DNA from: Phycisphaerales bacterium
GTDB taxonomy: Bacteria > Bacteroidota > Bacteroidia > Chitinophagales > Chitinophagaceae
DNA: 35,243 nucleotides
Reading direction: 5' to 3'
Assembly: GCA_030053995.1 (NCBI GenBank)
Contig: JASGCP010000008.1
Span: 1-35,243, forward strand
The notes under the pieces were generated by a model, which did no database searches, was not told where the DNA came from, and saw only the letters and a list, made by a program, of their open reading frames with translations. Of this stretch, positions 1 through 35,243 are shown piece by piece; the first letter of the stretch is position 1; the number at the start of each line of letters is the position of its first letter. The translations under genes were made by a program, and so were the position numbers.

Positions 1-223
1 TCCTCAAAATCTTTTCTTTAAAATCTTCTCACACAAAATTTAGTAATGCCAAAAAAAATTGTAGAGTTCTCATTTGATATTTTTTATTTTAAAATATTAA
101 AAAAATATTAAACAAGGAGCATGGATAAAGATAGAATTCCATCCCCCAAAAATATGAATTCAAGTCTCGCAAAGGTATTAAAAAAAAGTAAAATCGTAAA
201 TTTCACTTTTCTTTACATTATGA

Positions 224-1228
224 TTATTTAGCACCTCGTGCGGTTATTTCAAGCATTCGTGCAATAGGCTTATAGGCTCGTTCTATAATTGCCGGTTCTA
301 AAATAATTTCAGGAAGCTGATAGAGCATACATAAATAGAGTTTTTCAATTGTATTGAGTTTCATGTGCGGACATTCATTACAAGCACAGGTATTAGTGGG
401 CGGTCCGGGTATAAATATTTTACTGGGGCTATTTTTTTGCATTTGATGCAAAATGCCGTTTTCAGTCAACACAATAAAACAAGTATGATTTGTATTTTTC
501 GTATATTTTAAAAGTTCACTTGTAGAGCCAATAAAATCAGCCAAGGCCAATAAGGATTCTTCACATTCAGGATGGGCGATTACTTGTGCATGGGGATGTA
601 GATGTTTTAACTTAGTCGTTTTCTCTAAGCTAAAAATTTCATGTACCATACAGGAACCGTTCCACAAAAGCATATTTTTTCCCGTTACACGATTAAGATA
701 AGCACCTAAATTTTTATCAGGTGCGAACAATATTTTTTGGTCTTGGGGCAACGATTCAACAATCATCCGAGCGTTACTGCTGGTACAAATAATATCTGTT
801 TGTGCTTTAATGGCTGCCGTACAATTAATATAAGAAATAACAAGATGATCAGGATGTTGTTCTCTAAATTTTCTAAATAATTCGGGCGGTGCACTATCTG
901 CTAAAGAACATCCCGCTTTTAAATCGGGCAATAATACTTTCTTATTAGGATGTAATATTTTAGCGGTTTCTGCCATAAAATGTACGCCAGCAAAGACGAT
1001 AATATCGGCTTTTGTTTTTACTACCTCTTGTGCTAAGGCTAAACTATCACCTACAAAATCAGCAATATCCTGAATGTCGCCCTCTTGATAATAATGGGCT
1101 AATAAAACCATATTATGCTCTTCTTTCAATCGCTTTATTTCGGTGATGATATCCAAGGAAGGATCAATCGGTCTATCTAAATAACCATTTTTTTCTAATT
1201 CTACCGTATTATTATTCAGGGTGATCAT
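224..1228 (-). CDS. nadA: Quinolinate synthase NadA
   Basis: Condenses iminoaspartate with dihydroxyacetone phosphate to quinolinate in de novo NAD synthesis; a cytosolic [4Fe-4S] enzyme. The 334-residue product shows the expected three cluster cysteines: Cys107 in DLKAGCSLAD, Cys193 in WNGSCMVHE, and a cysteine in CNECPHMK near residue 286. It also has the N-terminal LLAHYYQ and GVHFMAETAK substrate-site segments. Length is normal for the family. The frame is open two codons further to a TTG at 1234, but the ATG at 1228 is the better start. The gene lies only a few bases after the stop of the upstream glycosyltransferase gene on the same strand, so the two are probably co-transcribed. No nadB or nadC is visible in the window. 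Confidence 0.96.
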   Translation of the reverse strand: MITLNNNTVELEKNGYLDRPIDPSLDIITEIKRLKEEHNMVLLAHYYQEGDIQDIADFVGDSLALAQEVVKTKADIIVFAGVHFMAETAKILHPNKKVLLPDLKAGCSLADSAPPELFRKFREQHPDHLVISYINCTAAIKAQTDIICTSSNARMIVESLPQDQKILFAPDKNLGAYLNRVTGKNMLLWNGSCMVHEIFSLEKTTKLKHLHPHAQVIAHPECEESLLALADFIGSTSELLKYTKNTNHTCFIVLTENGILHQMQKNSPSKIFIPGPPTNTCACNECPHMKLNTIEKLYLCMLYQLPEIILEPAIIERAYKPIARMLEITARGAK

Positions 1229-1236
1229 AATCAATA

Positions 1237-2856
1237 TTAATTAGGCGTTCGTTCATAAAACAAGAATCCATTTTCAGCTTTTAAAAGATGTAAATGAGTC
1301 ACATCACTCAAACGGCTTGTATCTTTGTTCTTAGCTGAAAAATATACGGGCTTATCAATTTTCCCATACAAAAGCTCGTTAATAGTTCGTGTAGTTGTAT
1401 CACTCGTTTTTACTTGACCATAGTAATAAGGCACAAAACTTTTAAATGCAAAGGAAGTAAAATATCCTGATTGATTTTTTACTGACTGAAAAAAACGAAC
1501 TGGTGCACCTTGTAGCACTTCTTCAACCTTTGGTGCAAATAATGCCAATGTTAGAAATCCAAAAATAGGCATCGTCATAAATAACCATGTAATACTTAGT
1601 TTAGTATTTTTACAAAATAGCACAACAAGTACAGCAATGAGTAATAGTACGCCCGGCAAAAAATCAGCCCATTGCCAATGAAGCGGGGTTTTAAGATTAG
1701 CTTGTAAAAAGACATCACCAAACGAAGTTACCCAAGGTTGATAATTGGTCATAATCCATGGCAAAGCAATTAATGGTAATGCAATGGTAAGTCCTATCAA
1801 GCATATTAATAAGCGTACCCACCACTTTAGTCGATCGGTCATAAGATTATATCCTATAATCTCTTGTGTAGCTATATAGGTTAACGGAAACCAACATAAT
1901 GAAGAGTAATGTACCAACTTCGTTTTAACAATCGAAAACAGTATCAGCGTAATCCAGAATAATAAATTCATCCACTTTGTAAAGGGGGGCACTGAACTAT
2001 CTAAACGATTGGGTTGCATATAATGTTTGATAAAAAATATAGATGCAGGGAAACATCCAATAAGCAATATCCACCAATGAAAAAGAAAGCCACCTTCGTG
2101 TTCCATATCGCCGTGCAAGAATAATTCAAATTGGTAACGAATAAAATGGAATAGAAAAAATGGACCGTTTTGTATTAAGTCAACACCAAACCAAGCAAAA
2201 CAAATTATAAAGGCAACGAGGGCAATAATGCATAGTTGTTTAAAACTAATGGGGGTCTTAAATTTTTGTATAATGAGATAGCCCAAGAACAATATACCAC
2301 CGATCAATAAAGCCACTGGACCTTTTGTTAAAATTGCCAATCCCAACAAGAAGCCCGTATAAATTGCATAGCGCCATTTGGACGATTGTTGCACGGTTGC
2401 TAAGCAATATAAATTCCAAACACTACGAAAAATCAATAAATTAAACCATGGGTCAATCAGTCCTGTTTTGAAATACATAAAAGGTAAAAGGCTACCGAGA
2501 TAAACCATGACCCATAAACGAGCGAATTGTTCGTGCACGACTTTTTTGCCTATCCTAAAAATAGTCAGTAAACTCAATATGCCACAGATAACATTGGGAA
2601 AGCGAGCCGCAAAATCATTAACACCAAAGAGTTTCATGCTGCATACCTGAAACCAAAAAAACAAGGGGGGTTTTTCCCAAAAACGTTGGTAGTTTATTTG
2701 AACGAGTGCATATTTACCGGACACAAGCATTTCTCGTGCACTTTCAGCAAATATAATCTCGTCCCAGTCAAACAAATGGACACTACCTAATAAAGGTAGA
2801 AAAAATAAACAGCCGATAAGAATGATAATAATTTCATTTCTATATTGCTTCAACAT
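1237..2856 (-). CDS. GT-C family (ArnT/PMT-like) membrane glycosyltransferase
   Basis: A polytopic membrane protein of about 539 residues with roughly ten or more hydrophobic segments. Near the N-terminus, on the first periplasmic loop, is WDEIIFAESAREML, the acidic DE-type motif of GT-C transferases that use polyprenyl-phosphate sugars. It is followed by FWEKPPLFFW and FAARFPNVICG, which are typical of the ArnT/dolichyl-phosphate-mannose transferase (PF02366/PF13231) group. Family assignment is firm; donor and acceptor (lipid A, glycan or protein) cannot be read from sequence. The frame is open to a TTG at 2880, but that codon lies inside a TAnnTTTG promoter box, so the ATG at 2856 (MLKQYRNE) is preferred. 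It is probably the first gene of an operon with nadA. Confidence 0.85.
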   Translation of the reverse strand: MLKQYRNEIIIILIGCLFFLPLLGSVHLFDWDEIIFAESAREMLVSGKYALVQINYQRFWEKPPLFFWFQVCSMKLFGVNDFAARFPNVICGILSLLTIFRIGKKVVHEQFARLWVMVYLGSLLPFMYFKTGLIDPWFNLLIFRSVWNLYCLATVQQSSKWRYAIYTGFLLGLAILTKGPVALLIGGILFLGYLIIQKFKTPISFKQLCIIALVAFIICFAWFGVDLIQNGPFFLFHFIRYQFELFLHGDMEHEGGFLFHWWILLIGCFPASIFFIKHYMQPNRLDSSVPPFTKWMNLLFWITLILFSIVKTKLVHYSSLCWFPLTYIATQEIIGYNLMTDRLKWWVRLLICLIGLTIALPLIALPWIMTNYQPWVTSFGDVFLQANLKTPLHWQWADFLPGVLLLIAVLVVLFCKNTKLSITWLFMTMPIFGFLTLALFAPKVEEVLQGAPVRFFQSVKNQSGYFTSFAFKSFVPYYYGQVKTSDTTTRTINELLYGKIDKPVYFSAKNKDTSRLSDVTHLHLLKAENGFLFYERTPN

Positions 2857-2877
2857 ATTGTAGTGAAGTTTTGATTG

Positions 2878-2885
2878 CAAAATTA
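2878..2885 (-). promoter_or_regulatory. Bacteroidota -7 promoter element
   Basis: Read on the minus strand this is TAATTTTG, a perfect TAnnTTTG box 21 bases upstream of the ATG at 2856. No clear TTG -33 element is seen at the usual spacing, so this rests on the -7 box alone. It rules out the TTG at 2880 as the translation start of the glycosyltransferase gene. Confidence 0.5.
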
Positions 2886-2979
2886 GCTTATATTTTTAGT
2901 TGTTCAGTTTTTAGTTTTGAATCGTGTAAGATTTAGAAAAAAATGATAATATTGAGTCAAGACTTTCTACACGGTTAGT

Positions 2980-3729
2980 TTATTCCTGATTAAATAATTC
3001 AGCAGGGTTTATTTTAAACTGAAGCATTTTAGATGTTTCGCGTCCATTGTCGCCACCTTTTCTTTGCATAGTAATTTTTCCAAGTTTGAAATTTCCTTGT
3101 TTTGTAATTGCTACTGCACCATTGCCAAAATAATTCAAACAAAAATTCATTGGTTTTAAAATCCATCTTGCATTTTCATCTACCTTTTGTACAACCAACA
3201 TCCATTCGGCTGAAAACTTTCCCCTACCTTTTAAAATATCAGCTACTATTAACGATTGATGTTGTCTTAACCATTCTAAGATATTTTGTTGTTCTACTTT
3301 TGAAAATTCATGTGCAAACATGCGTCTTTGATCAATTGGATTTGAGATGCAAGGTTCAATTTCTCCAGTATATAGTTTTAACAATTTTGAGATTTTATGA
3401 TTTATATTCCACATGTCAACATATTTATCAACCCAACGCTTATCAATTTGATTAAAACCTTTGAAATTACTCACTAATTTTACTTGTATATTTTGGGCAT
3501 CAATCACCGATTTAAGTTTTACAGTAACTTGAACCTGAACATCTGTTTTATAACCATTTAGTTTAACTGCTTTTACATATTCAATTTTATCCAATTTATA
3601 CGCCATAATTGTAAACCATCTTTGGGCATCTTCATCAGATTCCCAATTGTTGAATTTATGTACAATATCATCTTCATTTTTAAAACCATTTTTTGCAGTT
3701 TCCGAGCCTAAAATTTGGTCTTTACGCAT
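2980..3729 (-). CDS. HinP1I-like type II restriction endonuclease (predicted GCGC)
   Basis: The 249-residue protein matches my memory of HinP1I (about 247 residues, cuts G^CGC) along its whole length. Shared segments include GSETAKNGFKNE near the N-terminus, NIQVKLVSNFKGFNQIDK in the middle, and ARWILKP and QRKGGDNGRET near the C-terminus. The active-site candidates are Asp63 and Gln82-Val-Lys84, the D...QxK variant of the PD-(D/E)xK fold seen in HinP1I and MspI. It overlaps the end of the HhaI-like methyltransferase gene by 8 bases, so the methyltransferase is translated first, as expected for a restriction pair. It appears intact. Specificity is inferred from homology and from the matching methyltransferase. 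It is the last gene of the four-gene restriction-modification island. Confidence 0.92.
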   Translation of the reverse strand: MRKDQILGSETAKNGFKNEDDIVHKFNNWESDEDAQRWFTIMAYKLDKIEYVKAVKLNGYKTDVQVQVTVKLKSVIDAQNIQVKLVSNFKGFNQIDKRWVDKYVDMWNINHKISKLLKLYTGEIEPCISNPIDQRRMFAHEFSKVEQQNILEWLRQHQSLIVADILKGRGKFSAEWMLVVQKVDENARWILKPMNFCLNYFGNGAVAITKQGNFKLGKITMQRKGGDNGRETSKMLQFKINPAELFNQE

Positions 3730-4759
3730 ATTGGGTTTGTTGGCGTTTTACAGTTGGCGATTCATTTTCTTTTAAAACTTTGCCTATTTCGATTAGTATA
3801 TATTGCAACACATTTATAGAAACACTATTCCCAAATTGTTTATATGCTTGTGTATCTATTGTATTGATCATAAAACTTTCAGGAAACCCTTGTAGTCTTG
3901 CACACTCTTTAGTTGTTAATTTTCTAATTTTTCCATTCACTAAATACAATCCTGTTTTAGAACCTACTCCACCCCCATAAGCTGAGAGTGTAATAGCATG
4001 TCCTAAAATATGATAAATTCTTTCTCCTTGTCCGCCCTTGTTTACCATGCCTATTTGAATAGGCTTATTAGGCAATGCTATTTTGGAAAACAACGAAGTA
4101 GGTGGACTGTAATTTTTATAAATTTCAACATCATTTCTTTCGATTATTTTAACATGTTGGGGGTTAGATTCTAAAATATCTTCTAAACAAATAGCAGTAT
4201 TGGGTGGTATTGGAAACTTAAAGTTTTTTGAATCTATAGAATGGTGAAAACAGGCTATATAAATCCTTTCCCTATTTTGTGGAAGCCCAAAATTACTGGT
4301 ATTCAACACCTTTGTAAAAATATGATAATCTAAATTTTCTAAAGTTTTTATAATAGTATTAAGCGTTTTACCTGCATCGTGTCTGACTAAATTTTTGACA
4401 TTTTCTAAAAGTAGCACTTTAGGTTTATGATGATGTACAATTCTTGCTATATCAAAAAAAAGTGTTCCTCTTGTATCATCAAAACCTTTTTGTTTACCCG
4501 ATATAGAAAATGCTTGGCAGGGGAAGCCACCACATAAAATATCATGTTTCGGTATTTCTATCTCTTGGATATTCGTAATATCGCCAAATGGTTTTATGTT
4601 AAAATTTTCTTGATATGTTTCGGCAGCATATCTATCAATTTCAGAGGCAAAAACACAACGAGCACCTAATGATGTTAAAGCCAGATGGAAACCGCCTATA
4701 CCTGCAAATAAATCAATGAAATCATAATTCTTTAAAGTGTGCTCATCCGTTTGTATCAT
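3722..4759 (-). CDS. HhaI-like DNA cytosine-5 methyltransferase (predicted GCGC)
   Basis: Transfers a methyl group from SAM to C5 of cytosine, protecting the site cut by the adjacent HinP1I-like enzyme. The 345-residue protein has the C5-methyltransferase motifs in order: motif I DLFAGIGG (16-23), motif IV GGFPCQAFS with catalytic Cys81, motif VI ENV (119-121), motif VIII RERIY (163-167) and motif X KQFGNSVSINVL near 310. The target-recognition region carries KGGQGERIY (241-249) and AITLSAYGGG (255-264). As I recall them, these are nearly identical to the M.HhaI segments holding its DNA-contacting Gln237 and Arg240, which supports GCGC specificity. It overlaps the preceding broken methyltransferase gene by 17 bases and the endonuclease gene by 8. 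It looks complete and functional. Confidence 0.95.
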   Translation of the reverse strand: MIQTDEHTLKNYDFIDLFAGIGGFHLALTSLGARCVFASEIDRYAAETYQENFNIKPFGDITNIQEIEIPKHDILCGGFPCQAFSISGKQKGFDDTRGTLFFDIARIVHHHKPKVLLLENVKNLVRHDAGKTLNTIIKTLENLDYHIFTKVLNTSNFGLPQNRERIYIACFHHSIDSKNFKFPIPPNTAICLEDILESNPQHVKIIERNDVEIYKNYSPPTSLFSKIALPNKPIQIGMVNKGGQGERIYHILGHAITLSAYGGGVGSKTGLYLVNGKIRKLTTKECARLQGFPESFMINTIDTQAYKQFGNSVSINVLQYILIEIGKVLKENESPTVKRQQTQYA

Positions 4760-5641
4760 AAACTTGCATTTTTAATGATTTAAGTCGTCTATTTGCAAGA
4801 TCAATATATTCTTGAGAAATGTCATAGCCAATATATTTTCTTTTTGACTTAAGGGCAACAACTCCTGTCGTACCACTGCCCATAAAGGGATCTAAAATAA
4901 TGTCGTCTGTGAATGCATAAAGTTGGATAAGTCTGTAAGGCAATTCTTCGGGAAATGGTGCAGGATGCCGGATTCGTCTTGCACTTTCTGCATTCATTGT
5001 CCAAATTGATTTTGTCCATTCCATAAATTGCTCTTTAGAAATCGTATTCTCTTTGCCATTTTTTCTCGCTTATAGTCACCTTTTGAGAAAATTAAAATAT
5101 ATTCATGTATATCTCTTAAAATTGGATTTGCTACACTCTGCTAACTACCCCAAGCTGTTAAAGGACTCGCACTTGCGGCCTTGTTCCAAATTATCTCTCC
5201 TCTCATATTAAATCCTATATCCAACATCATTTGAGAAAGATGGTCTGAAAGCGGAATATAAGGTTTGCGTCCAAGATTGGCTACATTTATACATGCTCTA
5301 CCACCATTTACCAATACTCTATAGGTTTCTGTAAAAGCATTTTTAAGTACTTTTAAATATTCTTTTAATGATAAATCTTGGTCGTATTCTTTGGAAACAT
5401 TGTAAGGCGGTGAGGTAATCATTAGATGAACAGAATTATCCGGTAACTCTTTCATATTTTCTGCCGACTCCAAAATAATTTCATTTTCTAAATTATCAGG
5501 AAAAAGATTTTCATTTTTGCATAATGCTTTTGGGTCGCCAAGTTCTTTGTACAATTTTGAATTGTAAAACTTTGAACTGTCGTGATTAACTCTTCCGGTT
5601 GTTCCAAAAGTACTAGTTTCTGTACCATTTCTTTTTTTCAT
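4743..5641 (-). pseudogene. Beta-class amino-methyltransferase (N4C/N6A), disrupted by a stop and a frameshift
   Basis: Two open pieces form one DNA methyltransferase with motif order IV then I. The first piece (5141-5641) has MITSPPYNVSKEY, the catalytic SPPY motif, and ends LTAWGS. The second (4743-5024) has ILDPFMGSGTTG, the SAM-binding motif I, and YIGYDISQEYIDLA. Between them the reading frame continues in homologous-looking sequence (ANPILRDIHEYILIFSKGDY) after a TAG at 5141-5143, where relatives usually have Trp. The frame is then lost at a run of six A's (minus strand, about 5057-5062); a seventh A would restore KREKNGKENTISKEQF. Two separate lesions make decay more likely than programmed recoding. 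The start codon overlaps the stop of the upstream endonuclease gene (TAATG), so it was probably its protective partner. Confidence 0.88.
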
Positions 5642-6501
5642 TAGCTTCGGATTAAGTTTAAAAATTTTTCAGCTTTCGCTTTATCATTATTTTCTTTACT
5701 CGCAATAGTTATTAGTTCACCTAACTTTACAGTTGGTAACATTGAAGAGAAATAATTCATATTGTTTGCAACAAGTTCTTGACAATAGTTTAGAACTTGT
5801 TGGAAATTTAGTGCAGTTTGAAACCCACCCTTTAATGAAGATGTTACAAATGCAGATTCTGCTGGTTGGGGATTCAAAGAAAGAAACCCCTGAATGACGC
5901 GTGATATTTTTAGAAAATCGACTTTCTTTAAATAACTTTCTGTTATAGGACTATTACCTAAAACAACTATTGGAATTTTCGTTGAAGGAATGCCGGAAAC
6001 TCTTATATTGATAGATTTACCTATCGCTTTCAACATACTATCAGAACGCATTAACGAAGGGTACCCTTTATGAGTTTTATAGTCGCCAACAAATTTTATT
6101 ATACCAGATTGTTGAAACTGATAATTTGAAACGATACTCATTTTTATTTCAAAAATAAGTTTTATGTCTTCTGCTTTTTGGTTTATTTCATTTGATGTGC
6201 AGAAGGCTAAATCTGCACTTGTTTGTCTTGAAAGTCCGAGCTTTTCACACACAACACCGTTAACCGCAAAAAGTCCTAACTCTTTTGGAACAGGTTCAAA
6301 AAATGATTTACTCCATTTCTCAGTAAATTGCCCAATAAGTGTGTTTCTACTTTGTAGTATTTGTCCTTCTGATTTTATTCCTTTGGGAATGTACGCAAAA
6401 TAGCCTGACTGTAGTTTATAAAACAACTGCTCCAGTGAAGCAAATTTTTTCAAAGCCTCCCTAAAAAATTGTATTTCTATTTCGTTGTTCCAAAGATACA
6501 T
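5641..6501 (-). CDS. Putative type II restriction endonuclease (PD-(D/E)xK)
   Basis: The 286-residue protein directly precedes, with TAATG overlap, the broken SPPY-type methyltransferase, the usual placement of a partner nuclease. It contains a plausible nuclease core: Asp97 in QTSADLAFC and Glu118-Ile-Lys120 in LIFEIKMS, which fits D-X20-ExK. Conserved-looking segments such as GDYKTHKGYPSLMRSDSML and IPIVVLGNSPI follow. The reading frame shows no disruption. I cannot name the recognition site. Context makes a restriction enzyme the best reading, but only the catalytic pattern and the neighbour support it. If active, it would lack its cognate methyltransferase in this strain, so it may be inactive, unexpressed or covered by another methylase. 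Confidence 0.75.
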   Translation of the reverse strand: MYLWNNEIEIQFFREALKKFASLEQLFYKLQSGYFAYIPKGIKSEGQILQSRNTLIGQFTEKWSKSFFEPVPKELGLFAVNGVVCEKLGLSRQTSADLAFCTSNEINQKAEDIKLIFEIKMSIVSNYQFQQSGIIKFVGDYKTHKGYPSLMRSDSMLKAIGKSINIRVSGIPSTKIPIVVLGNSPITESYLKKVDFLKISRVIQGFLSLNPQPAESAFVTSSLKGGFQTALNFQQVLNYCQELVANNMNYFSSMLPTVKLGELITIASKENNDKAKAEKFLNLIRS

Positions 6502-6543
6502 TGAATGATATGCTTATTGGTCAATTTTCACAAGGCGGTGCCT

Positions 6544-6551
6544 CAAAGTTA
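6544..6551 (-). promoter_or_regulatory. -7 promoter element for the restriction-modification island
   Basis: Read on the minus strand this is TAACTTTG, a perfect TAnnTTTG box about 43 bases upstream of the first endonuclease ATG at 6501. No TTG is visible at the usual -33 spacing. A second box, TATCTTTG, overlaps the start codon region itself (6490-6497). Either could drive the four-gene island; no internal promoter was identified. Confidence 0.4.
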
Positions 6552-6607
6552 CTATTTTCTTAAGATAAGTTTAGGATTTTATTTTTACCCGGCTACGCCC
6601 GCTCCCC

Positions 6608-7168
6608 CTAATCAAAATTCACTTTGGTATCCTTAGCACCTTCGGTAGATTGGTAATTAGGTTTAGGTAAATAGCCAAACATGCCGGCTATCATATTATT
6701 AGGAAAGGTAACTAAACTTTGATTGTAAGCGGTGATAGCACTGTTCCAATCTCTAATGGCTACGGCAATTCTGTTCTCAGTACCTTCAATTTGAATTTGA
6801 AAATCTTTGAATGCACCAGTAGTTTGTAGTGTAGGGTAACTTTCAACGGTTAAATTGATGGAAGATTTTAATTGATCATAGCCCTTGTTCGCCAGATTAA
6901 TCGACTGCGGATTGTTTTGATCAATATTAGGAATACGAGATCGCATCTGTACAATTTTAATAAGGGTCGTATCTTCATTTCTCGCCGCCCCTTTAATTGT
7001 AGCAACGATATTATCGTACAAATTCTTTTTTCTTTCGTATTGTGTTTCTACTTCTCCCCACTTACCATTTATACCGGCAACAGCCGTAGCTAAATTATTT
7101 CTTACCGATATTGCCCAAAAAACGATGACAACAATAACAACTAAAATAATGATCAGTGTTCTTTTCAT
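6608..7168 (-). CDS. LemA family protein
   Basis: A 186-residue protein with an N-terminal membrane segment (residues about 4-22, IIILVVIVVIVFWAISV) followed by an alpha-helical domain typical of LemA (PF04011): RNNLATAVAGINGKWGEVE, then YERKKNLYDNIVATIKG, then WNSAITAYNQS and a C-terminal FGYLPKPNYQS. The FGYxxKPxF-like ending is a hallmark of the family. LemA proteins are small membrane-anchored proteins of unsettled function. The gene lies 44 bases after bioB on the same strand and is probably co-transcribed with it. None of the partners that often accompany LemA (TPM-domain proteins or HtpX) is adjacent here. Confidence 0.92.
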   Translation of the reverse strand: MKRTLIIILVVIVVIVFWAISVRNNLATAVAGINGKWGEVETQYERKKNLYDNIVATIKGAARNEDTTLIKIVQMRSRIPNIDQNNPQSINLANKGYDQLKSSINLTVESYPTLQTTGAFKDFQIQIEGTENRIAVAIRDWNSAITAYNQSLVTFPNNMIAGMFGYLPKPNYQSTEGAKDTKVNFD

Positions 7169-7212
7169 AATGTCGATAATAAAATATTTTCTAATTTCTA
7201 ACCAACCCGTAT

Positions 7213-8190
7213 TTATTCAACCACCGCCTCTTTTTGTTCAAAAGGTGCTATTGGGGTAAGACCGAGCAATTTAAACATCTCATTATCCTCATCAAAAGTA
7301 GGATTAGGTGTCGTGAGTAATTTATCCCCCGTGAAAATAGAATTAGCACCTGCCAAGAAACAAAGTGCTTGTTCAGCAATGGATAAGGACTGCCTACCGG
7401 CACTCAAGCGCACCATGGTTGTAGGCATTAATATTCTAGCGGTAGCGATCATTTTAATCATATCCCATACATCAAAAGGGCTTTGATTACCCAAGGGCGT
7501 TCCTTTAATTGGTACCAGTCCGTTGATGGGCACACTCTCAGGATGTTGAGGCATAGTTGCCAAGGTATGTAACAACTGCACACGATCTTCGTGTTTTTCA
7601 CCCAGACCGATAATACCACCACAGCAAACGGTGATACCTGCTTTTCTAACACAATCAATTGTTTTTAATCGATCATCATAAGTACGGGTAGTAATAATTT
7701 TATCATAATATTCTCGGCTGGTATCTAAATTATGATTATATGCGTACAACCCGGCGTCTGCAAGTTTTTGTGCTTGCTCGTCAGTAAGCATGCCGAGTGT
7801 ACAACAAACCTCCAAGCCCATGTCATTAACACCTTTAACCATTTCAAGAACACGATCAAAATCCTTATTGTCGCGTACCTCACGCCATGCAGCACCCATA
7901 CAAAGCCTTGTACTACCGGCATCTTTAGCTCTTTTAGCATAGTCCATAACCTCCTCTTTTTTCATGAGTGCATGAACCTTGAGACCAGTTTGGTATCGTA
8001 TCGATTGCGAACAATAGGAACAATCCTCGGTACAAGCACCTGTTTTAATACTAACAAGTGTACAGAGTTGCACGCGACCTGTTTGAAAATGTTGCCGATG
8101 AACCGCCGCAGCTTTATAAACAAGCTCTAAAACGGGTGTTTCATAAATTTGATAAACCTCTTCTAATGTCCAATCATTTCTTAATTGCAT
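7213..8190 (-). CDS. bioB: Biotin synthase BioB
   Basis: A radical-SAM enzyme that inserts sulphur into dethiobiotin in the last step of biotin synthesis. The 325-residue product has the cluster motif CTEDCSYC with Cys53, Cys57 and Cys60. It also has the cysteines expected to bind the second [2Fe-2S] cluster ([30 protein letters not shown]), and MVRLSAGRQ carries the arginine ligand. Length is standard and the frame is intact. It starts at an ATG at 8190 preceded by a -7 promoter box. No other bio genes are in the window; lemA follows closely. Confidence 0.97.
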
Positions 8191-8228
8191 AAATTAATAG
8201 GTTATTCGTAAAATATTAAAATACTCGG

Positions 8229-8236
8229 CAAAGTTA
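8229..8236 (-). promoter_or_regulatory. -7 promoter element of bioB
   Basis: Read on the minus strand this is TAACTTTG, matching TAnnTTTG, 38 bases before the bioB ATG. No convincing -33 TTG was found, so support comes from the box and its position. No BirA-type operator was recognised. Confidence 0.45.
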
Positions 8237-8321
8237 GTATTTTTAGGGGATATGTAAAAAAAGATATTTTGTATAGTCATTTATTTTTCACCACAAAATT
8301 GTGCAAGGATTATTACCTAAA

Positions 8322-8357
8322 AATAAAGGTCATTACTGTATAGTAATGACCTTTATT
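8322..8357 (-). terminator. Rho-independent terminator of the LRR lipoprotein gene
   Basis: A perfect 16-bp stem (8322-8337 pairing with 8342-8357) with a 4-base loop, starting 20 bases beyond the stop of the gene ending at 8378. On the minus strand it is followed by a short T run. The stem is A/T-flanked on both sides, so it could also work in the other direction, but no plus-strand gene ends there. Confidence 0.85.
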
Positions 8358-8377
8358 CAAAATGGCTTCATATTTGA

Positions 8378-9313
8378 CTAAAAGCCATTCTGATTAGCAT
8401 AAGGCCATTTATATTGATTCAAAAATGAAATAACAGCAGGAGCGGTACCGGCTAAATCTAATCCGTTATAATCTAAACTACCAAAAGTTACCTTTGTATA
8501 ATTGGTGATAACAGAAGGAATAGCACCGCTTAAGACATTATGCGATAAATCACAATAAGTTAAATTATTGGGATTAACAGAATTCGTAAAGAAATCTGAT
8601 AAATTCATGTTTACATTAAACAGGCCATTATATGACAAATCAATATGTTGCAAATTGGGGCATACCATAGATATTGTCGCTTCTAATTTTCCTATTCCTG
8701 AACAATGTGATAAATTTAAATACTGTAATGACTGCGATCTTATTGCTAAATTACTCAGAGAACTAATGTATGTATTTGATAAATCTAAATATGCCAAAGG
8801 TCCCTTAATTCCGGTGATACCTAATCCAAATTCTACCTTTCCAGGATTATATGATAAATCAATATGCTGGATACTCGGAAAAAGATATCTAATCGTTATT
8901 AGACCCGATAATCCATTGGGGAATTTTGCTATTGCGTTATGAGAGCAATTAAGATAAGTAAGTTGTTGCAAATAACCTAAGCTATCCGGCAACACCCCAA
9001 CTAAATTATTATTAGGTAAACTAATACTTGTAACATAACCATTTGTAACGGTAATGCCGTACCACGAAGATACTGGTCCAGTTAACCAATTAGTATTATT
9101 TATCCATGATGCACCTTTAGTAGCATTATATAGTTTTACTAATATAAGACTATCTGGCGTATTAACTGCCATCAAATTGTTTGTAGAAGCAACTTTATTA
9201 CCATCAGTCGCCTGATTATTACTAGCAGCATGCGTCATTGCTTTATTACAACTGCTCCAAACGAGCAATGAAACTAAACATACACTTAAAAAAAAGCCAA
9301 AAGAGGATTTCAT
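8378..9313 (-). CDS. Leucine-rich-repeat lipoprotein
   Basis: A 311-residue exported protein. The N-terminus is a lipoprotein signal, with a hydrophobic stretch ending in LVWSSC, which puts the lipid-carrying Cys at residue 22. A low-complexity Asn/Thr/Ala linker follows to about residue 50. The rest is leucine-rich repeats, visible as LTYLNCSHN, IQHIDLSYN, LAYLDLSN, LQYLNLSHC, LQHIDLSYN and LTYCDLSHN. The opening LVKLYNATKGASWINNTNWL is the cap commonly found before plant-type LRRs in bacterial surface proteins. It is probably an outer-membrane-anchored binding protein; its ligand is unknown. It stands alone, with its own promoter and terminator. Confidence 0.88.
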   Translation of the reverse strand: MKSSFGFFLSVCLVSLLVWSSCNKAMTHAASNNQATDGNKVASTNNLMAVNTPDSLILVKLYNATKGASWINNTNWLTGPVSSWYGITVTNGYVTSISLPNNNLVGVLPDSLGYLQQLTYLNCSHNAIAKFPNGLSGLITIRYLFPSIQHIDLSYNPGKVEFGLGITGIKGPLAYLDLSNTYISSLSNLAIRSQSLQYLNLSHCSGIGKLEATISMVCPNLQHIDLSYNGLFNVNMNLSDFFTNSVNPNNLTYCDLSHNVLSGAIPSVITNYTKVTFGSLDYNGLDLAGTAPAVISFLNQYKWPYANQNGF

Positions 9314-9368
9314 AAAAATTTAATTTAATTCTTAAAAAAGGGATCAGATTTACACCAAAAAAGTGAGG

Positions 9369-9398
9369 CAAAGATACGCGAAAAAAATAACCTACAAA
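9369..9398 (-). promoter_or_regulatory. Promoter of the LRR lipoprotein gene
   Basis: Minus-strand reading gives TTTG (9395-9398), 18 bases, then TATCTTTG (9369-9376). Both elements of the Bacteroidota housekeeping promoter are present at near-ideal spacing, leaving a leader of about 45-50 bases before the ATG at 9313. Confidence 0.7.
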
Positions 9399-9501
9399 AA
9401 TAGTCCGGTGATTTCTTTTTATGATAGTGCCATTTGTTTGGATGCGGTGAGAAAATGTTATTAGATAAATTCAATTTCAGCCGAGCAATGCATTTATATC
9501 C

Positions 9502-9532
9502 TTTGTTCAGAGCTTATTTGTTTGTACTTTTG
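9502..9532 (+). promoter_or_regulatory. Promoter of mqnD
   Basis: TTTG at 9502-9505, a 19-base spacer and TACTTTTG at 9525-9532 form a full match to the Bacteroidota sigma-A-type promoter. It lies inside the 5' part of the longest open frame (which opens at 9434) and so decides the start of mqnD at 9557. Confidence 0.75.
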
Positions 9533-9556
9533 CCTAACACACCTTATTCTATAACT

Positions 9557-10354
9557 ATGCAGCCTGTTCTTAAAGTTGGTATTTCGCCCTGTCCTAATGA
9601 CACCTTCATTTTTTCCAATTGGATTGAAAAAATGAACAAAAAAGAAAGTAGGTATGATGTACAACTATTATTAGCCGATGTTGAAGAATTAAACCAGTTA
9701 GCCTTGCGGGGCGAAGGTGATTTAATGAAGGTCAGTTTTGCCTTATTGCCGTTTATTCAAGATCGCTACAACTTACTATCGGTTGGCGGTGCTTTAGGAA
9801 ATGGCGTTGGCCCATTATTAGTTTCTGCAAAGCATATAGATACAAGCAAACCTTTTACCGTTGCATTACCTGGTAAACACACTACGGCACACGCCTTATT
9901 TCAATTTGTATTTCCTAACTTTCCTGATAACTATAAAGTTTTCAAAAGATATGATACCATAGAAACAGCCGTGTCACAAGGGGAAGTATCGGCGGGCGTT
10001 ATTATTCATGAAAATAGATTCACTTATGCCGATAAGGGTTTACAATTAATTGTCGATCTTGGAAAACATTGGGAAGATTCGGTACATGCCCCCATTCCTT
10101 TAGGATGTATCGTACTCCATAAAAAGTATGTGCATCAGGATAAACTTTTTATTGAAGAATGTATTCGCACAAGTATCGTAGCAGGTCAACAACAGTGGCC
10201 ACATTTATCGAATTTTGTTATAAAGCACGCACAAGAAATGGATTCACGCGTTATGCGAAAGCATATTGAACTTTATGTCAATCATTTTTCATTAGGCTAT
10301 GGTCAAGTAGGCTTTGATGCTATAGAAAAATTTTTATCGGTAATTCGCCGTTAA
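9557..10354 (+). CDS. mqnD: 1,4-dihydroxy-6-naphthoate synthase MqnD (futalosine pathway)
   Basis: Converts cyclic dehypoxanthinylfutalosine to 1,4-dihydroxy-6-naphthoate in the futalosine route to menaquinone. The 265-residue protein starts MQPVLKVGISPCPNDTFIF, the signature start of MqnD. It also has ADVEELNQLA, the MKVSFALLP segment, GVGPLLVS and VIIHENRFTY with a histidine (about 151) at the place of the proposed catalytic His. The fold is that of periplasmic-binding-like proteins. The open frame extends upstream to 9434, but a full promoter lies within that extension, so those 41 residues are not part of the protein. No other mqn genes are in the window. Confidence 0.93.
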   Translation: MQPVLKVGISPCPNDTFIFSNWIEKMNKKESRYDVQLLLADVEELNQLALRGEGDLMKVSFALLPFIQDRYNLLSVGGALGNGVGPLLVSAKHIDTSKPFTVALPGKHTTAHALFQFVFPNFPDNYKVFKRYDTIETAVSQGEVSAGVIIHENRFTYADKGLQLIVDLGKHWEDSVHAPIPLGCIVLHKKYVHQDKLFIEECIRTSIVAGQQQWPHLSNFVIKHAQEMDSRVMRKHIELYVNHFSLGYGQVGFDAIEKFLSVIRR

Positions 10355-10514
10355 AAACCATGTGGCATTGAAACGCCTGTATAGGCAACTATCCTATAAA
10401 AGTAAATCCATAAGAGACTGATAAAAAATATTTAACTTCGATTTTTTTATGATCTGTATAATTAAAAAATATAGGTATGCATTTGGTATATCTACCGCAT
10501 TTCTTTATATTCGT

Positions 10515-10522
10515 TAGTTTTG
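10515..10522 (+). promoter_or_regulatory. -7 promoter element of ftsY
   Basis: TAGTTTTG matches TAnnTTTG 34 bases before the ftsY ATG. The nearest upstream TTTG (10482-10485) is 29 bases away, too far for a standard -33 element, so the call is weak. Confidence 0.4.
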
Positions 10523-10556
10523 TGCTGCATGATATAATGCTAATCGTAATCAATCT

Positions 10557-11513
10557 ATGAATTTTTTTAAAAAAATATTCTCATCTGAAAAATCAGTTGC
10601 TCTTGAAAAGGGCGTTGAAAAGACTAAAAAGAAATTTTGGGAACATCTACTGCCCATTTTTGGAAAGTATCCAAAAATTAATGACGAAGTTCTCGAGCAA
10701 ATAGAGGAGTCGTTATTGTTGTCAGATTTAGGAACCCATACAACCCAATTAGTCATTCAACAATTGCGGGAACAAGTAAAAAAAGGAACCATTACTACGG
10801 ATGAGCATTCATTTCAGAATGGTTTAATGGGGATATTATCAACGATGTTATTAGACAATTCCTTTCTCGACAAAATTAACCATTTGCCCAGTGCTACTGA
10901 TCCTTTTGTAATATTAGTTACCGGTGTTAATGGTGTTGGTAAAACAACAACCATTGGTAAGATGGCTCATTTTTTTAAATCGCAAGGATTATCAGTAGTA
11001 TTAGGTGCGGCTGATACTTTTAGAGCCGCTGCAATTGAACAATTAGAAATGTGGAGTCAGAAAGTAGGATGTGATATTGTTAAAAATGTTGCGGGTGGTG
11101 ATCCGGCAGCTGTTGCTCATCAAACCGTGCAATATGCCCTTACACACCATAAACAGATTGTACTTATTGATACGGCGGGGCGATTGCATAATAAAAAACC
11201 GCTGATGGATGAATTATCAAAAATTATTAAAGTGATTAAAAAAATCTTACCATCGGCACCGCAAGAAACTTTTTTGGTTTTAGATGCATCAACAGGACAA
11301 AATGCCCTTGAGCAAGCGAGGCAATTTTCTGCCGTAGCCCCTATCTCTTCATGGGTTATTACAAAAATGGACGGAACATCTAAGGGTGGTATCGTTTTTG
11401 CTTTATCGGAGCAGTTGAGAAAGCCAATTGCGTTTATTGGTGTTGGTGAGAAAATAGATGACTTACTGCTATTCAACAAACAATTATTTATTGATAAAAT
11501 GTCTCAGAAATAA
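10557..11513 (+). CDS. ftsY: Signal recognition particle receptor FtsY
   Basis: The SRP receptor GTPase that docks ribosome-SRP complexes at the inner membrane. The 318-residue protein has a short positively charged N-terminus, the helical N domain (about 20-95) and the NG GTPase domain. Its motifs are G1 GVNGVGKTTT (123-132), DTFRAAAIEQL (153-163), G3 DTAGR (215-219), G4 TKMDGTSKGG (279-288) and the closing GVGEKIDDL (305-313). It lacks the long acidic A domain of E. coli FtsY, which is usual outside Proteobacteria. The charged N-terminus MNFFKKIFSSEK probably helps membrane binding. It is intact and transcribed in the same direction as mqnD, about 200 bases downstream. Confidence 0.97.
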   Translation: MNFFKKIFSSEKSVALEKGVEKTKKKFWEHLLPIFGKYPKINDEVLEQIEESLLLSDLGTHTTQLVIQQLREQVKKGTITTDEHSFQNGLMGILSTMLLDNSFLDKINHLPSATDPFVILVTGVNGVGKTTTIGKMAHFFKSQGLSVVLGAADTFRAAAIEQLEMWSQKVGCDIVKNVAGGDPAAVAHQTVQYALTHHKQIVLIDTAGRLHNKKPLMDELSKIIKVIKKILPSAPQETFLVLDASTGQNALEQARQFSAVAPISSWVITKMDGTSKGGIVFALSEQLRKPIAFIGVGEKIDDLLLFNKQLFIDKMSQK

Positions 11514-11664
11514 TGATTAAGCTCACACACAGTACTTTTATTTATCAGCTTCGAAGGAATTGTATCAGTTCATTAAGATAACATTAGTTGCAGACACTAA
11601 CTATGTTCACACACGTATTAAAAAAAACGAGTAATTATTTCATAGATATTATATTCAAGTGCAC

Positions 11665-12879
11665 ATGCCCATATTCAAAGCCTATTTAAAATTCTTTTTC
11701 TATACAACAATTGATACAATTGTAAAACTATTGTATAGACCTAATAAAAAAAATAAACCACAGTCTATATTATTACTTCATTTCTTTGGACTGGGAGATT
11801 ATATTATGATGCGTAATTATATTCAAGAGGTGAAGACTGTTTATCCGGACTACAATATTATCCTCGTCGGCAATGCGACTATTAAAGATTTTGTTGCCGA
11901 GTTTGATGAGCCACTTATCAGCAAATATATTGAAGTAAAAAGAGAATTTGCATGGAAAGTACCATGCGTTAGTTTTTTAGAGGGGTTACGCTATCGTATC
12001 AACACTTTAAAAGAAATTATTAAAGAACCTTATTTGTTGGTTATTCAACCGTATCTATCATCATTTTTTTTATTTGATGACTCCATTGTTTATTGCACAC
12101 GAGCCAATAAAAAAATAGGTCATCAATTTTATTGTTCCGGTATGCCCAACAATAGACTCTTCTTTTTAACCAAATCTTACTATTCTACAATATATACAGC
12201 AACACATACTGGGTTACTCAAACATGGCTTTGTTGCGTATCAGGAATTTTTCTCTTGGTTATTGGATAAACCTTTACATACACCTATGCAGTTGGCTACG
12301 CCCCATCTTAAACGCCTTGCTGGATTACCCAATCATTATTTTCTTTTTTGTATTAGTGCCGGGTGGGTGCATAAAAAATGGCCATTTAATAATTTTATTG
12401 AATTGGGAAAAAAATTATATGCTATTTATCAAACGCCCATTGTATTATCAGGTGATCAGCAGGATTTAACGAATGAAAATCAACTACTGATCAATCAATT
12501 AGATTCAACTATTTTTTTGAACTATATTGGAAAAACATCCTTGTCAGAATATGTTTCTATCATTAAACATGCTCAGATATTAGTATGTCATGATAGCAGT
12601 GCCTTGCATTTGGGGGTCGCCTTACAAAAAAGTATTTTTGTCATTACGATTGATCATTTGTTGTCCATACCCTTTGCTGTTTTATATCCTAAGACGGTGA
12701 CTACGAGTCTGTACGTATTATCGCCCTATTATACCCACCCCCAATCTGTATATCGTTGTTATAAGGATACCAAAAAAATGCGTTCACGCCCCTATAATAT
12801 ACCGATACCACCTGCAAACAGCATGCAAACGATTACTGTTGATAAAGTATGCACAAAAATCCATGATGCGTTGAGCTAA
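11665..12879 (+). CDS. GT9 (ADP-heptosyltransferase-like) glycosyltransferase
   Basis: A 404-residue GT-B protein of glycosyltransferase family 9, the family of LPS heptosyltransferases. The N-terminal half has ILLLHFFGLGDYIMMRNYI, the GxGDxIM motif at the acceptor side. The C-terminal half has FCISAGWVHKKWPFNNFIEL (sugar-nucleotide side, SxxxxxKxWP), then GKTSLSEYVSIIKHA and LVCHDSSALHLGVAL, the GxSxxxHLA-like motif of the family. It probably adds a sugar to LPS or another envelope glycan; the exact sugar is unknown. The frame opens at a GTG at 11659, but the ATG at 11665 is the likelier start. The FkbM-like gene downstream has its own promoter overlapping this region's end. Confidence 0.87.
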   Translation: MPIFKAYLKFFFYTTIDTIVKLLYRPNKKNKPQSILLLHFFGLGDYIMMRNYIQEVKTVYPDYNIILVGNATIKDFVAEFDEPLISKYIEVKREFAWKVPCVSFLEGLRYRINTLKEIIKEPYLLVIQPYLSSFFLFDDSIVYCTRANKKIGHQFYCSGMPNNRLFFLTKSYYSTIYTATHTGLLKHGFVAYQEFFSWLLDKPLHTPMQLATPHLKRLAGLPNHYFLFCISAGWVHKKWPFNNFIELGKKLYAIYQTPIVLSGDQQDLTNENQLLINQLDSTIFLNYIGKTSLSEYVSIIKHAQILVCHDSSALHLGVALQKSIFVITIDHLLSIPFAVLYPKTVTTSLYVLSPYYTHPQSVYRCYKDTKKMRSRPYNIPIPPANSMQTITVDKVCTKIHDALS

Positions 12880-12909
12880 TTGTTTTTTAACTTTAAATAA
12901 GTAAATTTG
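12880..12909 (+). promoter_or_regulatory. Promoter of the FkbM-like gene
   Basis: TTG at 12880-12882, a 19-base spacer and TAAATTTG at 12902-12909 give a full Bacteroidota promoter. Its -7 box contains the TTG (12907) that opens the longest frame, so translation must begin at the ATG at 12928. Confidence 0.75.
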
Positions 12910-12927
12910 CACGATAAAAAAGTCATT

Positions 12928-13770
12928 ATGTTTAAAAAAGTACTTGATACATTAAGGCGTATGCAATGTAAAGTAAGTGTGTTTCTTGGACGGTCCAGAG
13001 AAATTCATGACATACAAGTCATACAGTTTTTAGATGACTTAAAGAAACAATCAGTTAATCCATTAAACCGTTTTGGTGCAAAATATTTTTCACAAAATGA
13101 AGAAGATGGAATTATTTTAGAAATTCTTAGACGACTTGGTATCTCTGGAGGGCTTATGGTAGAATTTGGTGTTGGGGACGGACTAGAAAATAACTCGATC
13201 ATTTTATTGGCGTCTCAGTGGAAGGCTATTTGGATTGGCAATGAGGATTTGGCTTTTGATTATAAAAAAAAACAAAATACACTTTCATATATTCAATCGT
13301 GGATTACAAAAGATAATGGATTACAACTTCTTAAAGAAGGGTTGGCATTCTTTAAAGAACCCTTACAATTTAAGGATATTACTGTTTTAAGTATGGATAT
13401 TGATAGTTATGATATTTATGTAGTGGAGGGACTCTTTAAAGAACCGACCTTGAAACCTGCGGTGGTCATTGTAGAATATAATGCACTTTATCCGCCACCC
13501 ATACAATATAAGGTTGATTATGGACTGAACCCATCAAAGGGGGAATGGGGGGCTTCTTTGCAAACCTACACCGATTTATTATTATCATTCGGGTATAAAT
13601 TAGTTGCTTGTAATATTACCGGTACTAACGCGTTTTATGTACGCCAGGATGTAACAGATTGTTTTAACGATGTTCCTAATAATATATCAGATATTTATAA
13701 AGAACAAAGATATTATGGGGTTGAAAGAAAAGCACAGCCCGCCGTTGTTGAATCATTTTTAAAAGATTAA
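12928..13770 (+). CDS. FkbM-like / class I methyltransferase-fold protein
   Basis: A 280-residue soluble protein. The segment SQNEEDGIILEILRRLG followed by MVEFGVGDGLENNS resembles motif I of class I SAM-dependent methyltransferases. VLSMDIDSYD and VVIVEYNALY fit later strands, as in FkbM-type enzymes and related proteins found in polysaccharide and LPS gene sets. The preceding GT9 gene supports a role in modifying an envelope glycan. The glycine-rich loop is less canonical than in well-studied enzymes (GVGDG), and no substrate can be inferred. The start at 12928 is set by the promoter, whose -7 box covers the alternative TTG at 12907. Confidence 0.65.
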   Translation: MFKKVLDTLRRMQCKVSVFLGRSREIHDIQVIQFLDDLKKQSVNPLNRFGAKYFSQNEEDGIILEILRRLGISGGLMVEFGVGDGLENNSIILLASQWKAIWIGNEDLAFDYKKKQNTLSYIQSWITKDNGLQLLKEGLAFFKEPLQFKDITVLSMDIDSYDIYVVEGLFKEPTLKPAVVIVEYNALYPPPIQYKVDYGLNPSKGEWGASLQTYTDLLLSFGYKLVACNITGTNAFYVRQDVTDCFNDVPNNISDIYKEQRYYGVERKAQPAVVESFLKD

Positions 13771-13888
13771 CCGGTGTGTTCTTTGCGGTACATGGTTACC
13801 TACATTTTCATTGTCACCATAAATTGAACTATGCACTTAATCCGTTTTAATGTGCAATCGGTGTGCGTTTATTCGTTGTGTTAAATTT

Positions 13889-16330
13889 TTAGTGTCGTAG
13901 CTTCGCCTTATCCTTACTCTTTTTCTTATTGATTATACTATTGTTATTCACTTTGGGCTTTGATGGGTGTACAGAGCTTCGTTTAATTTTATTGTTGATT
14001 GCAGGGCTTGTTTTAACTTTTTTTTTTATCTCTATAACTTTCGGCTTTTTATCATCATTATTATTACTACTCGGCATATCATACAAATCATAGCCATCAT
14101 TGTTTATAGATGGATTATCTTGTGGTGGTGTTTGGGAAGCGGGTGCAAAATTATTTACGCCAGCGGGGGTAGGATTGTAATTAGGTCTTGGTACAAAATC
14201 TGGTCTTATAAAATATGAATTAGTATCAAGTCCACACCGCGGATCTTTACTAGCTTTTAAATAAAAGTATGCCCAAGTAGGTAACGATAAAGCCGAGCCT
14301 TGTCCTAAATCCTCATCATAAAATCTAATAAATCGGTCGTCACAACCAACCCAAGCACCTGCAAGAATTTGTGGGGTATATCCTATAAACCACGCATCAC
14401 TATTATCATTAGTCGTTCCCGTTTTACCGGCTATTTGTCCTTTTACCCCGTAACGCCACATACGCCGTGCTGTACCGCTATCCACCACCCCCATCATCAT
14501 TCTAACAATATTATAATCTGTTACAGTACTTAATAGTTGCTGTTTTTGATTTTGATTACTAAATAAAACATTGCCATTTCTATCCTCAATTTTAGATATA
14601 TAATAGAGTTGTGTATGACATCCTACATTAGGGAACATCGTATAAGCTTGAATCATTTCATAAACACTTAAATCACAACTACCCAAAGCTACTGAAGGAT
14701 AAGCGTTAATAGGCGTAGTGATACCGCATTTTTTTAAGAAATCTACAAATTTTTTAGCCCCTTCATTCCCGCCATCATCCAATGCCTTGAGTACCGAGGC
14801 CGTAGCACAGTTTCTAGAAAAAGCCAAAGCCTTAGCAATGGTTATAGCTTCATTACTACAACTTTTATTGGTAGCCGGTACGAGACCATAAGTACCAAAA
14901 TTCTGTTGTGAGTCCATTACGATTGTACTAGGATTGAAATTCAGCTCTTCCATGGCCAAGCTATATAGCAAGGGTTTAATAGTTGATCCAACTTGCCTTT
15001 TCGTATTGACATTGACATGATCGTATTTAAACTCATCAAAATCAATCCCACCCACCCAGGCTTTTACTTCGCCTGTTTGCGGGTTGACGGCTAAAAATCC
15101 TGTTTGCAATAAAGTATGATAGTATTTAATAGAATCAAAAGGCGTTAATATTGTATCAGATACATGTTGTGGATTTTTCCAAGAAAACACACGCATTTTT
15201 GTTTTAATAAAAAATGATTTTTTTATATCGGCTTTGGGTATGCCGTTATCAGACATATTCCGCCATCGATCACTATTGTACATATATGATTGCAGAAAAT
15301 TATCCCGTCCATTCCAAACAGCACCGTTAACAATCTCCGGTTGTTCTGCAAATACTGTTTGCATTTCTGCCATGTGTTTTTCAACGGCTTCTTCTGCATA
15401 CTGTTGCATATAAGGGTTGAGGGTTGTGTATATTTTTAATCCATCTTTAAATAAATTATAAGAACTACCATCAGGTTTTGTATGATTTTTACACCAATTT
15501 TTAATATCTTCTCCAACAATCATTCTAAAATAAGGTGCTAGCCCGCTTTTTTCGTCTAACTTTTGGTAGTTAATACCTAATGGTTGTGCTTTAAATATAT
15601 TAGCCTGCCGATTGTCAATATAACCCGCTTTTACCATTAAATCAATCACCACATTTCTTCGCTCTAAAGCTGCAACAGGATTACGCCGCGGGTTAAATAA
15701 AGTATTGGCTTTAAGCATACCAACCAATAAGGCGGATTCATCCACCGTTAATTGATTGGGTAATTTATTAAAAAATGTTTTAGCGGCATTTTGAATGCCA
15801 AAAATATTATCACTAAAAGAAACTTTATTAAGATATAATACTAATATCTCTTGTTTGGTAAGGTACCGTTCTAATTCAAGTGCAATAATTGCTTCTTTAA
15901 ATTTTTGAATTAGCCGGAAAAAGACATTTTTAGTATCCCAATGTTCCGTAAACATATTTTTGGCTGTTTGCATGGTAATGGTGCTTCCACCGCCCGTTTT
16001 ACCCAAAGTAAAGATAGCACGAATGATAGCGTGCACATCAATGCCTGAATGATCATAAAACCGCCGATCTTCAGTAGCAACTAACGCATTAATAACATTG
16101 GGACCAATATCATTATAGCCAATCATGACACGATCCTCTAAATAATACCTTCCTAATAAACTACCATCATCAGCATAAATTTGACTGGCTAAGTCAATCG
16201 TTGGGTTTTCTATTTCATCTATTGAAGGGATTGGTCCTAAATAACCTTTCTTGAAGAGTACAATAAATAAATTAAACAACAGTATCAATAATAAAAAAGA
16301 CCCCCAAAGAATTTTTATTTTTTTACTCAT
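13889..16330 (-). CDS. mrcA: Penicillin-binding protein 1A (class A, bifunctional)
   Basis: Polymerises and cross-links peptidoglycan at the outer face of the inner membrane. Counting from the ATG at 16330 there are 813 residues: a short cytosolic start (MSKKIK), one transmembrane helix to about residue 26, then a GT51 domain with EDRRFYDHSG (catalytic Glu about 87) and GGGSTITMQTAKN. A transpeptidase domain follows with STIK (active Ser about 449), SRN (about 505) and KTGT (about 636). The C-terminal tail is rich in Pro, Asn, Lys and Ser and is probably disordered. An in-frame ATG at 16363 would add 11 residues; MSKK directly before the helix is more typical. The frame is intact. Confidence 0.93.
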   Translation of the reverse strand: MSKKIKILWGSFLLLILLFNLFIVLFKKGYLGPIPSIDEIENPTIDLASQIYADDGSLLGRYYLEDRVMIGYNDIGPNVINALVATEDRRFYDHSGIDVHAIIRAIFTLGKTGGGSTITMQTAKNMFTEHWDTKNVFFRLIQKFKEAIIALELERYLTKQEILVLYLNKVSFSDNIFGIQNAAKTFFNKLPNQLTVDESALLVGMLKANTLFNPRRNPVAALERRNVVIDLMVKAGYIDNRQANIFKAQPLGINYQKLDEKSGLAPYFRMIVGEDIKNWCKNHTKPDGSSYNLFKDGLKIYTTLNPYMQQYAEEAVEKHMAEMQTVFAEQPEIVNGAVWNGRDNFLQSYMYNSDRWRNMSDNGIPKADIKKSFFIKTKMRVFSWKNPQHVSDTILTPFDSIKYYHTLLQTGFLAVNPQTGEVKAWVGGIDFDEFKYDHVNVNTKRQVGSTIKPLLYSLAMEELNFNPSTIVMDSQQNFGTYGLVPATNKSCSNEAITIAKALAFSRNCATASVLKALDDGGNEGAKKFVDFLKKCGITTPINAYPSVALGSCDLSVYEMIQAYTMFPNVGCHTQLYYISKIEDRNGNVLFSNQNQKQQLLSTVTDYNIVRMMMGVVDSGTARRMWRYGVKGQIAGKTGTTNDNSDAWFIGYTPQILAGAWVGCDDRFIRFYDEDLGQGSALSLPTWAYFYLKASKDPRCGLDTNSYFIRPDFVPRPNYNPTPAGVNNFAPASQTPPQDNPSINNDGYDLYDMPSSNNNDDKKPKVIEIKKKVKTSPAINNKIKRSSVHPSKPKVNNNSIINKKKSKDKAKLRH

Positions 16331-16432
16331 AAGTTCGTGGCGTAAATAATCACCGATTAGCATTCTATACTATGTAGCATAGAAAATGTCGCAAGATAAA
16401 AAAATATAAGCAATATTTGGATAAGTGATTAA

Positions 16433-16986
16433 GAGGGCTCAATCATTTTTAAGTCTATGACGAAATAAGTGGATAAAAAGTAATGTTCTTTCCTTAAATT
16501 GACAATTGAAAGTGGAAAATTGAAAGTTATTTTGGCTCTATGACGAATCGAGTGGGTAAGTTAGTTACATTTTATATTTGATTACGGTTGAGAATATTGG
16601 CAAAACGCCCTCAGAGGAAGGGCATTGCAAAACAAGGCGAACGAAGTGGCTATCGAAAATGGGTAGCGGCGAAAATATCAAAGAAAGCGAGTGGTGGCGA
16701 TGCAACAATCGTAAAGGTGGAAGCAAGTAATACCTAATCGATACCAATCGCTTTCTATATATCCGATGCCATTCATTTTCGATAACGAAGTGAGCCGTAG
16801 TTTTGTAGCCCTTACTCTGCAGGCTTGATTTTTTCTTTGTTTCTTTCTTTTGTATCAAGACAAAAGAAAGAAAAATGACCTTATAAAATACCAAATTATC
16901 ATTTTTAAAGCTACAAACTTCTAACATTTTACCCACCCTTTTCGTCATAGAGCCCTTATTTTTTCAATTCAAAAAAATGATTGAGC
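16433..16986. repeat. Non-coding repeat element with nested inverted repeats (MITE-like)
   Basis: The 718 bases from 16364 to 17081 hold no credible gene. Inside are nested inverted repeats. The outer arms are GGCTCAATCATTTTT (16435-16449) and its complement near 16972-16986. The inner arms are GGCTCTATGACGAA plus a degenerate GTGGGTAA (16534-16558) and the complement at about 16928-16954. A further direct copy of the inner arm (GTCTATGACGAA...GTGGATAA) sits at 16453-16476. Between the arms, 16840-16873 is a perfect 14-bp stem with a 6-base ATCAAG loop. The open frame at 16565-16948 on the minus strand is rich in Lys, Ser, Leu and Phe and is best read as translated repeat. This looks like a non-autonomous mobile or intergenic repeat; no transposase is present. 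Confidence 0.7.
16840..16873. repeat. Perfect 14-bp hairpin inside the repeat element
   Basis: TTTCTTTCTTTTGT (16840-16853), a 6-base loop ATCAAG, and ACAAAAGAAAGAAA (16860-16873). The hairpin is T-rich on one arm and A-rich on the other, so either strand could form a terminator-like structure. It is central to the repeat element, not adjacent to a gene end. Confidence 0.8.
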
Positions 16987-17081
16987 AGAAATAGATGTTT
17001 ATTATATTCACTTTATATTTTTTTTGTACCTTGTACCTCGTATTCTTTTGAAACCATTCTTAACGAACCCAACAACTAACT

Positions 17082-20000
17082 ATGTCCTACAAGTCATTGT
17101 TCTTTTCTCTATTGATCTTGCTGACTTTTCATACACAACAAGCACATAGTTTAGTTATACATGACAAAAACTATTTAACGAGTAGTTTTAATGACACTGA
17201 TTCAACCGGCACGCCCCTCGTTACAAAAAAATCAAAACTACTTGAATTTAAAGCTAAAATAGAAACGCTGTTTGATAAACTTAAAGGAACAATTAAATAT
17301 GTAGAAAGTTTGAATCTGGGTGGTATTATAGAACTTCCAGTTGGCATTAAAAGAACCATTCATAATAACTTGATAGAAATTGGCGTAACACATGTTCAAT
17401 TTTTACCGGAGTATGCTGTACTAACCGTCTTTGCTCATATTTGTATTCTTAACAAGGTTAATCTTTATTTTGGCGGGGATAATATTAAACTATCATATCA
17501 AGGTGGTATTATCGGCGATGGTAAATTAGTCCTCTTAGATGATGTAACCGTTCCTTTTCCGGGCAGTAGTTTTTCATTAGTGTTAAAAGGGGGAAAAGAA
17601 TTATCAGGCGTAGGCACCAACGAAAGCTATCTATCATTAGATTGTAATGGGTTTAAAGACTTAGGAATTTCTGCCGATCTTATCTTTCCAACGAGCCTTA
17701 TCGTTCCTGTTGATGAGACTACAGGTATGCGGCAACCGTACAAACAAGTTACCTGTTCTTTCAGTACCGTTGTAAGCGATTGGAACGACATTATTGTTAC
17801 CATTAATATCCCTAAGTTTGAAGTTACCCCACTCGACGGGTTTGTTTTTGAAAGCAAAGATGCTATCCTAGACCTTAGTGATCTTCGAAATTCTAGTGCC
17901 GTACACTTCCCATTAAACTACCTACCTTATTTAGACGCCGGACAGGCTGCACTGTGGAAGGGCGTATTTATTAGCAATCTAACTGTTACACTGCCACGCG
18001 CATTTAGAGTTAAGCAAGATAGTAGTAAACGCATTTCATTTATAGCTCACAATTTATTAATCGACAAAAACGGTGTAACCGGTGATTTTTCAGCAACCCA
18101 TATATTACCAATAGATGTGGGTACAGCCGGGGGGTGGGCTTTTTCTGTTGATAAACTGTTTCTATCCTTGCTCACCAATAACATAACTCAGGCAGGTTTT
18201 GAAGGTGAAGTGGGAATACCCATTTCAGAAAAAACGCGTTTCGGATATAAAGCAATTATTAATCCTAATAACGAATACCTACTCGCCGTAAAAACAATTG
18301 ATACTGCTAACTTCTCTTTTTGGAAAGCTCGGGCAACCTTGCTACCTAATTCCTATATAGAACTAAAATATGTTAATAACCGATTTAAACCATCAGCCTG
18401 TCTATCGGGTAGTTTAACGATTGACTTAAATGACCCTAAAAACAATAAAGTTAGTCCGCTTGGCAACTTTAAAGGTTTGGAGTTTAGGAATCTGAAAGTT
18501 TTCTCTGATGCCCCCTATTTGCAAGTAGAATATTTTGGATTTAAAGGTGAATTATCTTTTGCTCATTTTCCTATTAGTATCCGTGATATTAATTTTAGAA
18601 CCTTGCGTACCGAAGCTAAATTAGGCATCGATATAGGCGTCAATATTATGGAAAATAAATTCAGCGGCAATACAAAAATTAATTTAGTTAGTCAGCTCAT
18701 AGAAAAAGATGGTTATCAAAAATGGGATTTTTTAAAGATGGATGTGGACAAATTAGATGTTACAGCCGATATAGGACCAGCCTGTAAATTTAAGGGTAGT
18801 GTAGAATTTTTACGCGATCATTCTATATACGGGAATGGTTTTAGGGGCTCACTGGAGGCCTCGTTTTTAGACAATATAACCGTTCAAGCAAAAGCCATGT
18901 TTGCTAGTAATCGTTATCGATACTGGTTTGTTGATGCACGCGTTTTATTGTCATCAGGGATACCCTTAGGGGGACCTCTTTTTAAAATTACCGGCTTTGG
19001 CGGGGGCGCATCCTATCACCTAAAATCGCCTGAAGAAGGATTTGAACGGGATGCACTGTCGAGTGCCTATTATCCTAAATATATGCCCGATGAGCAATGT
19101 GGCTTAGGGGTTCGTGCCAGTGTTTATTTTAATATTGTTCAAAAATCTTTATCATCTGGTATGGCACTACTTGATATTGCTTGTAATAGCTCGGGCGGAA
19201 TCAATTACATAGCATTACTTGGTAAAGCTAAGTTCATGGCAGAAATTCCGTTTGCCGACAATATCAATAAACTAACTGATTTTTTTAATGAAACTAATAA
19301 AGGATTACATGAGGTAGTTGCTGGCACTAAAACAGCACAGGTTTTGGAAAAATTAGTTGCACAGGACCCCAGTGGATTAGCCAATAAAATTGCACCGCTC
19401 ACAACTGATTTGGTGAACGGATTTGAGGCTTCCGTTGGTATGCGTTATGATTTTACGCAAAAAGTTTTTCACAGTAATTTTGATTTTGTAGTAAATGCTG
19501 CCGGCGGTTTGCTCGTTGGAACTGGGGCAAACTACCAGGCAGGACACGGCGTTTTGCATATTGAGCCCAATAAGTGGTATTTACATTTTGGGGATCCCGC
19601 TCATCGTGTGGGACTAAAAGTAGGGCTGAAAAATTTTTCTGTACAAGCTGGCATGTACTTCATGATGGGCGATGACATACCGTCTCCACCACCGCCACCA
19701 CAAGAAGTCGCTGATATTCTCGGTCAAAGTCTTGAATCATTAACCTGTTTACGCCAATCTGACGAATTACAATTAGGTAAAGGTTTTGCTATGGGGGCTA
19801 ATATACAGATACACACGGGCGATCTGACTTTTTTAATTCTCTACGCTAACTTTAAAGCAGGTATAGGATTTGATGTTTTACTAAAACAGTACAGTGATTT
19901 TGTTTGTGCCGGCAGAAATGGTCCACCAGGTATTAACGGCTGGTATGCACAAGGGCAGGCTTATAGTTACCTGCAAGGAGAATTAGGCGTGCGTATTGAT

Positions 20001-21641
20001 TTACCATTTTTACAAGCTAAATATCCAATCATTCAAGCAGGTATAGCTTGTTTATTACAAGCTCAACTTCCAAACCCTTCTTGGTTTCGTGGCCAGGTCG
20101 GTGTAAATTTTAACCTGCTCAATGGCTTAGTCAAAGGTAATATGCAAATGAAAGTAACAATCGGCGACGCATGTGATTTGGTTTTGGATAATGGCAACCC
20201 TTTGGGTACAAGTATTATTGCTGATATTAGTCCTTCGCATCACGCACAAGGTATTGATGTTTTTACAGCCCCCCAGGTTGTTTTTAATATGCCTATCGGC
20301 AAGGAGTTTAGAGCAGATAATAAGAGTCAATCTTACAAAATCGTACTCGATACATTTATCATTACTAATAAAGGACAAGTAGTAATCGGCTCGACATCGT
20401 GGAACGAAGGACATAATCAGTTGATTTTTTCGCCTCACGAAATATTGCCACCAAACAGTTTACTCCAATTGCAAGTAGTTGTTAGTTTTCAAGAATGGAA
20501 GAATAATCGTTGGGAAACAATTATGGTTCGTGGAAAAAAAGGACAGGAAATTAAAACGGTTGATTTTGAAACAGGCACCGCCCCCGATGTTATCCCCTTG
20601 AGTAATATCGAATATGCTTACCCTATTCCAAATCAACACTATCTGTATAAAAATGAAACAGAAGCAGGTATCATTAAACTCAAAAAAGGGCAATCGTATC
20701 TCTTTGATACAAACTATATGTACAAAGTACAATTTTTACAGGGTGGGCATACAATAGCCGAAACAGACCTCCGCTATTATACTGATAAAAAAGAAGTGCA
20801 CTTTACACTCAAAGCACTCGATTTTAAAACAGCTTATCAAATAGTCTTCGTTGGTATTCCTAAGCAAACGCACAGTAAGCAAAGTAATACGGATCATTAT
20901 CAAAACATTCAAACACAAGATAATCAGTCGTATTCAGTTCGACAAGCACAGGCAGGAATTGTTATCAAAGATGAAGAAATAAGAAATCTTTTGTCGTATA
21001 ATTTTCAAACAAGTGCTTATGCTTTGTTTTCATCAAAAATAAAAGCGTTGAGTAATCCACGACCGTTAGTTTATAAATTAAGTAGCAATACAATCATGTT
21101 AGAAACAATGGTTAATACTATAGAGCCATTTGATGACATTGAAATTGCCGGCTCTGATTTTAATAAACCGGCGATTCAGCTAACAGCTATTTTAACCGAT
21201 AGTTTTTATCAAGATCAAATTGCCCCCTTGATATACAATCCACTTCGTCAATACAATCAACTAGTAGCCCTGAATAATAGAACGGCTTACCCATTAGGTA
21301 CCCCGCCCAATAAAGCACTCACGCCCATACCGAGTGGCTATACCCGTTCAACAAATACGACTGACGCACCATTCAATACACCACAAAACAGCCTATTCCC
21401 ATGGGGGTATAATTTAGATGAGCAATACAAATTGGATTTTCAAGATTTGCAATTGCAATGCGTAGCCTTATATATTGCACAAGTAGCCCCCTTGTATCCA
21501 AACTTTCCTTGGAGTATGATTCTGCAAGGACATAAACCGTTTATGAATTATGGATATTACGGTGTTCAAATGCAATACCAACTCCCTGATGGTCGGTTAA
21601 GAAGTGCTGATACTATTTTTTATTTTAATCCAATTCATTAA
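17082..21641 (+). CDS. Very large secreted beta-rich protein of unknown function
   Basis: A 1519-residue protein with a Sec signal peptide (hydrophobic stretch about 5-16, likely cleavage after QQAHS) and no further clear membrane helix. The sequence is dominated by short alternating hydrophobic strands with many Gly, Asn and Asp turns. Examples are IELPVGIKRTI near 83, WKGVFISNLTVTLPRAFR near 292-309 and GGPLFKITGFGGGASY near 635. A proline run (IPSPPPPPQE, about 869-878) separates the first long region from the next. Around 1047-1160, ADISPSHHAQGIDVFTAP and VVFNMPIGKEF resemble a bacterial Ig-like (Big_5) domain; this is only a resemblance. The C-terminus lacks a recognisable T9SS sorting domain. 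The FN3 protein gene starts six bases after its stop, so the two are almost certainly one operon. I do not recognise the family. Confidence 0.8.
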   Translation: MSYKSLFFSLLILLTFHTQQAHSLVIHDKNYLTSSFNDTDSTGTPLVTKKSKLLEFKAKIETLFDKLKGTIKYVESLNLGGIIELPVGIKRTIHNNLIEIGVTHVQFLPEYAVLTVFAHICILNKVNLYFGGDNIKLSYQGGIIGDGKLVLLDDVTVPFPGSSFSLVLKGGKELSGVGTNESYLSLDCNGFKDLGISADLIFPTSLIVPVDETTGMRQPYKQVTCSFSTVVSDWNDIIVTINIPKFEVTPLDGFVFESKDAILDLSDLRNSSAVHFPLNYLPYLDAGQAALWKGVFISNLTVTLPRAFRVKQDSSKRISFIAHNLLIDKNGVTGDFSATHILPIDVGTAGGWAFSVDKLFLSLLTNNITQAGFEGEVGIPISEKTRFGYKAIINPNNEYLLAVKTIDTANFSFWKARATLLPNSYIELKYVNNRFKPSACLSGSLTIDLNDPKNNKVSPLGNFKGLEFRNLKVFSDAPYLQVEYFGFKGELSFAHFPISIRDINFRTLRTEAKLGIDIGVNIMENKFSGNTKINLVSQLIEKDGYQKWDFLKMDVDKLDVTADIGPACKFKGSVEFLRDHSIYGNGFRGSLEASFLDNITVQAKAMFASNRYRYWFVDARVLLSSGIPLGGPLFKITGFGGGASYHLKSPEEGFERDALSSAYYPKYMPDEQCGLGVRASVYFNIVQKSLSSGMALLDIACNSSGGINYIALLGKAKFMAEIPFADNINKLTDFFNETNKGLHEVVAGTKTAQVLEKLVAQDPSGLANKIAPLTTDLVNGFEASVGMRYDFTQKVFHSNFDFVVNAAGGLLVGTGANYQAGHGVLHIEPNKWYLHFGDPAHRVGLKVGLKNFSVQAGMYFMMGDDIPSPPPPPQEVADILGQSLESLTCLRQSDELQLGKGFAMGANIQIHTGDLTFLILYANFKAGIGFDVLLKQYSDFVCAGRNGPPGINGWYAQGQAYSYLQGELGVRIDLPFLQAKYPIIQAGIACLLQAQLPNPSWFRGQVGVNFNLLNGLVKGNMQMKVTIGDACDLVLDNGNPLGTSIIADISPSHHAQGIDVFTAPQVVFNMPIGKEFRADNKSQSYKIVLDTFIITNKGQVVIGSTSWNEGHNQLIFSPHEILPPNSLLQLQVVVSFQEWKNNRWETIMVRGKKGQEIKTVDFETGTAPDVIPLSNIEYAYPIPNQHYLYKNETEAGIIKLKKGQSYLFDTNYMYKVQFLQGGHTIAETDLRYYTDKKEVHFTLKALDFKTAYQIVFVGIPKQTHSKQSNTDHYQNIQTQDNQSYSVRQAQAGIVIKDEEIRNLLSYNFQTSAYALFSSKIKALSNPRPLVYKLSSNTIMLETMVNTIEPFDDIEIAGSDFNKPAIQLTAILTDSFYQDQIAPLIYNPLRQYNQLVALNNRTAYPLGTPPNKALTPIPSGYTRSTNTTDAPFNTPQNSLFPWGYNLDEQYKLDFQDLQLQCVALYIAQVAPLYPNFPWSMILQGHKPFMNYGYYGVQMQYQLPDGRLRSADTIFYFNPIH

Positions 21642-21647
21642 AATTGT

Positions 21648-23720
21648 ATGCCCATGAAACGAATACCTATATTTTTATTGTATCTAACACTTGGGATACC
21701 ATTATGTGCAACTGCCACTGCAAACGATCCTGCCATCAAAGTTATTGCCGAAGCTACCATACATACAATTCGATTGCGCTGGGCAACTAATACCCCTGAA
21801 TCTTGGCAATTTACCAATCAGTGCGGATTTAGAATAGAACGCATAACTATTCTTAGAGATAATCATCTGTTAATGATACCTGAAAAAATTGTACTGAACA
21901 AGGTGGCGGTGAAACCTCAAGAACTTACTGCATGGATACCGTATATTAAAGAAAACCCCACCGCTGCGGTTATTGCTCAAGCTCTTTATGGAAAATATTT
22001 TTCTATGAGTACTGAGAACAACCGTATCGTAGAAATTATTAATCAATCTACCGAGCAAGTGCAACGATACACCGCCTCAATGCTCGTTAGTGATCACTGC
22101 TTCCCCTGTTCATTATTAGCAGGCTCTGGCTTTGTCGATTCAAGTGTCCACGAAAACGAAAAATACCTTTATCGTATTAGCCCTTGGATAGAACCCCAAG
22201 GGTATAGAATTGATACGGGACTTGTTTTTGTTAGCCCCCTTGATACCCCAACGCACCCACCGATGCATCATGTTTCGCATCAGTTTAACAACCGTGCAAT
22301 AATGTTATCATGGAATACCGAAACACTACAACCTTATTATACTGCCTATCAGATAGAACGATCGATTGACCAAGGAAAGCATTTTGTAGCTATTAGTAAA
22401 GAACCTTTTGCTAATACTACCAATACTAATATAGTTATGGTTTTTGATTCCTTAGCCGATAACAAAACGGTATATCAATATCGTGTACGCGGCATGACAG
22501 CTTTTGGAGAATTAGGCCCCGCTTCGCTACCAATTATCGGGCACGGCATTGAACCGCTCACGGCTATCCCTGTAATTACAAAACAGGAAGCACTATCATT
22601 TAAAGAAGTTCAAATTACATGGACTTTTGATCAGGTGCAACAGGACTTATTAAAAAATTTTAGACTAAACCAAGCTCAAAATATTGCAGGACCATATAAA
22701 ACAATCGTGGATCATATTAGTCCCCTACAAAGAACGATTAGTTACTATACAAAGGAACCAACGAGCTATATAACAATTACTGCAATCGGCAAAGATAGTA
22801 GTCAGCAATTAACCTCATTACCGGTATTAGTCATGCTGATTGATTCAATACCACCGCAAGCACCTAAAAATGTAAGGGGTAGTATCGATTCTAATGGTGT
22901 TGTCCGTCTGTCTTGGAATAAAAATAAAGAAGATGATTTACTGGGCTACCGCGTTTTATTTGCTAATGCCCCAAAAGATGAGTTTACTGTCAGAACAACT
23001 AATATTATACAAGATACACTTTACAAGGATACCCTATCCCTTGAAACACTGAATAAGAAAATATTTTACAAAATTGTGGCATTAGATAAGCATTATAATC
23101 AATCAAATACATCATCGGCGTGTGTATTAGAAAAGCCGAATATTATTCCTCCAACAAATCCGCTATTTACAAATTATAAAATTACAGGCGGCATTGTTAC
23201 TATTTATTGGATGAATAGTCCCGATAATGATATTATCAGTCATGAACTCTATAGAAGAATAGCAATAGATTCAAGCAAATGGCAACTGTTGGCAATTTGT
23301 ACCGATAAAACAAATGTTTATAGAGATAGCACTGCACGGACTCATACACCTTACCTATATAATCTGGTCGCTAAAAATAAAGCGGGGCTCAAAACACCTA
23401 CACCCGTGCAATTAAAGGTATATACGCCCGTACAGCACCAAATCAATCTACCCGTTACCATAAATTATGTTGTTAATAGAGAAGAAAAATACATTGACAT
23501 TTTATGGAAAAATCCTTTTGACCAGACGGTTACTTGGCTACTACTGAAAGCCCCATTAGGAAAACCATTAACCCCTTGGCGTACAATTACTGAACCAACA
23601 GACCAATATCAAGTTCGTGATGATCAACTCATAATTAATACGCCTTATCAATACGGTATTCAAGCTTTTTTGTCCGATGGTACAACCAGTGTAATTAAAG
23701 AAGTGCAGATTATGTATTAA
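21648..23720 (+). CDS. Secreted fibronectin type III repeat protein
   Basis: A 690-residue protein with a signal peptide (RIPIFLLYLTLGIPLCATA, cleavage near residue 22-24). At least three to four FN3-like modules can be seen, each with a Trp in strand B or C and a Tyr-x-Val/Ile strand near the end. The strands are ITLSWNTE-like at about 220 (IMLSWNTETLQPYY), VQITWTFD (about 323), VRLSWNKNKEDDLLGYRV (about 420), VTIYWMNSPDNDIISHELY (about 523) and IDILWKNPF (about 620). There is no catalytic domain. The N-terminal 200 residues are unassigned. It is encoded directly after the 1519-residue secreted protein and is probably its partner, a surface or periplasmic assembly; this is inference from the operon. 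No T9SS C-terminal domain is recognisable. Confidence 0.8.
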   Translation: MPMKRIPIFLLYLTLGIPLCATATANDPAIKVIAEATIHTIRLRWATNTPESWQFTNQCGFRIERITILRDNHLLMIPEKIVLNKVAVKPQELTAWIPYIKENPTAAVIAQALYGKYFSMSTENNRIVEIINQSTEQVQRYTASMLVSDHCFPCSLLAGSGFVDSSVHENEKYLYRISPWIEPQGYRIDTGLVFVSPLDTPTHPPMHHVSHQFNNRAIMLSWNTETLQPYYTAYQIERSIDQGKHFVAISKEPFANTTNTNIVMVFDSLADNKTVYQYRVRGMTAFGELGPASLPIIGHGIEPLTAIPVITKQEALSFKEVQITWTFDQVQQDLLKNFRLNQAQNIAGPYKTIVDHISPLQRTISYYTKEPTSYITITAIGKDSSQQLTSLPVLVMLIDSIPPQAPKNVRGSIDSNGVVRLSWNKNKEDDLLGYRVLFANAPKDEFTVRTTNIIQDTLYKDTLSLETLNKKIFYKIVALDKHYNQSNTSSACVLEKPNIIPPTNPLFTNYKITGGIVTIYWMNSPDNDIISHELYRRIAIDSSKWQLLAICTDKTNVYRDSTARTHTPYLYNLVAKNKAGLKTPTPVQLKVYTPVQHQINLPVTINYVVNREEKYIDILWKNPFDQTVTWLLLKAPLGKPLTPWRTITEPTDQYQVRDDQLIINTPYQYGIQAFLSDGTTSVIKEVQIMY

Positions 23721-23775
23721 TTTTTTAGAATCCAAAAATCTTTAATTGTGCTATTTATTTTAGCTTTAATTGATG

Positions 23776-23783
23776 TAAATTTG
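23776..23783 (+). promoter_or_regulatory. Possible -7 promoter element for the hydrolase gene
   Basis: TAAATTTG matches TAnnTTTG in the 199-base gap between the FN3 gene and the hydrolase gene. It is about 137 bases before the ATG at 23920, and the nearest TTG upstream is too far for a standard -33 element, so this is a tentative call. Confidence 0.35.
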
Positions 23784-23919
23784 CAAAAAAATAGGGCAAA
23801 AGATTGTATCACTACGATTTAATACTTAAATGAATAAAAGAGTGTTTCCGACTACAACCTTGTAAAAATCGACCTATTACCTTTTTTATCGTATTAACCA
23901 CTTCGTAAATTCACCTGCT

Positions 23920-24753
23920 ATGATTGCATTAGTTGAAAAAACTTTTTCATATAAAAATACAATTCAAACTTATAAAATAGGTGGCAAGGGTAAACCCGTT
24001 CTGTTCATACATGGCTTAGCATTAAACCAAACAATATGGACATCGTTAATAGAAGCTATAGGTCCACAACACCAAATCATTCTACCCATATTACCCGGAA
24101 TTGGGTACTCTCAAATTTTACCGGGGCCAGTTGATATAACAGATTATGCTTATATGATCAAGGCTATTATAGATAAAGAACAATTAGAAGATATTTGTTT
24201 GATGGGGCATAGTTTAGGTGGCTATATTATATTAGAATATATCCATCTGTTTTCAGAAAACCAATTGTCAGGCTGGGGACTTATTCACTCAAATGCATTA
24301 ATAGAACCAGAAGAAAAAATAGAAGTGAGAAAAGAAATACTCAAATGGGTAAGGCAAGATGGCGAAGTGGCTAAAGATTATTTGATACCGCTCATAGAAA
24401 AAGACTTTGCCCCACAAAGCAAAAAAAAAATGCCCATGGTTATAGCTCATACTATTAAAATTGGCTTAAATTGTCCTTTAAATAGCTATATCCAACAAAA
24501 TGAACTAGTTATTAAACGACAAGCTCGAGCATCAACACTTACTGATACACAAAAACCAGTACTGATTATACTCGGTAAGTATGATGATATTCTAGATTTG
24601 AATGACATGATACCGCTAAGCAAACAAACAAAACAAGCACATACCTTTACTTTAGAAGAATCGGGACATTTTGGGATGCTTGAGGAACCCACCATTTTTA
24701 ATAATATCGTCAAGGATTTTATTACAAACACCTGCAATAATGGTGGAGCATAG
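23920..24753 (+). CDS. Alpha/beta hydrolase
   Basis: A 277-residue cytosolic alpha/beta-hydrolase-fold protein. The oxyanion-loop segment is VLFIHGLALN (about 27-36), the nucleophile elbow is MGHSLGGY with the active Ser near residue 100, the acid is likely the Asp in ILGKYDDILDL, and the general base is the His in ESGHFGMLEEP near residue 247. All three triad members are present, so it should be active. The substrate cannot be read from sequence; esterases, lactonases and C-C hydrolases share this pattern. It stands upstream of the START-like gene on the same strand, with a 175-base gap. Confidence 0.88.
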   Translation: MIALVEKTFSYKNTIQTYKIGGKGKPVLFIHGLALNQTIWTSLIEAIGPQHQIILPILPGIGYSQILPGPVDITDYAYMIKAIIDKEQLEDICLMGHSLGGYIILEYIHLFSENQLSGWGLIHSNALIEPEEKIEVRKEILKWVRQDGEVAKDYLIPLIEKDFAPQSKKKMPMVIAHTIKIGLNCPLNSYIQQNELVIKRQARASTLTDTQKPVLIILGKYDDILDLNDMIPLSKQTKQAHTFTLEESGHFGMLEEPTIFNNIVKDFITNTCNNGGA

Positions 24754-24928
24754 ACTCAAAATGGATAATATCTTTTATACTGGGTAAGGTGGTTTATTAT
24801 CTTCTATAGGTTTTAAAGAAAGACTTATAGGATAAAAAATATTTTATATTTTTTTACAGGCTATTTATTATATTGCAAGGACTATCACCCGTACCTCAAG
24901 TTTATAACGATCTTAATTTTCAAAAAAT

Positions 24929-25342
24929 ATGAATATCAAAAAGGAAAAATTTACGCTACAATATAAGGTTAAGTCTGCCCCCAATATATTATTTGAATTT
25001 CTCAGTACCCCTTCTGGATTACAAGAGTGGTTTGCTGATACCGTTAATTTAAAAGGCGATGTTTATGTATTCACCTGGGATCAACAAGAAGAATATGCAA
25101 AACTAATTGCTAAAGAACAAAATAGATTTGTACGATTTCAACGAGTAGCTAACTACAAGAATGTAAAACCATCAACGACCGAACCACCCGAAGATTATTT
25201 TGAATTTAATATCCAACAAACTGAAATATCAAATCAAACAGTTTTAGAAATTACTGATTTCGCTCCTTCTAAAGATATTAATACGCAAAAAAACCTTTGG
25301 GGCTTTCAGGTAAAGGAATTATTGCATAGAATTGGTAGTTAA
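24929..25342 (+). CDS. START-like (SRPBCC superfamily) domain protein
   Basis: A 137-residue single-domain protein. FTLQYKVKSAPNILFEFLST is the first strand and helix of an SRPBCC fold. SGLQEWFADTVNLKGDVYVF carries the LxxWFAD pattern seen in AHSA1-like and Bacteroidota START-like proteins, and VLEITDFAPSKDIN precedes the long C-terminal helix. Its length fits the family. Members bind hydrophobic ligands or act as co-chaperones; no specific role can be assigned. Its end marks the left flank of the EcoRI-type system. Confidence 0.85.
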   Translation: MNIKKEKFTLQYKVKSAPNILFEFLSTPSGLQEWFADTVNLKGDVYVFTWDQQEEYAKLIAKEQNRFVRFQRVANYKNVKPSTTEPPEDYFEFNIQQTEISNQTVLEITDFAPSKDINTQKNLWGFQVKELLHRIGS

Positions 25343-25568
25343 TATTCACCCTGCCAGCCATGCTTATTTTTCATTCTAAGAATAATTTACAAGTATTGTT
25401 TAATATTAAGCCAATATCTAAAAAGGTTAGTTTAATTAATTTTGGCAATTATATATTTACAGGTACTAAATATCTAAGAATTTGACTATCAATTATTTAT
25501 ATTTTACAAGTTTTTAATATTCATTTATTATCTTTACAACTTCAAGTAAATAACAAAAGCAAAGGCTA

Positions 25569-26555
25569 TTGGAAAAGATATTAAACAGAACATTGCACAT
25601 TGCTAAGTCTTCAAAAAAAGATGAGTTTTATACCCAACTACCAGATATTGAAAATGAACTGCAACACTACAAAGAACACTTTAAAAACAAAGTAGTTTTT
25701 TGTAATTCTGACGATCCAAGAAATAGTAATTTTTTTAAATACTTTGCATACAATTTTGAAAATTTAGGACTAAAAAAAATAATAACTATTGGTTATAAAA
25801 ATCAAGAGAAAAATTTATTCTTTCAAGGAGAATCTGAAAAAGCAGTGTTTCTTGAATACCATAGTAGTATCCATGACAAAAAAATTACCAATGCAGAAGA
25901 AATGGGCATAAAAAATTGCACGGGTAACGGTGATTTTCGTAGCAAAGAATCCATTGAACTTCTGAAAAAATCCGATATTGTTGTAACCAATCCCCCATTT
26001 TCTTTGTTTAGAGAATATGTTGACCAATTGGTGAAATATGAAAAAAAATTTTTAATAATTGGAAACATTAATGCAATAACATACAAAGAGATTTTTAAAT
26101 TAATCAAAGAAAATAAGGTTTGGTTAGGTATCAATATGGGTAGAGGTATTTCAGGTTTTATAGTTCCCGAAGATTATAAATTATTTGGAACAGAAACTCG
26201 TATAGATAAAAATGGTAATCGAATAGTTGCAACAAATAATTGCTTATGGTTAACAAATTTGGACACATTGAGACGCCACGAAGACATAGTGCTAACTAAA
26301 AAATATTATGGCAACGAAAGGGCATATCCTAAGTTTGATAATTATGATGCAATAAATGTAAATAAAACGCAAGATATACCAATGGATTATGACGGCGTAA
26401 TAGGTGTGCCCATTACATTTTTACATAAATACAATCCCGAACAATTTGAACTAATTAAATTTAGAAAAGGAAATGACGAAAAAGATTTATCTATAAATGG
26501 CCAGTGTACATATTTTAGAATTTTAATCAAAAATAAAAGACGCTCAATATTTTAA
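25569..26555 (+). CDS. M.EcoRI-like adenine-N6 DNA methyltransferase (predicted GAATTC)
   Basis: Methylates adenine in the EcoRI site, protecting DNA from the partner endonuclease. The 328-residue protein follows M.EcoRI, as I recall it, along its length: KDEFYTQ near residue 17, FCNSDDPRNSNFFKYFA (44-60), the catalytic motif DIVVTNPPFSLFREY with NPPF at 141-144, then FLIIGNINAITYKE, GISGFIVPE, NNCLWLTNLD and FELIKFRKGNDEKDLSING. The start is a TTG at 25569: an in-frame stop lies at 25551, no ATG is available before the conserved region, and the TTG gives the right N-terminal length. Its stop overlaps the endonuclease start (TAATG). The gene order, methyltransferase first, is the reverse of the E. 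coli plasmid system. Confidence 0.95.
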   Translation: MEKILNRTLHIAKSSKKDEFYTQLPDIENELQHYKEHFKNKVVFCNSDDPRNSNFFKYFAYNFENLGLKKIITIGYKNQEKNLFFQGESEKAVFLEYHSSIHDKKITNAEEMGIKNCTGNGDFRSKESIELLKKSDIVVTNPPFSLFREYVDQLVKYEKKFLIIGNINAITYKEIFKLIKENKVWLGINMGRGISGFIVPEDYKLFGTETRIDKNGNRIVATNNCLWLTNLDTLRRHEDIVLTKKYYGNERAYPKFDNYDAINVNKTQDIPMDYDGVIGVPITFLHKYNPEQFELIKFRKGNDEKDLSINGQCTYFRILIKNKRRSIF

Positions 26556-27364
26556 TGCAAAAAATGGCAAAAAAACAAACAGACCGACTTAGAATAGAAA
26601 AATTAAAAAGTAGCGGTCCGAAAGAAATTTTTAGAAATAATGCTCAAATACACGATAAATTAGTAAACAATTTTTCAAAAGTCGTTTTTGAAAAATTGAA
26701 AAAGGATTTTCCTAACCTTGAATTTCGTTTTAGAGATAGCCTATATAAAAAAGAAATTAATGAAAAACTAAACTCGGTTGATTCAAGATTAGGAATAACA
26801 ATATTCGTAGAAAAAGCATCTATAAAACCGGATGGCGGTATTATAGAAGTTAAAGATAAAAATAATAATTGGCGTATTGTTTTAGTTTGTGAAGCCAAAC
26901 ATCAAGGTAAGGATATTGATAATATTAGGCAAGGCATTTTAGTTGGTAAAAACAACAACCAAGAATTAATGGTGGCAGGAAATGCTATTGAGCGTTCTCA
27001 TAAAAATATTAATGAAATAAGAAACATAATGATTAATGAAAAGCATTTCCCTTATATCTTGTTTTTACAAGGTTCCAATTTTCTTACTGAACCAGAAACC
27101 ATAAAAAGACCAGACGGTACCGAAGTCATTTTAAAACATGATATTGGTTCATTAAACAGAATTGACAGATTAACTTCTGCAAATTATAGTTTGCCTATTA
27201 ATAAGAATAGTTGCGAAAATATATTCATCACTATTGATGGCAAATCTGTTATGTTACAAGCGGTATCAATTTATACAAAATCAACTGAATGGACTATCGA
27301 AGAAATGCTACCAATAAATGATGGATGCTTCAAAAACTTCATTAAGAATTTTAGATTTAACTAA
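26555..27364 (+). CDS. EcoRI-like type II restriction endonuclease (predicted G^AATTC)
   Basis: A 269-residue close relative of EcoRI (about 277 residues) and RsrI. The catalytic residues are present at an exact offset of two from EcoRI: Asp93 in SIKPDGG, Glu113 and Lys115 in CEAKHQGKD. The recognition segment AGNAIERSHKN (141-151) keeps the Asn, Ala and Arg that contact GAATTC in EcoRI (141, 142 and 145 there), so the same specificity is expected. Other matches are FRFRDSL, LFLQGSNFLTEP, and RIDRLTSANYSLPIN. The ATG at 26555 overlaps the methyltransferase stop; a second ATG three codons on (26564, MAKKQ) is also possible. It is intact and last in its two-gene unit. Confidence 0.96.
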   Translation: MQKMAKKQTDRLRIEKLKSSGPKEIFRNNAQIHDKLVNNFSKVVFEKLKKDFPNLEFRFRDSLYKKEINEKLNSVDSRLGITIFVEKASIKPDGGIIEVKDKNNNWRIVLVCEAKHQGKDIDNIRQGILVGKNNNQELMVAGNAIERSHKNINEIRNIMINEKHFPYILFLQGSNFLTEPETIKRPDGTEVILKHDIGSLNRIDRLTSANYSLPINKNSCENIFITIDGKSVMLQAVSIYTKSTEWTIEEMLPINDGCFKNFIKNFRFN

Positions 27365-27406
27365 ATAATGGAACGATATAATTTTATGAATAACAATTTT
27401 TAAGAA

Positions 27407-27418
27407 TGTTCATGAACA
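27407..27418. repeat. 12-bp perfect palindrome between ecoRI-like and rlmD-like genes
   Basis: TGTTCATGAACA, about 43 bases after the endonuclease stop and 128 bases before the rRNA methyltransferase start. It could be an operator or chance; nothing else in the window repeats it as far as I could see. Confidence 0.35.
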
Positions 27419-27482
27419 ATGATTGATAAAATTGGTACACGCCAATATGTGATTTCCTTAGTTTTAAAAAAGACTACAATCC

Positions 27483-27512
27483 GTCTCTTAAAATCTGATT
27501 GTTCTAAGAGAC
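27483..27512. repeat. Inverted repeat upstream of the rRNA methyltransferase gene
   Basis: GTCTCTTA (27483-27490) and TAAGAGAC (27505-27512) form an 8-bp stem around a 14-base loop. It ends 33 bases before the rlmD start codon. There is no T run on the plus strand, so it is not a clear terminator; a leader structure or protein-binding site is possible. Confidence 0.45.
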
Positions 27513-27545
27513 AAAATTTAAATAAATGTATTTTTTCACAATTCA

Positions 27546-28973
27546 ATGATGATGCGTAAGAAAACCATCGTGTTAAAAGAGCTCCTAATAGAAGAAGTCG
27601 CCGGCGAAGGTAATTCACTTGGCCATGATCAAGGTAAAGTTATTTTTGTGGAAAGAACTGTACCCGGTGATATTGTAGATGTACAACTATTTAAAAATAA
27701 AAAAGACTGGGCAGCCGGATTCCCCATATTTTTTCATAAGAAGTCACTGCAAAGACAACAGCCTATATGTGAGCATTTTGAAGACTGCGGCGGATGTCAA
27801 TGGCAAATGCTACCATACAATCAACAATTGGCATTCAAAACCAAACAAGTGAAAGATGTTCTTGAAAGAATTGGAAACTGTGATGGGTCGTTAATAAAAG
27901 ATATTATACCCGCTACACCTATTTATCAATATCGTAATAAGATAGAATATACTTTTGCTACTAAACGCTATATCCCTGATAATATTTACAACGACAATAA
28001 AAAATTAGGTAGAGAAAATGTATCAGTTGGCCATTACGCTGGCTTTCACGCAAAAGGTTTGTTTGATAAAGTTGTAGAAATTAATACATGTCATTTACAA
28101 GATGATTTATCAAATCGTATTAGAAATACGGTAAGGGATTTTGCTATTGCCATGGGTATGTCTTTTTATGATGTTAGAACGCATACCGGGTGGATAAGGA
28201 ATTTAGTTGTACGAAATACTAAAAAAGGCGAATGGTTACTGAATTTTGTTTTTGGCTATGAAGAACCACAATGGCAAGAAAAATTATTAAGCCATGTTTT
28301 ACATACCTTCCCGCAACTAACGACTATTGTTTATACAATTAACAAAAATTGGAATGATAGTTTTGCTAACCAAGAAAGTAATATTTTCTTTGGGCAGGGG
28401 TATATAACAGAACAGCTATCCGAGTTTTATTTTATCATTAGTCCGCAGTCTTTTTTTCAAACAAATGCTTATCAGGCAGAAATGCTGTACGAGCAGGTTC
28501 GTCAGTTAGCCAACTTGACCGGTAAAGAAGTAATCTATGATTTATACTGCGGCACCGGAACCATTGGCTTGTTCTTGCATAAACAAGCACGCAAAATAGT
28601 AGGTGTTGAAATAGTAGCCAGTGCCGTTGCCGATGCTATTAATAATGCTCATCTTAATAAGGCTACTAATTGTAATTTTTTTTGTGGCGATGTAACAACG
28701 ATTTGCTCACCCGATTTTTTTAATACACAGGGATACCCCGATTTAGTAATTTTGGATCCACCAAGAGCCGGATTGAGTCCTAAGTTATTAGACTGGTTAC
28801 TAAAACAATTGCCTCATAAACTCATTTATATTAGCTGTAATCCTGCAACACAAGCAAGGGATATCAAAATTTTATTATCGCAATATAAAGTTTTACATAT
28901 CCAACCTATTGATATGTTTCCACACACAAAGCATATCGAAAATATTGTCGTTTTAGAGAAATATAGTCTTTAA
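27546..28973 (+). CDS. rlmD: 23S rRNA (uracil-C5) methyltransferase, RlmD/RumA family
   Basis: Methylates a uracil in 23S rRNA using SAM. The 475-residue protein has an N-terminal TRAM RNA-binding domain (about 8-60) and [4Fe-4S] cysteines in CEHFEDCGGCQWQ (75, 81, 84) with a fourth in NTCHLQDD. A Rossmann methyltransferase domain follows, with YDLYCGTGTIGLF (motif I), LDPPRAGLSP (motif IV) and YISCNPATQARDI, whose Cys is the nucleophile. It ends with the glutamate-containing HIENIVVLEK (VExVxxL-like). Which uracil (1939 or 747) is not certain from sequence, because Bacteroidota RlmD-like enzymes differ from the E. coli pair. Three ATGs in a row open the frame. Confidence 0.92.
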   Translation: MMMRKKTIVLKELLIEEVAGEGNSLGHDQGKVIFVERTVPGDIVDVQLFKNKKDWAAGFPIFFHKKSLQRQQPICEHFEDCGGCQWQMLPYNQQLAFKTKQVKDVLERIGNCDGSLIKDIIPATPIYQYRNKIEYTFATKRYIPDNIYNDNKKLGRENVSVGHYAGFHAKGLFDKVVEINTCHLQDDLSNRIRNTVRDFAIAMGMSFYDVRTHTGWIRNLVVRNTKKGEWLLNFVFGYEEPQWQEKLLSHVLHTFPQLTTIVYTINKNWNDSFANQESNIFFGQGYITEQLSEFYFIISPQSFFQTNAYQAEMLYEQVRQLANLTGKEVIYDLYCGTGTIGLFLHKQARKIVGVEIVASAVADAINNAHLNKATNCNFFCGDVTTICSPDFFNTQGYPDLVILDPPRAGLSPKLLDWLLKQLPHKLIYISCNPATQARDIKILLSQYKVLHIQPIDMFPHTKHIENIVVLEKYSL

Positions 28974-29014
28974 AATTCATAATTTACTTCGATCAATGTT
29001 AGCATTAAAAGTAC

Positions 29015-29022
29015 TAAATTTG
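29015..29022 (+). promoter_or_regulatory. Orphan -7 promoter-like element
   Basis: TAAATTTG matches TAnnTTTG on the plus strand just after the rlmD gene, but no plus-strand gene follows before the convergent clpC end at 29173. There is no -33 TTG at usual spacing. It may be chance or drive a short transcript through the following hairpin. Confidence 0.25.
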
Positions 29023-29060
29023 CGAAAAAACTAATATAGGTACAAACAACTTTTCATCAT

Positions 29061-29110
29061 CCCCCTCTCTATTTCGTTTCGGCTACGCCTTTCGTCAATA
29101 GAGAAGGGGG
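29061..29110. terminator. Large hairpin between convergent rlmD and clpC
   Basis: CCCCCTCTCTATT (29061-29073) pairs with 29097-29110, 13 bp with one bulged A, around a 23-base loop. It sits between two genes that end toward each other, so it could stop transcription from both sides, though neither strand has a long T run right after the stem. The loop and right arm (CTTTCGTCAATAGAG) resemble the ends of the repeat element at 16433-16986, so it may be a repeat remnant. Confidence 0.45.
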
Positions 29111-29172
29111 GGGACAAATGCTGGGTATAATCTTGTGAAAATAAACAACTAACTATTAATAAGAAATTAAGG

Positions 29173-31752
29173 CTATTTATTAACCTTATCAATCAAAAGT
29201 TCCGATTTGTTTTTATGGAGCTTTATAGATATTTTATCACCTTGTTTAAAGGTTTGATTAATCAGACCATCGGCAATAGGGTCCTCGACATATTTTTGTA
29301 AGGCCCGTTGAAGCGGTCTAGCCCCATACTGAGCATCATATCCCTTTTCAGCGATAAAATTCTTTGCGTCAGCACTGAATTTAAAAGTCAGTCCTGTATT
29401 TTCAATTCTTTTTTCTAATCGTGCTACGAGTATGTCAATGATTGAACAGATATTTTCTTTTGTCAAAGAATTAAATATTACAACATCGTCAATCCGATTT
29501 AAAAATTCTGGCGAAAATGTTTTTTTAAGTATCCTTTCTAGAAAGGCTTTACTATTTTCTTCTTTATTATTAACACGTGTAGCGGTAGCAAAACCTACCC
29601 CTTCACCAAAATCTTTCAATTGTCTTACGCCAACATTACTCGTCATAATGATCAAGGTATTCTTAAAATCAACCTTTCTACCAAAGCCATCGGTCAATTG
29701 CCCTTCGTCCAACACTTGTAGTAGGATATTAAAGATATCCTGATGTGCTTTTTCAATTTCATCTAGTAGAATAACCGAATACGGTTTATGCCTTACTTTT
29801 TCAGTCAATTGTCCACCTTCATCATACCCTACATAACCGGGAGGTGCCCCTACCAGCCTGGTAGCATTTATTTTTTCCATGTACTCACTCATATCAATGC
29901 GTATGAGTGCGTCTTCAGATTCAAATAAATACTTAGCAATACTTTTCGCAAGTTCAGTTTTACCAACACCGGTAGGACCTAAGAATATAAAAGAACCTAC
30001 TGGTTTTTTAGGGTCTTTCAAGCCAATTCTACTCCGTTGAATAGCTTTCACCACTTTAGCGATAGCGTCTTCCTGACCAATCACCATTTTTTGAATATCT
30101 TCTGGCATTCTTTGTAGCCTTTCTTTTTCTGCCTTAACCATTTTACTAACAGGAATACCCGTCATCGAGCTAATAGTTTCTGCTACCTCAACCTCGGTAA
30201 TAGGATATTTTTTATGTTTACTTTCATCTTCCCAGATCATCTTCATTTTATCAAGTTCGTCATTTAGTTTTTTTTCATTATCTCTTAGCGTGGCGGCTTC
30301 TTCATACTGCTGGCTTTTAACGACCTTAGTTTTTTCTAATTTAATATCTTCTATTTTTTTTTCAAGTTCCAACACAGAATTAGGGACATTAATATTTCGT
30401 ATATGCACACGAGCACCTACTTCATCGAGTACATCAATTGCCTTATCAGGCAACAACCTATCGGTCATGTATCGATCACTGTATTTAACGCAACACTCGA
30501 TAGCGGATTGGCTATAAGTAACATTATGAAAATCCTCGTATTTACTTTTAATGTTTTCTAAAATTTGAATTGACTCATCAACAGTAGATGGTTCAATAAC
30601 TACTTTTTGAAATCGACGGGCTAATGCACCATCTTTTTCAATATGCATTCTATATTCGTCCAATGATGAAGCACCTATACACTGTAATTCCCCGCGTGAA
30701 AGTGCCGGTTTAAATATGTTAGAAGCATCTAAGCTACCGCTAGCACCGCCTGCACCAACAATAGTATGAATTTCATCAATAAATAAAATAATATCCTTAT
30801 TTTTTTCTAATTCAACCATAATGGCTTTAATACGCTCTTCAAACTGTCCGCGATACTTAGTACCTGCTACTAATGCTGCTAGGTCTAATGATACGACCCG
30901 TTTGTCAAATAACACACGACTAACCTTTTTTTGAACAATACGCAAAGCCAATCCTTCGACAATAGCTGATTTACCAACACCGGGTTGACCAATAAGAATA
31001 GGGTTATTCTTCTTTCTACGTGATAGTATTTGGGATACACGATCTATTTCAGCCGTCCTACCTACAATAGGATCAATATTTCCTTTTTCAGCTAATTTGG
31101 TAATATCTCTTCCGAAGTTATCTAAAACAGGCGTTTTTGATTTGAAATTAGGAGCACTACTACCAATTTTAGCCCCAAATGATTTACGACCATTAGTTCC
31201 ATTTTTATCTTCACTAAAATCATCATCCCCTTCATCGCTTGGGTACTCATTTTTAATGTTTAGGTTCTCGTTATCTTCAAAACTACTCAAACCATCATTT
31301 TTAAGACTTTTTACTTTGCCTTTAAAAAGTTCATAATTAACATTAGCTTTTTCAAAAAACTCTTTTACTATGTAATCTTTTGATCGCAGAATACCTAACA
31401 TCAGGTGTTCAACCCCTATCTGATTACTCTTTAAGTGTTTTGCCTCTAATTTTGATAATGAAATAATCTTGCTAGCCTCCGCCGTTAAAGGTATATTTAA
31501 GAGGTCTATCGGTAGATTCTTTTTGACAGACTTATTATCAACATGAGATGCTATTTCTTCTTTAAGATTATCAATATCGATCTGTAATGCCTTCAATATG
31601 ACGGTTGCATTATTATTAGATTCTTTCAAAATGCCTAATACAAAATGCTCAACGCCGATACAGCTACTCCCTAGTCTTATCGCTTCTTCACGACTGTAAA
31701 TAATAATGACATTGAGTTGTTCAGAAAATTGGCTAGAAAAATTTGCATCCAT
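29173..31752 (-). CDS. clpC: ATP-dependent Clp protease ATP-binding subunit ClpC
   Basis: A Hsp100 unfoldase that feeds proteins to ClpP. The 859-residue protein has two Clp N-terminal repeats (about 1-75 and 80-145) and a charged linker rich in Asp, Glu and Asn (about 155-195). The first AAA+ module has GQPGVGKS (255-262) and LFIDEIH (323-329). A UVR-type middle segment (QQYEEAATLRDNEKKLNDEL, about 481-500) precedes the second AAA+ module with GPTGVGKT (592-599). FGEGVGFA near 690 holds the GF loop that docks ClpP. The UVR motif and single short middle domain mark ClpC and exclude ClpB. No clpP is in the window. The frame is intact; it is divergent from the LptF/LptG gene. Confidence 0.96.
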   Translation of the reverse strand: MDANFSSQFSEQLNVIIIYSREEAIRLGSSCIGVEHFVLGILKESNNNATVILKALQIDIDNLKEEIASHVDNKSVKKNLPIDLLNIPLTAEASKIISLSKLEAKHLKSNQIGVEHLMLGILRSKDYIVKEFFEKANVNYELFKGKVKSLKNDGLSSFEDNENLNIKNEYPSDEGDDDFSEDKNGTNGRKSFGAKIGSSAPNFKSKTPVLDNFGRDITKLAEKGNIDPIVGRTAEIDRVSQILSRRKKNNPILIGQPGVGKSAIVEGLALRIVQKKVSRVLFDKRVVSLDLAALVAGTKYRGQFEERIKAIMVELEKNKDIILFIDEIHTIVGAGGASGSLDASNIFKPALSRGELQCIGASSLDEYRMHIEKDGALARRFQKVVIEPSTVDESIQILENIKSKYEDFHNVTYSQSAIECCVKYSDRYMTDRLLPDKAIDVLDEVGARVHIRNINVPNSVLELEKKIEDIKLEKTKVVKSQQYEEAATLRDNEKKLNDELDKMKMIWEDESKHKKYPITEVEVAETISSMTGIPVSKMVKAEKERLQRMPEDIQKMVIGQEDAIAKVVKAIQRSRIGLKDPKKPVGSFIFLGPTGVGKTELAKSIAKYLFESEDALIRIDMSEYMEKINATRLVGAPPGYVGYDEGGQLTEKVRHKPYSVILLDEIEKAHQDIFNILLQVLDEGQLTDGFGRKVDFKNTLIIMTSNVGVRQLKDFGEGVGFATATRVNNKEENSKAFLERILKKTFSPEFLNRIDDVVIFNSLTKENICSIIDILVARLEKRIENTGLTFKFSADAKNFIAEKGYDAQYGARPLQRALQKYVEDPIADGLINQTFKQGDKISIKLHKNKSELLIDKVNK

Positions 31753-31994
31753 AATGAATAGTTTTTTTAAGATACGAGTTACCCATCAAATCCAAATATG
31801 ATACAACGAAGTTAGACTATTTTTGCTTGTAAACTTTATAAGATTTAACAAATAAAATTACAACCTGTTGATTCATTATCTGCATGCAATTGAAAAAAAT
31901 ATTGAAGATTTAACCAATTACACAGACTTATGCTAACGAATACAACTTTTCAAGATAAATACCCTAACTTGCTATCTTAGTTGACTACGACAAC

Positions 31995-33086
31995 ATGAAA
32001 AAGATTGATTGGTACATACTTAAAAAATTTTTATCTACTTTTTTTTTCTCTATTTTTCTATTTACATTAATAGCGGTTATTATTGACGCCAGTGAAAAAG
32101 CAGATGATTTTGTTAAGTCAAAGTTAAGTTTTATAGAATTAATCAATCAATATTTTATTGGTTTCATACCCTATATTGTAGCCTTGTTATTCCCAATTTT
32201 CGTATTGATTTCCGTTATATTTTTTACATCCAAAATGGCTAGTCAGTGTGAGATTGTACCTATTTTGGCGAGTGGTGTTAGCTTTAGTAGGTTTCTGCGT
32301 CCTTACTGGGTAGGTGGCATATTTTTGGCGACAATTCTACTAATTGCTAATCAATATATTATTCCTAAAGCTAATCAAATTAGGGTATCCTTCCAAGCAA
32401 AGTATGTGGACTTAAACTCAAGTTACAATCCGTTGATTCCCCATGTTACAGATTATTATTTAAGGATTGACTCTTTTACTTATGCAGGAATTCATTCCTT
32501 TGATACCTTTTCTAAAAGAGGAAATACCTTTTTTCTTTATACCTTAGCCAACGGCAGAGCCATTGAAAATATTAGAGCAACCACGGCTAAGTGGAATTCT
32601 TCAACCGATCTATGGGATTTGCAAGATGTATTAATACGGGATATAGCACCAACGCATCAGACCTTAACGCTAACCCCTTTATATGCCCTAAAAAAGAAAT
32701 TCTCGCCTCAAGAGTTTATCAACGATGAATATAAAAAGGATCGATTGACCACCCCGGAGTTAATTGATTTTATTAAAAATGCACGATCAAAGAATATAGA
32801 AGGAATTAACACCTACCAAATGGAACTGTACAGAAGAACAACGAGTGCTTTATCGGTGTTATTATTGTCATTGATGGGTGCTATTATTGCTTCTAAAAAA
32901 GTGCGTGGGGGGAGTGGTATGCACTTAGCCGTTGGCTTTTTATTAGGTGCAGCATATATTATTTTCGATAAATTTTCAACTATTTTTTCAACCAAGGGTA
33001 ATCTATCACCGTTAGTTGCCAGTTGGATACCTAATTGTCTTTTTATAGTTGTTACTATTTACCTTTATAAAAAAGCACCGAAGTAG
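31995..33086 (+). CDS. LptF/LptG family LPS export permease
   Basis: A 363-residue inner-membrane protein of the YjgP/YjgQ family (PF03739). Such permeases work with LptB to extract LPS from the inner membrane. MKKIDWYILKKFLSTFFFSIFLFTLIAVIIDASEKADDF is the typical N-terminal segment (first helix and coupling region), followed by helices near 50-75 and 95-120 (FLRPYWVGGIFLATIL). A soluble beta-jellyroll-like periplasmic part spans about 130-265. RTTSALSVLLLSLMGAII and two closing helices end the protein. Bacteroidota often carry only generic LptF/G copies, so F versus G cannot be decided. The neighbours are clpC (divergent) and citrate synthase (downstream, own promoter box). Confidence 0.9.
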   Translation: MKKIDWYILKKFLSTFFFSIFLFTLIAVIIDASEKADDFVKSKLSFIELINQYFIGFIPYIVALLFPIFVLISVIFFTSKMASQCEIVPILASGVSFSRFLRPYWVGGIFLATILLIANQYIIPKANQIRVSFQAKYVDLNSSYNPLIPHVTDYYLRIDSFTYAGIHSFDTFSKRGNTFFLYTLANGRAIENIRATTAKWNSSTDLWDLQDVLIRDIAPTHQTLTLTPLYALKKKFSPQEFINDEYKKDRLTTPELIDFIKNARSKNIEGINTYQMELYRRTTSALSVLLLSLMGAIIASKKVRGGSGMHLAVGFLLGAAYIIFDKFSTIFSTKGNLSPLVASWIPNCLFIVVTIYLYKKAPK

Positions 33087-33092
33087 TTATCA

Positions 33093-33119
33093 TTGATTAT
33101 TTTTTAAGTAGTACATTTG
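33093..33119 (+). promoter_or_regulatory. Promoter of the citrate synthase gene
   Basis: TACATTTG at 33112-33119 is a perfect -7 box 36 bases before the ATG at 33156. A TTG at 33093-33095 lies 16 bases upstream, slightly closer than the usual 17-23, so the -33 part is less certain. Confidence 0.5.
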
Positions 33120-33155
33120 CTTAAAAGTTATTATAATTTATAAAATCAAAAACAT

Positions 33156-34481
33156 ATGGGTGTTATCAAACAACAGTTTAAGGATATTTCCGAGAAACAA
33201 AACAGTGCAATTAAAGATATGCTTAAAGAGCATGGCGATAAAAAAATTGGTGATGTTACCCTATCTCAAGTTTATCAAGGTATGCGTGGGATTACTGGTT
33301 TAGTAACTGAAACAAGTCTACTCGATGCACAGTCAGGTATTCGTTTTCGTGGGTTTTCTATTCCGGAGTTACGCGAAAAACTACCCAAAGCACCGGGGGG
33401 GGCTGAACCTTTGCCAGAAGGCATTTTTTACCTGATGCTCTTGGGAAAACTCCCAACCGAAGATGATGTTCATCACTTAACCAGCGTTTTTCAAAGACGT
33501 AGCCATGTTCCCAGTTATGTTTTTAACACCTTAGAATCCTTACCCATTAATACCCATCCGATGACCATGTTTGTTATTGGCGTGATGGCACTACAAAATG
33601 AAAGTCGATTTGCTAAAGAATATCAAAAAGGAATGAATAAGAAAGATTATTGGGGATTTATGTACGATGATGTTATCGATCTGATTGCCCGATTGCCTAG
33701 AATCGCAGCCTATATTTACAGACGCAAATATAAAAATAACGAACACATTGAACCCGATGGCTTATTAGACTGGGCGGGAAATTTTGCACACATGATGGGA
33801 TATGATACTGAAGAATTTAGAGAACTTATGCGTCTGTACTTGACTATTCATGCGGATCATGAAGGCGGTAATGTATCAGCTCATACGACCCATCTTGTCG
33901 GTAGTGCTTTGAGTGATCCTTATCTCAGCTTTGCTGCGGGCATGAATGGGCTGGCAGGCCCCTTACATGGACTGGCTAATCAAGAAGTTATCAAGTGGAT
34001 ACTGGACATGCAAGCAGAATTAAAATCAGATGAACCTTCAGCTAAACAAATAGAAGAATATGTTAAAAAAACATTATCGATTGGCAAAGTTGTACCAGGC
34101 TATGGGCATGCCGTTCTTCGTGTAACCGATCCTCGTTTTATTGCTCAAATGGAATTTGGTAAAAAACACATGCCTCATGATAAGCTCTTGCAAACAGTCT
34201 GGCGAATTTATGAAGTCGTCCCACCCATTTTACAATCATTAGGGAAAATTAAAAATCCTTGGCCTAATGTAGATGCTCATAGTGGCTCATTATTATATCA
34301 CTACGGATTTAAAGAATTTGATTTTTACACCGTTCTATTTGGTGTTAGTCGCTCCTTGGGTGTTTTATCTAGTCTTTGTTGGGATAGAGCCTTATCATTA
34401 CCTATAGAAAGACCAAAAAGTATTACTACCGTATCGGTTAATAATTGGTTACAAGGAAAAGAAGACATTGCGGGCGATTAA
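33156..34481 (+). CDS. gltA: Citrate synthase (mitochondrial-type, long form)
   Basis: Condenses oxaloacetate and acetyl-CoA to citrate at the entry of the TCA cycle. The 441-residue protein aligns in style with the eukaryote-like Si-citrate synthases found in some Bacteroidota, not with the E. coli GltA type. Evidence is the N-terminal extension, GMRGITGLVTETSLLDAQSG, IRFRGFSIPEL and PLPEGIFYLML. The catalytic core has HADHEGGNVSAHTTHLV, GLAGPLHGLANQEV (His in the active site) and PGYGHAVLRVTDPR (second His). An Asp near WPNVDAHSG completes the catalytic set. The frame is intact. It precedes the tRNA-Ala gene by 25 bases, so read-through into the tRNA is possible. Confidence 0.95.
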   Translation: MGVIKQQFKDISEKQNSAIKDMLKEHGDKKIGDVTLSQVYQGMRGITGLVTETSLLDAQSGIRFRGFSIPELREKLPKAPGGAEPLPEGIFYLMLLGKLPTEDDVHHLTSVFQRRSHVPSYVFNTLESLPINTHPMTMFVIGVMALQNESRFAKEYQKGMNKKDYWGFMYDDVIDLIARLPRIAAYIYRRKYKNNEHIEPDGLLDWAGNFAHMMGYDTEEFRELMRLYLTIHADHEGGNVSAHTTHLVGSALSDPYLSFAAGMNGLAGPLHGLANQEVIKWILDMQAELKSDEPSAKQIEEYVKKTLSIGKVVPGYGHAVLRVTDPRFIAQMEFGKKHMPHDKLLQTVWRIYEVVPPILQSLGKIKNPWPNVDAHSGSLLYHYGFKEFDFYTVLFGVSRSLGVLSSLCWDRALSLPIERPKSITTVSVNNWLQGKEDIAGD

Positions 34482-34506
34482 TTGTTTCTTTCTTTAAGTT
34501 TTTTGC

Positions 34507-34580
<74 letters not shown>

Positions 34581-34588
34581 CTTTTCTT

Positions 34589-34625
34589 AAAATAGCATCC
34601 GGATATATCCGGATGCTATTTTTTT
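34589..34625 (+). terminator. Rho-independent terminator after tRNA-Ala
   Basis: A perfect palindromic stem (34589-34603 with 34608-34622, A/T at its base and a GC-rich upper part ATCCGGAT) that ends in a run of seven T's. It starts 9 bases after the tRNA and should end the citrate synthase/tRNA transcript. Confidence 0.9.
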
Positions 34626-34716
34626 AAAGATAACTACTATCCTTGTTCAGACAGTTTTACCATAACAATCAGTGTACCTATGATTCAGGACAAAGGAAAA
34701 TGACCTTTTTTAAGGG

Positions 34717-34746
34717 GGGGCTTAGTTAACCATTAACTAAGTCCCC
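34717..34746. repeat. Hairpin in the gap before the Cys-rich peptide gene
   Basis: CTTAGTTAA (34721-34729) pairs with TTAACTAAG (34733-34741) around a 3-base loop, and the stem extends with GGGG/CCCC past one bulged T. No T run follows. The stretch 34581-34857 otherwise shows no gene. Bases 34691-34709 (GACAAAGGAAAATGACCTT-like) and CTATTTCGTCAT at 34748 resemble parts of the repeat element at 16433-16986, suggesting a degraded copy. Confidence 0.45.
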
Positions 34747-34857
34747 GCTATTTCGTCATCGCACTTACTCTTTAACATTTTTTTAACAAACCATTCATTA
34801 TAAATTGAATCTAATAAGGGAGGACTTATTTTTATTCATTTTTTAATACTTACAATT

Positions 34858-35031
34858 ATGTATTACCATCCAGCATCCAAATTACAGATTATTAACAGAC
34901 AACAACTAAAAAATATTTTTGCAGGTAAGGCTTCGGCTTCTTCTTACAATGATTGTACTAATAAACCTTGTAAGGGTAAGTTAGATTGTTCAGTTTGTAA
35001 TCAAAACTGTAGAGGTAATACCTGTTCATAG
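34858..35031 (+). CDS. Short Cys-rich precursor-like peptide with a double-glycine-type leader
   Basis: An ATG-to-TAG frame of 57 codons. Residues 1-23 end in INRQQLKNIFAG, which fits the Bacteroidota GG-type leader pattern (hydrophobic-x-R-x-x-L-K-x-I followed by GG or AG) that C39-type peptidase/ABC exporters cut. The rest (24-57) is a hydrophilic core with six cysteines at 33, 38, 44, 47, 51 and 56 and many Asn, Lys, Ser and Gly, as in ribosomally made, post-translationally modified or disulphide-bonded peptides. A purine-rich GGGAGGA lies about 30 bases upstream, too far for a normal ribosome site. No modification or transport gene is visible before the window ends 212 bases later. Function as a bacteriocin or signal peptide is inference from the architecture. 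Confidence 0.7.
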   Translation: MYYHPASKLQIINRQQLKNIFAGKASASSYNDCTNKPCKGKLDCSVCNQNCRGNTCS

Positions 35032-35243
35032 TTTGCTTCTACAGTTTAATTAATTCAGGCATAGATTCTTAGCATGCTTGTACTACTCAGTTTTAAGGTG
35101 GTATATTTATTTATTCATCTTTAATAAAATTATTTTATGAAATTATTTTATCACTTGAGTTCTTCGGTAACTATGGGCGAAAGCAAGTTAATTAGTGTCT
35201 GGACGGAAATGACTATTTTTTAGGCATTTTTTTTATTTTGATG
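35032..35243. other. AT-rich stretch to the window edge, no certain gene
   Basis: Nothing firm is seen in these 212 bases. A 28-codon frame opens with ATG at 35137 and stops at 35223, with no supporting motif. An ATG at 35241, preceded by a T-rich stretch, could be the start of the next plus-strand gene, which would lie beyond the window. Confidence 0.4.

Follow-up and report, generated by a model that had tools for sequence, protein, structure and literature searches.

Does a 57-residue open reading frame near the end of a Bacteroidota contig encode a secreted peptide, and if so, what exports and matures its product? The frame, P0001 (34858..35031, forward strand, ATG to TAG), lies in a window of 35,243 nucleotides that makes up the complete contig C155 of its own genome, a MAG of 2,276,483 bases (2.28 Mb) in 203 contigs that is 89.9% complete and 0.65% contaminated. 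Because the window is the whole contig, no sequence is readable past 35243.

The window precursor and its paralogue

P0001 is present exactly as an earlier note on this DNA had claimed, and translates as MYYHPASKLQIINRQQLKNIFAG|KASASSYNDCTNKPCKGKLDCSVCNQNCRGNTCS (leader|core). Specifically, residues 1-23 form a leader that ends F-A-G, with a C39 cut predicted after AG (34858..34926, forward strand), and the remaining 34 residues form a core with six cysteines, predicted to be disulfide-bonded (34927..35028, forward strand). The cysteines stand at residues 33, 38, 44, 47, 51 and 56, a core spacing of 4-5-2-3-4 without a CC pair. The neighbours of P0001 are a tRNA-Ala(GGC) on its 5' side (34507-34581) and citrate synthase.

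No significant match to P0001 was found in Pfam, NCBIfam or the PDB, and no homologue among GTDB genome contigs, viral contigs, plasmids and phages; the A1 profile, run against 100 relatives, returned only weak, noise-like matches outside its own genome. AlphaFold of P0001 alone gave a low-confidence model (pLDDT 69) with a predicted helix at residues 14-22, within the leader, and this model matched no fold in the PDB. The shortness of the frame and the empty searches of Pfam, NCBIfam and the PDB might suggest a chance ORF in AT-rich DNA, but we hold this to be extremely improbable, since a paralogue with a conserved pattern argues strongly against chance, as does a comparison with reversed DNA: in 832 kb of the genome, ORFs of 40-130 residues that combine R..xK..(GG|GA|AG) with at least six cysteines occur 54 times forward and 0 times reversed.

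That paralogue, P0002 (58 residues), lies in a second copy of the P0001 region on another contig (C151:6867-7334; 81% DNA identity over 468 bp). It is 70% identical to P0001 in amino acids and keeps all six cysteines and the FAG ending; no indel separates the two ORFs, whereas their flanks carry several. These observations confirmed that the small gene at 34858-35031 is real. The differences between the two ORFs are spread evenly over codon positions (8/9/10), with dN 0.157 and dS 0.264, so that by itself the comparison of P0001 with P0002 argues weakly for selection at the protein level, dN/dS being moderately below 1.

Directly 3' of P0002 lies P0003, an intact precursor of 66 residues with a leader ending LIGG and eight cysteines. 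Its counterpart in the window is a remnant of 28 residues (35137..35223, forward strand; MKLFYHLSSSVTMGESKLIS..., followed by a stop), 80% identical to P0003 over 20 residues (E 0.0018), in which the leader is kept and the sequence ends where GG and the core would be expected. Hence, the earlier description of P0001 as standing alone behind a tRNA terminator stood in part: the tRNA and, by eye, a perfect palindrome with a T-run after it (34592-34626; not listed by the terminator scan) do lie upstream, but the gene adjoins this broken second precursor and has more than 100 sister genes in the genome. Between the tRNA and P0001, the terminator scan also found a terminator-like 14-pair hairpin, GGGGGCTTAGTTAACCATTAACTAAGTCCCC, at 34716-34746.

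A dispersed family of cysteine-rich precursors

A search with P0003 retrieved further precursors on other contigs of the same genome, and 21 of these were used to build a leader model (A2). A2 matched 131 places across the whole genome at E ≤10, of which 105 remained at E ≤0.1; nearly all lie in open frames. Family counts were drawn from 832 kb of fetched stretches of the genome together with profile searches of the whole of it; in the 832 kb, at least 107 distinct closed precursors scored 11 or more with a core of at least 20 residues, where the best leader score in reversed DNA was 9.8. The precursors are scattered over some 65 contigs. Their leaders, of about 23 residues, end in GG, GA or AG (66, 22 and 4 of the 107, respectively), and a third AG leader, ISRQSLKTVYAG, precedes an eight-cysteine core on contig C44.

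The cores contain 13.5% cysteine, against 1.1% in ORFs of at least 300 residues, and most members have 6-10 cysteines. Cysteine number is even in 94 of 106 precursors (p = 3e-17) and mostly so in the core groups (37/43, p = 8e-7); complete disulfide pairing would give even counts. The exact cysteine spacings number about 100 across the family, and the 4-5-2-3-4 pattern of P0001 was found twice. In most close paralogue pairs the leader is conserved and the core changes faster. Some duplicates, in tandem or at the level of contigs, are recent and in part identical (L102/L103, on C120 and C144; L121:347-1520; L127:2205-2927). Other copies retain a leader without a core (L004:6375-6437, reverse strand; L101:11387-11473; L089:8223-8309), which suggests birth-and-death turnover of precursors.

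P0001 is probably one of these more than 100 short cysteine-rich peptides of a single bacterium, yet its leader is an outlier in the family. It lacks the ..LG..LTR.. part of family leaders, and once P0001 and P0002 are excluded from the leader model it goes unrecognised (score 2.5, rank 246), so that its 37.5-bit score with A2 is circular. Its ending (R..LK.IFAG) has the GG/GA/AG form of C39-exported peptides, although the leave-out model disagrees. We assign P0001 to the family because P0002 has an unambiguous member, P0003, as its tandem neighbour, and because of the R..LK.IFAG motif, the six cysteines and an upstream element. The atypical leader, the broken copy of the second precursor next to it and the even spread of P0001/P0002 substitutions over codon positions would also fit a decayed or non-functional member with real ancestry and no present function; we think this unlikely, given that the frame is open without an indel and has kept its six cysteines, FAG ending and upstream element.

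We read that element as a putative shared promoter or regulator site. In the window it spans 34772..34815 on the forward strand, with two copies of TTAAC 11 bp apart (34772 and 34783) and ATCTAA at 34809, 49 nt ahead of the P0001 start codon. The family consensus is TTTTTAAC-N17/21-TTGTCTAAT (also given as TTTTTAAC-N17/21-GTCTAAT), usually located some 40-50 nt 5' of the start codon, and distances from TTAAC to [GA]TCTAA cluster at 22, 26 and 37. GTCTAA lies upstream of 29 of 107 precursors and 8 of 207 AT-rich controls (p = 5e-9). With leave-out testing, the shuffle p was 0.0045 for the window element and 0.0005 for that of P0002; in the background, 4 of 420 upstream regions scored as high as the window element. 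A cut-off passed by about 2% of background regions is passed by 43 of 107 precursors, a count that includes some precursors on which the matrix was trained. A search for the exact promoter string gave no match, owing to an indel.

The set was found to be the largest of its kind in about 800 related genomes checked. A search of related genomes for the leader motif, as the earlier note had proposed, turned up few matches with A2, at most three per genome in the 60 nearest relatives, and no comparable set in wider samples of the family (396 genomes) and the phylum (395 genomes). These two larger searches may have overlooked small sets elsewhere, because the genome itself shows only 22 matches in them. 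Further, A2 was trained on this genome and misses differently built leaders, which limits the claim to this leader type being expanded only here among the genomes searched. The relatives listed included no second species of the genus, and a literature search, with most subscription papers outside its scope, revealed no bacterium with as large a set of disulfide-core peptides.

Predicted export and oxidation machinery

The genome contains two C39 genes (PF03412), adjacent to each other on contig C113. There, a C39-like/VKOR/thioredoxin fusion (553 residues), a C39 ABC exporter (741 residues), HlyD and an eight-cysteine GG precursor (82 residues) follow in a row (G000:C113:25658-31752; L008:9659-15753), and no five-TM protein was identified at the locus. 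The C39 domain of the exporter keeps DQMDCGPTC; the fusion is without this motif but has WCVFC and CGPC, which would fit a leader-docking oxidase. The C39 ABC exporter expected for GG-leader peptides is thus present once, in trans to nearly all precursors, P0001 included. The expectation that transport genes would lie within 20 kb of P0001 failed as to distance and held as to content: exporter, HlyD and a disulfide-forming enzyme are all encoded, on C113. At about 90% completeness, the assembly may lack a further exporter.

The same fusion is present in 4 of 60 relatives, and also in Mucilaginibacter segetis, M. phyllosphaerae, a Chitinophagaceae MAG and others. The Mucilaginibacter and Chitinophagaceae loci (L157-L162) share with C113 the fusion, adjoining cysteine-rich GG or AG precursors and, provided that the sequence examined extends far enough, a C39 exporter with HlyD; they differ in precursor number, with one to three next to the enzyme there, whereas here one is next to it and about 100 are elsewhere. 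The proposal of a C39-exported precursor with a GG/AG leader is supported by these comparisons: an AG leader with a cysteine-rich core occurs elsewhere in the genome (L029), and an AG precursor adjoins the C39-VKOR gene in a related MAG (L158). Such a fusion beside cysteine-rich precursors is a useful search handle for systems of this sort in Bacteroidota.

The suggestion that P0001 is a RiPP was not supported where the term implies thioethers or radical SAM modifications made by enzymes. No LanC-like protein (PF05147) was found in the 90% complete genome, and its one SPASM radical SAM protein lies on another contig, unlinked to precursors, and matches no maturase family above cut-off. For the family as a whole, enzymatically modified RiPPs (thioether, rSAM or azole) in place of disulfide peptides are very unlikely on this evidence, which covers LanC-like and SPASM proteins; the presence of that SPASM protein and weak matches of 3 of 98 leaders to TIGR04149 (rSAM-modified RiPP; best E 6e-4) speak for them, but the VKOR/thioredoxin protein and the even cysteine numbers indicate disulfides. 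Disulfides, rather than enzyme-made rings, are on those two grounds the likely modification of the cores. P0001 itself has no TIGR04149 match and was not assigned to that class, and a lanthipeptide or prochlorosin class for the family was likewise not supported, with no PF05147 match at 90% completeness.

Hence, we think it likely that the genome encodes a large, dispersed set of precursors served by one C39 exporter/oxidase, whose products are disulfide-bonded secreted weapons or effectors. We infer the cleavage, export, disulfide formation and target of the peptides as follows. The leader would dock on the C39 domain of the C113 ABC exporter and be cut after AG or GG, the cysteine-rich core would leave the cell through this exporter and its HlyD partner, and the C39-like/VKOR/thioredoxin protein would oxidise the core to disulfides. 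One exporter/oxidase would thereby probably serve about 100 structurally different, partly co-regulated peptides. Precursors may arise by duplication, keep their leader, diversify their core and decay, as the remnant at 35137 may have done, and the products would act as weapons or effectors on neighbouring cells.

If this is right, about 1 gene in 20 encodes a secreted cysteine-rich peptide (taking an estimated 2,000 genes), a set that outnumbers the 79 precursors described for the SyncM of a single Synechococcus strain. It would also constitute a natural library of disulfide scaffolds with one exporter and oxidase transferable to E. coli, and would invite the question of what leads a bacterium to diversify its secreted peptides to such an extent.

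Candidate targets and closest known systems

The products are somewhat more likely to antagonise competing bacteria than to act on a eukaryotic host or prey, and a bacteriocin function is possible for P0001. A search for immunity genes among recurrent precursor neighbours produced nothing specific, a result that does not separate bacterial from eukaryotic targets. One alternative is that the peptides are disulfide-stabilised effectors on eukaryotic host or prey cells, with a logic like that of venom or plant NCR peptides, a possibility that we entertain tentatively. It would be in line with the small genome (2.28 Mb, in a family of mostly 3-7 Mb), the expansion of Kelch- and LRR-repeat lipoprotein-like proteins, the roughly 100 different cysteine frameworks and the missing immunity-like neighbours, along with a weak likeness of one core, other than that of P0001, to the conotoxin O-superfamily (PF08087, E 1.8e-4, below cut-off) and to venom peptides (E about 0.1). 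Set against these, the knottin-like C-C-CC-C-C arrangement is not enriched (14, against a shuffled mean of 7.8 and maximum of 16), bacteroidetocins likewise come without immunity genes, and in relatives such genes are few and have not expanded. That the whole would form a venom-like system, with more than 100 partly co-regulated peptides and one promiscuous C39/VKOR machine aimed at a eukaryotic host or prey, is rather doubtful. A knottin or conotoxin framework for P0001 was rejected on its 4-5-2-3-4 spacing without CC and the lack of enrichment over shuffles in the family.

Returning to the favoured reading of a dispersed set with one exporter/oxidase, the peptides are best read, by analogy, as bacteroidetocin-like in export and expanded like prochlorosins. 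Bacteroidetocins are class IIf bacteriocins of Bacteroidetes that kill Bacteroidales; each is a GG peptide of 42-48 residues with four (or at least two) cysteines and a leader of 15-16 residues, whose gene adjoins those for a C39 exporter, a thiol oxidoreductase and a five-TM protein, with no immunity gene (PMC6671954). Both systems, compared by description, combine GG-leader peptides containing cysteines with a C39 ABC exporter and a thiol oxidoreductase, and lack an immunity gene. They differ in that bacteroidetocins have one peptide beside the exporter, whereas here more than 100 are dispersed, with leaders of about 23 residues and mostly 6-10 cysteines; moreover, the oxidase here is a C39-VKOR-thioredoxin fusion, and HlyD takes the place of the five-TM partner protein. 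P0001, with its 23-residue leader, six cysteines and position away from the exporter, was not classed as a bacteroidetocin.

The prochlorosins and synechococsins (ProcA/SyncA) provide the precedent for many precursors sharing one promiscuous machine (PMC10783134, PMC9872173), with 79 SyncA precursors for one SyncM in one Synechococcus (PMC9872173). Like the present family, they pair varied cores with a conserved GG-ending leader, but their lanthionine rings are made by ProcM and their leaders are of Nif11 type, whereas here there is no LanC-like enzyme and disulfides are predicted. Among Bacteroidota or class II leader families, NF047798 (Chryseobacterium bacteriocin-like leader), TIGR04149 and PF10439 gave weak matches to 1-4 of 98 members at E ≤0.01, and the window peptide matches none of them.

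The genome shows two further features of gene content. A family of about 30 proteins is expanded (L084:775-3105 and 29 relatives), one example of which combines six Kelch repeats with a lipoprotein-like N-terminus, and LRR proteins with lipoprotein-like N-termini recur, as in the window at 8378-9313 and at L127:265-1503. Elsewhere in the window (4743-5641, reverse strand), a site-specific DNA methyltransferase is apparently split into ORFs of 166 and 93 residues, and is probably a broken gene.
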